A stretch of 64,000 nt of DNA from Pseudarthrobacter sp. AL07 (GTDB lineage Bacteria > Actinomycetota > Actinomycetes > Actinomycetales > Micrococcaceae): assembly GCF_029960665.1 (NCBI RefSeq), contig NZ_JASBRB010000001.1, positions 124,001 through 188,000 of the forward strand, written 5' to 3'. Position numbers and translations under genes: made by a program. Below, in pieces: positions 1 to 64,000 of the stretch. Every line of letters begins with the position of its first letter. The stretch's first letter is position 1. Under the pieces are notes generated by a model, which saw only the letters and a list, made by a program, of their open reading frames with translations, ran no database searches and was not told where the DNA came from.

Positions 1-1
1 G

Positions 2-979
2 ATGTCGGGGGACGTCATGAGCCACGTCCGTTACCCGGAGGACCTCTTCAAGGTCCAGCGTGAGCTCCTGGGCCGTTATCACGTGACCGAGCCGGGCAGC
101 TTTTACCAGGCGAAGGATGTCTGGAGCGTTCCCAACGATCCCACCGTGGACACCGAGGTCAAGCAGCCGCCGTTCTACATGTCACTGCAAATGCCGGACC
201 AGGACAAGTCAGCCTTCCAACTGACCTCATCCTTCATTCCGCAGATTGTCAACGGCACTGCCCGGAACGTCCTGTATGGCTTCCTTGCCGCTGACTCTGA
301 CGCCGGCAAGGAGAAGGGCGTCAAGGCTGAAAGCTATGGCAAGTTGAGGCTGCTCCAGATTCCACCGGAGATCCAGGTTCCGGGGCCCGGGCAGGCGCAG
401 AACAAGTTCAACTCCGATCCCACGGTGTCCCAGGCCTTGAACCTTCTGCGGCAGGGGGCTTCCGAAGTGCTCAACGGCAACCTGCTGACTCTGCCTGTGG
501 GCGGCGGCATCCTATATGTCCAGCCGGTGTACCTCAAGTCGACCGGCGAGACGTCCTACCCCACCCTGCAGCGTGTGCTGGTGGCTTTCGGTGACAAGGT
601 CGGCTTTGCGCCGACGCTCGACGGAGCCCTGAAGCAACTCTTCGGTGGCGACTCCGGTGCTGCCGCGGGCGACTCGGACAACACCGGTCAGACCCCGCCC
701 GCTCCGGGCACTACACCGCCGGTGAGCGCAGGTGCCCAGGCTGACCTGAAGGCCGCGCTGGATGAGGCGAACGCAGCCATCAAGGCGGGCCAGGCAGCGT
801 TGGCGGCCGGGGACTTTGCGGCCTATGGGGAAGAGCAGAAGAAACTGGCTGCTGCCCTTCAGAAGGCTATTGACGCCGAGGGCAAGATCCCGGCGCCGGC
901 CCCTGAAGCCACGCCGTCGCCCGAGGCTACGCCGACGGCTACACCGACGGCTACGCCCTCGCCTGCAGCCAGCAACTAG
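2..979 (+). CDS. UPF0182 (COG1615) family membrane protein, C-terminal part
   Basis: The reading frame is open from the left edge, so the gene is truncated at its 5' end; about 325 residues are visible. The part seen corresponds to the soluble C-terminal region of UPF0182 proteins, which have about seven N-terminal membrane segments (not in this window). Typical family stretches are the YPEDLFKVQ segment near the start and the repeated beta-rich segments up to about residue 220. After that comes a low-complexity linker, an Ala/Lys/Glu-rich helical segment (about 245-295), and a Pro/Ala/Thr tail with PTATP repeats. The family function is not established. The stop lies 80 bp upstream of the first initiator tRNA gene. 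The apparent ATG at the left edge is internal. Confidence 0.85.
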
Positions 980-1059
980 GGGGTTTGACCCAGCGAGACG
1001 CACATCACGCCACCAGGATTTGGCCTCCCGTTCACCGAACGGTAGAGTTGATCTTGCGA

Positions 1060-1133
1060 CGCGGGGTGGAGCAGTTCGGTAGCTCGCTGGGCTCATAACC
1101 CAGAGGTCACAGGTTCAAATCCTGTCCCCGCAA
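1060..1133 (+). tRNA. tRNA-fMet (CAT), initiator, copy 1
   Basis: A 74-nt cloverleaf with a seven-pair acceptor stem whose first pair is a C1-A72 mismatch, and an anticodon stem CTGGG/CCCAG with three consecutive G-C pairs. Both are hallmarks of bacterial initiator tRNA. The anticodon loop is CTCATAA (CAT) and the T-arm carries GGTTCAAATCC. The 3' end is followed by CTGG, so CCA is not encoded and must be added after transcription. A TAGAGT -10-like hexamer lies at 1043-1048. The 20 bp upstream of the gene are nearly the same as those in front of copy 2, so promoter and gene were duplicated together. Confidence 0.95.
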
Positions 1134-1140
1134 CTGGCGA

Positions 1141-1178
1141 AAAGTCCGGATTCTGGAAACAGAATCCGGACTTTTTGG
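1141..1178 (+). terminator. Rho-independent terminator of tRNA-fMet copy 1
   Basis: A perfect 16-bp inverted repeat (arms 1141-1156 and 1161-1176, loop GAAA) begins 8 nt after the tRNA and ends in TTTTT. Confidence 0.9.
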
Positions 1179-1279
1179 TTTAACCGGACCGTCCCAGGTA
1201 GGCAACCTCGGGGCTGTGGTGTCCTGTGATCACGATTGGTTTTTACCTACTCCAAAGTACGGTAGTGTTGTTCTTGCGA

Positions 1280-1356
1280 CGCGGGGTGGAGCAGTTCGGT
1301 AGCTCGCTGGGCTCATAACCCAGAGGTCACAGGTTCAAATCCTGTCCCCGCAACCA
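1280..1356 (+). tRNA. tRNA-fMet (CAT), initiator, copy 2
   Basis: The sequence of the mature part is the same as copy 1, 220 bp upstream, including the C1-A72 mismatch and the three G-C anticodon-stem pairs. Unlike copy 1, CCA is encoded directly after the discriminator base (1354-1356). A TAGTGT -10-like hexamer at 1263-1268 lies in the duplicated 5' flank. The region between the copies (1179-1260) is unrelated to the region upstream of copy 1 beyond the last 20 bp. Confidence 0.95.
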
Positions 1357-1360
1357 TGGA

Positions 1361-1400
1361 GAAGACCCTGACCGGTAGTACGCCGGTCGGGGTCTTCTTT
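1361..1400 (+). terminator. Rho-independent terminator of tRNA-fMet copy 2
   Basis: A 15-bp stem with one G-T wobble (arms 1361-1375 and 1383-1397) starts 4 nt after the encoded CCA and is followed by TTTTG. Confidence 0.85.
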
Positions 1401-1484
1401 TGCCCGATTACACGTGGCTCCTAGTATTCTCGTTCGCAAAGCTTTGAGCACCTGGTAAGTCATTCTCGAGAGGAACGTTGTTCG

Positions 1485-2417
1485 ATGTCCACACCCCCGA
1501 AGAAGCCCGGCTCCTCGACAGGCAAGCGGTCCGGGCTCTACTGGGGCGTTCCTGTCGCGCTCGTAGTGCTGGTGCTGGTGGTGCTGCTGGCGAAGTGGAT
1601 GACGGGCCTTCCTGCGGTGGCCTCGTTCCTGGCGGATTATCCAGGACATTCGGAACTGCCTGAGGGCGCGCCCGTCGGGTTCCCGACGTGGCTGGCCTGG
1701 CAGCACTTCCTGAATGGTTTCCTCCTGCTGCTCATCATCAGGACCGGCTGGCAGGTGCGGACCACCACCCGCCCCACCGGCCACTGGACCCGCAACAACA
1801 AGGGCCTGATCAAGACCAGGAACGCGCCCACCAAGATCACGTTGGAGCTTTGGTTCCACCTGACTCTGGACGCACTGTGGATCCTCAACGGACTGGTGTT
1901 TGCCGTCCTCCTGTTCACGACAGGACAGTGGACGAGGATCGTCCCCACCAGCTGGGATGTCTTTCCCAACGCGCTGTCCGCAGCCCTGCAGTACGCATCC
2001 CTGAACTGGCCCACCGAAAACGGCTGGGTCAACTACAACGCCCTGCAGCTGCTGACCTATTTCCTCACCGTCTTCATCGCTGCGCCGCTTGCCTTCATCT
2101 CGGGCATCCGGACGTCCTCCGCTTGGCCCAAAAAGGCTGCCGCGCTGAACAAGGCGTACCCGATCGAGCTGGCGCGGGCCATCCATTTCCCCGTCATGAT
2201 TTACTTCGTGGCTTTCATCGTTGTGCATGTCTTGCTGGTGTTCGCCACCGGGGCCCTGCGGAACCTGAACCACATGTACGCAGTGTCCGACGGCGACGGC
2301 TGGCTCGGCTTCTGGATCTTCCTTGTATCTGTGGCCGTGATGGTGGCGGCATGGTTCCTCGCCCGGCCCATCTTCCTGCGCCCCATTGCTTCCCTGATGG
2401 GCAAAGTCAGCCGCTGA
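1485..2417 (+). CDS. Cytochrome b561/b6-like diheme membrane protein
   Basis: A 310-residue protein with about six hydrophobic segments (roughly 20-39, 71-90, 122-145, 185-207, 233-255, 272-293). Histidines lie inside or next to membrane segments at H74, H125, H234 and H248, the pattern expected for two b-type hemes in cytochrome b/b6 or b561 proteins that serve as membrane anchors of oxidoreductases. No catalytic partner, such as a molybdopterin subunit, is adjacent. The ATG at 1485 has a GAGAGGA ribosome site 10 nt upstream. The last 11 bp overlap the convergent photolyase gene. The family assignment is good; the electron donor and acceptor are unknown. Confidence 0.8.
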   Translation: MSTPPKKPGSSTGKRSGLYWGVPVALVVLVLVVLLAKWMTGLPAVASFLADYPGHSELPEGAPVGFPTWLAWQHFLNGFLLLLIIRTGWQVRTTTRPTGHWTRNNKGLIKTRNAPTKITLELWFHLTLDALWILNGLVFAVLLFTTGQWTRIVPTSWDVFPNALSAALQYASLNWPTENGWVNYNALQLLTYFLTVFIAAPLAFISGIRTSSAWPKKAAALNKAYPIELARAIHFPVMIYFVAFIVVHVLLVFATGALRNLNHMYAVSDGDGWLGFWIFLVSVAVMVAAWFLARPIFLRPIASLMGKVSR

Positions 2418-3882
2418 TTTCCGGGCCGGTGGGAGCGTCCCGGCCCGGCTGGTCCTCCCGAAGCTTCTGATAGGTCGCCAGAGCACGCTCCCTGGACTCG
2501 GGGAGACCCACCACGGGAGCAGGGTAGCCTTGGGCATCGGGATGCTTCCACGGTTCGTGGATGGCCTTGCGGTCCAGCCGCGCGAGCTCCGGAATGAACT
2601 CGCGAAGGTACCGGCCCTCGGCGTCGAACTTCTTGCTCTGCGTTACCGGATTGAAGATCCGGAAGTACGGGGACGCGTCGGCGCCTGAGCCTGCCACCCA
2701 CTGCCAGTTAGCGGGGTTGCTCGCCGCATCGGCATCCACCAGGGTGTCCCAGAACCACGCCTCGCCCAGGCGCCAGTCGGCCAGGAGGTTCTTGACGAGG
2801 AAGGACGCCGCGGCCATCCGGACCCGGTTATGCATCCAGCCCGTCTGCCACAGCTGCCGCATCCCCGCGTCCACCAGCGGATAGCCGGTTCGGCCCTGCT
2901 GCCAGGCGCCCAGTTCCGCCGCGGTGGGTTGCTGCCATTCGAACCGGTCGAAGTCCGGCCGATAGTTTCGGGTAGCCAGCTGGGGGTTGGCATAGAGCAG
3001 CTGCCAGCAGAACTCCCGCCAGCCCAGCTCGGAACGGAAGATCCCGACGTCGGGCGTCGTCTCGCGGGGGAAGTGGCGGCGGAGCTCATGCCAGACGCGG
3101 AACGGACTGATTTCACCAAATCGGAGGTGGGGGGACAGTCTGGAGGTGCCGTCCACCCCGGGTATGTCGCGCCCGGTGCCGTAATCCTGTGCGGGCCCGT
3201 CCAGGAAGTCCTCAAGCCTGCTGTGTGCTCCGGCCTCCCCTGGTTCCCAGGTCGCAGCCAGTCCGCCGCTCCAGTCCGGCGAGACGGGCAGCAGTGACCA
3301 CTCCGCCAGTGCGTCGCTGCCGGCCTGCGTCTTCGACCCGGCAGCGGCAGGGGAGGGCAGGCCGGCCGGTGCATCCAGTGGCTCTCGGGGCTCGCCGGAC
3401 GCTGTGCAGGCCCGCCAGTAGGGCGTAAACACCTTGTAGGGGCCGCCTGTTCCGGTGGTGATGGTCCACGGCTCGAAGAGCAGGTTGGCCTGGAAGCTGG
3501 CGGCTTCGATGTCATTCGCGGTTGCCCAGGCCTTTACATCGGCGTCCAGGGACCGCTCGGGACCGCCGTAGCGCCGGTTCCAGAGCACATGCCGCGCGCC
3601 GGTTTCGGCTATGAGGTCCCGGATCACTCGGCGGGCAGGTCCGCGCCGGAGGGTAAGTGCGGACCCGGACTCGGCAAGCGCCGCTGCCAGGGACGTCAGC
3701 GAGTGGTGCAGCCACCAGCGGGCCGCGCCTCCCAATGGACGGATTCCGGGGGATTCCTCGTCGAGGATGTAGACCACCGTGAGCGGGAGGCCGAGTTCGA
3801 CGGCGTGGGACAGCGCGGGGTTATCGTCCAGCCGAAGGTCGTCACGGAGCCAAACGAGGGAGGATGCGACGGGGGAGGCCAT
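2407..3882 (-). CDS. phrB: Deoxyribodipyrimidine photolyase (cryptochrome/photolyase family)
   Basis: 491 residues. The N-terminal photolyase alpha/beta domain begins with the LVWLRDDLRLDDNPAL motif, where antenna chromophore binds. The C-terminal helical FAD domain contains SRLSPHLRFGEISP (247-260), GWREFCWQLLYANP (287-300), the TGYPLVDAGMRQL block (332-344) and NPANWQWVAGSGADASPYF (389-407). Together these are the signature of class I CPD photolyases, which split cyclobutane pyrimidine dimers using light. I chose the ATG at 3882 because family homology begins there and GGAG lies just upstream; an in-frame extension to 3960 has no homology. The stop overlaps the convergent cytochrome gene by 11 bp. 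Confidence 0.93.
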   Translation of the reverse strand: MASPVASSLVWLRDDLRLDDNPALSHAVELGLPLTVVYILDEESPGIRPLGGAARWWLHHSLTSLAAALAESGSALTLRRGPARRVIRDLIAETGARHVLWNRRYGGPERSLDADVKAWATANDIEAASFQANLLFEPWTITTGTGGPYKVFTPYWRACTASGEPREPLDAPAGLPSPAAAGSKTQAGSDALAEWSLLPVSPDWSGGLAATWEPGEAGAHSRLEDFLDGPAQDYGTGRDIPGVDGTSRLSPHLRFGEISPFRVWHELRRHFPRETTPDVGIFRSELGWREFCWQLLYANPQLATRNYRPDFDRFEWQQPTAAELGAWQQGRTGYPLVDAGMRQLWQTGWMHNRVRMAAASFLVKNLLADWRLGEAWFWDTLVDADAASNPANWQWVAGSGADASPYFRIFNPVTQSKKFDAEGRYLREFIPELARLDRKAIHEPWKHPDAQGYPAPVVGLPESRERALATYQKLREDQPGRDAPTGPEISG

Positions 3883-3965
3883 GGCCTCCACGCTACACAT
3901 CCGCGACCACGGCCGCACCGGGGCCGGTTGCACTGCCGGTTGGAGGTGCTGTCCGGGCATAACAA

Positions 3966-3994
3966 GGGCCGGGGTTCATGATGAACCCCGGCCC
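3966..3994 (-). terminator. Terminator-like hairpin downstream of pspA
   Basis: A perfect 13-bp inverted repeat (arms 3966-3978 and 3982-3994, 3-nt loop) lies between the pspA stop and the photolyase start. On the minus strand it is followed by TTGTT, a weak T-tract. Confidence 0.65.
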
Positions 3995-4026
3995 CGGCTG
4001 GCCCGCTCACCGGCGGACGTTGCTGG

Positions 4027-4812
4027 CTACAGCTTGCCGAAGTCGGCTTCGTCGACTGTGGACTCGGACCTCGCGCCGGAAGTGCCGATGGCCGGCTTGG
4101 CGCCGCCGGATTTCAGCGCTGCCAGGCGTGCCTCGATTTCCACCTGCTCGCCAAGATCTTCAAGCTGATTGAACTGGGCGTCCAGGCTCGACGCGGCAAG
4201 CTCCTGCTGGCCGCGCACCTTGGCCTCTTCGCGGCGGATTTTCTCTTCGAAACGGCCAACTTCACTGGTGGGATCCATGAAGTCGATGCTCTTGATGGCA
4301 TCGTGCACCTGGGACTGTGCCGCGGCCGTCTTGGAGCGGGCAACCAGCTCGTTACGCTTGCTGGTCAGCTCGTTGAGCTTGCCCTTCATCTGGTCGAGGC
4401 CCGACTTGAGCTTGTCCACTACTTCGGTCTGCGAGGCGATGCTCGGCTCAGCACCCTTGGCTTCGCTTTCCGCGGACATCTGGCGCTGCAGGGCCACCTT
4501 GGCGAGGTTGTCGAACTTCTCGGCGTCAACGCTGTCGCCGGCGCTGCGGTATTCGTCAGCCTTGCGGGACGCAGCGAGGGCCTTGTTGCCCCAGTCCTGG
4601 GCGTTCTTAATGTCCTCGCGGTAGTCATCCTGGAGCATACGGAGGTTGCCGATGGTCTGGGCGACTGCGGATTCAGCCTCCGCAATGTTGTTGGTGTAGT
4701 CCCGGACCATCTGGTCCAGCATCTTCTGCGGATCCTCAGCGTTGTCCAGCAAAGTGTTGATGTTTGCCTTTGCCAGCTGTGCGATCCGGCCGAAAATGGA
4801 CTGCTTAACCAT
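4027..4812 (-). CDS. pspA: PspA/IM30 family envelope-stress protein
   Basis: 261 residues, almost entirely helical coiled coil. It starts MVKQSIFGRIAQLAKANINT, the amphipathic N-terminal helix typical of PspA/IM30/ESCRT-III-like proteins, followed by the DPQKMLDQMVRDY block. Family members assemble on the inner face of the cytoplasmic membrane and protect it during stress. The ATG at 4812 is preceded by GAAAGG; an eight-residue upstream extension looks spurious. The TPM-domain gene ends 110 bp upstream on the same strand, and pairing of PspA with TPM-domain proteins is common in actinobacteria, which suggests joint membrane-stress function. Confidence 0.93.
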   Translation of the reverse strand: MVKQSIFGRIAQLAKANINTLLDNAEDPQKMLDQMVRDYTNNIAEAESAVAQTIGNLRMLQDDYREDIKNAQDWGNKALAASRKADEYRSAGDSVDAEKFDNLAKVALQRQMSAESEAKGAEPSIASQTEVVDKLKSGLDQMKGKLNELTSKRNELVARSKTAAAQSQVHDAIKSIDFMDPTSEVGRFEEKIRREEAKVRGQQELAASSLDAQFNQLEDLGEQVEIEARLAALKSGGAKPAIGTSGARSESTVDEADFGKL

Positions 4813-4921
4813 GGTGTTACCTTTCGTCCTGCTCAATGGTGGCCACTGAGATCAGTGAACAGTTGTTGTACCGCTTGTTTGGCCGGCAGGGCATTCCTGT
4901 CGGCGCCTAGCCTCTGATGGG

Positions 4922-6970
4922 TCAGAAGTCCCCGCCGCCGCCGGAATCGCCGCCCCAGCCGCCGCCCATACCGCCGCCGCCGGAGTCACCGCCCCAGCCT
5001 CCGCCGTCACTGTGGCCACCGCCCCAGCCTCCGCCGCTGCCGCCGTTGAGGATGGAGTTGATGAGGATACCGCCGAGGATGGCGCCACCGAGGCCACCGC
5101 CGCCTCCGCCGCGACCGCCGAACATGCCCCCGCCGCCGCCGAAGCCCTGGTTGGCGTAGCCACCAAAGTTGTCGACGTCAGCCTGGGCGAGCTGCGCTGC
5201 CTGGGCCGCGAGGGCGTGGGCCTGCTGGGCGTACGTGAGGGCAGTAACGGGATCGTTGCGGGAGATGGACAGCGCGTAGTCGAGGTTGCGCTGGGACTCG
5301 GCGAGCCTGGTACGGGCTTCCGTGCCTACGCCGCCACGACGGGCAGTGATGTAGTCCGACGTGGCGCTGATCTGGGCCTGCGCCGACATGATGGTCTGCT
5401 GCAGGGACGCCTGCGCGCGGCGGGCCTGGTCCTGCTGGTTCCGGATGCCGGTGAGGGACTGGTCCAGGGCCTGATGCGCAGTTTCAACGCGCTGCAGGGT
5501 GGCGATGGGATCGATCTTCCCGCCCTGGATTTCGGCCTTGACCTGGCCCAGCGCGGCTTCAACGCCGGCGGCCGGGCCGGCGAGTTCAGGGTGTTCGCCG
5601 GACTGGATCATGGCCTTCGCCTGCGCGAGGTCCTGGGAGGTCTCAACGACGGCCGCCTCCAGGCCGGTACGGGCTTCGTCCAGGCTGGCAGAAACCTTGG
5701 CGATGGCGTCCAGCAGCACGTTGGTCTGGTGCAGGCTCTCTTCAGAGGCCCGCACGGCGACCGCGGCGAGGCTGCCCTCGCCTGCGGTGAGCTTCTCCTG
5801 GGCGGTGGCCGTGGCATTTTGCACAAAGGCCAGCCGTTCCTTGGCTTGGGTGATGTTGTCAGCGACCTGGACCAGCGCACTGTCTGCATACTTGGCACGC
5901 AAAGCCGTCAGTGACTGTTCGGCGCTGGCGATCTTGGCGTCTGCTTCGTGGGCTCCGGCGCTGATGGCCGCCAGTGCCTGCGGGGCGTTCTTCTCGAGCT
6001 CGCGGAGCGAATCGAAGTCGGCCTTCTGTTCCTGAAGCGAGCCAAGCGCTGCCTCTGAACGGCGGATGATTTCGCCGAGCCAGCTTCGCTGCTGTTCTTC
6101 CGTGTCAGGGATGTGGTCGTCAAGCTGCTGCTGGAGCTTGAAGGATTCTGACATGTGGGCTTTGGCCTCGGCCAGGGCCTTGGTGAAGTTCCCCACCGCG
6201 GCATCGCCGTACTGGGCCTCCGCGAACCCAAGTTCCTGTTCGCTGGACTTGATGGCGTCGTCGGCCTCGATGATCAGCGAGCCGCTCTTGCGCCGGAGTT
6301 CCTCGATGCTGAGCGAGGCCAGCGGATCGAGCTCGGCACCCTGGGGACCGTAACTGGCGCTGGACGACAGAGCGGCCTTCTTGCGCCGGTTGCGGAGGTA
6401 CAGGTAGGCGCCAGCCCCACCGGCGGCTACGACGCCTACGCCGACGAGGACCCCAGCGCCGGCGCCGTCACCTGGGACGTTGCCGTTGCCACCGCCTGCG
6501 GCATCTCCGATGGCTGCCGCGGCGTTAATTGCCGCTTGGGCGTAGTCGTCATTGGCCAGCTGCGGGCCGATGGCTTTGCTCTTGATGTTTTCAATTTGGG
6601 CGGTGGTGATCTTGCTGCCACCGGGTTTATTCAGGATGTACTGCCTGGTCTCGGTAGCCACCGCAAAAATCAATGCGTTAGGTCCGAGGTTGGCCTTTTT
6701 GGCTACTTCGTCCGTCCACGCTTCGCGGTCGGTTGGGTTTTCGAACTTCTTGACAGTGACAACATGGAGAACGGTGGCGTGGTCGGTCCCCAGCTTCTTG
6801 ATTGCTTCCTGTACATCAGCCTTCTTCGAACCGAGAACGCCGGCGGAGTCCACAATCTTGGTCGCCGGATCCAGCGTCACCGGGTCTTCAGCCCAGGCCG
6901 CCCCGGCAGGAACCGCGAGCAGCCCGGTCAGGCCGATCACGGCGAGGATACGTTTGAACTTTGACCGCAT
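4922..6970 (-). CDS. TPM-domain exported membrane protein with coiled coil and Gly-rich tail
   Basis: 682 residues. Order: a signal peptide (1-28, ending AWAE), a TPM domain (about 33-155; DSAGVLGSKKADVQEAIKKL and later repeats), a short Gly-rich linker, one membrane segment (171-193) followed by a basic stop-transfer RNRRKK, then about 400 residues of cytoplasmic coiled coil (about 215-610). The last 50 residues are mostly Gly with Trp, Asp and Ser. TPM_phosphatase proteins include thylakoid TLP18.3 and bacterial envelope proteins; enzymatic activity here is unproven. The ATG at 6970 has GAAGGG 6 nt upstream; the TTG two codons earlier is unlikely. It lies upstream of pspA on the same strand. 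Confidence 0.88.
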   Translation of the reverse strand: MRSKFKRILAVIGLTGLLAVPAGAAWAEDPVTLDPATKIVDSAGVLGSKKADVQEAIKKLGTDHATVLHVVTVKKFENPTDREAWTDEVAKKANLGPNALIFAVATETRQYILNKPGGSKITTAQIENIKSKAIGPQLANDDYAQAAINAAAAIGDAAGGGNGNVPGDGAGAGVLVGVGVVAAGGAGAYLYLRNRRKKAALSSSASYGPQGAELDPLASLSIEELRRKSGSLIIEADDAIKSSEQELGFAEAQYGDAAVGNFTKALAEAKAHMSESFKLQQQLDDHIPDTEEQQRSWLGEIIRRSEAALGSLQEQKADFDSLRELEKNAPQALAAISAGAHEADAKIASAEQSLTALRAKYADSALVQVADNITQAKERLAFVQNATATAQEKLTAGEGSLAAVAVRASEESLHQTNVLLDAIAKVSASLDEARTGLEAAVVETSQDLAQAKAMIQSGEHPELAGPAAGVEAALGQVKAEIQGGKIDPIATLQRVETAHQALDQSLTGIRNQQDQARRAQASLQQTIMSAQAQISATSDYITARRGGVGTEARTRLAESQRNLDYALSISRNDPVTALTYAQQAHALAAQAAQLAQADVDNFGGYANQGFGGGGGMFGGRGGGGGGLGGAILGGILINSILNGGSGGGWGGGHSDGGGWGGDSGGGGMGGGWGGDSGGGGDF

Positions 6971-7256
6971 GTGCAACCCTTCAGCACGACTGACACCGAT
7001 TCGGGACGAATGAGCGTCTCAGAATGCAGCAGCGCCCCCACGCGTGGTGTAAAGCCGCAGGTCGCTGTGGCATTTCCTTTTGATTCTATGGTGCACCTCC
7101 TGGTGCGTCCACAGCGGCGAATATGCCACCAGCGAAACCCCCGTAAGAGCCCGCTGGCAGCGGAATTCGGCCTCCCAGCAACCTCCCAGCCAACGTTCGC
7201 CCCAGTTCCAGCCAGACGGTACATAGTTAATGCAGACGAGGATGAAAGGAAGTCCA
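6971..7256 (+). other. Divergent intergenic region, TPM gene / HtrA-like protease
   Basis: 286 bp with no supportable gene. It should hold the promoters of both divergent genes. A TACATAGTT -10-like stretch at about 7220 is the best candidate for the protease, without a convincing -35. No long inverted repeat was seen. Confidence 0.5.
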
Positions 7257-8765
7257 ATGACTGAGAACCCAACCCAGGGTGCAGCGCCGGAGAACCGCAA
7301 ACCGGATGAGAACCGGAATGTGGACCAGAGCACTGCGGAGGTCCGCAGTGACGCTGCCGGTCAGACTAATCCGACCGAACAGCTGGACAGATCCGGTGCA
7401 TCGGAGAACCCCACCCAGTCGCTGCCGGGTGCGCCCCGTCCGGTTTATCCTCCCCGCGAGCCCTTCTACGGCCAGCAGGCACCAGACCAGCAGCAGCCCG
7501 GACACCACCACAACGGTCCGGGCCCGTACAACGCTGCCCCGAACCCGGCCGACGCGCCCCGCCGAAAAGCCACGTTCGGCGTCGGCACCCTGGTGGCAAG
7601 CATCCTGGCCGCCGGCCTCGTAGGTGGCGGCGTAGCCACAGTAGGTTCAGGCAACCTCTTCAACAATGGCTCGCCGTCGGCCGCGAGCAGCAGCAGCCAG
7701 CCTGAGACTGTGATCGTTAACAACAAGGACGATGTCAACGCCATCACGGCAGCAGCGCTGAAGGCTTCCCCCAGCGTGGTGACCATCAGCGCTTCCAGCG
7801 GCAGCTCCGGCGGGACCGGCTCGGGCATCGTCCTGGACGACCAGGGCCACATTCTGACCAACACGCACGTGGTGACCCTGGATGGCCAGAGCGCCAACGC
7901 GGCGCTGGAGGTCCGCACCAGTGCGGGCAAGGTCCTCAAGGCCACGCTCGTGGGCACCGACCCGCTGTCTGACCTGGCGGTCATCAAGGTGGATAACGCG
8001 TCCGGCCTCACCCCTGCGACCCTCGGAGATTCCGGCAAGCTCAATGTGGGTGACACTGCCATCGCGATCGGCTCCCCGCTTGGCCTGACCGGCACCGTTA
8101 CCGACGGTATCGTCTCAACTCTGAACCGGACCATCAGCGTTGCCTCGTCCGCGGCACCCAAGAACGGTGACAGCAGCTCGCAGGGCGGCGATCAGGGATT
8201 CCAGTTCGCGCCGCCAAACGGTGGCCAAGGCCAAAGCACCGCAAACCAGGGGTCCATCTCCATCAATGTGATCCAGACGGATGCCGCCATCAACCCCGGC
8301 AACTCCGGGGGTGCCCTGGTCAACACAAAGGGTGAAATCATCGGCGTTAACGTGGCCATCGCGTCGGCTGGCTCCGATTCCGCGTCGAGCGGCAACATAG
8401 GTGTGGGCTTCAGTATCCCCATCAACAACGCCAAGCGGGTGGCGCAGGAGATCATCAACACCGGCAAGGCATCCCACGGCCAACTGGGTGTCAGCGTTCG
8501 GGACAAGTCATCCAGCGGGACCACGTCAGGGTTCTCCGTCGGCGCTGACGTGGCCACAGTCGAGGCAAATTCCGCCGCCGCCAAGGCCGGCATCAAGGTG
8601 GGCGACGTGGTGACCAAGTTCAATGACCTAGTCATCAGCGAGCCCAACCAGCTGACCGCGGCCGTCCGCGAGCAGGCAGGCGGCTCCACCGTTAAGCTGA
8701 CGGTCCTGCGCAACGGCCAGGAACAGACGTTCGACGTCACGCTTGGCACCGCAGCGGACCAGTAG
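7257..8765 (+). CDS. HtrA/DegP-like S1C serine protease with PDZ domain
   Basis: 502 residues. A proline- and glutamine-rich cytoplasmic N-terminus (1-105) is followed by a membrane segment (106-131), a trypsin-like domain with catalytic H204 (TNTHVV), D239 (LSDLAVIKV) and S350 (PGNSGGAL), and a C-terminal PDZ domain (about 405-500). This is the architecture of actinobacterial PepD/HtrA proteases, which degrade or chaperone misfolded extracytoplasmic proteins. A Ser/Gln/Gly-rich insert (about 300-333) lies between D239 and S350. The ATG at 7257 has GAAAGGA six nt upstream; nine upstream in-frame residues are probably not translated. It is divergent from the TPM-pspA genes, fitting an envelope-stress neighbourhood. 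Confidence 0.93.
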   Translation: MTENPTQGAAPENRKPDENRNVDQSTAEVRSDAAGQTNPTEQLDRSGASENPTQSLPGAPRPVYPPREPFYGQQAPDQQQPGHHHNGPGPYNAAPNPADAPRRKATFGVGTLVASILAAGLVGGGVATVGSGNLFNNGSPSAASSSSQPETVIVNNKDDVNAITAAALKASPSVVTISASSGSSGGTGSGIVLDDQGHILTNTHVVTLDGQSANAALEVRTSAGKVLKATLVGTDPLSDLAVIKVDNASGLTPATLGDSGKLNVGDTAIAIGSPLGLTGTVTDGIVSTLNRTISVASSAAPKNGDSSSQGGDQGFQFAPPNGGQGQSTANQGSISINVIQTDAAINPGNSGGALVNTKGEIIGVNVAIASAGSDSASSGNIGVGFSIPINNAKRVAQEIINTGKASHGQLGVSVRDKSSSGTTSGFSVGADVATVEANSAAAKAGIKVGDVVTKFNDLVISEPNQLTAAVREQAGGSTVKLTVLRNGQEQTFDVTLGTAADQ

Positions 8766-8801
8766 GGACTGGGCAGCAGGACGCACGGCCAACCATAAAC
8801 A

Positions 8802-8850
8802 GCGGACGACGGCGGGGCTCACCAAGGTGATTGCCGTCGCCGTCGTTCGC
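8802..8850 (+). terminator. Terminator-like inverted repeat after the HtrA-like gene
   Basis: A 13-bp stem with one wobble pair (arms 8802-8814 and 8838-8850) and a 23-nt loop. The T-run is poor, so confidence is moderate. The rest of 8851-9013 holds only a TAGGAT -10-like hexamer at 8928-8933 upstream of etfB. Confidence 0.5.
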
Positions 8851-9013
8851 GTTCCCCTTACCCGGCACGGCAGGGCCGTGACACAGGCGTTAACGGGACG
8901 GCAACGGGGGACGGCTATATGGTTAGCTAGGATCTACCCGCACCCCGGGCGCTCCGAGGCCATGACCCCATCCGGCTGGCTATCCACAAGCATGGAAGGC
9001 TGCTGTAAATACA

Positions 9014-9826
9014 GTGGAAGAGACATTGAAGATCATCGTCCTGGTCAAGCATGTACCGGACGCACAGTTCGACCGACACCTCACCGGCGAGGGCTACACC
9101 ACGGACCGTGACGAAAGCATCCTTTCCGAGCTGGACGAATACGCACTGGAGGCCGCCCTGCAGCTGGCTGAGGCCCGCGGTGGCGCCAAGGCCGGCAACC
9201 AGGTCATTGCGCTGAGCATGGGCGCGTCCGGTGCCGTGAACGCGGTGAAGAAGTCACTCCAGATGGGCGCCACCGAAGGTGTGCACCTCACCGATAGTGC
9301 ACTGGCCGGCTCAGACGCCGCCGCCACGTCGCTGGCGCTCGCGGCTGCCATTCGCCACCTCGGCACCGGCGCCCCTGTGGACCTTATCCTCACGGGGATG
9401 GCATCCACCGACGGCGAAACGTCCCTGGTACCGGCCCAACTTGCCGAGCGCCTCGGTCTGCCGCAGGTCACCTTCGCGTCCTCACTGACGGTCGACGGCG
9501 GGCGGCTCACCGCACGCCGCGACGCCGACACCTACTCGGAGACCGTCGAAGCAACGCTTCCCGCGGTGGTCTCCGTGACGGACCAGATCAACGAGCCGCG
9601 CTACCCCAACTTCAAGGGCATCATCGCGGCCAAGCGCAAGAGCATCACCACCCTGTCCCTGGCCGACATCGGAGTTGATCCCGCGCACGTGGGCCACGCC
9701 GGATCGTGGACCACGGTCACAGCTGCCGAGGAACGCCCGCCGCGCACGGCTGGAACCATCATCACCGACGAAGGCGACGCCGGAGTCAGGCTCGTCGACT
9801 TCCTGGCCGCCCAGAAGCTGCTCTAA
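9014..9826 (+). CDS. etfB: Electron transfer flavoprotein, beta subunit
   Basis: About 270 residues. It begins with KIIVLVKHVPDAQFDRHLT, the usual EtfB start, and carries the adenine-nucleotide-binding region with GMASTDGETSLVPAQLAE and the conserved PAVVSVTDQINEPRYPNFK segment. EtfB forms a heterodimer with EtfA and passes electrons from acyl-CoA and other dehydrogenases to the quinone pool. Two starts are possible: GTG at 9014, or TTG at 9026 with GGAAG five nt upstream, which would give the commoner MKIIVL start. etfA follows 14 bp downstream, so the two are co-transcribed. Confidence 0.95.
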   Translation: MEETLKIIVLVKHVPDAQFDRHLTGEGYTTDRDESILSELDEYALEAALQLAEARGGAKAGNQVIALSMGASGAVNAVKKSLQMGATEGVHLTDSALAGSDAAATSLALAAAIRHLGTGAPVDLILTGMASTDGETSLVPAQLAERLGLPQVTFASSLTVDGGRLTARRDADTYSETVEATLPAVVSVTDQINEPRYPNFKGIIAAKRKSITTLSLADIGVDPAHVGHAGSWTTVTAAEERPPRTAGTIITDEGDAGVRLVDFLAAQKLL

Positions 9827-9840
9827 GAGGGATCACAGAC

Positions 9841-10794
9841 ATGGCAAACGTACTCGTATTCATTGACAACCCCGGCGATGCCCTGAAGAAGAGCACCCTC
9901 GAACTGCTTACCCTGGGACGTTCCCTGGGAGAGACCGCTGTGGCCCTGAACGGCGATCTGCATCAGGATGTTTCGGCCACTCTCGCCGAATACGGCGTCA
10001 CCGCCGTTTTCCGGCCCTCAGCCCAGGACCTGGATGACTACCTTGTCTCGGCGAAGGCAGCCTATCTCGCGGCCGCCGCCGGTGCCGCCAGTGCCGGCAC
10101 GGTCCTCCTGGACAACTCGCCCGAAGGCAAAGAGATCGCGGCGCGGCTCGGCATCCGGCTCAACGCCGGCGTCATCACCGACGTTGTGGCGGTCGACGCC
10201 GACGGTACAGCGCACAAGTCGGTCCTCGCGGGGTCCTACACCACCTCTGCCCGGACCACCACGGCGGTTTCCGTGCTGACCGTAAAGGCCAACAACGTCA
10301 CGCCCGGGCCGGCATCCGTGGTTTCCGCTCCGGAGACGTCCACCATCGAAGTGCCGGCGGACGGCACGGCCACCGCGGCCCGCATCACCGCCCGCGAACA
10401 GAAGGCGGCCAGCGGCCGCCCTGATCTTTCGGACGCCCGCATCGTGGTGGCCGGCGGACGCGGCGTTGACGGCGACTTCGGTCCCGTGGAGCAGCTTGCG
10501 GACGCCCTCGGTGCTGCCGTCGGCGCTTCCCGTGCAGCCACGGACGCCGGCTGGATCAGCCACGATGCCCAAGTGGGCCAGACCGGCAGGACCGTTTCGC
10601 CCCAGCTGTACATCTCCGCCGGTATTTCCGGAGCCATCCAGCAGAAAGCCGGGATGCAAACAGCCAAGATTATCGTGGCCGTGAACAAGGACGCCGAGTC
10701 GCCGATCTTCGAAATCGCCGATTTTGGCATCATCGGGGACCTCTTCGACGTCCTTCCGCAGGCCACCCAAGAAATCAAGAAGCGAAAAGGCTGA
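9841..10794 (+). CDS. etfA: Electron transfer flavoprotein, alpha subunit
   Basis: 317 residues. The C-terminal FAD domain is clear: a GGRGVDGDFGPVEQLADALG segment, then QTGRTVSPQLYISAGISGAI and GIIGDLFDVLPQ at the end, all conserved in EtfA/FixB. The N-terminal domain begins MANVLVFIDN. It pairs with EtfB encoded just upstream. The ATG at 9841 is the first good start after the etfB stop, with GAGGG upstream. The PIG-L gene begins three nt after the stop, so a three-gene operon is likely. Confidence 0.95.
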   Translation: MANVLVFIDNPGDALKKSTLELLTLGRSLGETAVALNGDLHQDVSATLAEYGVTAVFRPSAQDLDDYLVSAKAAYLAAAAGAASAGTVLLDNSPEGKEIAARLGIRLNAGVITDVVAVDADGTAHKSVLAGSYTTSARTTTAVSVLTVKANNVTPGPASVVSAPETSTIEVPADGTATAARITAREQKAASGRPDLSDARIVVAGGRGVDGDFGPVEQLADALGAAVGASRAATDAGWISHDAQVGQTGRTVSPQLYISAGISGAIQQKAGMQTAKIIVAVNKDAESPIFEIADFGIIGDLFDVLPQATQEIKKRKG

Positions 10795-10796
10795 CC

Positions 10797-11576
10797 TTGG
10801 CCCACTCCGCTGCCTCAGCACAGAGCCCGTTCAATCCGGACATCCACCCGGTTGGGCGGGTGCTCTGTTTCGCCGCCCATCCGGACGACATCGACTTCGG
10901 TGCGGCCGGTACCATCGCCGCCTGGACGGCCGCCGGCATCCACGTCAGCTACTGCATCATGACCGACGGCGACGCGGGCGGCTTCGACCCTGCGCACCGG
11001 GCCGAGATCATCGGCCTACGGGCGGCCGAGCAGCGCCGGGCCGCCGAACTCGTGGGTGTAACCGACATCCACTACCTCCATGAGCGCGACGGCTACCTGG
11101 AACCGACGCACGAGGTGATGAAAGGTGTGGTGAAGCTGATCCGGGAAATCCGTCCCGACGTCGTGCTTGCCATGCATCCGGAACGGAACTGGAACCGTCT
11201 GCAGAAGAGCCACCCGGACCACCTCGCTGTGGGTGAGGCGGTGACCCGGGCCGTCTATCCTGCAGTGGAAAACCCGTTCGCCTATCCCGAGCTGGCTGAG
11301 GCTGGCCTTGAGGCGTATAAGCTGCCGTGGCTGTGGCTCTACGCCGGGCCGGAGGAGCGCGAGAACCACTTTGAGGATGTCACCGACCATGTGGACGCCA
11401 AGCTTGAGGCGATCCACGTGCACGTGAGTCAGCATCCTGACGTCGCGGCCATGGAATCAGCGGTGCGGAACGGCATGCACGCGAATGCCCGGAGTGCGGG
11501 CTTTGCCGAGGGCCGCAGCGCCGAAGCTTTCCACGTGGTCGCCGTCAACGGCCCAGGGACGATCGCTGGGTTCTAG
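10797..11576 (+). CDS. PIG-L family deacetylase (LmbE-like)
   Basis: 259 residues. The zinc-site motif AHPDD is at 27-31, followed by the TDGDAGGFD segment, and a second His cluster HPDH lies in the middle. These define the LmbE/PIG-L fold of N-acetylglucosaminide deacetylases, which includes the mycothiol enzymes MshB and Mca. Which substrate this member uses cannot be told from sequence. TTG at 10797 is the start, with GAAAAGG 6 nt upstream inside the etfA 3' end, so translation is probably coupled to etfA. The gene ends 116 bp before the convergent rskA. Confidence 0.88.
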   Translation: MAHSAASAQSPFNPDIHPVGRVLCFAAHPDDIDFGAAGTIAAWTAAGIHVSYCIMTDGDAGGFDPAHRAEIIGLRAAEQRRAAELVGVTDIHYLHERDGYLEPTHEVMKGVVKLIREIRPDVVLAMHPERNWNRLQKSHPDHLAVGEAVTRAVYPAVENPFAYPELAEAGLEAYKLPWLWLYAGPEERENHFEDVTDHVDAKLEAIHVHVSQHPDVAAMESAVRNGMHANARSAGFAEGRSAEAFHVVAVNGPGTIAGF

Positions 11577-11617
11577 GATTTCCGATGGTGGGGCGGCTGG
11601 CCTTTGGCGCAGCCCCT

Positions 11618-11680
11618 GAGTTTTTGTCCAGAAAACGTGCCCTAAACGCTGTTTGAGGCACTTTATCTGGACAAAAACTC
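11618..11680. repeat. Dispersed palindromic element, copy 1
   Basis: A perfect 15-bp inverted repeat (arms 11618-11632 and 11666-11680, GAGTTTTTGTCCAGA and its complement) encloses 33 nt with an inner GTGCC/GGCAC pair. The right 18 nt recur exactly at 46887-46904, and similarity extends leftward through TGAGGC. Both copies lie between the stops of convergent genes, so it may also act as a bidirectional terminator. Confidence 0.8.
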
Positions 11681-11691
11681 GAAGGGTTTGC

Positions 11692-12570
11692 TCAGGCGCC
11701 CAGAGGTGCGGCAGCCACGGTGGGGAATGTCGGGGTGGCCGAGCCACCCACAGGCTCCACGGTGATGCCGAGCGCTGCAGCGGACGCAATGCCTTTCACC
11801 ACAGCAGGCTTCGACAGGGCAGCTTCGTCCATCAGGCCCTGGGAAACCGGTGCCGAGCCGTCCTTCGGGATCAGCCACATCTGGTAGACCTTGCCGGCCG
11901 GCGGCGCGGGTACACCGTTCATCTTGACCACCACGGCATCCTTGGATGAAGAAATCAGCACGGTGGCAGTGCCGCCGGCGGAGACGGGTACGGATGCTTC
12001 GCGGACGTCGCCAGCCCGGACCACCTGGTTCAGGGGGTCGTTCTGGTCTGCCATGTACGCACCCACTCCTACGCCACCGAGGGCGATCACGCCGGCGGCT
12101 GCCACAGCGGTGAGCCAGCGGCGGGCGCCGGCGGGCCGGCGTCGTTCTTCCCGGCGGACCCGGGCCGCAGCGAGCTCATCCGAGGCATCTGCCGGCGACT
12201 GTGTTGCCGGCGTGGCCGTGGCGGCAGGGGCCGCTGTGACTGCGGAGGGCCCATCGGCTGGCAGCTGCGCGAGGGACGGCAACTGCGACACGATGCGGGC
12301 GAAAAGGTCAGCGGGAGGCTCGGCCTCAGCCGTGAAGGACGTCGCGAGAGTCTCCCGGGCCTGGCGGACACGCTCAAAGAAGGCGCTGCGCTCGGCGTCG
12401 GGCGCGGCCGAGATATAGCGTTCGATAGCGGCGCGTTCGGTATCGGGGATCGCGTCCAGAGCATAGAGCTCGGCGAGATCCACGGCCCGCCCGGATTCGA
12501 GGTCGGCAGCGACCTCAGTTCCGAAAGAGCTTGGACGGCGGGGGCCTCCCTGACTATTCATTTCTGTCAT
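11692..12570 (-). CDS. rskA: Anti-sigma-K factor RskA
   Basis: 292 residues. The N-terminal cytoplasmic domain (about 25-100, helical, with DLAELYALDAIPDTERAAIE) would bind the sigma factor. A linker rich in Ala, Pro and Thr leads to one membrane segment (152-173), and the extracytoplasmic C-terminal domain has the RskA pattern GKVYQMWLIPKDG and the VTVEP-type end. RskA holds SigK inactive until it is cleaved by regulated proteolysis. The start follows the sigma-factor stop by one nucleotide, so the two are translationally coupled. The start could also be the ATG three codons later. Confidence 0.93.
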   Translation of the reverse strand: MTEMNSQGGPRRPSSFGTEVAADLESGRAVDLAELYALDAIPDTERAAIERYISAAPDAERSAFFERVRQARETLATSFTAEAEPPADLFARIVSQLPSLAQLPADGPSAVTAAPAATATPATQSPADASDELAAARVRREERRRPAGARRWLTAVAAAGVIALGGVGVGAYMADQNDPLNQVVRAGDVREASVPVSAGGTATVLISSSKDAVVVKMNGVPAPPAGKVYQMWLIPKDGSAPVSQGLMDEAALSKPAVVKGIASAAALGITVEPVGGSATPTFPTVAAAPLGA

Positions 12571-12571
12571 C

Positions 12572-13180
12572 TCAACTCACCCCCAGACAGGTTTTCAAGC
12601 GGATCAGTCCGTCGCGGATGCGGGACTTGATGGTGGGTACTGCTGCGTTAAGCTTTTCCGCGACTTCGCGGTAGGTGAGGCCGCCGTAGTAGGCAAGCCG
12701 CACCGATTCCTGCTGTGTATCGGTCAGCGTTTCCAGGCACCGGACCACTGCCTCGGCCTCGAGCCTACTGTCCACCTCGGCGGAGACGGAGTCGTGGTCC
12801 ACGTCCTGGCTGCTGGCACCGTACTTCGCCTCTCGGTCGGTGGCCGACTGCGAGGAACGGACCTTGTCCACGGCCCGGCGGTGCGAAATGGTCATCAGCC
12901 AGGAGAGCGGACTGCCTGCTTCCGGGTTGAACTTCGCGGCGTTTTGCCATACCTGGAGGAAAACCTCCTGCGTGCTGTCTTCGCTGAGTTCGGGATCGAT
13001 GAGTACTCGCCGGGCCATGCCGAAAACCCGGCGGGAGGTCAATTGGTAGAACTCGGCAAACGCGGCCTGGTCACCGCCGGCTATGCGTGCCAGCAGCCCG
13101 GCCAAGCGCTTGCTGAGATCCGCCGGTGTGTCTGTTACTGCGGCCGGGGCCTCGTAGTTTGGCGCGTTCGGAGTTTCCAT
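12572..13180 (-). CDS. sigK: ECF RNA polymerase sigma factor SigK
   Basis: 202 residues. Region 2 is clear (DQAAFAEFYQLTSRRVFGMARR, then EDSTQEVFLQVWQNAAKFNP), as is region 4 (DTQQESVRLAYYGGLTYREVA with the helix-turn-helix up to SRIRDGLIRLK). This is the SigK group of extracytoplasmic-function sigma factors, paired with RskA encoded directly downstream. I placed the start at METPNAPN (13180) because the 37-residue upstream extension lacks homology; a GGGTAG sequence lies just upstream. In the 190-bp gap to trmL no clear ECF autoregulatory promoter was recognised. Confidence 0.92.
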   Translation of the reverse strand: METPNAPNYEAPAAVTDTPADLSKRLAGLLARIAGGDQAAFAEFYQLTSRRVFGMARRVLIDPELSEDSTQEVFLQVWQNAAKFNPEAGSPLSWLMTISHRRAVDKVRSSQSATDREAKYGASSQDVDHDSVSAEVDSRLEAEAVVRCLETLTDTQQESVRLAYYGGLTYREVAEKLNAAVPTIKSRIRDGLIRLKTCLGVS

Positions 13181-13372
13181 CACTACCCAGCATAGGTCGC
13201 CCGGCGGTAAAACCTGAGCATTCCGTCCGGTGCTGCCCCTGGGGAAGGGGAAAGCCGGCGGCTTAGCCCGCCTCGTCTCCAACAGTGTCACCTACCGCTC
13301 CTTCCTCCTCGCCCCGGAATTGCTGTCAGGAGTAATTCGGTGCGGGCGGCCCGGGGGATGGGCCGAGGGCTC

Positions 13373-13840
13373 TCAAATCTGGGCGCCGGAAAATCCCTGT
13401 TGCCGCCAGGCCTCGTAGACCGCAATGGACGCCGCGTTAGCCAGGTTCAGGGAACGCAGGGACGGCAGCATGGGCAGCCGCACGGTGGCCGTGACATGCG
13501 GATCGCTCTTGAGGGTTTCGGGCAGGCCTACTGATTCCTGGCCGAACATCAGCACGTCGCCCGGGCAGTAGGCGATGTCCGCATAGCTGGCGGTGCCGTC
13601 CGAAGTGAAGGCGTACACACGCTCCGGCTGCAGTTCGCGCCAGGCATCCTCGATGTTTTTGTGGACGGTGACGACGGCGAGGTCATGGTAGTCCAGCCCG
13701 GCGCGGCGTAGTTTGGCGTCCGAGAAATCAAAGCCGAGGGGTTCCACCAGGTGCAGTTCGGCGCCGGTAATGGCGGCCAGCCTGATCGCGTTGCCGGTGT
13801 TGCCGGGGATTTCGGGGGCATGGAAGAGGATTCGGAACAC
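13373..13840 (-). CDS. trmL: tRNA (cytidine(34)-2'-O)-methyltransferase TrmL (SPOUT family)
   Basis: 155 residues, the usual TrmL length. SPOUT knot motifs are present: PEIPGNTGNAIRLA (motif 1), FGQESVGLP (motif 2) and PMLPSLRSLNLANAASIAVYE (motif 3), where the knot binds S-adenosylmethionine. TrmL methylates the ribose of the wobble base in tRNA-Leu isoacceptors. The gene is 15 bp downstream of the J-domain gene on the same strand, so the two may be co-transcribed. Confidence 0.93.
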   Translation of the reverse strand: MFRILFHAPEIPGNTGNAIRLAAITGAELHLVEPLGFDFSDAKLRRAGLDYHDLAVVTVHKNIEDAWRELQPERVYAFTSDGTASYADIAYCPGDVLMFGQESVGLPETLKSDPHVTATVRLPMLPSLRSLNLANAASIAVYEAWRQQGFSGAQI

Positions 13841-13855
13841 GATCCAATCCTAGTC

Positions 13856-14815
13856 TCAGTGCATCCCGCGAAGCAGCCTGGCGAGCACGGACACATTGAC
13901 TGTGTTGGGCGTGGGGCCGGCGGAGAGAAATTGTTTGAGGCCGCGGACCAGGCCGGCCGCGTTGACCACCTGAATGGCTTCGGAGGTGCCGGCTGTTCGC
14001 CGGTGGCGGTCGATGACGGGTTCGTGGAGGTTGCCGTCGGCGCTGTGAATGACTGTCCAGCCCGTAACGTTCAGCTCCGGGAAGATGTCCTGCATGGCCC
14101 GGACAACGTGGGCAAGCTGCGGCGGCGCGATGGAGCGTCCGCCGTGCTTCAGCGTCTGTCCGTCCCAGGCGTAGGCCCCCTTTGGCAGCAGCATGGACCC
14201 GATCAGCGCCAGCCGGTAGCCGGACAGGAGCGCGTGGTCGATGTGGCTGTTGTCGGCCGGGGACTGCAGGCCGTTCACCAGCCGGGCCGCAGGGACCGCG
14301 GGCAGGACCTGGCGGGTAACAAGCTGCACGGTGCGCAGTTCGCGCTGGATCCTGGCCTCAGCGCCAAAAATGCCCCGTTTCCGTGGCGTCCCGTGTACCT
14401 GCTGGCTGGCCTGGGCGAACGGGATCAGCGGCACCGTGCCGGACGCCTCGAAAGCCGCAGCATCGTAGGAAGGGACGTACACGGGCGGGTCACCCGCTGT
14501 ATTGCGGGGGGTGGTGGTCCTGTGCACGGTGGCCGAGGCATGGGTGCCCGCCGCCGGCGCATCGAAATGCGGTCCGGCCGAATCGTCGATGTTGCGGGAA
14601 GTCCCTGCGGCATAGGAGCGGTCGTAGGCCTTCCGGCGCGTGGGGTCCATCAGGGTTTCGTATGCTGCCGTCACCTGCCGGAAAGCTGCGGCATCCCCGC
14701 CATGGTCAGGATGGGCCTTTCGTGCGGCCCGGCGGTAGGCCACTTTGATCTCCTTGTCGGTGGCTGTCACGGCGACTCGGAGCACCTCGTAGTAGGAGCT
14801 GCTGCTCTCGGTCAA
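13856..14815 (-). CDS. J-domain (DnaJ-like) protein with uncharacterised C-terminal region
   Basis: About 319 residues from the TTG at 14815, which has AGAGGATGAG just upstream; the ATG at 14848 would add 11 acidic residues. The J domain occupies 7-65 (SYYEVLRVAVTATDKEIKVA) with the HPD tripeptide at 35-37 that stimulates Hsp70. There is no Gly/Phe region, zinc finger or DnaJ C-terminal domain, so this is a class III J-protein. The C-terminal 200 residues contain a KKRGIFG segment and a nuclease-like-domain look (LPAVPAARLVNGLQ, IDHALLSGYRLALIGSMLLP), as in actinobacterial J proteins with NERD-like cores. The client is unknown. Confidence 0.8.
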   Translation of the reverse strand: MTESSSSYYEVLRVAVTATDKEIKVAYRRAARKAHPDHGGDAAAFRQVTAAYETLMDPTRRKAYDRSYAAGTSRNIDDSAGPHFDAPAAGTHASATVHRTTTPRNTAGDPPVYVPSYDAAAFEASGTVPLIPFAQASQQVHGTPRKRGIFGAEARIQRELRTVQLVTRQVLPAVPAARLVNGLQSPADNSHIDHALLSGYRLALIGSMLLPKGAYAWDGQTLKHGGRSIAPPQLAHVVRAMQDIFPELNVTGWTVIHSADGNLHEPVIDRHRRTAGTSEAIQVVNAAGLVRGLKQFLSAGPTPNTVNVSVLARLLRGMH

Positions 14816-14980
14816 ACACTCATCCTCTTCTTCGTCTGGCCAGTCCACCGCGGGCAGCCCGGTGCGCCCAGTTTACGGCCTGCCCACACAACGTCTGCGC
14901 AAGCGCCAGCAGTTCCCGTGGCCGACGTCTAGACTCTTTGAGGGTGACGGCAGGCTGGCCGTCCGGGCGAACATGTTGGG

Positions 14981-15652
14981 GTGGACGTGAAGGCACAGGC
15001 GGCTGTACTCGTGGCGGGGGCGCTGCTTGGCGTGGCAGTAACGGGAGGCTGCAGTGTTGGCGTGCCCGATCCGGCCGCCCCGAAAGTGGAGCCAATTGTC
15101 ACCGCGCTGGCCACCCCTACCATTGCCCCCGGCCACGATGCAGAGGCGGTGGCCGCGAAGGATATGCCGTTCTCCGCTGGCGGTTCCCTGGCCGCCGGTG
15201 TCCCGGTGGGGATCTCCGACGGACTGAAGGAAGCACCCGGCTGGCAGCAGGTAAAGGACAACGTGGCCGGCGAGAGCCAGTACCTGAAGGCCGATGGCTG
15301 CCTGGTGGCGGCCAAGGTCCGCACCAACCAGGGCCCGCTGGCGCGCCAGGACGATAAAGAGTCAACCCTTGGCCTCTTCGCGTACCTTGATCCGACCATC
15401 CTGCCCGGTTACCTGAAGACCGAGTCGCTGCGGTGGGGCAGCGAGGTTGGTAAGCCGGGGCCATCGGCCGAGGTGATGGTGCTGTTGAAACCCGGCCAAC
15501 CAGGCGTCAGGTCGACGGCGGTGATGGCCAGGGTGTTCGGCACCGCGGCATCGTCGGTCTACATTTCCGTGGCCTGCCCGGACGACGCCACCCTGGCAGC
15601 CGCCCGGGCCGACGTCGCCGGGCGCCTCTTTTTGGTTCCGCCGTCGAATTAG
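14981..15652 (+). CDS. Putative secreted protein or lipoprotein of unknown function
   Basis: About 223 residues. It starts with a hydrophobic segment (6-20) ending TGGC, a lipobox-like but atypical sequence with C24. A Pro/Ala/Thr-rich linker follows, then a compact domain (about 75-220) with two further cysteines (in DGCLVAAK and VACPDD) that could form a disulfide outside the cell. I do not recognise the family. Start: GTG at 14981 or, with a better GGGGTGG ribosome site, GTG at 14987. Divergent from the J-domain gene and nearly abutting the convergent DoxX gene (9 bp). Confidence 0.6.
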   Translation: MDVKAQAAVLVAGALLGVAVTGGCSVGVPDPAAPKVEPIVTALATPTIAPGHDAEAVAAKDMPFSAGGSLAAGVPVGISDGLKEAPGWQQVKDNVAGESQYLKADGCLVAAKVRTNQGPLARQDDKESTLGLFAYLDPTILPGYLKTESLRWGSEVGKPGPSAEVMVLLKPGQPGVRSTAVMARVFGTAASSVYISVACPDDATLAAARADVAGRLFLVPPSN

Positions 15653-15661
15653 CCGTACCGG

Positions 15662-16090
15662 TTACTTGCCGTGCCTGCGCCAGGACCCTGCGGGGGACAG
15701 ACGGTTCAGGGCGAGCGCGCCAACGAGCAGGCCGAAGTCCCGCAAGGCAACGTCGTAGAAGCTGCCCAGGACCAGCAGGTTGATGATGATGCCCAGCAGC
15801 CAGACGGCAACCAGCAGGGAACCGAACCGGGGACGGAGCGCCACCGCAATGCCGGCGACGATCTCGACGACGCCGACGATGTACATAAAGGTCTGCGCGG
15901 ACACGGGCACCACGGTGGTGGCAAGCGGCGCCAGGTAGATGGTCCAGTCCGTCAGGATGTTGGTGAACTTGTCCAGACCGAAGAGAATCGGTGCGACGGT
16001 GAAGACTGTTCGCAGCAGGAAGAACGCCTGCCGGTTCGGGGCCATCGACTGAAGCCGACCGCCCGCGTTGATTTTCGTGTTGGTTGTCAT
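15662..16090 (-). CDS. DoxX-like four-helix membrane protein
   Basis: 142 residues with four membrane segments (about 24-42, 63-85, 89-108, 113-130). The pattern LLRTVFTVAPILFGLDKFTNIL and IVGVVEIVAGIAVAL matches the DoxX/DUF-like family of small membrane proteins, some of which take part in thiosulfate, thiol or redox metabolism. The ATG at 16090 has GGAG upstream. It is divergently transcribed from a cysteine-rich HTH regulator, with an inverted repeat over its own -10 box, so it is probably that regulator's target. Confidence 0.75.
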   Translation of the reverse strand: MTTNTKINAGGRLQSMAPNRQAFFLLRTVFTVAPILFGLDKFTNILTDWTIYLAPLATTVVPVSAQTFMYIVGVVEIVAGIAVALRPRFGSLLVAVWLLGIIINLLVLGSFYDVALRDFGLLVGALALNRLSPAGSWRRHGK

Positions 16091-16100
16091 GGGGGACTCC

Positions 16101-16129
16101 TTCTAAAAGTAGGTATCATTATTTTAGAA
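16101..16129. promoter_or_regulatory. Inverted-repeat operator candidate between DoxX and its regulator
   Basis: A perfect 8-bp inverted repeat TTCTAAAA-N13-TTTTAGAA. The right half overlaps the -10 box of the DoxX promoter and the left half abuts the DoxX ribosome site, the geometry of a repressor site. Confidence 0.6.
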
Positions 16130-16149
16130 ACATAGGCTGAATTAAGCAA
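16121..16149 (-). promoter_or_regulatory. Sigma-70-type promoter of the DoxX-like gene
   Basis: On the minus strand, TTGCTT (16149-16144), a 17-nt spacer, then TAAAAT (16126-16121). The start codon is about 30 nt downstream of the -10 box. Confidence 0.6.
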
Positions 16150-16180
16150 TGGATATTGTTTTTAGAGAGAGGGGTACAGC

Positions 16181-16843
16181 GTGCGCAGACTTCCGTGGGG
16201 CCGCCGCATGGCGGCTGTCGCATCATTGGGCGACGGGAAGCGCCGGCAGCTTTTTGAGCTGATCGCCGCCTCGGATACCGCAGTGGGGCGCGATGATGCC
16301 GCGCTGGCCCTCCGGCTGCCAAGGAGCACGGCATCCTTCCACCTCGACAGGCTGGTCCAGGACGGACTCCTTACGGTGGAATTCCACAAGGCTGCCGGGA
16401 AGTCGGGTCCGGGCTCCGGGCGGCCGGCGAAAATGTACCGGCAGGCAGCAAGCGAGGTCGGCGCCTCCGTGCCTGACCGCAACTATGACCTCGCCGCTGA
16501 GCTGTTGGTCGCAGCGATCGAGCATTCCACAGCGACCGGTGGAGCGGTGGGCGGTTCCCTGCTGGCAACGTCGTACGGCAAGGGCCAGGCGCTGGCCTCC
16601 GGCGCCGCAAGCCTGGCGGACTTCCTCGCAGGAGAAGGCTACGGGCCACGGCCTGACGGCGCGGGCGGCTACGTGCTGGTGAACTGCCCGTTCCATCGGC
16701 TCTCGGAAGCGCACCCGGACGTGGTGTGCGCCATGAACGGATCTTTCCTGCAGGGCGCGGCTGCGGCGTGCGGGGAGCCGGCGGAGCGGGTGGCGCCGAA
16801 CAGTGAGCCGGGCCAGTGCTGTGCCAGGATCACCCCGCCCTGA
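16181..16843 (+). CDS. ArsR/SufR-like transcriptional regulator with C-terminal cysteine cluster
   Basis: 220 residues. An N-terminal winged HTH (about 20-90) shows RRQLFELIAASD, LPRSTASFHLDRLVQDGLLTVEF and a GRPAKMYR wing. The C-terminal domain carries C169 (NCPFH), C183, C197 and C213-C214, spaced as in SufR-like regulators that bind an iron-sulfur cluster. A redox or iron-sulfur signal is thus likely but not shown. GTG at 16181 has GAGAGGGG upstream. The divergent DoxX-like gene and the shared intergenic inverted repeat suggest local regulation. A cysteine desulfurase gene follows but has its own promoter. Confidence 0.82.
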   Translation: MRRLPWGRRMAAVASLGDGKRRQLFELIAASDTAVGRDDAALALRLPRSTASFHLDRLVQDGLLTVEFHKAAGKSGPGSGRPAKMYRQAASEVGASVPDRNYDLAAELLVAAIEHSTATGGAVGGSLLATSYGKGQALASGAASLADFLAGEGYGPRPDGAGGYVLVNCPFHRLSEAHPDVVCAMNGSFLQGAAAACGEPAERVAPNSEPGQCCARITPP

Positions 16844-16886
16844 CGCCTGATCGGCCAGGGCCGCGGATGGGCGCCATGGGCGCCGC

Positions 16887-16898
16887 TAGAATTGAGGG
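16887..16898 (+). promoter_or_regulatory. -10 box placing the cysteine desulfurase mRNA as leaderless
   Basis: TAGAAT (16887-16892) ends six nt before the GTG start, the distance at which transcription would start at or next to the start codon. No separate ribosome site at normal spacing is present and the -35 is not obvious. Confidence 0.55.
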
Positions 16899-18131
16899 GT
16901 GCCCGTCTACCTCGATCATGCAGCCACCACGCCCCTTTCTGCCGCGGCGCTGGCGGCCCTGACCCGGGAACTGTCCCGCACGGGCAATCCTTCGTCGCTG
17001 CACGGCTCGGGCCGCCGGGCCCGCCGCTCCGTTGAGGACGCCAGGGAAGCCATCGCGACGGCGGCAGGCGCCCATCCCTCCGAGGTCATCTTTACGTCCG
17101 GCGGCACTGAATCGGACAACCTCGCCGTCAAGGGCCTGTACTGGGCCCGTTCCGGCGAGGACCCGGCACGGCGGCGCATCCTTTGCTCCGCCGTGGAGCA
17201 TCACGCCGTGCTGGACACCGTTGAATGGCTGGAACGGCACGAGGGCGCCAGTGTCACCTGGCTTCCGGTCGACAGCGAAGGCGTGGTGGACCTGGATCTC
17301 CTCGCCGCCGAGCTCGCCAGGGACCCTGGGACCATTGCGCTCGTGACGGTCATGTGGGCCAACAACGAAGTGGGCACCATCCAGCCGGTCCACAGGATTG
17401 TGGAGCTGGCGCATGCCGCCGGGGTGCCGGTTCATTCGGATGCCGTGCAGGCCTTCGGCTCGCTGCCGGTGGATTTCAAGGCCTCCGGGCTGGACGCGAT
17501 GTCCGTTTCCGGGCACAAGATCGGCGGACCGGTGGGAGTCGGCGCACTCTTGTTGGGACGGGCCGTCAAGCTGACCCCGGTGCAGCACGGCGGCGGCCAG
17601 GAACGCGACGTGCGCTCCGGGACGCTGGACACGGCGTCCATCGCCGCCTTCGCTGCGGCCGCCGAAACCGCCGCCGCACACTTTGCCGTGGATTCCGCGA
17701 GGATCGCGGCACTGCGGGACAGGCTCATCGACGGCGTCCTCGCGCGGGTGCCCGAAGCTGTGCTCCGTGGTGCCCCGGGGGAGGGCCGGCTGCCCGGCAA
17801 CGCACACTTCACGTTCCCTGGCTGCGAGGGTGATTCCCTGTTGTTCCTGCTGGATCTGGCGGGGGTGGAATCCTCTACGGGATCGGCTTGCACAGCCGGT
17901 GTCCCGCGCCCGTCCCACGTGCTGCTGGCCATGGGCCTGGATGAGGCGACGGCCAGAGGCGCGCAGCGCTTCACTCTGGGCCATGCCTCAACCGACGCGG
18001 ACGTGGATGCTTTGCTGACGGCCCTCCCGGGCGCGTACCAGCGCGCCCGCCAGGCAGGGATGGCCGGGCATGAATCCTCGATCCAGACTGCGGGTACGGT
18101 AGCGCGTCAGGCGTCCGCCGGCAGGAGCTGA
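16899..18131 (+). CDS. Cysteine desulfurase (IscS/NifS family)
   Basis: 410 residues. It starts with [11 protein letters not shown], has the [11 protein letters not shown] phosphate-binding region (67-77), the PLP lysine K207 in [10 protein letters not shown], and the active-site loop [10 protein letters not shown] with C331. The enzyme takes sulfur from cysteine as a persulfide for tRNA thiolation and iron-sulfur clusters. mnmA lies 1.5 kb downstream; in mycobacteria the orthologous genes are adjacent (iscS-trmU), which supports the MnmA-donor role. Here a convergent flavoprotein gene is inserted between them, and the two stops overlap by 25 bp. Confidence 0.93.
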
Positions 18132-19378
18132 TCAAGTCCGGCGGAGCTGTCGGCGAGCCGCCCCGCTGAGACCTGAGTTCTGGCCGAGATGAGGGCCTTA
18201 ATGGTCTTCTGCGCGCCGGGCTGCGGCTTCCGCGGCCAGTTGACGCTCATCCCGGCCACCACCCTGGAATCCTGCTGCCAGAACGCGATGAACTCCTTGT
18301 CCTCCAAGGACCCGCGGATCACCGTCTCAGCGCCCGCAGCCAGTGCCGGGAATCCGGAGTATTCCATGCTGACGTCGTACTGGTCGGTGTAGAAATAAGG
18401 AATCGTGCTCAGGGCGGCGTCCAGGCCGAGCATGGCCCTGGCCGCAACCTTCCCGCCGTTCAGCGCATTGGACCAGTGCTCGCTGCGGTGGTGCCGGCCG
18501 GTGAAGGGGTGCATGGCGTTGGCGACGTCCCCGGCGGCAAAAATGCCGGAAGCGCTTGTCCGCAGGGAGGCGTCCGTGAGGATCCCGTTGTCTAGGGCCA
18601 GACCGGCAGCCTGGGCAAGGCCAGTCTCGGGGACCACGCCGACGGCGATGACCACAATGTCCGCAGGGAGCACTTCTCCGGAATCGGTGATTACCGCGGT
18701 GACAGCCCCGCCGTCGCCGGTAATTTCCCGCGCAGAGGCAGGAAGCCGGAAGCTCACGCCGTTGGCTTCGTGGAGTCCGCGGAAGAACCGTCCGAGGTCA
18801 GGACCGATGGCCGAAGCCAGGGGGATCGCTTCCAGTCCCAGCAGGGTGACCGTGTTGCCGTACGTGGCGGCAGCCGCAGCCAGTTCCATACCGATCCAGC
18901 CGGAACCGATCATCACCACCTTCAGGCCGCCCGTCGCGAGGCGGCTGCGCAGCCGCCGGCTGTCATCGAGCGTGCGGAAGGTGGAAACGCCGGCAAGGTC
19001 GCTGCCGGACAGGCGCAGGGTGCGCGGCGCCGCTCCGGTGGCGAGCAGCAGGGAGCCGTAGGCCAGCGTGCTGCCGTCGTCCAGGTCCACGGTCCTGGCG
19101 TCCGGCCGGATGCCCGTGACGCGGACACCCAGGCGGAGTCCGACGTCGTTCTCCGCGTACCAGCCTGGCGGCACCACCGGGATGGTCTCCTCGGCGGCGT
19201 TGCCCAGCAGATACTCCTTGGATAAGGGCGGGCGGAGATAGGGGTGATGCCGCTCTGCGCCGATGATGGTCACCCGGCCTTTGAACCCCTCCGCCCGCAG
19301 CGTCTTGGCGGCGGTGGCCCCGGCCAGGCCTCCGCCGGCAATCACAATGCCCCCCGCGTTAGCAATGTCCTTAGCCAT
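18107..19378 (-). CDS. NAD(P)/FAD-dependent ferredoxin reductase-like oxidoreductase
   Basis: 423 residues. An N-terminal FAD Rossmann motif [13 protein letters not shown] (about 13-25) is followed by RPPLSKEYL, a central NAD(P) motif [16 protein letters not shown] (about 155-170), the second FAD motif FAAGDVANA, and a C-terminal Reductase_C-like region. This is the rhodocoxin/putidaredoxin reductase group, which passes electrons from NAD(P)H to a [2Fe-2S] ferredoxin. No ferredoxin or P450 is adjacent, so the partner is unknown. I chose the ATG at 19378 because the FAD motif follows closely; the extension to 19510 lies across the promoter. Confidence 0.9.
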
Positions 19379-19430
19379 GTCCGCCCGATTCCCGCTGATG
19401 CGTGCTCGAAGTCTAAAACTGTTAATCCTG

Positions 19431-19459
19431 ACTTTAGAAGTGAAGGCCTGCCGGGTCAA
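19431..19459 (-). promoter_or_regulatory. Promoter of the ferredoxin reductase-like gene
   Basis: On the minus strand, TTGACC (19459-19454), a 17-nt spacer and TAAAGT (19436-19431), about 50 nt upstream of the start. Both hexamers and the spacing fit the housekeeping sigma factor. Confidence 0.65.
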
Positions 19460-19467
19460 GGGGTCTT

Positions 19468-19496
19468 TTGGGGAGAATTCGGCGTGGCGATAGACT
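19468..19496 (+). promoter_or_regulatory. Candidate promoter of mnmA
   Basis: TTGGGG (19468-19473), 17 nt, TAGACT (19491-19496), about 90 nt upstream of the mnmA start. It partly faces the divergent reductase promoter. Confidence 0.5.
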
Positions 19497-19585
19497 GGTG
19501 ACGCAGGCATTGTGCTATTCCTGCGGCTACCGGTTGATCGGCAGCCGCCTCTGCCTGCATCCCCCTGACCCTAAAGAAAGCCAGC

Positions 19586-20710
19586 ATGCGAGTTCTAGCA
19601 GCCATGAGCGGTGGAGTCGACTCCGCCGTTGCCGCAGCACGTGCCGTCGAAGCCGGGCACGACGTCGTCGGCGTTCACCTTGCGCTGTCCAGGATGCCCG
19701 GCACCCTGCGGACGGGCAGCCGCGGCTGCTGCACCATCGAGGACTCGCGCGATGCGTGGCGGGCCTGCGATGTGCTGGGCATTCCTTACTACGTCTGGGA
19801 TTTCTCGGAACGCTTCAAGGAAGACGTGGTCCAGGACTTCATCGATGAGTACGCGGCCGGGCGGACACCCAATCCCTGCATGCGCTGCAACGAGCGAATC
19901 AAGTTTGCAGCCTTGCTGGAGAAGGCGATTGCCCTGGGGTTCGATGCCGTCTGTACCGGCCACTATGCCAAGGTCATCCAGGATGCTGACGGTAATCCGG
20001 AGCTGCACCGCGCCGCCGACTGGGCCAAGGACCAGAGCTACGTCCTGGGTGTCCTGACCCACGAGCAGCTCAAACACTCCATGTTCCCGCTGGCGGACAC
20101 ACCTTCCAAGGCTGAAGTGCGGGCCGAGGCTGAGCGCAGGGGGTTGTCGGTGGCCAACAAGCCCGACAGCCACGACATCTGCTTCATTCCCGACGGCGAC
20201 ACCGCGGGCTGGCTCGCCGAGAAGATCGACATGAGCACCGGCGACATCGTGGACGAGACCGGCATAAAGGTGGGGGAGCACCCGGGGGCCAACGCGTTCA
20301 CCGTGGGCCAGCGCCGCGGCCTGAAGCTTGGTACGCCCGCAGCGGACGGCAAGCCCAGGTTCGTCCTGGAGATCCGGCCCAAGGAAAACAAAGTGGTGGT
20401 GGGGCCCCAGGCGCTGCTGGCCATTGACGAGATCCGCGGCATCAAGGTGTCCTGGGCCGGCCTGCCCATCGCGGAAATCGAAACCGGCGCCGAGTTTGAC
20501 TGCTACGCGCAGGTCCGCGCCCATGGAGACCCCGTCCCGGCAACCGCGCGTGTGCTGCCCGGCGAGGATGCACCTCAGCTGCTGGTCACCTTGACCGACC
20601 CGTTGCGCGGTGTGGCGCCCGGCCAGACGGTCGTCCTGTACCAGGGCAGCCGCGTCCTGGGGCAGGCCACCATCGATGCTGCCCGGTCTTTGCAGCGCGC
20701 GGAGCTCTGA
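19586..20710 (+). CDS. mnmA: tRNA 2-thiouridylase MnmA
   Basis: 374 residues. The ATP pyrophosphatase P-loop SGGVDS is at 8-13. The catalytic cysteine pair appears to be C98 (TPNPCMRCN) and C199 (SHDICFIP), matching the C102/C199 pair of the E. coli enzyme. TGHYAKV and the C-terminal beta-barrel (from about residue 230) complete the family picture. MnmA adenylates U34 of tRNA Lys, Glu and Gln and inserts sulfur relayed from a cysteine desulfurase, which is encoded just upstream. The N-terminal part carries an extra [11 protein letters not shown] segment with vicinal cysteines C48-C49, as in other actinobacterial MnmA proteins. Confidence 0.96.
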
Positions 20711-20718
20711 GACGGAGC

Positions 20719-20743
20719 AAATTCACCCTGGTCAGGTAAATTT
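20719..20743. promoter_or_regulatory. Imperfect inverted repeat upstream of the ABC transporter operon
   Basis: AAATTCACC-N7-GGTAAATTT (one mismatch) lies 9 bp after the mnmA stop and about 140 bp upstream of the substrate-binding protein. It could be an operator; a weak promoter (TTGATG at 20770, GAATCT at 20792) lies downstream. Confidence 0.35.
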
Positions 20744-20884
20744 TGTGTCTCAACTCACAAAAAAGCCGGTTGATGAGTCCGGCGTCTGGTTGAATCTAGG
20801 CATCAGGACAGCGCGCTGCCCGCTCAAGCCAAGACACCCATTTGCGGGCGGCGAGCGCGTACTCATCGAACAGAAAGTTCACAG

Positions 20885-22522
20885 ATGACCAAGAGCACCA
20901 AAGCCTTGCGGAGCGTTATCGCGCTCGCAGGCGTTTCCGCCTTCGCATTAACGGCCTGCACCGGCCCCACAGATGGTGGCGGTGGCAGCACAGCCTCGGA
21001 GAATGCAAGCAGCGTTATTGCGTACGGCACTACGGACAAGGTCGTAGCACTGGACCCGGCAGGCTCGTACGACAACGGTTCGTTCATGATGATCAACCAG
21101 ATTTACTCCTTCTTGCTGAATTCCAAGCCCGGAGGCGCCGATCCCGTGCCGGACCTTGCCGAATCGTCATCATTCACCAAGCCCACCGAATTCACGGTCA
21201 AGCTGAAGAGCGATCTCAAATGGGCCAATGGACACGTGCTGGATTCCAAAGACGTCAAGTTCTCGTTTGATCGCCAGAAAAAGATCAACGATCCCAATGG
21301 CCCGGCATCATTGCTGACCAATATTGAGTCCATCGCCACACCCGATGCCAGCACCGTGGTTTTCACGCTGAAGCAGGCCAACGACCAAACGTTCCCGCAG
21401 ATTTTGACCAGCCCGGCCGCCGTGATCGTTGACGATGAAGTCTTCCCGGCGGACAAACTGGTTGCCGACGACGAAATTGTCAAGGCCAAGGCGTTCCATG
21501 GCCAGTACGTCATCGACTCCTACAACAAGAACACGCTGGTCAGCCTGACGGCGTGGCCCGATTACAAGGGCGTTCTTGGCAAGCCGGCCAACGCCGGGGC
21601 GACCATCAAGTACTACACCGACCAGACCAACATGAAGTTGGAGGTCAAGGGCGGCCAGATCGATGTTGCCAACCGCAGCCTGAGCGCCACGGACATCGAT
21701 GACCTCAAGAAGGACTCGAACGTCACGGTCCACGTTGGCCCCGGAGGCGAGATGCGCTACGTCGTCTTCAACTTCGACACCATGCCGTACGGCGCAAAGG
21801 CTCCGGACGCTGACCCGAAGAAGGCGCTTGCCGTCCGGCAGGCCGCTGCGAACCTCATCGACCGCCAGGCCATCTCGGACCAGGTCTACAAGGGCACCTA
21901 CTTGCCGATGTGGTCCAACGTTCCCTCCGGGTTCGTGGGAGCCAACGAATCGTTCAAGCAGGCGTACGGGGACGGCTCCGGCAAACCCAGCCTGGACAAG
22001 GCCAAGAAGGTCATGGCCGACGCCGGCATCACTGACCCCGTGACTATCAAGCTGCAGTACAACCCCGACCACTACGGCAAGTCATCCGGTGACGAATACG
22101 CTATGGTCAAGGACCAGTTGGAGAAGAGCGGACTGTTCACGGTGGATCTGCAGTCCACGGAGTGGGTCACCTATAACTCAGCGTCGAAGAAGGACAGCTA
22201 CCCCGTCTTCCAGCTGGGCTGGTTCCCGGACTTCAGTGACGCGGACAACTACCTGACACCCTTCTTTGTGGGCGGTGGGTTCATGAACAACCACTACTCA
22301 AACCCTGAGGTCGAAACGCTGGTCGCCAAGCAGTTGGTCACCGCCGACAAGGCCGAGCGTGAGAAGACAATCCAGGAGGTCCAGAACCTGCTGGCCAAGG
22401 ACATCTCCACTCTGCCGTTGCTGCAGGGCGCCCAAGTGGCCGTTTCAGGGACCAACGTAAAGGGTGTGGATTCCACCCTGGATGCATCGTTCAAGTTCCG
22501 GCTCGGCACCGTTTCCAAGTAG
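20885..22522 (+). CDS. ABC transporter substrate-binding lipoprotein (family 5, peptide type)
   Basis: 545 residues. A lipoprotein signal peptide ends LTAC with C25, so the protein is anchored to the outer face of the membrane. The mature part is a family-5 solute-binding protein (SBP_bac_5): LSATDIDDLKKD, PKKALAVRQAAANLIDR and the ending repeat ALAxDI-type segment. Such proteins bind oligopeptides, dipeptides, nickel chelates or opines. It heads an operon with two permeases and a fused ATPase (113 bp, then overlapping genes). The exact ligand cannot be read from the sequence. Confidence 0.93.
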   Translation: MTKSTKALRSVIALAGVSAFALTACTGPTDGGGGSTASENASSVIAYGTTDKVVALDPAGSYDNGSFMMINQIYSFLLNSKPGGADPVPDLAESSSFTKPTEFTVKLKSDLKWANGHVLDSKDVKFSFDRQKKINDPNGPASLLTNIESIATPDASTVVFTLKQANDQTFPQILTSPAAVIVDDEVFPADKLVADDEIVKAKAFHGQYVIDSYNKNTLVSLTAWPDYKGVLGKPANAGATIKYYTDQTNMKLEVKGGQIDVANRSLSATDIDDLKKDSNVTVHVGPGGEMRYVVFNFDTMPYGAKAPDADPKKALAVRQAAANLIDRQAISDQVYKGTYLPMWSNVPSGFVGANESFKQAYGDGSGKPSLDKAKKVMADAGITDPVTIKLQYNPDHYGKSSGDEYAMVKDQLEKSGLFTVDLQSTEWVTYNSASKKDSYPVFQLGWFPDFSDADNYLTPFFVGGGFMNNHYSNPEVETLVAKQLVTADKAEREKTIQEVQNLLAKDISTLPLLQGAQVAVSGTNVKGVDSTLDASFKFRLGTVSK

Positions 22523-22559
22523 CGACCTGGATTCCGGGCAATACCGAACAAACCCGAGT

Positions 22560-22591
22560 GAGGAGGTGGGGCCGGATGGCCCTGCCTCCTA
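22560..22591 (+). terminator. Hairpin between the binding-protein and permease genes
   Basis: AGGAGGTGGGGCC and GGCCCTGCCTCCT form a 13-bp stem with two non-Watson-Crick positions and no T-run. Such intercistronic hairpins usually stabilise the upstream mRNA or attenuate, which would keep binding protein in excess over permeases. Confidence 0.5.
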
Positions 22592-22635
22592 CGCGTTGGC
22601 TCCACAATTTCTAGATCAAACCAAGCAGGGACAGC

Positions 22636-23718
22636 ATGGCCACATTAATTGATGCGCCGCCGCCTACAGTTGCGGCCCCCACCTCCAAATCTGCGGGAGG
22701 TGGCCTCGGGAATTACATCCTGATTCGCTTCCTGCTCATTTTCCCGACAATTTTCATCCTCGTTACCCTGGTCTTCTTTCTGATGCGGATCACCGGCGAT
22801 CCCATTACGGCGGCCCAGGGCGGACGCCTGCCGCAAGAGCAAATTGACGCCTTGGTACACCAGGCAGGCTACGACCGGAACCTCTTCATCCAGTACATCG
22901 AGTATCTTGGCAACATCGCCACCGGCAACTTCGGACGGACCATTTCAGATGGCCGGCCCGTCATTGAGATGCTCGCCAAATTTGGTGCCGCCACCCTGGA
23001 ACTGAGCATCAACGCCGTGGTGGTGGCATTGCTAGTAGGGATACCGCTGGGAATGTTCGCCGCCCACAAACGCGACAAGGTTCCGGACGCTTTCCTGCGC
23101 ATGTTCGCCATCCTTTGCTACGCCACCCCTGTCTTCTTTGCCGGCTTGCTGTTGAAGCTGACTTTCTCGGTGGGTCTGGGCTGGTTCCCGGTGGCCGGCC
23201 GCGCTTCCACCACAACCGAATTGGCGATGGGCAGGCTGGCGGCGCCCACTGGCGTCTACTGGCTGGACGCCCTACGCAGCGGCAACGTGGCAGCCTTTGG
23301 CGACGTTGTCCACCATGCAGTCCTTCCCGCCGTCGCGCTGGGCCTTCTGACGGCCGGCGTTTTCCTCCGCCTGGTCCGCACCAACGTGATCGGCACGCTG
23401 GGCAAGGACTATGTTGAGGCAGGCCGATCCCGCGGAGTCAGCGAATACCGCCTTGTGACAAAGCATGCCTACAAGCCGGCACTGATTCCCATCATCACGG
23501 TGATGGGTCTGCAGATTGCCTTGCTGCTCGGCGGTGCGGTGCTGACCGAAACCACCTTCGAATGGAAAGGCCTCGGATATCAGCTGGCGCAGTACCTCAC
23601 TGCACGTGACTTTGTTGCCGTCCAGGGCATCGTTATGCTGCTGGCCGTCGTTGTGGCGATCACCAATTTCGTGGTTGATATTGCCGCTGCCCTGATTGAT
23701 CCGCGGGTGAGGTACTGA
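22636..23718 (+). CDS. ABC transporter permease, DppB/OppB type
   Basis: 360 residues with six predicted membrane segments; the first is preceded by a Pro/Ala-rich cytoplasmic stretch. The family block FGRTISDGRPVIEMLA and the coupling-helix motif KDYVEAGRSRGVSEYRLVTKHAYKPALIPI (within about 253-282) are clear. It forms the inner-membrane channel with the next permease. The ATG at 22636 has an AGGGACAG site upstream. Its stop overlaps the ATG of the next gene (TGATG). Confidence 0.93.
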   Translation: MATLIDAPPPTVAAPTSKSAGGGLGNYILIRFLLIFPTIFILVTLVFFLMRITGDPITAAQGGRLPQEQIDALVHQAGYDRNLFIQYIEYLGNIATGNFGRTISDGRPVIEMLAKFGAATLELSINAVVVALLVGIPLGMFAAHKRDKVPDAFLRMFAILCYATPVFFAGLLLKLTFSVGLGWFPVAGRASTTTELAMGRLAAPTGVYWLDALRSGNVAAFGDVVHHAVLPAVALGLLTAGVFLRLVRTNVIGTLGKDYVEAGRSRGVSEYRLVTKHAYKPALIPIITVMGLQIALLLGGAVLTETTFEWKGLGYQLAQYLTARDFVAVQGIVMLLAVVVAITNFVVDIAAALIDPRVRY

Positions 23719-24731
23719 TGGCCACCACATCAATGGAACCAACAAAGAAGTCCTTACTGGACCGGCTTCCGGTCTCATCCCACATCCGCCAAAGCGTTGG
23801 CCTGCAACGCACAATGCTGCTCATCGGCGTCGTGCTTTGCACTGTTTTTGTGGTGGCTGCGATATTCGCGCCGCTGTTGGCACCGTACGGGTATTCCCAG
23901 ATTTCCGACGATGCCGGTTCATTCCCGGCGCAGGCCGAACCCGGTGGCAAGCATCTGCTCGGAACCACAGTGGGTGGCTACGACGTCCTGTCCCGGGTGA
24001 TCTGGGGATCGCAGACAGCTTTGGCAGTGATTGTTGCTGCCGTGTTGATGTCCATTTTCCTGGGCGTGTTCCTCGGACTGGTGAGCGGCTACTTCGGTGG
24101 CTGGTTGGACCGTGTGCTGGTGGTGATTGCTGACGCAATCTACGCCTTCCCGACACTCCTCGTCGCCATCGTGATGTCGATTGCCATCAACAAGGGACAG
24201 TCAGGATTCTGGGGCGGTATCTTCGCCTGCGGGTTCGCCATCACGGCAGTCTTTGTCCCGCAGTACTTCCGGGTGATACGGGCGGAAACCATCCGGCTCA
24301 AGGCCGAGCCTTTTGTGGAATCAGCGCAGGTTGTTGGCGCCTCCAGCGCCAGGATTATCAGCAGGCACATCTTTTCCAACGCGACCCGGACCCTGCCGCT
24401 GATTTTCACGCTGAACGCCTCCGAAGCCATCCTCACACTGGCAGGCCTGGGCTTCCTCGGTTTCGGTATTGAGCCAAGCTCCGCCGCCGAATGGGGTTTT
24501 GACCTGAACAAGGCCATGTCCGATGCCTCCTCCGGCATTTGGTGGACCGGCGTGTTCCCCGGCATGGCCATCGTGTTGACGGTGGTTGGCCTCACCCTCG
24601 TGGGTGAAAGCATCAATGACCTGAACGATCCGCGACTGCGCGGGCGCAAGGCTGCAGGCGCCAAGGGCGCCCCGGGACCATCAACCGCGGCCGCGCAGGC
24701 TGCCATCGCAGCGGATGTGAGAGGACTGTGA
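23718..24731 (+). CDS. ABC transporter permease, DppC/OppC type
   Basis: 337 residues with an N-terminal OppC_N region (LGTTVGGYDVLSRVIWGSQT) and five to six membrane segments. The coupling motif ESAQVVGASSARIISRHIF is typical of OppC. The ending WW-type segment GIWWTGVFPGMAIVLTVVG and NDLNDPRLRGRK are also family features. Start and stop overlap both neighbours (TGATG and GTGA), so translation is coupled along the operon. Confidence 0.93.
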   Translation: MATTSMEPTKKSLLDRLPVSSHIRQSVGLQRTMLLIGVVLCTVFVVAAIFAPLLAPYGYSQISDDAGSFPAQAEPGGKHLLGTTVGGYDVLSRVIWGSQTALAVIVAAVLMSIFLGVFLGLVSGYFGGWLDRVLVVIADAIYAFPTLLVAIVMSIAINKGQSGFWGGIFACGFAITAVFVPQYFRVIRAETIRLKAEPFVESAQVVGASSARIISRHIFSNATRTLPLIFTLNASEAILTLAGLGFLGFGIEPSSAAEWGFDLNKAMSDASSGIWWTGVFPGMAIVLTVVGLTLVGESINDLNDPRLRGRKAAGAKGAPGPSTAAAQAAIAADVRGL

Positions 24732-26434
24732 CCATCACTATTGATTCGGTACCTGACCAGTCCAGGCCGGCAGACCAGCCAGTACTGGAGATCGACCACC
24801 TCAAAGTCACTTTCGCCACCGACGGCGGAGACGTCTACGCCGTGAAGGACGTGAGCCTGGACGTCCGCTCCGGCGAGGTCCTGGCCATCGTGGGCGAATC
24901 CGGTTCCGGCAAGACCGTGACCGCGAAAACCATCCTCGGGCTGCTGCCCGAGACCGCCACCAGCGGCGGCGCCGTCCTGATTAACGGGAATAACGTGATC
25001 AGCGTCAGCGCCGCGAAGCTGAGGCAGATCCGCGGCCGCGATGTCGCCATGGTGTTCCAGGAGCCCTCCACGGCCCTGAACCCGGTGTTCACCGTGGGCT
25101 GGCAGATTGCAGAGGGCATCCGTGCCCACGCTGGCGGGAAGCGGGTCTCGGCCAAGGATGCCAAGGCCCGTGCCATTGAAGCGCTGCGCAAAGTGGGGAT
25201 CCCGGATCCGGAACATCGGGTCAACTACTATCCGCACCAGTTCTCCGGCGGCCAGAAGCAGCGCGTGGTGATCGCCGCCGCGCTGGCCCTGAACCCGGGA
25301 CTGATTGTGGCCGATGAACCCACCACGGCCCTGGATGTCACCGTCCAGGCCGAAATCCTGGAGCTGCTCCGGGACCTTCGGGACACGTACGGCACCTCCA
25401 TCGTGCTGATCACCCACAACATGGGCGTGGTGGCCGATCTCGCGGACCGGGTGGTGGTGATGTACCAGGGTGATGTGGTGGAGGACGCGCCGGTGCGGGT
25501 GCTGTTCGCCGAACCCAAGCAGGACTACACCAGGAGGCTGCTGGCCGCGGTGCCCCACCTGGGCCGGAACTCGGCGTCGGAGGGCATGTTGGAACGCGCC
25601 CACCAGGGTTCGCCGGTGCTGGTGGAGGCAATCAACCTGACCATCGAGTATCCCGGCAGGCTGGGAACACCGGCCTTCAAGGCCGTGGACGGGGTCAGCT
25701 TCACCGTGTCCCAGGGCGAAGTCTTTGGACTGGTGGGCGAATCCGGCTCAGGGAAAACCACCATCGGCCGGGCCATCGCGGGCCTGAACCGGACCACCGG
25801 CGGAAGCCTGAAGGTACTCGGCTACGAGATGCTGAACTTTAAGGAGCGGACGTTCAAGCCCCTCCGGAAGGACATCGGCTTTGTGTTCCAGGATCCGGCC
25901 GCGTCTTTCAACCCCCAGCTGACCATCGGCGACTGCGTGGCGGAACCCATGATCATCCACACCAACCCCAGCCCGGCGCAGGCGCGCAAACGCGTGGCTG
26001 AACTGCTCGAATCGGTGCAGCTGCCGGCGTCGTACGCTGCACGGTACCCGCACGAGCTGTCCGGCGGGCAGCGCCAGCGGGCATCTTTGGCGCGGGCACT
26101 GATCCTGAACCCGCGGCTGCTCATCGCTGACGAGCCAACGTCGGCCCTGGACGTTTCCGTGCAGGCCAAGGTCCTGGAACTCTTCAAGGAAATCCAGGCC
26201 GAGTTCGGGTTTGCGGCCCTGTTCATCAGCCACGACCTCGCGGTGGTGGACATCCTGTCGCAGTGGGTGGGCGTCCTGTACAAGGGCAAGCTGGTGGAGC
26301 AGGGCATCGGCAGCCAGGTGATGGGCGCGCCGCAGCACGACTACACCAAACGGCTGATTGCCTCCCTGCCGGTCCCTGATCCGGACGAACAGGCCCGACG
26401 CCGGGAAGCGCACCGGGCGCTGTTGGCGCAGTAG
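24728..26434 (+). CDS. ABC transporter ATP-binding protein, fused DppD-DppF type
   Basis: 568 residues holding two nucleotide-binding domains in tandem. Domain 1: Walker A GESGSGKT 56-63, signature FSGGQKQ (SGGQ 173-176), Walker B LIVADEPTTALD. Domain 2: Walker A GESGSGKT 337-344, signature LSGGQRQ (445-448), Walker B LLIADEPTSALD. Both also carry the C-terminal oligopeptide-transporter region. Many systems encode these as two proteins; here they are one chain. GTG at 24728 overlaps the permease stop by GTGA. It completes a peptide-type importer with the three genes before it. Confidence 0.95.
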   Translation: MTITIDSVPDQSRPADQPVLEIDHLKVTFATDGGDVYAVKDVSLDVRSGEVLAIVGESGSGKTVTAKTILGLLPETATSGGAVLINGNNVISVSAAKLRQIRGRDVAMVFQEPSTALNPVFTVGWQIAEGIRAHAGGKRVSAKDAKARAIEALRKVGIPDPEHRVNYYPHQFSGGQKQRVVIAAALALNPGLIVADEPTTALDVTVQAEILELLRDLRDTYGTSIVLITHNMGVVADLADRVVVMYQGDVVEDAPVRVLFAEPKQDYTRRLLAAVPHLGRNSASEGMLERAHQGSPVLVEAINLTIEYPGRLGTPAFKAVDGVSFTVSQGEVFGLVGESGSGKTTIGRAIAGLNRTTGGSLKVLGYEMLNFKERTFKPLRKDIGFVFQDPAASFNPQLTIGDCVAEPMIIHTNPSPAQARKRVAELLESVQLPASYAARYPHELSGGQRQRASLARALILNPRLLIADEPTSALDVSVQAKVLELFKEIQAEFGFAALFISHDLAVVDILSQWVGVLYKGKLVEQGIGSQVMGAPQHDYTKRLIASLPVPDPDEQARRREAHRALLAQ

Positions 26435-26443
26435 GCACTCCGG

Positions 26444-26485
26444 GCGACCCCACCGCGGCGACCCCACCGCGGCGACTCCACAGCC
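26444..26485. repeat. Short tandem repeat, 14-bp unit
   Basis: Two exact copies of GCGACCCCACCGCG (26444-26457, 26458-26471) and a third, degenerate copy. It lies just after the ABC ATPase stop and looks like a slippage product; no function is evident. Confidence 0.6.
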
Positions 26486-26497
26486 GCGGAACCACCA

Positions 26498-26533
26498 GAC
26501 GGACACCCCGCCCCACCAGGCGGGGTGTCCGTC
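26498..26533 (+). terminator. Terminator-like hairpin after the ABC operon
   Basis: A perfect 15-bp stem (arms 26498-26512 and 26519-26533) with loop CCACCA. There is no T-run afterwards, so it may be a weak or Rho-aided terminator. Confidence 0.7.
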
Positions 26534-26583
26534 CGCCGCTTAACGCCGGAAGAATCTCCGCGGCCGACCCATAGACTTGGACC

Positions 26584-26970
26584 ATGACGCAGCAAAACCA
26601 CGATGTTCCCGACACCGACACCTACGATGCCGCCGCGAGTTCGCTGGCAGGCCAGGTGGACAACTCGGTGATGGCGGAACTGCTGTCCATCCGCTCCAGC
26701 ATCGACAACATCGACGCGACCCTGGTGTACCTCCTGGCCGAACGGTTCAAGGCCACCCAGAAAGTGGGCTTCCTCAAGGCCGCGCACCGGCTCCCCGCAG
26801 GTGACCCGGGCCGGGAATCCGCCCAGATCGCGCGTCTCCGGCGGCTGGCAGAGGATGCACACCTCGATCCCGCCTTTGCGGAAAAGTTCCTGAACTTCAT
26901 CATCGGCGAGGTCATCCGGCATCATGAAGCCATCGCCGAGGACCACCAGGCCGCTGCAGAGTGGAAGTAA
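26584..26970 (+). CDS. Chorismate mutase (AroQ class)
   Basis: 128 residues. After about 28 unordered residues comes an AroQ-type helical domain: LLSIRSSIDNIDATLVYLLAERF, then KVGFLKAAHRLPAGDPGRE and FLNFIIGEVIRHHEAI. Conserved positions include R37-like, D and R/K residues of the active site, converting chorismate to prephenate for Phe and Tyr synthesis. No signal peptide is present, so it is cytoplasmic and probably works with DAHP synthase as in other actinobacteria. The stop overlaps the GTG of the following gene by 10 bp. Confidence 0.9.
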   Translation: MTQQNHDVPDTDTYDAAASSLAGQVDNSVMAELLSIRSSIDNIDATLVYLLAERFKATQKVGFLKAAHRLPAGDPGRESAQIARLRRLAEDAHLDPAFAEKFLNFIIGEVIRHHEAIAEDHQAAAEWK

Positions 26971-27971
26971 CTGCCACCGGGCTTGGGCCCTGGCCGGGGG
27001 AGGACCCCGTGGAGGCTGCCCGCATTATCCGCGGTGAGCTCGGCAGCCCGCACCTGCCGTTCCTGGCCGAGCTTCCGGACCGTGGAGTCGGCTCCGACGC
27101 CCTGGGGCGGACGGCCGCACTCCTGGTTGAAATGGCCGTGGATGTCCAGCCGTACGGCTGGCGGCTGGTGGACCGTCCCGGCAAGGATTTCCGCCGGGCC
27201 GCGTCGGCACTGTCCACGGACATTAATGTCCTTGCCGATGTTGCGGGCGCCGAGGACGCTACGGCCCCTGAACTGAAGGTTCAACTGCTGGGACCGCTGG
27301 GTCTAGCCGCCGGGCTGCACCTGCACAACGGTGAACGGGCACTGATCGACTACGGCGCACGCCGGGACATCGCCGACTCACTTGCCGCAGGGGTTGGTGG
27401 TTACCTGTCCCGGATCTCCAGCGCGGTTCCGGGCGCGCGGCTGGTGGTACAGGTCGATGAGCCTGATATCGCCGCCGTACTGGCCGGCACTATTCCGACG
27501 TCGAGCGGTTACCGCACGCTGCGGGCGGTGGGTGGCCAGGAGATCACCGAGTCCTGGCAGATGGTGATCGAGGCACTGCGCGCCGCGGGGGCCGCCGAAA
27601 TCGTTATCTCTGTCCCAGAGATCGAGGCCCCGATTGACCGGATCATAGCCGCCGGTGCCGACGGCGTGGCCGTGCCGCTGAGGGCCTTGACCACACGGCA
27701 ATGGGAGCAGCTGGCCACAGCAGTGGAGGCAGGCAAACGGATCTGGGCCGGCGCCCTGGACGTCAGCCGCGGCACGCTGCCCAGGGCGGCCGACGTGGTG
27801 GAGTCCGTCTGGCGGCCGTGGCACGAGCTGGGGCTCCCGGCGTCGTCCCTCGGCAGTATCCGGGTCACCCCCTCGGCGGGACTTTCCGGCCATACGCCGG
27901 TCACCGCCACAGCGGTGCTGGGCCGGCTCACCCAGGTGGCCGACGGACTGAACCAGCGTGCACACGGCTGA
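26961..27971 (+). CDS. MetE C-terminal domain-like protein lacking cysteines
   Basis: 336 residues resembling the C-terminal barrel of cobalamin-independent methionine synthase, as in the mycobacterial Rv3015c group: GLGPWPGEDPVEAARIIRGE near the start, VVQVDEPDIAAV (homologous to the MetE QIDEP segment) and a final segment with TPSAGLSGHTP. MetE binds zinc through His, Glu and two Cys; this protein has no cysteine at all, so methyl transfer by the MetE mechanism is not expected. The GTG at 26961 overlaps chorismate mutase by 10 bp, implying coupled translation. Function unknown; in mycobacteria the same gene precedes ligA, which would lie elsewhere here. Confidence 0.8.
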   Translation: MEVTATGLGPWPGEDPVEAARIIRGELGSPHLPFLAELPDRGVGSDALGRTAALLVEMAVDVQPYGWRLVDRPGKDFRRAASALSTDINVLADVAGAEDATAPELKVQLLGPLGLAAGLHLHNGERALIDYGARRDIADSLAAGVGGYLSRISSAVPGARLVVQVDEPDIAAVLAGTIPTSSGYRTLRAVGGQEITESWQMVIEALRAAGAAEIVISVPEIEAPIDRIIAAGADGVAVPLRALTTRQWEQLATAVEAGKRIWAGALDVSRGTLPRAADVVESVWRPWHELGLPASSLGSIRVTPSAGLSGHTPVTATAVLGRLTQVADGLNQRAHG

Positions 27972-28007
27972 GCGGGCCCACCGTTTGAACGCGCGTACGG
28001 CCAACAG

Positions 28008-28721
28008 CTACGTCCGGTTTTCCCAACGGTCCGGCCGGGCGTAGCGGGGCAGGAAACTCTGCGCCGAACTGCCGCCAGTGTAAGGACGCAGGCGGTAGTC
28101 GAAGCCGCCCGCATAGACCAGGACCAGCCCGGCCTGTGGCTGGATGACCTTGACCTGGATCCGGTGCTTACCGTGCTCGCCGGCATCGGCGTCCCACCAC
28201 TGTTCGGCGTAGGCCTTGGCGTCAACCATGGCCGGCAGCGGAAGTCGGAGAGGTCCCAGGAACAGCCGGGACGCGTCGGAAACGCCGCGCAGCCTGCCCT
28301 CCTCCGTCACACTGAGCTTGAGGTCGGTCACCATGCGCCGGAAACGACCCAGGTAGTCCACCAGCCGCGGGCTGCCGCCGGAATCCACGAGGCTGGTGGT
28401 GTCCTGGAAAATCCGCAAGTGCCCTGGGAAACGGATTTCCCGCCGGGCAGTCAGGCTGGAACGGCCGAACGGATCCTGGTGCGCATGGTTTTCAATCCGG
28501 AAGGGGATCCCTTCGCCGTAATCCGGGAAAAACGCGTCTTCGCCGGAGGTGAGCTTGAGGAGAGGCCGCAGCCAGGCCTGCCGGCAGCCCACAACATCGA
28601 ACACGCCCTCTCCGACGCCATAATGCCCCGAGCCGGGCGCCAGGGAAAAGTACTCCTGCAGCTCAGGCTGCAGCCGGTAGTAGTCCTCGCCCAGGGCCTG
28701 CCGGTAAATAGGGACGTTCAT
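28008..28721 (-). CDS. DUF4166-type protein of unknown function
   Basis: 237 residues, starting MNVPIYRQALGEDYYRLQPELQ and matching the DUF4166 pattern of an N-terminal YRxxLGxDFxRLxPxLQ block and a later GGS-like beta-rich region. Glycines around 33-38, FRIENHAHQDPFG and a final YRLRPYTGG-type stretch are the landmarks. No membrane segment or known catalytic motif. I chose the ATG at 28721 with AGGAGG directly upstream, over the 15-residue longer form. It closes the MoxR/DUF58 operon but has its own strong ribosome site. Function unknown. Confidence 0.65.
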   Translation of the reverse strand: MNVPIYRQALGEDYYRLQPELQEYFSLAPGSGHYGVGEGVFDVVGCRQAWLRPLLKLTSGEDAFFPDYGEGIPFRIENHAHQDPFGRSSLTARREIRFPGHLRIFQDTTSLVDSGGSPRLVDYLGRFRRMVTDLKLSVTEEGRLRGVSDASRLFLGPLRLPLPAMVDAKAYAEQWWDADAGEHGKHRIQVKVIQPQAGLVLVYAGGFDYRLRPYTGGSSAQSFLPRYARPDRWENRT

Positions 28722-28762
28722 GGTGACCTCCTGGCCGGTACCGTCAGCGGCGCTGCGGTGAT

Positions 28763-30055
28763 TCACAATCTACCCGCCGCCTTGAGCCGGATGTACATGT
28801 CGGCTAGCTGCGGCGGCAGGTGGTGTGGCTCCGCGTCCACCACTTCCACCCCGTGGTGCCGGAGCTCGGCGCTGACCGCGGCCCGTTCCAGGAGTACGCG
28901 TTCAGCCGCTGCCGCCCGGAATACGCCGGCGGCGTTCCCACGCTCATGCAGCATCTGCCCCAGCCTGGGATCACGGACAGCGGCCACCACCACAACGTGC
29001 TGCTGCGCGAGCTGCGCGGCTACGGGAATGAGCCCTTCCTCCGGTGCTCCGCCGTCCAGGGCCGTCAGCAGCACCACCAGGGACCGGTGTGCGGAGACCG
29101 CCCGGATCTGGCCCGGAAGACTGGACCAGTCAAGCTCAATCAGTTCGGCCTCCAGGGGCGCCATCGCCTGCACCAGCTGCCCCAGGAGGTTGCCGGTGGT
29201 GGCAGAGCTGGCCCGGGCGCGCGGACGGCGGTCGTAGGCCAGGAAATCCACTTTGTCACCGCCACGCTCGGCCAGCACCGCCAGCAGGAGTGCCGCTTCG
29301 ATGCCGGTATCCAGCCGGGGTTCGTCCTCGATTCTCGCGGCTGACGTGCGCGAGGTATCCAGCATGATCACCACGCGCCGGTCGCGTTCCGGGCGCCAGG
29401 TGCGGACGACGACGGCGGACCGGCGGGCGGTTGCACGCCAGTCGATGGAGCGGACGTCGTCCCCGCGGACGTAGTCCCGCAATGAGTCGAATTCGGTGCC
29501 GGCACCACGGATCTGCACGGCGGCCTTGCCGTCGAGTTCGCGGAGTTTCCTGAGCTTCGACGGCAGGTGCCTGCGGGAATGGAACGGTGGCAGGACCCGG
29601 AGGAGGCCGCTGCAGTCAAACGTGCGCTGGCGTGCCGCAAGCTGAAGAGGTCCATGGGAGCGGACAGTGACGTGCCGGGCGGCCATATCGCCACGGCGGA
29701 CCGGCTGCAACCGGACGGTCATCCGGCGGCTTTCCAGGGCGGGGATGTCCAGGTCCTGGACCGGATTCACGGCCCCGGCAGACGGCTGCCACGCGTCCCG
29801 GACGGTGGCCCGCAGCCGTCGTCGGCCACCGTTGCGCAGGGTGAGGACCGAAGAAGCCACGCCGTGCAGGGCCACGTTGCCCGGATCGGCGCGCGTGACG
29901 ATGATGGCCCGCAGGGACGCGGCCAGTACAAGGTCCAGGCCAAGGAGGGCAGCGAGCGCCCCGACCACGCCCAGGACTGTTCCCCCGCCGGGGAACAGCA
30001 GTACCGGCACCATGCCCAGCATTGCCAGCAACACGAACCGTCCGGAGAGTGCCAT
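28763..30055 (-). CDS. DUF58 domain protein (MoxR-associated, VWA-like)
   Basis: 430 residues. Two membrane segments at the N-terminus (7-25, 29-51) are followed by a beta-rich region and the DUF58 core: RGAGTEFDSLRDYVRGDD then RSIDWRATARR (about 182-212), and a VWA-like fold starting RVVIMLDTSRTS with a MIDAS-like DxSxT. DUF58 proteins work with MoxR ATPases as a chaperone or assembly system for envelope or redox enzymes. It lies 12 bp downstream of the moxR gene. The ending overlaps no other gene. Confidence 0.87.
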   Translation of the reverse strand: MALSGRFVLLAMLGMVPVLLFPGGGTVLGVVGALAALLGLDLVLAASLRAIIVTRADPGNVALHGVASSVLTLRNGGRRRLRATVRDAWQPSAGAVNPVQDLDIPALESRRMTVRLQPVRRGDMAARHVTVRSHGPLQLAARQRTFDCSGLLRVLPPFHSRRHLPSKLRKLRELDGKAAVQIRGAGTEFDSLRDYVRGDDVRSIDWRATARRSAVVVRTWRPERDRRVVIMLDTSRTSAARIEDEPRLDTGIEAALLLAVLAERGGDKVDFLAYDRRPRARASSATTGNLLGQLVQAMAPLEAELIELDWSSLPGQIRAVSAHRSLVVLLTALDGGAPEEGLIPVAAQLAQQHVVVVAAVRDPRLGQMLHERGNAAGVFRAAAAERVLLERAAVSAELRHHGVEVVDAEPHHLPPQLADMYIRLKAAGRL

Positions 30056-30066
30056 GTCCGAGCGGA

Positions 30067-31068
30067 TCAGCGGGGGACGGGGACGGACGCCAGGATGCTG
30101 CCCAGGACATCGTCCACGCGGACCCCGTCCATCTGGGCATCAGGCTGCAGGGACACCCGGTGGCGCAGACACGGCAGCGCCAGTGCTTTGACATCATCGG
30201 GGGTGACGAAGCTGCGGCCGGACAGCCACGCCCAGGCACGGGAGGTGTTCAGCAGCGCAGTCGCGCCGCGGGGAGAAACGCCCAGCTGGAACGACGGCGC
30301 CTGCCGCGTTGCGCGCACCAGGTCCACGATGTAGCCGATGAGTTCCGGTTCGACGGCAACGGTGGACACTCCCTGCCGTGCCCGTTCGAGGTCCTCGGCC
30401 CCGGCCACCGCCCGGACACCGGCGGCGGCCAGATCCCGCGGATTGAAGCCGGCCGCGTGCCGCCGGATCACTTCCACCTCGTCGGTCCGGCCGGGCAGCG
30501 GCATGGTGAGCTTGAGCAGGAACCGGTCCAGCTGGGCTTCTGGGAGGGGATAGGTTCCCTCGTACTCCACGGGGTTCTGGGTTGCCGCCACCAGGAAGTT
30601 CCCCGGCAGCTGCCGGGACACGCCGTCAACCGAGACCTGCCGCTCCTCCATGGCCTCCAACAGGGAGGCCTGCGTCTTCGGTGGCGTCCGGTTAATTTCG
30701 TCGGCCAGCAGGATGTTGGTGAAGACCGGCCCCTCGCGGAAACTGAATTCCGAGGTGTGCGAGTCATAGACCAGGGAACCGGTGATGTCGCCGGGCATCA
30801 GGTCAGGGGTGAACTGAACGCGTTTGGTGTCCAGGCTCAGCGCGGCGGACAGCGCCCGTACCAGGAGTGTTTTGGCCACCCCGGGCACGCCTTCGAGCAG
30901 CACATGCCCTTGGGACAGCAGTGCGATCAGGAGTCCCGTGACGGTGGCATCCTGGCCCACCACGGCCTTGGCTACCTCGTGGCGGACATCCAGCAGTGCC
31001 TGCCGGGCGGGATCGAGCGTCCGCGGGGAAGTATCCATGATCTGCGGGGAGCCGTACGGTTCGTTCAT
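30067..31068 (-). CDS. MoxR family AAA+ ATPase
   Basis: 333 residues. Walker A GVPGVAKT 60-67, Walker B LLADEINR 120-127, sensor 1 in AATQNPVEYEGTYPLPEAQLDRF, and the C-terminal AAA lid (GVSPRGATALLN). MoxR ATPases couple with VWA/DUF58 proteins to mature or remodel target proteins. The ATG at 31068 overlaps the upstream gene's stop (ATGA). The order DUF4350, MoxR, DUF58 is common in actinobacteria. Confidence 0.93.
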   Translation of the reverse strand: MNEPYGSPQIMDTSPRTLDPARQALLDVRHEVAKAVVGQDATVTGLLIALLSQGHVLLEGVPGVAKTLLVRALSAALSLDTKRVQFTPDLMPGDITGSLVYDSHTSEFSFREGPVFTNILLADEINRTPPKTQASLLEAMEERQVSVDGVSRQLPGNFLVAATQNPVEYEGTYPLPEAQLDRFLLKLTMPLPGRTDEVEVIRRHAAGFNPRDLAAAGVRAVAGAEDLERARQGVSTVAVEPELIGYIVDLVRATRQAPSFQLGVSPRGATALLNTSRAWAWLSGRSFVTPDDVKALALPCLRHRVSLQPDAQMDGVRVDDVLGSILASVPVPR

Positions 31069-32318
31069 CGGGTCCTGACCTCGTTCTCTAGTTTGTCCAG
31101 TTCCTGTGACCATTGCACCAGCCTGGCTGCGGTACCGGGGCTTTCCTGGATCACGCCGTTGATATCGGTGACCGGCCGGCCCAGGTGCCGGGCCGCTGCC
31201 TGCACGACGTCGTCGGCAGTGGCCTCGGATCCAACCCGAAGGGCGTGTGCCAGACGAACCAGGGTGCCGGCCCGGAGGTTGTCCCGCGCACGGTCCAGTG
31301 CGTGGGAATCCTGATAAAGGCGCGCCCGGCCTTCGGCGGTCTCCACGGCCTTGACCACCACAGGCAGCGGTTCAAAGACGAGCGGGCCCAGGCGGCGCCC
31401 CCGCCATACGACGGCGAGCACCGCCACAAAGACCAGCCACGGCCCCAGGAAAGCCACCCAGCCAGGGGCGAGGTCATCAAGTGTCTGCGTTGACTCCGCA
31501 GCGGCCGCGTCGCCCAGTCCGGGCAGGTACCAGACGAGGTCCTCTGAGCTGCCCAGAGTCCGGAGGGCCAGCGCGGCATGGCCAGGGTCGGCAAGCCCGC
31601 CGTTGTTGAGGAGGGCGGTGCTGCCCAGGACGGTCAGGCCGCCGTCGTCCGTGCGGACAAGCAGCCCGGCGCTGCTTCCCGGCGGGCTGAAACACACCGT
31701 GCCGCCGTCGTACAGGAAGCCGCCGGTTCCGGACACAGCACCGGCCGCGGCGGGATCGCTGAGATCGCAGCCCGGTGCCAGGAGCGCCGTTGACTCCGGC
31801 ACCACGCCCGCCTGGCTGATGCCGGTATCGAGGGCCTTCAGCGTGCTGAGCCGCGGCGTCACCAGCACCACGCGTCCCGCACCTGCGGTCAGCTGTTCCA
31901 GCCGGAATTGGTCCAGGAATCCGCTCCGGTCGTACAGGAGCAGGGTGGCACCTGGCCGGTCCGCGAGTGCCGTGGTGGCCGCGTCAAAGGATCCAACATC
32001 CTGGACCTCGACTCCGTGGCGGCCAAGTATCTCGCTGACCGCCCTGGCGCCGGCCGGGCCGGCGTTGTGGACGGACAAGGGCAGAGAATCGCCCTTTGAC
32101 GTGAGTTGGGAGGAAATGACCACCGCCAGTCCGACGGCGGCCGCCGCGCCGATCGCTGCCCCGCCGCGGTGCCGCCGGAGCCAGGAACCGGCACCGGACC
32201 CGGAATCCGATCGGAGTGCAGGGGCGAAACCCGGCTGTGCCTCCGGTGCACTCTGCGTCAGAAGTTTGGGCGTCAGGCGATCCAGCGAAGGGTTCTGCAT
32301 GGTGGGACCCTGCGTCAT
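31065..32318 (-). CDS. DUF4350 domain membrane protein
   Basis: 417 residues. An N-terminal cytoplasmic stretch, a membrane segment (about 53-70), an extracytoplasmic DUF4350 domain with Rossmann-like SVHNAGPAGARAVSEILGRHGVEVQ and GRVVLVTP, and a second membrane segment (about 286-305, WVAFLGPWLVFVAVLAVVW) with a cytoplasmic C-terminal helical domain. This membrane protein is a regular partner of MoxR and DUF58 proteins. It overlaps both neighbours (ATGA overlaps), so it belongs to one tightly coupled operon. Confidence 0.85.
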   Translation of the reverse strand: MTQGPTMQNPSLDRLTPKLLTQSAPEAQPGFAPALRSDSGSGAGSWLRRHRGGAAIGAAAAVGLAVVISSQLTSKGDSLPLSVHNAGPAGARAVSEILGRHGVEVQDVGSFDAATTALADRPGATLLLYDRSGFLDQFRLEQLTAGAGRVVLVTPRLSTLKALDTGISQAGVVPESTALLAPGCDLSDPAAAGAVSGTGGFLYDGGTVCFSPPGSSAGLLVRTDDGGLTVLGSTALLNNGGLADPGHAALALRTLGSSEDLVWYLPGLGDAAAAESTQTLDDLAPGWVAFLGPWLVFVAVLAVVWRGRRLGPLVFEPLPVVVKAVETAEGRARLYQDSHALDRARDNLRAGTLVRLAHALRVGSEATADDVVQAAARHLGRPVTDINGVIQESPGTAARLVQWSQELDKLENEVRTR

Positions 32319-32971
32319 CGCTGAACCGCCGGTTCGTCACGTTCAGCGGGCAGGGCCGCGCTCGCCGGCGTGAGGGACTGCAGGGTGACGTCCAGCCTGC
32401 GCACGGCGGCATAGTCCGCCTGGTCTGCGTCTTCATTGCCATAGCGGATCCCGTCGAACGTACGCGCAGTTTCCGTCAGACGGCCGGCCTCTGACGGAAA
32501 CGGCGTGGCCAGTTCGTGTGCCACCTCGTCGGCGGTCCGGCCGGGCCGCGCGTCGAGAACCGTTCTGTCCTCTGCCGTGCGCACCAGCGCACGGAAACAA
32601 TCGACGACGGCGGAACTCCAGGCGCCGGCTGCGGCCGCGGCTTCCGCACGCTGGCGGTAGGCCGTAGCACTGACTGTTGCGTCGGCGTCGAACACGTCTC
32701 CGGCACGCTTGGCTTTGGCGTTGAGGCGCGGGCGGGCCAGGATGACCGTCGCGCCGATCAGCACGGCGATGGCCACGCCGATCCACGGCGCCGCGGCGGT
32801 GCTGTCCGGGCCGGAGCCGCCGTCAAGGGACCGCAGCCAATCCAGGATGTCTGCCCACACGCTGTCCAGCCAGCCGGGGGCCGCGTCGCGGTATTCCGGC
32901 TTGGCAAGTTCTTCTACGGACCAGCGGCGGGCCTCGTCGCGGCCGGGCAGGACCGGTGGTTCAGCGGCCAT
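32315..32971 (-). CDS. DUF4129 domain membrane protein
   Basis: 218 residues. One membrane segment (about 62-80, WIGVAIAVLIGATVILA) precedes the DUF4129 helical domain: YRQRAEAAAAAGAWSSAVVDCFRALV, then LDARPGRTADEVAHELA, and FDGIRYGNEDADQADYA near the end. DUF4129 proteins commonly travel with MoxR clusters or as transglutaminase C-terminal domains. The ATG at 32971 overlaps the upstream gene's end by 11 bp; the long upstream open frame to 33232 is a shadow of that gene. Confidence 0.83.
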   Translation of the reverse strand: MAAEPPVLPGRDEARRWSVEELAKPEYRDAAPGWLDSVWADILDWLRSLDGGSGPDSTAAAPWIGVAIAVLIGATVILARPRLNAKAKRAGDVFDADATVSATAYRQRAEAAAAAGAWSSAVVDCFRALVRTAEDRTVLDARPGRTADEVAHELATPFPSEAGRLTETARTFDGIRYGNEDADQADYAAVRRLDVTLQSLTPASAALPAERDEPAVQR

Positions 32972-34268
32972 CGGGCCATGCCCCGAACGGTGGCGTTCCG
33001 TTTGGCGGTCCCCCGTAGGGCGGCCGCGGAGTTTGGCCGGGTCCCTCCCTGTAGACCGCGACGCCGCGGCCCGGGACGCCGTCGGGATCCGCGCCCGATT
33101 CCAGCAACCGGAGCAGGGCGATATCCAGTCCATCCCGGCGCATCCTGAGGTCAAGGTAGAGCAGCGCCATGACGGAGGTCTGAAATGCGAACCCCACCGC
33201 GCCGACCATCGCACCAACGACCGCGGTGGCAACGCCCGCCACCACGGCCGCCGTCATAGCCTGCTCGGCACCACCATGCGGTGAGACCACGCCGGTGTAA
33301 AAGCCGGAGAGAAGAGAGACCGGAATGGTGACGATCTGGGCGATAACCCCCACCATGATGCCCACCACCAACGTGATGCCCAGGAGCCGCCACCAGCTGT
33401 TTCGTGTGAGTTCCCAGGAGCGGCATATGCCGGCCACCGCCCCGAGCTCCTCTACCACCACGGCAGCGGGAGCCACCATCAGCTTGATGTAGACCCACAC
33501 GTACAGCACAAAGCACACGAGACCCAGCGGGATCAGGATCAGGGCGCCCATTCCACCCACCGTACTGACCAGCAGCACTGCCAGCGCCGCAAACAGCAGC
33601 GCTACGAGGAGCCCGGCGCCGACCAGCAACGCCGCGAGGCGGATCAGTGCCCACGCGCGGGACCGCGCCAATGCCCACATCTGCCTGAAGCCAGTGGGGC
33701 GGTTGAGGACGGACCTGGCGACCGGGACCACCATGGCGCCCTGCAGGACCGCCGACAGGAAAACGGTCAGCACCGAGACCAGCACGACGCCGGACGCGAA
33801 GGTGAGCACCACGGGTACCAGGTCCTGCTCAGTCAGTCCCTCCGCCCAGGTCTTCAGCGACGCCGCCGACGTGGCGGAAAATGCCGTGAGAACTGCCGTC
33901 AGCACTGCGGCGAGTGTCTGCGCCAGCAGCGCGGCGCCCAGCATGGCCTTGGCATTGCGCCGGATCGCCTGGAAGGAGCCGTCCAGGATCTCGCCGAACA
34001 TCAGCGGGCGCAGCGGAACGATGCCGGGTTTGGGCGGTGCCACGTAGCGGGGCTGTTGGTACGGCGGCGGGCCGCCGTACGGGGTGTGCTGAGGCGTGTC
34101 CCAATCCGGCGGGCCACCCGGCGTTGGGCCCCATACCGGCTGACCGCCCCAAGTATGCTGGGCCGGACCTGGCTGGGGACCCCACGGAGGCAGGCTCCCC
34201 GGCGGCTGGCTCCTCCCAGCCTCGCCGGCAGGATTCGGCTGCTGCATGTTCGGATCCTGGTTGGGCAC
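32961..34268 (-). CDS. Glycerophosphodiester phosphodiesterase-type membrane domain protein
   Basis: About 435 residues. A Pro/Gly/Gln/Trp-rich cytoplasmic N-terminus (about 1-85) is followed by about six to seven hydrophobic segments: LMFGEILDGSFQAIRRNAK, then repeated Ala/Val/Leu-rich helices to about residue 390. The pattern resembles the GPDPase_memb or DUF7847 integral domain without a catalytic phosphodiesterase domain. The GTG at 34268 has GGAAGGA 5 nt upstream and was preferred over the ATG at 34334. It is the first gene of the minus-strand operon, divergent from mtrA. Confidence 0.78.
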   Translation of the reverse strand: MPNQDPNMQQPNPAGEAGRSQPPGSLPPWGPQPGPAQHTWGGQPVWGPTPGGPPDWDTPQHTPYGGPPPYQQPRYVAPPKPGIVPLRPLMFGEILDGSFQAIRRNAKAMLGAALLAQTLAAVLTAVLTAFSATSAASLKTWAEGLTEQDLVPVVLTFASGVVLVSVLTVFLSAVLQGAMVVPVARSVLNRPTGFRQMWALARSRAWALIRLAALLVGAGLLVALLFAALAVLLVSTVGGMGALILIPLGLVCFVLYVWVYIKLMVAPAAVVVEELGAVAGICRSWELTRNSWWRLLGITLVVGIMVGVIAQIVTIPVSLLSGFYTGVVSPHGGAEQAMTAAVVAGVATAVVGAMVGAVGFAFQTSVMALLYLDLRMRRDGLDIALLRLLESGADPDGVPGRGVAVYREGPGQTPRPPYGGPPNGTPPFGAWPDGR

Positions 34269-34310
34269 CCTGTTCCTTCCCCGTGCGGAACTGTCCGCGT
34301 ATGGCCAGCC

Positions 34311-34316
34311 TATAGT
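34311..34316 (+). promoter_or_regulatory. -10-like hexamer upstream of mtrA
   Basis: TATAGT lies 85 nt before the mtrA start in the divergent intergenic region. No good -35 at normal spacing was found. Confidence 0.4.
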
Positions 34317-34359
34317 TCCGCCGTCGGACGTCATAGCGTGGCGCCATGCCGTAGGGCCG

Positions 34360-34383
34360 TTGAACAGGACAAACCCTGTTCAA
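34360..34383 (+). promoter_or_regulatory. Inverted repeat in the mtrA leader
   Basis: TTGAACAGG and CCTGTTCAA form a perfect 9-bp inverted repeat with a 6-nt spacer, ending 17 nt before the mtrA start. It could be a DNA-binding site or an mRNA hairpin next to the ribosome site. Confidence 0.55.
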
Positions 34384-34400
34384 TAGGGGAACATATAACT

Positions 34401-35075
34401 ATGAAGGCACGCATTCTGGTAGTTGACGATGACGAAGCGCTGGCCGAAATGATTGGGATTGTTCTGCGCAATGACGGCTTTGAGCCGGTCTTTTGCGCCG
34501 ACGGCAGCCAGGCGCTGGATATTTTCCGCTCATCGAAGCCTGACCTCGTGCTGCTTGACCTGATGCTTCCCGGCGTGGACGGCATCGAGGTCTGCCGGCA
34601 GATCCGTTCCGAATCGGACGTTCCCATCGTGATGCTCACCGCCAAGGCGGATACGTCCGACGTCGTCCGCGGCCTTGAGTCAGGCGCAGACGACTACGTG
34701 CCCAAGCCTTTCAAACCCGCCGAACTGGTGGCGCGGGTGCGTGCCCGCCTGCGCCCCGGCGACCAGAAAGCGCCTGAAACGCTGCGGATCGCAGACATCA
34801 CCATCGACGTGGCCGGCCACACCGTGAAGCGTGCCGATGAGCGGATCTCGCTGACGCCCCTGGAGTTTGACCTCCTCGTAGCCCTGGCCCGTAAGCCATG
34901 GCAGGTTTTCACCCGCGAGCTTCTTCTGGAGCAGGTCTGGGGCTACCGCCATGCGGCGGACACCCGGCTGGTCAACGTCCACGTCCAGCGCCTCCGGTCA
35001 AAAATTGAACGGGATCCGGAAGCTCCCGAAGTTGTATTGACGGTTCGTGGTGTCGGTTACAAAGCAGGTTCCTGA
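34401..35075 (+). CDS. mtrA: Response regulator MtrA
   Basis: 224 residues. Receiver domain with acidic pocket D9-D10-D11, phosphorylation site D53 (LVLLDLMLPG), and switch lysine K102 (DDYVPKPFKPAELVARVRARLR); OmpR-type winged helix with SLTPLEFDLLVALARKPWQVF and the ending [13 protein letters not shown]. This is the actinobacterial MtrA, which couples cell-wall hydrolase expression and division to the MtrB kinase. ATG at 34401 with TAGGGGA upstream. mtrB overlaps it by 28 bp. Confidence 0.96.
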   Translation: MKARILVVDDDEALAEMIGIVLRNDGFEPVFCADGSQALDIFRSSKPDLVLLDLMLPGVDGIEVCRQIRSESDVPIVMLTAKADTSDVVRGLESGADDYVPKPFKPAELVARVRARLRPGDQKAPETLRIADITIDVAGHTVKRADERISLTPLEFDLLVALARKPWQVFTRELLLEQVWGYRHAADTRLVNVHVQRLRSKIERDPEAPEVVLTVRGVGYKAGS

Positions 35076-36894
35076 GCCCTCAGGACCAGAAGCGCACCGC
35101 GCCCCGGCCCCTCCCGCTGCGAAGGGCCCGGAGCATACGGATGCGCTGCCGGCGGAGCTGGCAACGCTGCCGTTCCGGGCACGGATCTGGCGGCGCCGCG
35201 GAGTCATCGTGGGGCTGCGGGTGGGCCGCCTGGTCCAGATCGGCGTGACCCGTTTCTTCCCTGCTGTCCGTTTTATCGGGCGGTCCATGCGTCGGCGCTG
35301 GCGCCGGTCCCTGCAGTTCCGGACCGTCCTCACCACCCTGCTGCTGGCTGTGACATCCTTTGGTGCCGTGGGCGCCTACCTGTCCAACCAGATCGCCAAC
35401 AACCTTTTCCAGGAGCGCTTGACTCAGGCAGAATCCGAAACCCGTTACTACGTCAAGCAGGTCCAGGAGACGTTCGACGGCGCCCAGGTCACGGACCAGT
35501 CCAGCGTAATCACCTTGGTCTATGACACCCTGAACGCCGTGGAGGGCCGCGGCTCCGTCATCCAGCGACGCTACGTTTTCGAAGCCAAGCCCGAGCAGAC
35601 CAAACCCAGGAACCGCTGGGTGGAGTCGCGGGCGTCGGACCAGCTGACAGTCAGCGTCATCCCGCCTGGACTCCGTACGGCAGTCCAGGCATCAGGCAAG
35701 GACCAGTACTGGGCTTCCACCGTGATTCCGGTAGGTACCGAGGACAGGCCGGGCATTGCTGTGGGCAACCTGGTGACATTCAACGGGACTGTGTATGAGC
35801 TGTACCTGATCTATGACGTCAACACGGCTCAGCAGACGCTCGACGAAATCCAGGGTGTCCTCCTGGCCGGCGCCGCGGTGCTGGTGCTGATGATCGGGGC
35901 CATCGCCTGGTACGTCACCCGCAACGTGGTGAGCCCGGTCAGCCACGCTGCCCTGGTGTCGGAGAAGCTCGCGGCCGGCCAGTTGCAGGAGCGGATGGTG
36001 GTCAAGGGCGAGGACGAGGTGGCACGCCTCGGGGCGTCGTTCAACCACATGGCCGCCAGTCTCCAGGAGCAGATCACCCAGCTGGCCATGCTCTCCCAGA
36101 TGCAGCAGCGGTTTGTTTCCGACGTCTCGCATGAACTCCGCACGCCCCTGACCACAGTCCGGATGGCCGCGGAGGTGTTGTACGACGCCCGCCACGACTT
36201 CGACCCCATCAACAAGCGCTCCGCCGAACTCCTGTACAACCAGGTGGAGAGATTCCAATCCCTGCTGGCCGATCTTCTCGAGATCTCCCGCTTCGACGCC
36301 GGCGTGGCGATGCTCGACGCCGAGCCCGAGGACATCCTGCAGGTGATTGCCCACGTCATCGACGGGGCGGCGCCCGTCGCGGCCGAATACGGCTCTGAGA
36401 TCATCCTCCGGGCGCCCGCCGAGGGAATTGTCGCGGAAATGGACGCCAGGAGGATCGACAGGATCCTGCGGAACCTCATCCTGAATGCTGTGGAGCATGG
36501 CGAAGGCCGGCCGGTTACCGTGACTGTTGCGGCCAATCAGTCAGCGGTGGGGGTAGCTGTCCGGGACCAGGGGATAGGCATGACTCCTGCCGAGGCCGCC
36601 CGTGTCTTTGACCGGTTCTGGCGTGCGGATCCGGCCCGGGCCCGCACCACCGGAGGCAGCGGCCTGGGCCTGTCCATCGCCATGGAGGACACCAAACTCC
36701 ATAATGGCTGGCTGCAGGCATGGGGAAACAAGGGCAGAGGGGCCAACTTCCGGCTGACCATTCCGTTGCGCCAGGGCGAGGAGATCGACCGGTCACCCGT
36801 GCAGCTTGAGCCGGAGGACATCATCCTCCCCAAGCTTCCTCACGCCAAGAACGTGCTGGCACTGGGGCAAGGAACGCCGAAGGAGCCTTCATGA
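35047..36894 (+). CDS. mtrB: Sensor histidine kinase MtrB
   Basis: 615 residues. Two membrane segments (92-113 and 270-291) enclose an extracytoplasmic sensor domain; then HAMP (292-345), HisKA with the phosphorylated H362 ([13 protein letters not shown]), and a HATPase_c domain with N box ([13 protein letters not shown]), G1 (DQGIGMTP) and G2 ([13 protein letters not shown]). The cytoplasmic N-terminus is Pro-rich and then Arg-rich. GTG at 35047 or the next GTG is the start inside the 3' end of mtrA. MtrB phosphorylates MtrA and is modulated by LpqB. Confidence 0.95.
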
Positions 36895-38609
36895 TGGGAC
36901 GACGAGTGCGCATAATGCTGAAGAGGAGCGTTGTGCTGCTCGTTGTTGTGCTGCTGCTGGCTTCGTGCGCGCGCATTCCGACTGCCGGGCCGGTGGGGAA
37001 GAGTGCGGAAGGCAGCGCCGGAAACGTCAATGCACCGGTATTCCTCCCGGCCGCGCCCCAGGCCGGCGCTACTCCGGAAAACATCATTGATTACTTCTAC
37101 CGTGCCGGTACCGGTTACGAGGGTGACTACGCGGTGGCGCGCGAATACCTGACGCAGGCAGCGTCCGTGTCCTGGAAACCGGACCAGCGCTCACTGGTCT
37201 ACCGCGAGGCGAAAGTGGTAGGCACCGGCGTCGACAACGTTTACAACTACCAGCTGGACGTGTCCTACAGCGTAGATGTTGACGGCGTCGCCACCCAGAT
37301 GCCCGAAGGCACCATCGAGAACATCCCGGCCACACTCACCCAGGTGGACGGCGAATGGCGGATCTCAGCCATCCCGGACGGAACCGCGATCCCGGAGGAA
37401 ACCTTCAAGGTCATCTACGGGGCCTATCCCATCTACTTCTACGATCCCAGCTTCACATATGCCGTGCCCGACGTCCGCTGGTTCATCAAGAACAAGACCG
37501 TCAAGGCCATGACCAGCGCCCTGCTTGCCGGCCCCGCACCGTACCTTCGCGGTGCCGTGGTGAGCGCCTTCCCGTCCGGCATCAAGCTCGCCCGCGAATC
37601 GGTTCCGGTGGTGTCCGGAGCCGCGCAGGTGGACCTCACCGCCAAGGAACTCACGGAGGCGTCCACGGAGGACAGGCTCCGGATGCAGACACAGCTTGCA
37701 CTCACATTCCGCAGCCAGCCCGACGTCGTGAATGTGGAGCTGCACGCCAACCAGGACCTGGTCCGGGTCGAGGACAACGGCTCCGTGCTGCCCCCGGTGC
37801 GGGACAAAAACGTGCCGGTCCGCGAGATCGCCGTCAGCGGCAATGAGCTGGTTCGCTACGAGAACAACAGGGTGTCCCCGCTGCCGGGTATGCAGCCGGT
37901 GTCCTCGCTCGGTCCGCGCTACCCAGCGGAATCCCCGGTGTCCCAGACCGTGGCCTTCCTTAACGACAGCCGGACGACGCTCTACAGCATGGTGCCGGGA
38001 CAGCCGGCCCGGGCGCTGACAACGCGCGCCACCATCACGCACCCTTCCTTCAGCCTTTATGACTGGGTGTGGGCCGCAGGGCCGGGAGCCACCGGGGGCA
38101 CTGAGGTGGTCGCCTATCGGCCCATCGGGGTGGCCGAAGGCGCTGCAGTTCCCACCGTTACCCTCACGCCGTCCTGGCTGGCCGGACGAATTGTCAAGGA
38201 GCTGAGGATTTCCCGTGAGGGTGTCCGGGCGCTGGTCATTTCGGAACACAACGGCAAAACGAAGGTGCAGATTGCCGGGATCATCCGGAATGCCGACGGG
38301 ACTCCCCGGGAACTGACTGCCCCGATCACCCTGGTGGCTTCCGACGACCCGGACCAGGGCGTCTGGGTGAACGACACCACGGTTGCCGTGATGAAGGCAT
38401 CGGCAGGCTCGAATGTCACGCCGGAGCTGCTGTCCCTCACCTCCGGGCAACCCCAGCAGCTGGCGCCATGGCCTGGGCTGGTGTGGCTCAGCGCCGGCAA
38501 CGGGCTGGAGGAAATCTACGGCCAGTCAGGCGAGGGCATTTTCCAGCGGCTGGGCAACGGCTGGTCGCCCCAGATTAAGGGTCCCATCGACCCATCATTC
38601 CCTGGCTAG
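36891..38609 (+). CDS. lpqB: Lipoprotein LpqB, MtrB modulator
   Basis: 572 residues. The lipoprotein signal ends LASC with C26. A GerMN domain (about 200-310; [20 protein letters not shown] and beyond) and the LpqB beta-propeller domain follow to the end. In mycobacteria LpqB binds the extracytoplasmic part of MtrB. The ATG at 36891 overlaps the mtrB stop (ATGA) with AAGGAG upstream, so the three genes are one operon. Confidence 0.95.
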
Positions 38610-38672
38610 CGTGCTGTCCACATAGCCCGGCCTGGGGGTTCCGGGGCCGCGGCCGAGAGGCCACCATGGGGT

Positions 38673-39683
38673 GTGACCGAAGCTCAGCCCGCACGTCCTC
38701 CCGCTCGGCACCTTCCTGTCCTGCGCTCTCCTGCGCCCAGCTCCGAGGGCCGTGCTGCCTGTCGCGCCGAGGACAGCCTTGCCAGAAGTGCTGCAAGCCT
38801 GGATCCGGACATTCTGCCCCCTGTGGTGCACGCCAAGCATCGCGGCGGCTACAGCCGCCGTTGGTTGCGGGCCGCCGAACAGATGGGAGCCGCCGCCGCG
38901 GAGTTGCTGGCACTTGCCATCCCTGTGGACTGCGTCTGCTGTGGCGCGGAGGACCTGGCCTTGTGCGTCGCGTGCGAACGCCAGGTGCGCCTGCTGACCA
39001 GGCACCCGTTCCGGGCAGAGGAACACGCGCCGGCCCTGATGAAGGTCGACGGCGGCCTGATCCTTCCCGTGGTGGCGGCGGGGGTGTACCGCGAGGAGTT
39101 GGCGCAGGCCGTGCTTTCGTTCAAGAGCCATGGCCAGCTCCAGCTCACGGCTGTCCTGGCGCGGGGTCTGGGGCGGGGCATTGCCGCGGCCGTGGCCGGC
39201 GTCGACGGCGTCTGCCTGGTTCCCGTGCCCAGCAGTACGGCCGGCTACGTCAAGAGGGGCTTCAGCCCGGTCCACCTCCTGTTGGCAGAATTGCGGCGGG
39301 GGACCACCCTTCCCGGGGTGCCGGTGGTTGACGTGATCCGGAAATCAAGGCGCCGCGCCGCACTGGAACGGCTGCCCGGAGGCCAAAAGGGACTCGGCCG
39401 TGGTGCCCGGGCCAGCCGGGTCAGGGGGTCCATGAGAGTCCCGGTACGCCACGGCGCGCGGGTGTCCGGCCGCCGGTGCATCATTGTCGACGACGTCCTC
39501 ACAACAGGGGCCACATTGGCGGAAGCAGCCCGCGCGCTCCACGTCAGCGGCGCCGTAGTGGTGGGGGCTGTGGTCCTCGCCGCGACACGCCCGCCTGATT
39601 CAGCTGGCGGCGAATCGTCCGGCCCGGGAGCTGGCGGAAAGCGGCCCGTCTTAGAAAAAAATAAACGAAGAAAGGATGAATAA
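38673..39683 (+). CDS. comF: ComF family phosphoribosyltransferase-like protein
   Basis: 336 residues. A zinc-ribbon-like cysteine set (C87, C90, C98, C101) precedes a type I phosphoribosyltransferase fold: VPVPSSTAGYVKRGFSPVHLL, and the PRPP-binding loop CIIVDDVLTTGATLAEA (I270-D274 onward). ComF is needed for DNA uptake in competent bacteria. The first 70 residues show no homology, so the true start could be the ATG encoding M71 (MGAAAAELLALAIP). The C-terminal tail is Lys/Arg-rich. In mycobacteria the same order lpqB-comF-hpf is kept. Confidence 0.88.
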   Translation: MTEAQPARPPARHLPVLRSPAPSSEGRAACRAEDSLARSAASLDPDILPPVVHAKHRGGYSRRWLRAAEQMGAAAAELLALAIPVDCVCCGAEDLALCVACERQVRLLTRHPFRAEEHAPALMKVDGGLILPVVAAGVYREELAQAVLSFKSHGQLQLTAVLARGLGRGIAAAVAGVDGVCLVPVPSSTAGYVKRGFSPVHLLLAELRRGTTLPGVPVVDVIRKSRRRAALERLPGGQKGLGRGARASRVRGSMRVPVRHGARVSGRRCIIVDDVLTTGATLAEAARALHVSGAVVVGAVVLAATRPPDSAGGESSGPGAGGKRPVLEKNKRRKDE

Positions 39684-39828
39684 CAGGTGGCCATGAACTA
39701 ACGTCGGTTGTGGGTACCAAGAACAAGTTGTACCTTTCGATGGCGGCTCGGAAAGGGGCTCGACTGTCAAGCAGATCGGCCCATGGGAAGTGTCGCCGTC
39801 GTGTCACCGAAGTCATTTGGAGGGCACC

Positions 39829-40554
39829 ATGGAGTTTATGATCAGCGGACGAAATCTCACGGTCTCAGACCGATTCCGCGAATACGCCGGTGAAAAGATC
39901 TCGAAGATCGAGTCACTTGGCGACAAGGTCCAGCGGGTGGATGCGAAGGTTTCCAAGGAAACGAACGCCCGCCAGACCGGCGACCAGCTCACCGTTGAAG
40001 TGACGGTTCTGGGCCGGGGACCCGTAATCCGTGCCGAAGCCAGCGCCGCAGACAAATTCGCGGCGTTCGATCTCGCCTACACCAAGCTCCTTGAACGTCT
40101 CCGCCGTGCCAAAGACCGTAAAAAGGTCCACCACGGGCGTCACACACCCAAGGCAGTACGTGAGGCCACCGCGTCACTGGAACCCGCAAGTACCAGCGAG
40201 CCCATTTACGTCGAGGCGAGCCATCGCAGCGAACCCCAGGCAGCACCTGTTGAACGCTCGCCCTACGAGGTTGAGAACGACATCCCGGCAGGGGACTCTC
40301 CTGTACTGATCCGGCGCAAAGTCTTCCCTGCGGCCTCCCTCACTCTTGACGATGCTGTGGACAACATGGAGCTCGTGGGCCACGATTTCTACCTGTTTGT
40401 GGATAAAGCCACCAATACGCCCTCGGTGGTCTACCGGCGCCGTGGCTGGACGTACGGAGTGATTACCCTGGACCACGAATGCGAGCCGGGGGAAACGGCC
40501 GTCGAAGAAAAAATCCTCGCCTACCGCTCCGATGACGAGGCTGCAAAAATCTAA
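39829..40554 (+). CDS. hpf: Ribosome hibernation promoting factor, long form
   Basis: 241 residues: the N-terminal S30AE domain (1-105; MEFMISGRNLTVSDRFREYA) and the C-terminal dimerisation domain (about 183-240; KVFPAASLTLDDAVDNMELV, GHDFYLFVDKATNTPSVVYR). Long-form HPF links two 70S ribosomes into 100S particles in stationary phase. The ATG at 39829 has GGAGGG directly upstream; 13 in-frame residues upstream are not translated. The 145 bp between comF and hpf must hold its promoter; it starts with an A-rich stretch (39652-39680), with no clear -35/-10. Confidence 0.95.
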   Translation: MEFMISGRNLTVSDRFREYAGEKISKIESLGDKVQRVDAKVSKETNARQTGDQLTVEVTVLGRGPVIRAEASAADKFAAFDLAYTKLLERLRRAKDRKKVHHGRHTPKAVREATASLEPASTSEPIYVEASHRSEPQAAPVERSPYEVENDIPAGDSPVLIRRKVFPAASLTLDDAVDNMELVGHDFYLFVDKATNTPSVVYRRRGWTYGVITLDHECEPGETAVEEKILAYRSDDEAAKI

Positions 40555-40586
40555 GTCGCTTTACGCCTCTCAATGAAGGGACTGAT

Positions 40587-41852
40587 GTGCCAGCGACGCT
40601 GAGGCTTAACCAGGCCCGGCGGATCGCCTTGGCAGCTCAGCGACTCGACAAAGGACGGCCCGCCGGCCCCGTGACCTTACGGACGGTGGGCCGTACCTTT
40701 GCCCGGATCCAGCTTGTCCAGATCGATTCCGTCAACGTGTTGTCCCGCAGTCACTTTCTGCCCTTCTATTCAAGGCTCGGCAACTACGACCGCAACATAC
40801 TTCAGCGGATGGCCAGCTCGCCTCCCAGACGAATGATGGAGTACTGGGCGCACGAGGCCAGCTTCATCCGGCCCGAGCACTTCCAGGACCTCCGCTTATG
40901 GCAGAAACGCACGTGGGTGGGGGCATCCGCCATGGACCCGGAACTGCGCGACGCCGTGGCCGGAAAGATCCTCGGCGCCCTCGCCAACGGGCGGCCCATG
41001 ACAGCCGGAGAACTGACGGCGTACATCGGGCATGTGGAGGACCGGCGGGAGGACAACTGGGGATGGAACTGGAACGCCGTTAAACGCGTGCTTGAAGACC
41101 TGTTCGAGGCCGGCACCATCTCCGCGGCGTCCAGAACCGAACAATTCGAGCGAAAGTACACGCTGACGGCCAAGGTACTGCCGCACCGGCTTGCCCTCGA
41201 AGCCACGCCGGACCCTGTGGAGGCCATGCATCGGCTCATCGATGCCGCCGCGCAGGCCCATGGCATCGGAACCGTGAAGTGTTTCGCGGATTACTTCCGA
41301 ACGCCCGTCAAGGCGGCAGCCGCTTCGGTGGACCACCTGGTCAGCATGGGGAAGCTGGAGCCGGTGGCTGTCGCGGGCTGGGACCGGAAGGTATATCTCC
41401 ATGCCGACGCAGCCAGGCCGCGGCGGGCAACTGGGCGGGCCCTGCTCAGTCCCTTTGACTCCCTTGTCTTCGAACGGCGCCGGCTGGAGGAGCTCTTCGG
41501 GTTCCACTACCGGATCGAGATTTACACGCCCTCGCATCTCCGGCGCTTCGGGTACTACGTCCTGCCCTTCCTGCTGGGCGATACGATCGTGGCGCGGGTA
41601 GACCTTAAGGCGGACCGTGCGGCAGGAAAACTGCTGGTCAGGTCCGCGTACGGTGAGCCGGACGCACCGCCAGGGACCGCCTTCGAACTCGCCGCCGAGC
41701 TGGAGCTGATGGCCGGATGGCTGGAGCTGGACGATATTGTGGTCAACCCGGTCGGCGACTTGGCGGAGTCTCTCGCGCGGGCCCTGCGCCACCGTGCGGG
41801 CCCGCTCCGCTCTCAGGGAAAACCGGCCGCGTGGCCTGTGTCTCTCCCGTAG
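40587..41852 (+). CDS. YcaQ-family winged-helix protein (COG3214), DNA glycosylase-like
   Basis: 421 residues. The HTH_42 signature runs from LRLNQARRIALAAQRL through LVQIDSVNVLSRSH, with the Q45-I46-D47 catalytic-type motif of the YcaQ/AlkX glycosylases that unhook interstrand cross-links and remove alkylated bases. Further landmarks are EYWAHEASFIRP, WGWNWNAVKRVLEDLFEAG and a C-terminal SPFDSLVFERRR segment. GTG at 40587 with GAAGGG 7 nt upstream. It is inserted between hpf and secA, which are neighbours in mycobacteria. Confidence 0.85.
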   Translation: MPATLRLNQARRIALAAQRLDKGRPAGPVTLRTVGRTFARIQLVQIDSVNVLSRSHFLPFYSRLGNYDRNILQRMASSPPRRMMEYWAHEASFIRPEHFQDLRLWQKRTWVGASAMDPELRDAVAGKILGALANGRPMTAGELTAYIGHVEDRREDNWGWNWNAVKRVLEDLFEAGTISAASRTEQFERKYTLTAKVLPHRLALEATPDPVEAMHRLIDAAAQAHGIGTVKCFADYFRTPVKAAAASVDHLVSMGKLEPVAVAGWDRKVYLHADAARPRRATGRALLSPFDSLVFERRRLEELFGFHYRIEIYTPSHLRRFGYYVLPFLLGDTIVARVDLKADRAAGKLLVRSAYGEPDAPPGTAFELAAELELMAGWLELDDIVVNPVGDLAESLARALRHRAGPLRSQGKPAAWPVSLP

Positions 41853-41899
41853 ACTAAAAACGCCAGAATTCGGCAGCATAAGACTGGGAGTATCTTCAC

Positions 41900-44638
41900 G
41901 TGGCATCACTTATCGAAAAACTTCTCCGCACGGGTGACAAAAAAACCCTGCGGCAACTGCGGAACTATGCCGACTCGATTAATGCGCTCGAAGACTCGTT
42001 TAAAACCTTCACGGATGCTGAGCTCCGCGAGGAAACTGACCACCTCCGCGCCCGCCACCAGGACGGCGCGCAACTGGACGATCTCCTGCCGGAGGCTTTC
42101 GCCGCGGTGCGCGAGGCCTCGTCCAGGACCCTGGGCATGCGTCACTTTGACGTCCAGCTCATGGGTGGCGCCGCACTCCACCTCGGCAACATCGCCGAAA
42201 TGAAGACCGGCGAAGGTAAGACGCTCGTGGCCACCGCGCCCGCCTACCTCAACGCACTCACCGGCAATGGTGTCCATGTCATCACGGTGAACGACTACCT
42301 TGCCGAATACCAGTCAGACCTCATGGGCCGGGTCTACCGGTTCCTTGGCCTGACGAGCGGTTGCATCCTGTCCAACCAGGATCCCGCGGTGCGCCGGCAG
42401 CAGTACGCCGCGGACATCACCTATGGCACAAACAATGAATTCGGTTTTGACTACCTGCGCGACAACATGGCCTGGGACCAGTCAGAACTCGTCCAGCGCG
42501 GCCACAACTTCGCCATTGTTGATGAGGTCGACTCCATCCTCATCGACGAAGCCCGCACGCCACTCATCATTTCCGGCCCGGCGCAGGGCGACACCAACCG
42601 GTGGTACAGCGAATTTGCCAAGGTAGTGCAGCGGCTGAAGGCCGGTGAGGACTACGAGGCGGATGAGAAGAAGCGCACCGTCGGCGTCCTGGAAAGCGGC
42701 ATCGAAAAGGTGGAGGACTACCTGGGCATCCAGAACCTCTACGAATCCGCCAACACTCCGCTCATCGGCTTCCTGAACAACGCCATCAAGGCCAAGGAAC
42801 TGTTCAAGCGGGACAAGGACTACGTCATCCTCGACGGCGAAGTGCTGATCGTTGATGAACACACTGGCCGCATCCTGGCCGGGCGCCGCTACAACGAGGG
42901 CATGCACCAGGCCATCGAGGCCAAGGAAGCCGTGGAGATCAAAGCCGAAAACCAGACGCTGGCCACGGTGACGCTCCAGAACTACTTCCGGATGTACTCC
43001 AAGCTGGCAGGCATGACCGGCACGGCCGAGACTGAGGCCGCCGAGTTCATGGGCACGTACAAGCTCGGCGTGGTGGCCATCCCCACCAACCGGGACATGC
43101 AGCGCCTCGACCAGTCGGACCTCGTGTTCAAGAACGAAAAGGTGAAGTTCGACGCCGTCGTAAAGGACATTGCCGAGCGTCACGAGGCGGGCCAGCCCAT
43201 CCTTGTGGGCACCACAAGTGTCGAAAAGAGCGAATACCTCTCCGGGCTGCTCGCCAAGGAGGGCATCAGGCACGAAGTCCTGAACGCCAAGAACCACGCC
43301 CGTGAGGCGGCCATCGTTGCGCAGGCCGGACGCAAGAGTGCTGTCACGGTGGCCACCAACATGGCAGGCCGAGGCACGGACATCATGCTGGGCGGCAACG
43401 CCGAATTCACCGCGGTGGCCGATCTCGCCAAGCGCGGGCTGGACCCGGAAGAGAATTCGGAAGAGTATGAAACCGCCTGGCCTGCTGCCTTGGAGGCCGC
43501 CAATCAGTCCGTGAAGGACGAACACGAGGAAGTCTTGAACCTCGGCGGGCTGTATGTCCTGGGAACTGAGCGGCACGAGTCCCGCCGTATCGACAACCAG
43601 CTCCGTGGCCGTTCCGGCCGCCAGGGCGACCCGGGCGAATCACGCTTCTACCTCTCCCTGACCGATGACCTGATGCGGCTCTTCAACTCCGGCGCAGCCG
43701 AGCGGTTGATGAACAGTTCCGTTCCGGATGACGTGGCTTTGGAATCGAAACTCGTTTCCCGGGCCATCGCGTCGGCGCAGGGCCAGGTTGAAGGCCGCAA
43801 CGCCGAGCAGCGCAAGAATGTCCTGAAGTACGACGACGTCCTGAACCGCCAGCGCGAAGCCATCTACGGTGACCGCCGCCGGATCCTCGAAGGTGACGAC
43901 CTGCACGAGAAGGTCCAGTTCTTTGTCGAGGACACCATCATCGCCCTGATTGAATCCGCCACCGCCGAAGGCAATGGCGACGACTGGGACTACACCCAGC
44001 TCTGGACCAATCTCAAGACTCTCTACCCCGTCAGCGTCACAGCGGAGGAGATCATTGAGGAAGCCGGTGGCAAGTCCAAGCTCACTGTTGAATTCCTCAA
44101 GGAAGAACTGCTCTCCGATGCCCGCGTGGTCTACCAGACCCGTGAAGAGACCATCGGTTCCGAAAGCATGCGCGAGCTGGAACGCCGCGTGGTGCTCTCA
44201 GTCATCGGGCGTAAGTGGCAGGAACACCTCTACGAGATGGACTACCTCAAGGAAGGCATCGGCCTGCGTGCCATGGCACAGCGTGACCCGCTGGTGGAAT
44301 ACCAGCGCGAGGGCTTCACCATGTTCCAGAGCATGATGGAGGCCATCCGCGAGGAAAGCGTCGGCTTCCTGTTCAACCTTGAAGTTGAGGTGACTCCGGC
44401 CCAGGATGTGGTGGTTCCGGACGCAGCCGGCGGCCACACGGAGCACGTTGAGCCGCAGATCCACGCCGCTGGCCTGGAAGCGCCGGAGAAGCCTGCCCAG
44501 CTGCAGTACACGGCTCCCGGTGAAGACGGCGCATCCGAGACCCGGGTGGAAGCCCGTTCCTCGTCCAAGTCCGGCAACCCGGCCAAAGCTGCTGCGCAGG
44601 ACGCCACCAAGCGTCCGGCCAAGAAGAAGCGCCGCTGA
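41900..44638 (+). CDS. secA: Preprotein translocase ATPase SecA
   Basis: 912 residues. Walker A GEGKT (104-108), DEVD box ([18 protein letters not shown]), the IRA1-type motif, [13 protein letters not shown] and the C-terminal helical wing are all present. SecA drives protein export through SecYEG. GTG at 41900; a TAGACT -10-like hexamer at 41850-41855 overlaps the preceding stop. The C-terminus is Lys/Arg-rich and lacks the Cys-rich SecB-binding zinc motif, as in other actinobacterial SecA1 proteins. Confidence 0.97.
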
Positions 44639-44686
44639 TCCAGTCACGGTTTCCAGGCAAAAACCTGTAGGCCGCAGCGGGAGACA

Positions 44687-44722
44687 AGAAGTGCCCGGAG
44701 CAATTTAGCTCCGGGCACTTCT
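44687..44722 (+). terminator. Terminator after secA
   Basis: A perfect 15-bp stem (44687-44701 and 44708-44722), 6-nt loop AATTTA, then a short T/C tract. Because the Rv3235-like gene ends on the other strand, it could act for both. Confidence 0.8.
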
Positions 44723-44761
44723 TCGTCTGTCACCGCGTGGCTGCCAATTGTGGGCAAACGG

Positions 44762-45229
44762 TCAGCCGACCATAAACTCGGTCACGCGCCAGACCTGCTT
44801 GCTGCGTTCAAGACGGACCGCCACCGCCCGGGCCCGGACATCGTCGACCACCACGGCGCTTGCCTCATAAATGCCCGGGGCGACCTCGCAGGCGCGGACC
44901 GAGCGCACGATGGAGTTTCTGTGCAGCCGGGCCAGGGATGGCGAGGCGGACCGGCCCTGTTCGCGGCGGATCAGGGCCGAGCGGTGCTGCAGAACGGCGA
45001 GGCAGCGCGGGTCCAGGCGCCGCGCGAGCTGGTGGATCGGCCGGATGCCGGCGAGGACTTCCATGGCCGCCTGGACGGTGCTGCGGGTGATTGCCAGGAT
45101 TTCTGAGGTCTCGTCTGCAGCATGCAGGGGCGCGACCGGCGCGGAAGTGGTGCGCGGAGGTGCCTGGCGGACTGCTGCCGCGCTGCCCGGGTTAACCGGG
45201 GCGGAGTGGATTGGCGTAACTGCGTACAT
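44762..45229 (-). CDS. Rv3235-family protein
   Basis: 155 residues. A disordered N-terminus (about 1-40, Pro/Ala/Thr) is followed by a compact domain: ILAITRSTVQAAMEVLAGIRPIHQLARRLDP, VVVDDVRARAVAVRLERSKQVWRVTEFMVG. It matches the actinobacterial Rv3235 family, which lies near secA1 in mycobacteria; function unknown. ATG at 45229 with AAGGGG upstream. Follows the LysM gene by 43 bp on the same strand. Confidence 0.82.
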   Translation of the reverse strand: MYAVTPIHSAPVNPGSAAAVRQAPPRTTSAPVAPLHAADETSEILAITRSTVQAAMEVLAGIRPIHQLARRLDPRCLAVLQHRSALIRREQGRSASPSLARLHRNSIVRSVRACEVAPGIYEASAVVVDDVRARAVAVRLERSKQVWRVTEFMVG

Positions 45230-45272
45230 GTGATTCCCCTTAGTCGTGAGTTGATGAATGTCGGAACGTCGG

Positions 45273-46106
45273 TCAGGCCGCGGAAGGTGCTTTCAATATC
45301 TGCCCGGGCAGCAGGACGTGCGGGCTCTCGCCGATCTGGGATTTGTTGGCCTCATACCAGCGGGGCCAGTGCAGGGCGACGTCCACATCCGACGCAGCCG
45401 GGCCCAAGTGGCCGGAGGCGATGTCCCACAGTGTGTCGCCGGCCAGCACTGTGACCTCACTCAACGCCGGCAGTGTGGTCTGCTCCGCCCGGACGGGCTG
45501 GGCAGCCATCAGGCCGGGGTCCAGAACCGGCGGGCTGGGACGCCAGTCGGGCCGGACCGCAGCTGCAGGAGTTTGGCTGGTCCGGTCTCCTGGGTCCCCG
45601 GGAGCTGTGCCCTCTGCTTCAGGGATCTGCGGGTGGCCGCTGGTGGGGGACCACTGCGCCTGGATGGCGACGCCGTGGACCGGTACGTCCTGGACGGCCA
45701 CTTCCTGGGTAGGTACCCAGGCAGGTCCGGCCGGTGTTGCGGCAGCGTGAGCCAGCGGTGCCGTCAGCAGCTGCACCGACAGTACGGCCACGGCAAGCCG
45801 ACGCATAAATGCAGGGCAGCACTTGCCTGCCCTGGCGGCGGCCCGCCGCCTGCCGCACTTGTCAAGCACGGCAGCCGTTGCCGCCATCATCATCGAGAGG
45901 ACCCACCACGCCACGATGGCCAGTCCTGCGGCAATGGCCACAGCACCAAGTAGGTCATCGAGATCCGGGCCTTGGCGGCGGGCTGTTGATACTTGCCACC
46001 GATCCACCATGCCCCCGCCGGCGACGCAGAGGAAGAATCCCAACAGGAGGATGGACGCCGCCATAACGGCGTCTGCGCGGAGCCCGCGTGTTGTACCGGC
46101 CGCCAT
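45273..46106 (-). CDS. LysM-domain membrane protein
   Basis: 277 residues. Two N-terminal membrane segments (15-33, 52-78) are followed by a basic loop with three cysteines, a third signal-like segment (103-121, ending LAHAAA), a Pro/Ala/Thr-rich linker, and a C-terminal LysM domain (about 216-275; VTVLAGDTLWDIASGHLG), which binds peptidoglycan. The topology puts LysM outside the cell. ATG at 46106 with AGGAACC upstream. The upstream intergenic region carries the phased GTTTGAT repeats described below. It diverges from the tandem Sm-like protein. Confidence 0.82.
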   Translation of the reverse strand: MAAGTTRGLRADAVMAASILLLGFFLCVAGGGMVDRWQVSTARRQGPDLDDLLGAVAIAAGLAIVAWWVLSMMMAATAAVLDKCGRRRAAARAGKCCPAFMRRLAVAVLSVQLLTAPLAHAAATPAGPAWVPTQEVAVQDVPVHGVAIQAQWSPTSGHPQIPEAEGTAPGDPGDRTSQTPAAAVRPDWRPSPPVLDPGLMAAQPVRAEQTTLPALSEVTVLAGDTLWDIASGHLGPAASDVDVALHWPRWYEANKSQIGESPHVLLPGQILKAPSAA

Positions 46107-46123
46107 GGTGGTTCCTATCTAAG

Positions 46124-46180
46124 GTTTGATGCTGTTTGATGTTGTTTGATAAATCTAGGATCAGTTTGACGCAGTTTTAG
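46124..46180. repeat. 10-bp-phased GTTTGAT direct repeats, array A
   Basis: GTTTGAT starts at 46124, 46134 and 46144; after one degenerate 10-bp slot, GTTTGAC at 46164 and GTTTTAG at 46174. All are in 10-bp phase. The array lies 18-74 nt upstream of the LysM start and upstream of the divergent Sm-like gene's promoter. Interpreted as a site for a protein binding head to tail. Confidence 0.7.
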
Positions 46181-46218
46181 TGGATTTGTCCAGAGACTGG
46201 AGTGAAGTCTTCGGTGAA

Positions 46219-46248
46219 TTGACCTCGGATGAAGCCGCGCCCTACGCT
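46219..46248 (+). promoter_or_regulatory. Promoter of the tandem Sm-like gene (leaderless)
   Basis: TTGACC (46219-46224), 18 nt, TACGCT (46243-46248). The ATG is seven nt downstream of the -10 box and no ribosome site is present, which implies a leaderless transcript. Confidence 0.65.
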
Positions 46249-46255
46249 TGGCCCC

Positions 46256-46828
46256 ATGCGTTGGGATGCTCTGTTCAGTGACATGGAGGCACAGTTCGCC
46301 GAGGGCGAGCGGCTGGGGCTTGATGCTGAGATCTCTGAACGGGCGAGAGCGGAAACCGCCTCCGTAGCCCTGGCTGACCGCTTGCGGGGTTCCCTGGAGA
46401 GTCACGTGGCAGTGCACCTGGTGTGCGGACGCGTCTTCGAAGGAACCTTGAGTCATGCCGGCGCCGACGCCCTGGTCCTGAACGAGATGCGTCACCAGGT
46501 GCTGATCCCGTATGGCGCGGTGGCGAGCTACGCTGGCCTGGGGCGGGTCTCTATGGCCGAGACGTCGCAGGTACGGCGCCGGATCGGATTGGCGCATGCG
46601 CTGCGGGGCCTCGCGCGGGATCGGGCCGAACTCGGAGTTACACTGCGTCACATGCCGGAAAGCGGCGCTGGGCTGGCGGGAGTCATTGACAGGGTAGGCA
46701 GTGACTTTTTGGACCTCGCGCTGGTTACCCCCGGGGAGTCCCGGCGGGCATCGCAGGTCCGGCAGGTTGCCACGATTCCGTTTGCGGCGCTGGGGGCGCT
46801 CCGGTCATGGAGTGCAGGGGAACTCTAG
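46256..46828 (+). CDS. Protein with two apparent Sm-like (LSm) repeats, function unknown
   Basis: 190 residues. Residues 51-92 (VAVHLVCGRVFEGTLSHAGA, then D-L-L and LIPYGAVASY) and 127-182 (LGVTLRHMPESGAGLAGVID, then GSDFLDLALV and TIPFAALGAL) follow the same pattern: two strands, a Gly, a GxD turn, hydrophobic strand and a final IP-A strand, as in Sm/Hfq small beta-barrels. This is inference from pattern, not from a recognised family. The start ATG at 46256 suits the leaderless promoter. There are no membrane segments; an RNA-related role is a guess. Confidence 0.6.
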   Translation: MRWDALFSDMEAQFAEGERLGLDAEISERARAETASVALADRLRGSLESHVAVHLVCGRVFEGTLSHAGADALVLNEMRHQVLIPYGAVASYAGLGRVSMAETSQVRRRIGLAHALRGLARDRAELGVTLRHMPESGAGLAGVIDRVGSDFLDLALVTPGESRRASQVRQVATIPFAALGALRSWSAGEL

Positions 46829-46840
46829 CGCCGCGGGCCG

Positions 46841-46904
46841 GAGTTTTTTGTTCACCTAATGGGACTTTGCCGCCCGTCTGAGGCGATTATCTGGACAAAA
46901 ACTC
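46841..46904. repeat. Dispersed palindromic element, copy 2
   Basis: The right arm (TTATCTGGACAAAAACTC at 46887-46904) is the same as in copy 1 at 11663-11680, and TGAGGC upstream is shared too. The left arm (GAGTTTTTTGTTCA, 46841) is degenerate. As in copy 1, it separates two convergent genes. Confidence 0.75.
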
Positions 46905-46945
46905 AACGGACGGTGGCGCATCAGAGGCGGCCCCCTGGGCCTGGG

Positions 46946-47161
46946 TCAACCTTGCTTGGCTTTTGCTTCCTGGATCATGCGGCTGGCCTCGGCGTAACGC
47001 TCTTCGATGTATTGCTCCAGCATCTTTTCCTCCACGCGCCACTGCCCGCGGCCACCCACCTGGATGGCTTTCAGTTCTCCGCTGCGTACCAGAGCGTAGG
47101 CTGCCGGGGAGTTGATCTGCAGTTGTTCAGCAACATCGGCAAGAGTGAGGAATCTGGGCAT
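46946..47161 (-). CDS. Small HTH protein of the BldC/excisionase (MerR-type HTH_17) group
   Basis: 71 residues: FLTLADVAEQLQINSPAAYA forms the helix-turn-helix, followed by LVRSGELKAIQVGGRGQWRV, the wing, and a helical C-terminus EKMLEQYIEERYAEAS. The fold is the small MerR-like winged HTH of BldC and excisionase-family proteins. BldC binds DNA direct repeats asymmetrically and head to tail, which fits the phased repeats upstream of this gene and the LysM gene. The start ATG at 47161 was chosen because the family begins here; the longer open frame to 47323 runs across the promoter. Direct target evidence is absent. Confidence 0.8.
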   Translation of the reverse strand: MPRFLTLADVAEQLQINSPAAYALVRSGELKAIQVGGRGQWRVEEKMLEQYIEERYAEASRMIQEAKAKQG

Positions 47162-47197
47162 AGTTTCATTTTGCCATTGAAGGTGCCATCTAGTGCG

Positions 47198-47244
47198 GTT
47201 ATCCACAGTTTCATGTTGTTTGGTCGTTTTGACTTTTGTTCCGG
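47198..47244. repeat. 10-bp-phased repeats, array B
   Basis: GTTATCC (47198), GTTTCAT (47208), GTTTGGT (47218), TTTGACT (47228) and GTTCCGG (47238) are in 10-bp phase. The segment 47208-47224 matches 46134-46150 of array A at 15 of 17 positions. It lies between the HTH gene (minus) and the SAF gene (plus). A DnaA-box sequence TTATCCACA overlaps it at 47199-47207. Confidence 0.6.
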
Positions 47245-47314
47245 GGCCCATGCCGTAACAATGAGGTGTCCGGGCGCAGCCAACCGACTGGGCCGGAGCA
47301 AGGGGGAGAAAAGC

Positions 47315-47959
47315 ATGAGTCACGATGCAGCTAGTACGGGTGCCAGGTTGAAACCGCCGTCGTGGAGGGATCCCCGCCTGCTGGTTGGCCTATTGCTGGT
47401 CCTGGCATCGGTGGTGGGAGTGATCTCCCTGGTTGGCAGCGCCGATCGGACCACCGAGGTATACGCCGCCCGGGACTCCATTGCGGTGGGGGAGAAGCTG
47501 ACCGTGGACAATGTGGTCCGGGCCAAGGTCCGCCTGGGTGAGACCGAACAGCATTACGTCACCGTTGAAGCAGGGCTGCCGGACGGGCTGGTGGCGGTCC
47601 AGAGAATCGGCAAGAACCAGTTGGTGCCGAAGGAAAGCCTGGCCACTGTGGATGCGTTGGACCGCAAGCCCGTGGCCGTGACCGTTGATGAAGCACTGCC
47701 GCCGCAGGCAGTGGCCGGGACCCGGGTGGATGTCTGGGTTGCCTTGCCGGATGCGCGCAACGGTTTTAGTGAGCCAAAGCTCCTGCTGCCTGGTGCGGAA
47801 ATTGCCCAGGTGACCGCCGGCTCCACGGCTTTGGGGTCCTCCCGCAACACGGTGCTTATGGTGCTGGTTGCCGACAGCCACATGCCGGCCATCCTCGGCG
47901 CGCAGGCGAACCAGGCCAAGATTTCAGTGGTGTGGAACCCGGGCGGCGGGGCCTCATGA
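47315..47959 (+). CDS. SAF domain protein (CpaB/RcpC-like)
   Basis: 214 residues. One membrane segment (22-41) is followed by a SAF domain (about 52-125; AARDSIAVGEKLTVDNVVRA, VGE-rich) and a C-terminal CpaB-like beta region. CpaB/RcpC proteins take part in Flp/Tad pilus assembly in the envelope. The ATG at 47315 has AGGGGGAG six nt upstream. The next gene overlaps it by ATGA and encodes a CpaE-like ATPase. No other tad genes are in the window, so a pilus role is inferred. Confidence 0.8.
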   Translation: MSHDAASTGARLKPPSWRDPRLLVGLLLVLASVVGVISLVGSADRTTEVYAARDSIAVGEKLTVDNVVRAKVRLGETEQHYVTVEAGLPDGLVAVQRIGKNQLVPKESLATVDALDRKPVAVTVDEALPPQAVAGTRVDVWVALPDARNGFSEPKLLLPGAEIAQVTAGSTALGSSRNTVLMVLVADSHMPAILGAQANQAKISVVWNPGGGAS

Positions 47960-49254
47960 GCATCCCCGTGGTCACAGTGGGCCAGTCCCGCGAGGATGTG
48001 GTGGGCGGGTTGGAGCGGCTCCACGGTCCCGTCACGGTGGTCCGGCGATGCGCCGAACTCACTGAACTGCTGGCCGCCTGCCAGAGCGGACTCGCTCGGG
48101 CGGCGGTTGTGGCCGACGGTTGCGAGGGCCTGACTGCGTCGCTCGTTGACCGCCTCGGCGCCGTGGGCGTGGCGATCATCGCCCTCACGGATGACGCCGA
48201 CGAGGCCGCCAGGCTGCGGGGGATCGGCGTGGCGTCCGCACTGACCGGGGTGGAGTCTGCCGCCCTGGCCGGCAGGATTGCCGAGGCGGTTTCCCAGCTG
48301 ACCGGCGCTGCCACGGTTGCGACGTCCGGGAGTGGGCTGGGGGACACCAGCGCCGCGCTGCGCCAGCGTCCCGCCGACCAGGCGGGCGTGCCGCCGGCCT
48401 CCGGCGCGGGCAAGATCATTGCCGTGTGGGGTCCCGCCGGTTCGCCGGGCCGGACTTTCGTTGCGGCCAACATTGCGGGGGAGTTGGCTGCGGATGGCAA
48501 ATCCGTGCTCCTCGTCGATGCCGACAGTTACGGGGCCAGCATGGCGGCAGTCCTGGGCCTGCTGGATGAATCTGCCGGGATCGCACAGGCCTGCCGGCTT
48601 GCGGACCAGGGACTGCTCGACGCCGATGCGCTACTGAAGGTCGCCAACCCTGTCACCACCAAGCTTGGTACTTTCCGGGTCCTGACCGGCATTACGCGGG
48701 CGGACAGGTGGACGGAATTGCGGGCGGCCGCCCTGTCGCTGGTGTTGGAACGCGCGAAGGAGGTTGCCGACGTCGTCGTTGTGGACACAGGTTTCTGCCT
48801 GGAGGCGGACGAGGAACTTAGCTTCGATACGATGGCTCCGCGGCGGAATGCCGCGACCCTGCGGAGCCTGGAACTGGCGGACACCGTCTATGCCGTTGGG
48901 GCAGCCGATCCGGTGGGGGTTCCCCGGCTGGTCCGCGGACTCGCGGAGCTCGAGCTGGCAGTACCAAATGTTTCACCTGTTGTGGTGATGAACAAGGTCC
49001 GGGCGGCGGCGGTGGGGAGATCCCCGGAACGCCAGCTGAAGGATGCCTGGGGGCGGTATGGCCCATCAGCGAAAATCGAGGCCTTCCTTCCGGCGGACAG
49101 CGCCGCAGCCGATGCGGCGCTGCTGGGCGGCTCGCTGTTGCTCGAAACGGCGCCGGATTCCAAGCTCAGGCAGGCGATCGCCAAATTGGTTTGTGCACCT
49201 GTCCAGCAATCCTCCCGGTCCTCTGTATTTTCTTCCACACCGAGGCTTCAGTGA
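47956..49254 (+). CDS. CpaE/TadZ-like ATPase homolog with altered Walker A
   Basis: 432 residues. The N-terminal part (1-115) resembles a receiver-like CpaE domain without phosphorylation motif. The ParA/MinD-like domain begins at about 152: GKIIAVWGPAGSPGRTFVAA, where the usual deviant Walker A KGGxGKT is GPAGSPGRT (159-167), with Arg in place of the catalytic Lys. DAD (188-190) is the Walker A' region. The protein should bind nucleotide poorly or differently. It follows the SAF gene with an ATGA overlap; together they resemble CpaB-CpaE of Tad systems. Confidence 0.78.
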   Translation: MSIPVVTVGQSREDVVGGLERLHGPVTVVRRCAELTELLAACQSGLARAAVVADGCEGLTASLVDRLGAVGVAIIALTDDADEAARLRGIGVASALTGVESAALAGRIAEAVSQLTGAATVATSGSGLGDTSAALRQRPADQAGVPPASGAGKIIAVWGPAGSPGRTFVAANIAGELAADGKSVLLVDADSYGASMAAVLGLLDESAGIAQACRLADQGLLDADALLKVANPVTTKLGTFRVLTGITRADRWTELRAAALSLVLERAKEVADVVVVDTGFCLEADEELSFDTMAPRRNAATLRSLELADTVYAVGAADPVGVPRLVRGLAELELAVPNVSPVVVMNKVRAAAVGRSPERQLKDAWGRYGPSAKIEAFLPADSAAADAALLGGSLLLETAPDSKLRQAIAKLVCAPVQQSSRSSVFSSTPRLQ

Positions 49255-49320
49255 AAGGGCTAGGCTCACCGTAGGAGCTGCAACGGTGCAGCATCAAACT
49301 TGTGATGGAGGCGTTTGTTG

Positions 49321-52300
49321 ATGTCGTCTGGATCCAGCGTGGAGGATCAAGCCTTGGCTATTGGTGACCGGGAGGGATTCCTGGCGGATTATTACCAGCA
49401 TCTAGCCGAAGAGGATGCCCGGACGTATTCCCGGGAGGCGCTGGCCAGCCGTGCGGAAACGCACCGCGGTGTCGCCGCGAACCGGCTGCCGGGCCAAGCG
49501 CAGGTTTCCATCGTCAACGAGCAGGACAGCAGCGTCGTCTATGTCGTCACGGACGATATGCCTTTCCTTGTTGACTCGGTTAATGCCGAGCTGGTGCGCC
49601 AGAACGCCGCCATCGGGCTTGTACTGCATCCACTGTTTGTGGTCACCCGGAACCGGGAAACGGGACAGCTGGTAAAAGTTGACCGCGTCCCGTCCCACAT
49701 CGGTCTCTCCAGCGGTGATACGGCGGCGATGCCCATGCTCTCGCACCTCATCGCGCAGGGCGAAAACGCCTCCCACATGGAGTCGTGGATCGCTGTGGAA
49801 ATCAACCGCGTCTCCGACGAGGCAAAGGCCTCGTTGCTGGACGGGCTGGACCGCATCCTGGGAGACGTGCGCGCGGCTGTCGAGGACTGGCCCAAGATGC
49901 GCAACAAGGCCCAACAGATTGCCGCGAGCCTGGACCAAGTGTCCCACCCGGCTCAGATTGCCGAGCTGCGGCAGGCGCAGGAACTTTTACGCTGGCTCGA
50001 CAACGGCAACTTCACCTTCCTCGGATACCGTGAGTACGACCTCGTTACCGTTGACGGTGAAGATGTACTGGAACTGCGTGAAGACAGCGGTCTCGGACTG
50101 CTCCGGGCGAAGCCGGGTGCTCCGCACATGCAGCACCTCACCGACGCCGGCCGAAAAAAGGCCCGCGAAAAGCGGGCACTCGTAATCACCAAGGCAAACT
50201 CACGGTCCACCGTCCACCGCCCCGCGTACCTTGACTACGTCGGCGTGAAGAGTTTTGACACGGCAGGCAACGTCAACGGCGAGCGCCGCTTCATCGGCCT
50301 GTTCGCGACCAGTGCCTACGCCGGATCCGTCCGGAACATCCCCGTCGTGCGCGAAAAAGTGGACGCCGTGCTGGGCAACGCCGGCTTCCCGCCGGACTCA
50401 CACTCCGGCAAGGACCTTTTGGGGATACTGGAGACGTACCCCCGCGACGAGCTGTTCCAGATCGAGACCGAGGACCTGGCGGCCACCGCAACCGGCATCC
50501 AGAGATTGCAGGAGCGGCGACGGACCCGGCTGTTCCTCCGGCCGGACATCTACGGACGTTTCATGTCCGCGGTGGTCTACCTTCCGCGTGACCGGTACAC
50601 CACCAATGTCCGGCTCCGCATCGAGGAGGAACTGCGGACCACGTTCCAGGCAGAGACCATCGACTACGAGGCGCGGATGACCGAATCCGCGCTCGCCCGC
50701 CTGTTCTTTAGGATCCGCTTGCCCAAGGGCGCTGAGGTCAGCCACGTTAACGCTGATGACCTTGAGGCGCGGCTGGTCCGGGCGGCCCGGTCGTGGAGTG
50801 AGGGCATCACTGAAGTCCTGCGGGAACGCGGCGCCGATGAGCAGTCGAAGGAGCTCGCCGCGATCTGGTCGGAGGCTTTTCCGGCCGGATACCGCGTGGA
50901 TTACGAGGTTGAGGACGCTCTGGAGGACATCGCCCGTTTCGAGAAATACGGGGCTGAAGCCGAGCGCACAGCCGGTGCAAGGCAGGAACGGCCGGGCGTC
51001 CACGTGTACTTGCCCAAGGGTGCCGGTGAAGTCCTCGAAGAAGATGCCCGCGTCAAGCTGTACATGTTGGAGCCCAAGAGCCTGAGCCAGATCCTCCCGT
51101 TCTTCCACAATCTTGGACTCGAGGTGCTGGATGAACGGCCCTTTGAGATCGAGACAGCTGACCAGCGGGACTTCTTCCTCTATGACCTCGGGCTGAAATA
51201 CCCCGCCGGCATTGATCCGCTGGCCACAGGACAGCTGCTGGCCGACTCGTTCGGTGCCGCCGTATCCGGCGCTGTTGAGTCGGACAGCTTTGACCGGCTG
51301 GTTCTGCGTGAGGGGATGCAGTGGCGCCAGATCACGGTCCTGCGGGCCTACGCCCGGTACATGCGGCAAATGGGGAACACCAACTCGGTGGGTTTCATGG
51401 CGGACACTTTGCTCGCCAATCCCGGTGTCACCAAGGCCCTGACGGCTCTTTTCGCGGCCCGGTTCGACCCCGCCCTGAGCGGGACCGAGCGCCTTGCGGC
51501 GCAGGAGAAGGTCCGCGGTGAGCTGTCAGCTGCCATTGACGAGGTGGCAACCCTCGACGCCGACCGTGTGCTGCGGACCTTGGCGAACCTGATCGAGGCG
51601 ACCCTGCGCACCAACTACTACCAGTACAAGACGCACCTGAGCTTCAAGCTCGATCCTGCCCGGGTTGAGGGGCTGCCGTTCCCGCGGCCGATGTTCGAAA
51701 TCTGGGTCTATTCCCCACGGGTCGAGGGCGTCCACCTCCGCTTCGGCAAGGTGGCCCGGGGCGGCTTGCGCTGGTCTGACCGGCGCGAGGATTTCCGGAC
51801 GGAGATCCTTGGTCTGGTGAAGGCGCAGACCGTCAAGAACGCGGTCATTGTTCCCACCGGCGCCAAGGGCGGTTTCTTCGCCAAACGGCTGCCCGACCCT
51901 GCAGCGGACCGTGCGGCCTGGATGGCGGAGGGTATTGAGAGCTACAAGACGTTCATCCGGGGCCTGTTGGACCTCACTGACAACCTCGTTGCCGGAACTG
52001 AAGGCGAAACTGTTGTGCCGCCGTCGGACGTTGTAAGGCACGACGACGACGATTCCTACCTCGTGGTGGCGGCGGACAAGGGCACGGCTACGTTCTCCGA
52101 CATCGCCAACGGGCTTGCGGCTGAATACGGGTTCTGGCTTGGTGACGCGTTCGCCTCCGGAGGTTCGGTGGGGTATGACCACAAGGCCATGGGCATCACG
52201 GCCCGAGGCGCCTGGGAGTCGGTAAAACGCCACTTCAGCGAGCTCGACGTGGACACCCAGACCCAGCCGTTCAGCGTGGTGGGCGTGGGCGACATGTCCG

Positions 52301-54174
52301 GTGACGTGTTTGGCAACGGGATGCTCCTGTCCCGGCACATCCGGCTGCTGGCGGCCTTCGACCACCGGCACATCTTCCTGGACCCCGCCCCGGAAACGGA
52401 ATCCTCGTTCGTGGAACGGCAAAGGCTGTTTGCACTGCCGCGGTCCTCATGGGATGACTACGACAAATCCCTCATCAGCGAAGGCGGCGGCGTGTACGGC
52501 CGCCACGCCAAATCCATTCCGGTCTCGCCGCAGGTCCGGGCGGCGCTGGGTCTGCCGGAGGCGGCCACCGAGCTGAGCCCGCCGGAACTTCTCCGCGCCA
52601 TTCTGCTCGCCCCCGCCGATCTGCTGTACAACGGCGGGATCGGAACGTATGTCAAGGCCAGCACCGAGTCCAACGCGTCCGTAGGTGACAAGGCCAACGA
52701 CGCCATCCGCGTGGACGGCCAGGACCTGCGGGTCAAGGTGGTGGGCGAAGGCGGAAACCTGGGCATGACGCAGCGCGGCCGCATAGAAGCCGCCCTGCAG
52801 GGCGTCATCCTGAACACCGACGCGATCGACAACTCGGCCGGCGTTGACTGCTCCGACCACGAAGTGAACATCAAGATCTTCGTTGACCGGATGGTCGTTG
52901 CGGCCAAGCTGACTCGGGAAGAGCGGGCAGGCTTCCTCGCCTCCATGACGGACGAAGTGGGGCGGCTGGTCCTTGAGGACAACGTGGACCAGAACATCCT
53001 GCTTCTGAACGACAGGATGCGGGTGGCCGAGTGGAGCCCCAGCTATGAGCGCCTGATGGACTGGCTGGAAAAGTCGGCCGACCTGAAGCGTGACCTTGAA
53101 GCGCTGCCCAGCACCGAAACGCTGCGGGAACGCCTGAGCCAGGGTCAGGGGCTGACGTCACCGGAGCTCTCGGTGCTGGCCGCTTACGCGAAGATCGAAC
53201 TGGCGTCGGCACTGCGTGACAGCGACCTCGCCGACGATCCGTGGTTCCGAGCAACGCTGCGCGCGTACTTCCCGCAGCAGCTGCGGGAACGGTTCGACGC
53301 CGAACTGGACACCCATCCGCTGCGGCGCGAGATCATTGCCACAGTAGTGGCCAACGACATGATCAACCTGGGCGGCATCACCTTCGCCTTCCGCACCATG
53401 GAGGAAACCTCGGCCACGGAGGTGGCCGTGGCCAAGTCCTTCGTGGCGCTCCGCGAGATCTTCGACCTGACCACTATGGTGGCGGAGCTGAACAGCCTGC
53501 CGGCGTCGTTCCCCACCGAGCACTGGAGCACCGTCCACCTGGACATCCGCCGCCTGCTGGACCGCGCCGTCCGGTGGCTGCTGGCCCAGGGCGGCACGTC
53601 CCGGCCCATCGCGGAGACCGTGGCCGAATTCAAGCCCCTCCTGGACCCGATGCGCGCGCGGCTGCTGGATTATCTCCGCGGCGATGACCGTGACCGCGTT
53701 GACAACTGGCTGGAGACCGCGCGCGGGTGGGATCTTCCGGAGGGGCTTGCCATTAGGTGGGCGGAGCTCTTCGAGAGCTTTGCCCTGCTGGACATCGCCA
53801 AGATCGTGCATGCCCGTAAGGAGCCGGTGGAAGAGATTGCGGCGGTTTACTACACCGTGTTCAACCGCTTCCACGCCGACTCGCTGCTCGAACGGATCAG
53901 CAGCCTGCCGCGCCAGGACAGGTGGCAGGCGCTGGCCAGGGCCGCACTCCGGGACGACCTCTATTCCACCGTCTCAGACATGACGACGGCGGTACTCGAG
54001 TCAACAGCGTCCGGGGACTCTGCCGAGGACAGGCTGAAGGACTGGGAACGCCAGAATGCCGAGCAGCTGGGCAGGGCGAAGAGCATGTTTGACGAGGTCA
54101 ACTCGCTCGAAGCCGACGATATGGCGTCACTGTCGGTAGCATTGAGGCTCTTGAGGTCAATCGTCCGACGCTAG
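49321..54174 (+). CDS. gdhB: NAD-specific glutamate dehydrogenase, 180-kDa class
   Basis: 1617 residues, the size of the large (L_180) NAD-glutamate dehydrogenases. Three N-terminal regulatory ACT-like modules precede the catalytic core: GGLRWSDRREDFRTEILGLV (about 814-833), AVIVPTGAKGGFFAK, and the NAD domain with VVGEGGNLGMTQRGRIE. The enzyme deaminates glutamate to 2-oxoglutarate. The ATG at 49321 has GGAGG 9 nt upstream; two TTG codons just before are alternatives. It is 29 bp upstream of the histidine kinase gene. Confidence 0.95.
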   Translation: MSSGSSVEDQALAIGDREGFLADYYQHLAEEDARTYSREALASRAETHRGVAANRLPGQAQVSIVNEQDSSVVYVVTDDMPFLVDSVNAELVRQNAAIGLVLHPLFVVTRNRETGQLVKVDRVPSHIGLSSGDTAAMPMLSHLIAQGENASHMESWIAVEINRVSDEAKASLLDGLDRILGDVRAAVEDWPKMRNKAQQIAASLDQVSHPAQIAELRQAQELLRWLDNGNFTFLGYREYDLVTVDGEDVLELREDSGLGLLRAKPGAPHMQHLTDAGRKKAREKRALVITKANSRSTVHRPAYLDYVGVKSFDTAGNVNGERRFIGLFATSAYAGSVRNIPVVREKVDAVLGNAGFPPDSHSGKDLLGILETYPRDELFQIETEDLAATATGIQRLQERRRTRLFLRPDIYGRFMSAVVYLPRDRYTTNVRLRIEEELRTTFQAETIDYEARMTESALARLFFRIRLPKGAEVSHVNADDLEARLVRAARSWSEGITEVLRERGADEQSKELAAIWSEAFPAGYRVDYEVEDALEDIARFEKYGAEAERTAGARQERPGVHVYLPKGAGEVLEEDARVKLYMLEPKSLSQILPFFHNLGLEVLDERPFEIETADQRDFFLYDLGLKYPAGIDPLATGQLLADSFGAAVSGAVESDSFDRLVLREGMQWRQITVLRAYARYMRQMGNTNSVGFMADTLLANPGVTKALTALFAARFDPALSGTERLAAQEKVRGELSAAIDEVATLDADRVLRTLANLIEATLRTNYYQYKTHLSFKLDPARVEGLPFPRPMFEIWVYSPRVEGVHLRFGKVARGGLRWSDRREDFRTEILGLVKAQTVKNAVIVPTGAKGGFFAKRLPDPAADRAAWMAEGIESYKTFIRGLLDLTDNLVAGTEGETVVPPSDVVRHDDDDSYLVVAADKGTATFSDIANGLAAEYGFWLGDAFASGGSVGYDHKAMGITARGAWESVKRHFSELDVDTQTQPFSVVGVGDMSGDVFGNGMLLSRHIRLLAAFDHRHIFLDPAPETESSFVERQRLFALPRSSWDDYDKSLISEGGGVYGRHAKSIPVSPQVRAALGLPEAATELSPPELLRAILLAPADLLYNGGIGTYVKASTESNASVGDKANDAIRVDGQDLRVKVVGEGGNLGMTQRGRIEAALQGVILNTDAIDNSAGVDCSDHEVNIKIFVDRMVVAAKLTREERAGFLASMTDEVGRLVLEDNVDQNILLLNDRMRVAEWSPSYERLMDWLEKSADLKRDLEALPSTETLRERLSQGQGLTSPELSVLAAYAKIELASALRDSDLADDPWFRATLRAYFPQQLRERFDAELDTHPLRREIIATVVANDMINLGGITFAFRTMEETSATEVAVAKSFVALREIFDLTTMVAELNSLPASFPTEHWSTVHLDIRRLLDRAVRWLLAQGGTSRPIAETVAEFKPLLDPMRARLLDYLRGDDRDRVDNWLETARGWDLPEGLAIRWAELFESFALLDIAKIVHARKEPVEEIAAVYYTVFNRFHADSLLERISSLPRQDRWQALARAALRDDLYSTVSDMTTAVLESTASGDSAEDRLKDWERQNAEQLGRAKSMFDEVNSLEADDMASLSVALRLLRSIVRR

Positions 54175-54202
54175 GAATCCCGGCGTCGTAACTGGAGGTG
54201 CA

Positions 54203-55672
54203 GTGGCAATCTTTACGGACCCCATCAGGGAACACGCTGATTTCGGGCCGGGCGATGCCGAATGGCTGCACCTCCTGGTGGGCGACTGGCAGATGGTCGC
54301 TGACCTGGCGTTCGCTGACCTGGCGTTGTGGTTCCCGCACCCGGATCACGGCTATGTGGCGCTGGCGCACGTCAGGCCGTCCACCACGCACACCGTGTTC
54401 CACGGCGACTTTGTGGGCGAGCCCATCCGGCAGGACTTGCAGCCGCTGGTCGACAAAGCCTGGAGCAGCCGTGCCATCGAACGGTCCAGCGAGACCAACT
54501 GGAGCACTGACACGGCGTTGCGGGTGGAGGCTGTGCCGATGGTCCGCAACGGCCGGACCCTGGCCGTGGTGACCACTCACATGGACCTGACCAGTTCCCG
54601 GATGCCGTCCCGCCTGGAGCTGACGTACCGGCAGTGCGCCTACGATCTCCTCCGGATGGGAACGCTGGGACTGTGGCCCGACTTTGCCTCGCCCACCGGT
54701 TCGCGCCGCGGCGCGCCTCGCGTGGGGGACGGCCTGATCCGGCTCGATGCCGAAGGCATTGTGCAGTACGCAAGCCCCAACGGGGTGTCGGCCTTCCGGC
54801 GGCTGGGCGACGGCGAGTCGCTGGAAGGCCGTTCCCTGGCCGAGGTGACCGCCGGCCTGCTGAAGGACCGGCGGCTGGTGGACGAGACGCTGCCGCTGGT
54901 GGTGACCGGCCGGATGCCGTGGCGCAGTGAGATTGAATCCCGTGGTGTGAGCCTGTCGCTGCGGGCCATCCCGCTGCGGGATGAGCAGCAGCGCTTTGGT
55001 GCACTGGTGCTGTGCCGGGACGTCTCGGAGCTGCGGCGTCGGGAGATGGAACTCGTCACCAAGGACGCAACCATCCGCGAGATCCACCACCGGGTGAAAA
55101 ACAACCTGCAGACCGTTGCAGCCCTGCTGCGTATGCAATCCCGCCGCATGGTCAGCGACGAGGCCAAGCAGGGCCTGGAGCAGGCGATGCGGCGCGTGGC
55201 CACCATCGCACTGGTCCACGAGACTCTGTCACAGGGACTGGCGCAGAGCGTTGACTTCGATGAACTGATCGGCCGCCAGTTCAGGCTGTCCGCGGAGGTC
55301 GCTTCGCCGTCGCAGCAGGTCAAGACCGAGCGCGCCGGACTGTTTGGGGAACTGCCCAGCGACTTCGCCACCCCGCTGGCACTGGTCATCAATGAACTGG
55401 TGACCAACGCCGTCGAGCACGGGCTGGAAGGACGCACTGGCACGGTGTGGCTCATCGCCGACCGTTCCGAAGAGGAGGACGGCGAGGAACTGCTGACCGT
55501 CACGATTGCCGACGACGGTGTGGGACTCCCGGATACGCCGCACGTCGAGGGACTGGGACTGCAGATTGTCCGCACGCTGGTCACCAGTGAGCTGGGCGGC
55601 ACCATCGCGTGGCACCCGCGCGACGGCGGCGGAACGGCTGTCCAGATCCGGCTCAGCCTGGCGCCCAGGTAG
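54203..55672 (+). CDS. pdtaS: Sensor histidine kinase PdtaS-like (HisKA_2/HWE type)
   Basis: 489 residues. GAF domain (about 10-145), PAS domain (about 175-280), HisKA_2 with the site REIHHRVKNNLQTVAALLRM (H295 or H296), then HATPase_c with LALVINELVTNAVEHG and DDGVGLP. In mycobacteria PdtaS phosphorylates PdtaR, an ANTAR RNA-binding antiterminator, and lies next to whiB1, as here. GTG at 54203 follows a GGAGG site. No partner response regulator is adjacent. Confidence 0.92.
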   Translation: MAIFTDPIREHADFGPGDAEWLHLLVGDWQMVADLAFADLALWFPHPDHGYVALAHVRPSTTHTVFHGDFVGEPIRQDLQPLVDKAWSSRAIERSSETNWSTDTALRVEAVPMVRNGRTLAVVTTHMDLTSSRMPSRLELTYRQCAYDLLRMGTLGLWPDFASPTGSRRGAPRVGDGLIRLDAEGIVQYASPNGVSAFRRLGDGESLEGRSLAEVTAGLLKDRRLVDETLPLVVTGRMPWRSEIESRGVSLSLRAIPLRDEQQRFGALVLCRDVSELRRREMELVTKDATIREIHHRVKNNLQTVAALLRMQSRRMVSDEAKQGLEQAMRRVATIALVHETLSQGLAQSVDFDELIGRQFRLSAEVASPSQQVKTERAGLFGELPSDFATPLALVINELVTNAVEHGLEGRTGTVWLIADRSEEEDGEELLTVTIADDGVGLPDTPHVEGLGLQIVRTLVTSELGGTIAWHPRDGGGTAVQIRLSLAPR

Positions 55673-55712
55673 CCGGGGGCCTTGCACGTGACTTGACCGT
55701 CTCTGACCTAAC

Positions 55713-55752
55713 CGCCGATGGCCGCAACCCGGAAGGGTCGCGGCCATCGGCG
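55713..55752. terminator. Bidirectional terminator between pdtaS and whiB1
   Basis: A 13-bp stem (55713-55725 and 55740-55752) with an inner ACCC/GGGT pair lies between the two convergent stops. No long T-run on either side. Confidence 0.65.
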
Positions 55753-55775
55753 TGTGAGGCTGTCGGTGCTAGGGC

Positions 55776-56024
55776 CTACGACGCGCGGCGGGCGCGTGCG
55801 GCGCGGCGCTTGAGGGCGCGGCGTTCGTCTTCGCTCATGCCGCCCCAGACGCCGGCGTCTTGGCCGGACTCGAGCGCCCACTGGAGGCACGTGTCAACGA
55901 CGGGGCAGCGGCGGCATACGCTTTTGGCTTCCTCAATCTGGAGGAGGGCAGGCCCTGTGTTTCCTACGGGGAAAAACAGTTCCGGGTCCTTGTCGAGGCA
56001 CGCCGCGCGGTTACGCCAATCCAT
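55776..56024 (-). CDS. whiB1: WhiB1 family iron-sulfur transcription factor
   Basis: 82 residues. The four cluster cysteines are C9, C37, C40 and C46 (VCRRCPVVDTC), followed by the GVWGG turn (59-62) and a basic tail RRALKRRAARARRAS that binds DNA. This is WhiB1, an essential nitric-oxide-sensitive [4Fe-4S] regulator that partners with the primary sigma factor. The position next to pdtaS agrees with mycobacteria. The start ATG at 56024 gives the usual length. A terminator-like hairpin lies in the upstream region. Confidence 0.95.
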   Translation of the reverse strand: MDWRNRAACLDKDPELFFPVGNTGPALLQIEEAKSVCRRCPVVDTCLQWALESGQDAGVWGGMSEDERRALKRRAARARRAS

Positions 56025-56091
56025 GCTGATCAGTTACTCCAATTCTGGGATAAGCCGTTTGTGAAATAATTCACTAGTAGCTACAAAGGAA

Positions 56092-56113
56092 AAGGGCCCT
56101 GAGGGGCCCCCTT
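56092..56113 (-). terminator. Terminator-like hairpin upstream of whiB1
   Basis: GGGCCC-TGAG-GGGCCC (56094-56109) is followed on the minus strand by TTTTCCTTT. It lies 68 to 89 nt before the whiB1 start. The rest of 56025-56256 shows no other supportable gene. It could attenuate a long leader or stop antisense transcription from the downstream large gene. Confidence 0.6.
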
Positions 56114-56256
56114 GGTCATCTCAGTCAACCCTGTCATGTTAACGCTGTGTAAACAAGGGGTAATACAGCTTGAAATCCCCGGATAGCTGAGCGATACGTC
56201 ACATGGGCATTGCCGACCCCCCGCCACTGTCCGACTATCTCCGGTAGGGTGCCAAT

Positions 56257-56694
56257 GTGTCAAGACCCCCCATGAACCCTGCAGACCCATCGCCATCCAC
56301 GCGCCCGCGCGGCATTGTGGCGATAGCTCTTGTTGTTGCCGCTGAGGCCACCGCGCTATTGGTTGCCGCCGCCTGGTTCGGCTACGAACTCCTGACCGGT
56401 GCGCCGGTCCTGTCTTTTTGGGGAGCCGTTTTTACGTTGGGCCTGTTGCTCGCGTTCTCGGCCTGGCTCTATTCGGTGGGGCACTTCCTCGTCCGTGGGC
56501 GCCGGTGGACGCGGGCAACGGCGCTGGTTGCCCAGTTGTTTGTCCTTACTATCGGCGTCCCGACCCTTTCCGGCGGCGTCATTTGGGCGGGGATCGCCAT
56601 GGTGGTGCCGGCACTTGCGGCCATAGTCCTCCTGTTCGACAAACGCGTCATCAGCTATGCATCCCGGACAGGCGATTCGCCTCCGGCGTTCTAG
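56257..56694 (+). CDS. Four-TM membrane protein of unknown function
   Basis: 145 residues with four membrane segments (about 19-42, 52-76, 86-105, 108-126). Start GTG at 56257; a TAGGGT -10-like hexamer sits six nt upstream (56245-56250), so it is either leaderless or uses GGTAGGG as ribosome site. An alternative ATG is at 56272. I do not recognise the family. It runs towards the large FHA-FtsK gene, ending 15 bp from its stop. Confidence 0.6.
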   Translation: MSRPPMNPADPSPSTRPRGIVAIALVVAAEATALLVAAAWFGYELLTGAPVLSFWGAVFTLGLLLAFSAWLYSVGHFLVRGRRWTRATALVAQLFVLTIGVPTLSGGVIWAGIAMVVPALAAIVLLFDKRVISYASRTGDSPPAF

Positions 56695-56709
56695 GCGTGT
56701 TCCGGCCAT

Positions 56710-59700
56710 CTATGCGGCCAATCCGTCCAGCGACTGATCCGGCGGTACCCAGCCCAGCTGGACGGCGGTGGCGCGGCCGTTCTGGATGAGAACGCTCCGT
56801 CCCGGTGGCGGGTTGGGATCCGCCTCGAAGCGGACCCCAAAGAGGTCACCGTCCAGGAAGGTCCGGGGCGCGATCAGGATGCCGCAGCCCAGATTGCGCG
56901 CCTGCAGCGCCAGTGGAACCCGCTGGGCGAGTATCGGACTGTACCCAGCAGTCATCACCACCGTGATTCCGAGCGTGTTGAGGTCGGCAAGGTCGCGGTT
57001 GACTTCCTGCGGCAACAGGTCCGCATCGTCAACCAAAGCCACCGAGTTCCGTTCCAGACCGCCCGTTGTGGCTTGGCGCAGAACCCCGGACCAGTAGGCC
57101 CCCGGCTCGGCGTCCTGCTCCGGCATAAGCCACGGTCCTGCTTCAGGGTTGACCTTTGGCAGGAGCCGGAGAAAAGACGACTTGCCAGACGAAGGGCCGC
57201 CCAGCACGGCCAGCACTCCACCCGCAGGCGCCCGGACGGATACTGGTTCAAGTTCGTCGCCGCCCACGCCGATGCGGAGGACGCGCTGCCCCAGTGGCAT
57301 CCTGCCTTTTAGTCCAGCCGGGATCTGAATGGCCGACCGGTCGTGGATCCGGGCCGCCGGAACCACGGCCGGCAGCGGCTCCACCCGGAATGGTCGACGC
57401 CGCAGGGAAGGCTCCGGCGCGTGGGCTACCCCCGGATCTGCGGCCTCAGCGCCGGCAGCCGTGTAGAACTGGCAGACTGCAGTTCGTCCACCTGACAGCG
57501 CGCCCACAGCGACGCCCCTCCCCACCGCGGGCGCTGTCGGAGGCAGTTTCGGCCAGGCAATCCGGCTGTCGTCGCTGGATCCGGTCGGGAAATACACGCG
57601 GTTCGGAACGGCTGCGAAGAACCTGGAAGTGACCAGTTCCCGCTGTCCGGAGATGATCACCGTGATACCGGCCCGGCTTCCATCACGGACAAGGTCATGG
57701 AGAACGTCCTCGGCCCACGCCAGCGGCCCCGCACGGAAGGCCGAGAGCCAGGATCCACAACCAGCGATCACCAGCACGAGCGGAATGTCGTCGTCAGCGG
57801 CGGGACGTCCCAGCCGGAGTGACTGCTCCCGTGCCAGACGCTCCAGGATGCGTACGGCACGGCGAAGCTCGTGCAATCCTGCCATGGCGCCCACCCGGCA
57901 GTGGGAAGCCAATCCAACGAACGAACTGTCCGGGTCCAGCACATACAAGTGGGATTCCCGGGCGTGGGATGCCAACCCGAGGACTGCCAGCCGGATGGCC
58001 TCGGGCACTCCTGATTCCGGTCCGCCAACAAGGGCCAAGTGTCCGTGGCCGGCAGGTTCCCAGACCAAAGGGGCCGTTCGCTGTTCGGCGGGCAGGTCCA
58101 TCAGTCCGAGCGTCACGGACCAGCAGGTGGCAGCGCCGTCGGCCTTGGTCCTGTCACTGGCGCCATCGTCGTCGTCAGCGTCGCCTTCAACGGTCCCGGG
58201 GGCAGACGAGCCTGCAGGTTCGGGGAGGAGACAGGGGAGCGGTGCAGCAATCGGCTTCCGGATGGCCGGACGGTTCATGGCCTCCCACAACCCGGACAGG
58301 GAAGCTATCAACGGGGCTGTTGCCTCGGCAGGCGTCGGTACATAACCGGCGGATCCGGAACCCCCCAGCCCTACAGGGGCATCGATGTATTCGGAGGCCA
58401 ACCATACCGAGATTCCGGCGGGTTCGGATCGGATGGCTCCGGCTGTCAGGGATCCGGCCTGGAACTCCAGCGGAGCCTCCGTTCCGCGGGCCAGGTAAGC
58501 CCTGCCCGGAGTATCGACGCTGATCCCGGCCGCGGCTTTCGAATTGATGATGTCCACGGATTCCATCTCCGACTGGACGCGCAACGCGATGCTGGTCGTG
58601 ACGTTGGCACGGATGTCGGCTGTCAGTGCTCCCTGGGGCCGTTGCGTGGCCATGATCAGGTGGATGCCCAGGGAACGGCCGATGGCGGCTATCCTCATGA
58701 GTTCCCTGAGGGATTCGGGCGCATCCTCTACCAGCATCCGGAATTCGTCGATGACAATCACCAGGTGGGCGAGCGGCGACGCCCGGCCGGCCGACGTTGT
58801 CAGGAATGAGGTCAGGTCCGGTGCCTGAACTGCCGCAAGGCTCTCTTCCCGGAATTTGATCTCGGCGCGGAGGGACTGGAGGGCGCGATCGAGTTCATGG
58901 CTGCTCAGGTCGGTGAGCATTCCCACGCAGTGCGGGAGTCCGGTCAGGGGTCCCAGTCCCGAGCCGCCCTTGAAGTCCACAAAGAGGAAGTTGATGCGGT
59001 CTGGCGAGTAGCTGAGGGCGAGGGCCACAGTCAGGCTGCGCAGGAGTTCGGATTTGCCCGAGCCGGTGGTCCCGGCGACCAGCAGGTGGGGTCCGTCATG
59101 TTGGAGATCGAGTGTCCGGACACCCTCAAGACTGCGTCCGATGGGAACGGCAAGCCCGGGCCGGCTGCTGTTCGCTGACCATCGCCTGGATGTTTCGGGC
59201 GTGGAGTGGGGGAGCAGCTCTGCGAGCCTGCAGGACGTGGGGATGGACCGTCCCGCACCGACTGGCTGGTTTGCCTCCCGCGCCAGTCGACGGCAAAACC
59301 TGTTGAAGACGTCAACGGGCGCCAGGTCAGGAGCGAATCGGATGCTGTCATCACCGTCATTGAACACAGACGAGCGTTCACCGAGTTCCACGTCAGCATT
59401 CGTCAGCGCGGACCCGCCTTCGGGGGCATGGATGACCTGCCACCCGTGTTCCAAGGCCGTGGCGGTGATCCTGGCCGAGGACTCCGTGGCGTCCAAAAGC
59501 AGGAGCAGGCCGTGTCCATGGGGAGGCCCGAAGCCGCGTTCGAGCAGGGTCCCGAGAGTGCTTGAGATACTGGAAAGGGTGACGCCGTCCAGATACCGTG
59601 CGGCGAAAGGGAGATGCTCCGCGTTGCCATGGACGACCACCCGGGTATTCCGGCCCAGCGGATAGCCGACGAGCTGCATCAGGAGTGAGCGCACCAGCCC

Positions 59701-60780
59701 GTCGACGGCGGCGAGTGGCCCGCGGATGGTAGTGAGGGGTCTGGCCGGACTGAGCGTGAGTGGCAGTGTACCGGCCCAAGGAATTGCGCGGCCCGGATCC
59801 GTGGGCTCGAACCGGAGGTTGGCCAGCTGGATGGCCTGGCCCAGCCGCAGCCAGATGCCCTCGTTGGCGACCGGCCCGGCCCGGTCCCTACCTGTTGTAT
59901 CCCCGATGGTCAGGTCCGAGAGCGGCGGCGCGGCCCGCCGTCGTCGTTCCTGGTCCTGGGTGACAGCGGAACTGACCGAGGCAGCGAGTTCGCGGCGTTG
60001 CCGGCGCCCGCCGATCACGGGCACCAGGATGGAGATTGCGGAGACGGCGGTGAAGGCCAGGAACATCCACATTCCGGTCATTACGGCAAGGCCCACGCCG
60101 ATGACCACCGGCAGGACAGCCGTCAGGAGCAGGGCCGCGCGGTTCGTGGGATCGTCGCGCCGGCTGACAACCAACGGCTCATGAACATCCGTTCCTGCGT
60201 CGTCCAGGCCGGCGCCGGAACGCTCAAGGAACACCAATGACATGGTGGAGTTGCCGCAACGAATGGTGGAGCCGGTCGAAATCACGGCATTCCGCACGCG
60301 CTCGCCGTCCACCTCGGTGCCGTTGGCACTGTCCAGGTCAACAATCGTGATGGCAGTCTCGGTGACCACCAGGCGTGCGTGGGCGCGCGAAAGGTCGGCG
60401 TCGGGGACGAGAATGTCGGCATTGCTGCGGCCTAGGGTGTATGTACCCCGCCGCAGCGGCACGACCGTCCCCGCGCCGGCACCGCTGTGGACCGCCAAGG
60501 CCAGTGACGCCGGAGGCTCGGAGGTGCGCTGCCTGGACCTGCGTGCCGTCAGGTCCGCGCCATCGACGAGTGTGGCCCCGTTGACCAGCGGAGGCTGCCC
60601 GAGTGTGAGCGAGCTGACATGCCGGCCGTTGACGCTCACCGTGCCCGTCCCAAACTTGCAGGACAGCGCTGCCTGCAGTTCCGCACCGGCAGCCCCGTGT
60701 GGACCCCCGATGGTCAGCTCCACGGGTGGTTCCTGCAGAGCTGCGCCCGGGCTCCGAACGAGCGTGCAGTGCAGCGGCAT
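56710..60780 (-). CDS. FHA-FtsK/SpoIIIE (EssC/EccC-like) membrane ATPase
   Basis: 1356 residues. Order: an N-terminal EssC-like region (1-75), an FHA domain (about 108-165; TYTLGRSNADILVPDADLSR, then NGT), two membrane segments (about 215-256), and an FtsK domain with Walker A GTTGSGKS (570-577) and Walker B LVIVIDEF (about 673-680). Two further P-loop-like modules follow; the second (GGPESGVPEA) and third (GGPSSGKSSF) are degenerate or partly kept. This matches the ATPase of type VII secretion systems. No WXG100 gene is visible in this window. Function in secretion is inferred. Confidence 0.87.
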   Translation of the reverse strand: MPLHCTLVRSPGAALQEPPVELTIGGPHGAAGAELQAALSCKFGTGTVSVNGRHVSSLTLGQPPLVNGATLVDGADLTARRSRQRTSEPPASLALAVHSGAGAGTVVPLRRGTYTLGRSNADILVPDADLSRAHARLVVTETAITIVDLDSANGTEVDGERVRNAVISTGSTIRCGNSTMSLVFLERSGAGLDDAGTDVHEPLVVSRRDDPTNRAALLLTAVLPVVIGVGLAVMTGMWMFLAFTAVSAISILVPVIGGRRQRRELAASVSSAVTQDQERRRRAAPPLSDLTIGDTTGRDRAGPVANEGIWLRLGQAIQLANLRFEPTDPGRAIPWAGTLPLTLSPARPLTTIRGPLAAVDGLVRSLLMQLVGYPLGRNTRVVVHGNAEHLPFAARYLDGVTLSSISSTLGTLLERGFGPPHGHGLLLLLDATESSARITATALEHGWQVIHAPEGGSALTNADVELGERSSVFNDGDDSIRFAPDLAPVDVFNRFCRRLAREANQPVGAGRSIPTSCRLAELLPHSTPETSRRWSANSSRPGLAVPIGRSLEGVRTLDLQHDGPHLLVAGTTGSGKSELLRSLTVALALSYSPDRINFLFVDFKGGSGLGPLTGLPHCVGMLTDLSSHELDRALQSLRAEIKFREESLAAVQAPDLTSFLTTSAGRASPLAHLVIVIDEFRMLVEDAPESLRELMRIAAIGRSLGIHLIMATQRPQGALTADIRANVTTSIALRVQSEMESVDIINSKAAAGISVDTPGRAYLARGTEAPLEFQAGSLTAGAIRSEPAGISVWLASEYIDAPVGLGGSGSAGYVPTPAEATAPLIASLSGLWEAMNRPAIRKPIAAPLPCLLPEPAGSSAPGTVEGDADDDDGASDRTKADGAATCWSVTLGLMDLPAEQRTAPLVWEPAGHGHLALVGGPESGVPEAIRLAVLGLASHARESHLYVLDPDSSFVGLASHCRVGAMAGLHELRRAVRILERLAREQSLRLGRPAADDDIPLVLVIAGCGSWLSAFRAGPLAWAEDVLHDLVRDGSRAGITVIISGQRELVTSRFFAAVPNRVYFPTGSSDDSRIAWPKLPPTAPAVGRGVAVGALSGGRTAVCQFYTAAGAEAADPGVAHAPEPSLRRRPFRVEPLPAVVPAARIHDRSAIQIPAGLKGRMPLGQRVLRIGVGGDELEPVSVRAPAGGVLAVLGGPSSGKSSFLRLLPKVNPEAGPWLMPEQDAEPGAYWSGVLRQATTGGLERNSVALVDDADLLPQEVNRDLADLNTLGITVVMTAGYSPILAQRVPLALQARNLGCGILIAPRTFLDGDLFGVRFEADPNPPPGRSVLIQNGRATAVQLGWVPPDQSLDGLAA

Positions 60781-64000
<3,220 letters not shown>

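Follow-up and report, generated by a model that had tools for sequence, protein, structure and literature searches.

A conserved 10-bp-phased repeat array, probably an operator, beside a small winged-HTH gene of Pseudarthrobacter and its relatives

The locus and its phased repeats

The window, a 64,000-nucleotide stretch of the Pseudarthrobacter sp. AL07 genome, contains a short array of direct repeats between two divergent genes. One, on the minus strand (45273..46106, start at 46106), encodes a 277-aa LysM-like membrane protein whose LysM match falls below the Pfam cut-off. The other, on the plus strand (46256..46828, start at 46256), encodes a 190-aa protein with two predicted Sm-fold domains, hereafter called LSm. 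Convergent with LSm is the gene of a 71-aa winged-HTH protein (46946..47161, minus strand), hereafter the HTH protein. A SAF-like gene (47315-47959, plus strand; below the Pfam cut-off) and, downstream of it, a ParA/MinD-like gene (47956-49254, plus strand) are divergent from the HTH gene. Beyond the LysM gene, and possibly in the same operon, lies a gene for a DUF6459 protein (44762-45229, minus strand). Between the LSm and HTH genes, whose 3' ends face each other, lies an inverted repeat at 46845-46901 (16-nt arms, 81% complementary, with 25 nt between them and runs of A and T), which is perhaps a two-way terminator.

The array has four clear units on the plus strand. Three read GTTTGAT exactly, namely R1 (46124..46130), R2 (46134..46140) and R3 (46144..46150), and a fourth, R5 (46164..46170), reads GTTTGAC, all as the first-pass annotation had listed them; the phase of R1 to R3 is conserved. 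A degenerate unit identified by eye, R4 (TCTAGGATCA, 46154..46163, plus strand), keeps the 10-bp phase, and its position reads nCTTGATTCA, again by eye, in many relatives. The same annotation had counted GTTTTAG at 46174 as a further unit, which we drop: across 46174-46180 the commonest base of a column is shared by at most 81 of the 143 aligned genus loci. Tandem Repeats Finder reports a 10-bp unit at 46124-46150.

Phasing, not the number of motifs, is the striking feature of the array, since GTTTGAY alone shows no enrichment in the window (14 matches against a shuffle mean of 10). A genome-wide pattern search, which had been proposed from the first look at the sequence, showed the site to be single: three GTTTGAY units joined by N3 linkers, with at most three mismatches, occur once in the 3.86-Mb genome, and the backwards-pattern control gave no match. 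The two-unit form with at most two mismatches gave 19 matches genome-wide against 19 for the reversed control, so that most are chance occurrences. A large regulon in the AL07 genome is rejected on the same ground, as two-unit matches appear only at control level.

Four of the 19 two-unit matches fall in the array-HTH locus, one of them upstream of the HTH gene. This last site (GTTTCATGTTGTTTGGT, 47208..47224, plus strand) consists of two phased units and may be autoregulatory. In an alignment of 141 genus loci, TTTG columns repeat 10 bp apart upstream of the HTH gene, right after TTATCCACA. The latter (47199..47207, plus strand) directly precedes the units, is found unchanged in 130 of 142 genus loci, and is what we take to be a perfect DnaA box. 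TTATCCACAGNTT occurs a single time in the AL07 genome, at this site.

Conservation of the phase and its register with a putative promoter

Comparison across the genus revealed a strict spacing. We searched 150 genomes with the 190-aa LSm protein, obtained matches in 148 (G027 and G111 had none) and analysed 145 loci, leaving out G119 (contig edge), G132 (split match) and G135. Pairs of TTTGA separated by 5-60 bp were then counted over the 200 bp that precede the LSm start. Across the 145 loci, pairs at 10, 20, 30 and 40 bp numbered 210, 135, 55 and 39 (439 in total), and no other distance had more than 8; 9 bp had 4 pairs and 11 bp had 3. Shuffles, which here and for the promoter columns below preserve single-letter composition only, averaged at most 0.15 pairs per distance, and the opposite strand of the same 145 upstream regions held no TTTGA pair. 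Two or more TTTGA in 10-bp phase occur in 141 of the 145 loci, and three or more in 97. The mean array score tells the same, being 10.2 at period 10 versus 3.7-4.0 at periods 7-9 and 11-14. By eye, GATG and the other unit letters are kept across genus loci while linker letters vary, which argues for maintenance of the units rather than mere inheritance. The conservation among related genomes on which the first-pass annotation had staked its claim is thus found in the genus loci.

The array overlaps a putative promoter of the LysM gene. When 143 of the 145 genus loci were anchored on TGTCYA, whose columns are fixed by construction, a second gap-free block emerged 18 bp from the anchor; on the minus strand the two read T(G/A)GACA, 18 bp, CA(A/G)A(C/A)T. 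In AL07 these correspond to a putative -35 element TGGACA at 46187..46192 (T(G/A)GACA in relatives), which is the anchor itself, and, after the 18-bp spacer, to a putative -10 element CAAACT at 46163..46168, called from column conservation, both on the minus strand. Positions 2 (A) and 6 (T) are the most important in -10 elements, and here all 143 loci have the A and 140 have the T. Transcription would start at 46156, within R4, where 127 of the 143 loci carry A at +1, that is, T on the strand of the array. LSm likely has a promoter of its own, which was recognised from conservation by eye (TTGACC, 18 bp, TACGCT; 46219..46248, plus strand); with 7 bases from TACGCT to the ATG at 46256, its transcript is probably leaderless. 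A strict sigma-70 scan of 46090-46280 reported no promoters; both promoter calls are made from conservation.

With the LysM promoter so placed, R5 coincides with the -10 element and R1 to R3 lie in the initial transcribed region. The register is fixed: of 363 transcript-side TTTGA units, 280 match the register of the putative LysM -10 element exactly and 68 are off by one bp. A strip of protein on the array would span the LysM promoter from -10 to about +33, the position of a repressor. The conservation of R5 may be due, in part or wholly, to its role as a -10 element.

The phase extends beyond the genus. We took 40 loci of the family and order from matches to the HTH protein (P0001), and LSm lies within the retrieved stretch in 34. 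These 34 loci have a mean array score of 7.7 at period 10 versus 3.6-3.8 at the other periods from 7 to 14, and 25 TTTGA pairs at 10 bp; phased units are absent from three of them (L208, L222 and L225). In an order-wide sample, TTTGATGNNGTTTGATG with at most one mismatch matched 77 of 198 genomes and the reversed pattern 5 of 198; the remaining 121 genomes had no two-unit match at this threshold. Comparing the positions of the pattern and of the best HTH match by hand, we found the two close together, on the expected side and strand, in 62 of the 77 matching genomes. Fourteen of the 77 have their match elsewhere than at the HTH locus; 7-8 of these belong to genus g37, and two lack any HTH match. 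The remaining genome of the 77, G354 (locus L243), carries the array between the divergent genes in inverted orientation relative to the others.

At the level of the class, the two-unit pattern matched 16 of 197 genomes (control 3). Twelve of the 16 lie outside the order, and four of those 12 matches sit at the HTH-LSm locus. A further 20 class loci were picked by HTH match, of which 17 contain LSm, with an LSm start that is unsure in some (such as L265 and L273). Nine of the 17 have at least two units in 10-bp phase, often GTTTGCTT or GTTTACAT instead of the genus unit, and eight have no phased units; these per-locus unit lists, like those behind the residue-34 counts given below, were drawn with a permissive motif and without shuffles. 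A count of pair distances in the class loci, made with shuffles, gave 10 pairs at 10 bp, 3 at 20 bp and one each at 16 and 26 bp. The phase thus outlasts the letters.

Genus g37 (family f6) carries similar phased repeats at other places as well. They precede six ORFs (L230, L232, L233, L235, L236 and L238) which, judged by eye, seem related and share a start of the type M(Y/F)R(I/V)xT. In L227, L229 and L234 they stand upstream of an ORF that looks LipB-like by eye. The motif can thus have other users or targets.

The HTH and LSm proteins

The HTH protein matches Pfam HTH_17 (E 1.7e-12) and the NCBIfam excise domain (E 2.2e-08), and its AF2 model (pLDDT 93) has a fold like those of BldC and Xis. 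Structural alignment with BldC gave Z 8.3 for 6ama_A (rmsd 1.9 over 54 residues) and Z 8.0 for 6amk_B (rmsd 1.2 over 51), and with excisionases Z 7.7 for Pukovnik Xis, 6.5 for RdfS and 5.4 for lambda Xis. The top structural match, 6hn7_B (Z 9.1), is a small DNA-packaging protein, not a BldC or an Xis, and on so small a domain a Z of about 8 could reflect a common arrangement. Foldseek with the same model returned no match at E <= 0.001. A PDB search with the sequence by itself returned no sequence relative at E up to 1; the best PDB match of its profile was Pukovnik Xis (E 0.015). The "BldC-like gene" that had been noted about 800 bp from the array is this one, and the predicted fold bears out the description.

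The HTH gene is linked to the locus. An HTH match lies beside LSm in all 145 genus loci, running from residue 1 in 142, and the DNA-binding core is nearly invariant among the fetched loci. Of 28 genomes in which the HTH match is absent or weak, 27 also lack LSm. The exception, G409, has LSm with no HTH beside it, and there the array was not seen. This joint loss of HTH and LSm may reflect loss of the whole locus and is not proof of binding.

BldC of Streptomyces is described as binding direct repeats as head-to-tail multimers of variable length (PMC5859096; 6amk, 6ama). Like it, the HTH protein is a small, stand-alone, MerR-like winged HTH with no effector domain and a similar predicted fold. 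The BldC interface residues F21, W31 and L43 align with L14, L24 and V35 here, still hydrophobic although the residues differ, while the DNA contacts K26, R30, H46, R47 and R48 face P19, A23, R38, G39 and Q40 and are not kept. The repeats also differ, being 9 bp in the BldC sites described (AATTNNNNC; PMC5859096) and 10 bp in the array (GTTTGATG). Whereas the BldC regulon is large, the AL07 genome holds one or two sites. That the HTH protein is a BldC ortholog is rejected on two counts: the DNA-contact residues differ, and the spacing is 10 rather than 9 bp.

Excisionases and their kin offer the other comparison. The predicted fold resembles Pukovnik Xis (4j2n), lambda Xis (2ief) and RdfS (8dgl). 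With the Xis, Apl and Cox factors the HTH protein shares an HTH_17/excisionase-type winged HTH and repeats about one helical turn apart, to which it would bind. RdfS and lambda Xis are reported to oligomerise along DNA; each RdfS protomer takes up about 10 bp, and no consensus motif was found for RdfS (PMC11963761). As recombination directionality factors of mobile elements, Xis and RdfS are unlike the chromosomal HTH gene here. Apl of phage 186 is described as repressing pR and pL by cooperative binding to direct repeats 10-11 bp apart (PMC7498355). The likeness to Apl and Cox is one of described function, comprising repression and direct repeats that lie between promoters at a spacing of 10-11 bp. 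Apl and Cox, however, come from phages and have a second role in excision at att sites, whereas here the locus is chromosomal and its genes are of envelope type. Going by the gene descriptions, no integrase is among the genes described within 42500-50000. A search of open-licence PubMed Central found no paper on the LysM/LSm/HTH locus.

The second small protein is a candidate for an Hfq-like protein of Actinobacteria, as judged from its predicted fold. The AF2 model of LSm (pLDDT 93.6) starts with a helix, which two barrels follow. Each half aligned with Hfq/Sm chains at a Z of about 7, where the tool's trust level is Z 8, with rmsd 1.6-2.3 over 61-67 residues. The 50 Foldseek matches listed are Hfq or Lsm, apart from the non-Sm entries 2x4j and 9bxa; the best whole-length structural match is the viral protein 2x4j (Z 11.9). 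Neither Pfam nor NCBIfam gave any match. The earlier description of a tandem Sm-like protein thus agrees with the predicted fold, and the two domain databases are silent on it. M. tuberculosis reportedly has no Hfq homolog (PMC11188477), which makes LSm of interest by itself. Other proteins of actinobacteria, PafBC among them, are also described as having Sm folds (PMC8223512).

A probable operator and its alternatives

We propose that the array is a dedicated operator of the 71-aa HTH protein, which would bind it and repress the LysM operon as well as its own gene, and we consider this reading probable. Four observations favour it: the array is conserved in the genus, the family, the order and part of the class; most order-wide matches of the pattern (62 of 77) fall at the HTH locus; a similar phased site stands upstream of the HTH gene; and the HTH protein has a predicted BldC/Xis-like fold. 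The first-pass annotation had posited a direct-repeat operator of the BldC type. Conservation, locus linkage and fold speak for such an operator, and the protein is not BldC itself.

Copies of the HTH protein would bind the array head to tail, one protomer per 10-bp unit, with the contact between neighbours setting the 10-bp distance. The strong units R1 to R3 would seed the filament, and R4 and R5 would be filled cooperatively. As R5 overlaps the LysM -10 element, the filament would exclude RNA polymerase from the LysM promoter. The weaker second site upstream of the HTH gene would confer negative autoregulation. BldC is described as reading an AT-rich minor groove and a C-G pair (PMC5859096), and by analogy each protomer might set its wing against the TTT tract while the recognition helix reads GATG.

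The array could instead act as RNA. In that case AUCAAAC repeats beside the Shine-Dalgarno sequence in the LysM leader would be bound by LSm, which would control translation. Such binding is conceivable, given that R1 to R3 lie downstream of the putative LysM start and are transcribed in this model, in an unfolded leader (MFE -1.7 kcal/mol, z -0.41), and that a protein with two predicted Sm-fold domains co-occurs with the array. We nevertheless judge this reading unlikely, for several features make better sense on DNA: the units are in register with the LysM -10 element, the HTH gene is preceded by a similar phased site, and unfolded RNA offers no evident reason for a spacing of exactly 10 nt. 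Moreover, the inverted array of G354 would give a leader with the complement of the repeats, and G409 retains LSm yet has no array.

A combined reading, to which we also give a low probability, is that the strip is read twice, as DNA by an excisionase-like filament protein that controls LysM transcription and as leader RNA by LSm acting as an actinobacterial counterpart of Hfq. HTH and LSm would then be an ancient paired module of transcriptional and RNA control, with DnaA input via TTATCCACA.

Another DNA-binding protein might own the repeats, for instance an OmpR/PhoB-type response regulator, leaving the HTH gene a mere neighbour. Response regulators such as PhoP and PmrA are described as binding direct repeats (PMC5859096), and genus g37 has similar repeats before other genes. 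A pleiotropic regulator should have more sites than are seen, however, with the three-unit pattern present once in the AL07 genome and the two-unit pattern at control level; the linkage of the array with the HTH gene, seen in the order and in parts of the class, also speaks against it. We regard this explanation as quite unlikely. Intrinsic curvature or slippage without any dedicated protein is very improbable: the TTT tracts are in helical phase and Tandem Repeats Finder does score a tandem repeat, but curvature should tolerate 11 bp as well as 10 (3 TTTGA pairs versus 210 at 10 bp), GATG is kept while linkers vary, and conservation across families argues against recent slippage.

If the array is indeed the operator of the HTH protein, the head-to-tail binding of BldC and Xis would extend past phages, mobile elements and Streptomyces development. 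The binding mode is already known; what would be new is a dedicated chromosomal 10-bp version near its own regulator, traceable across orders. On the operator reading, this mode would have a dedicated site near the regulator gene in several orders of the class. One regulator would also be tied to a widespread cluster of LysM-like, tandem Sm-fold, HTH, SAF-like and ParA-like genes. The natural sites vary in unit number and letters at constant spacing, which makes protomer spacing and base recognition directly testable. One such variation has a counterpart in the protein: HTH residue 34, which is Q or K, tracks the unit letters, with TTTGA in the majority at 15 of 25 Q loci versus 1 of 14 K loci, in raw counts over loci with units and with kinship not corrected for.
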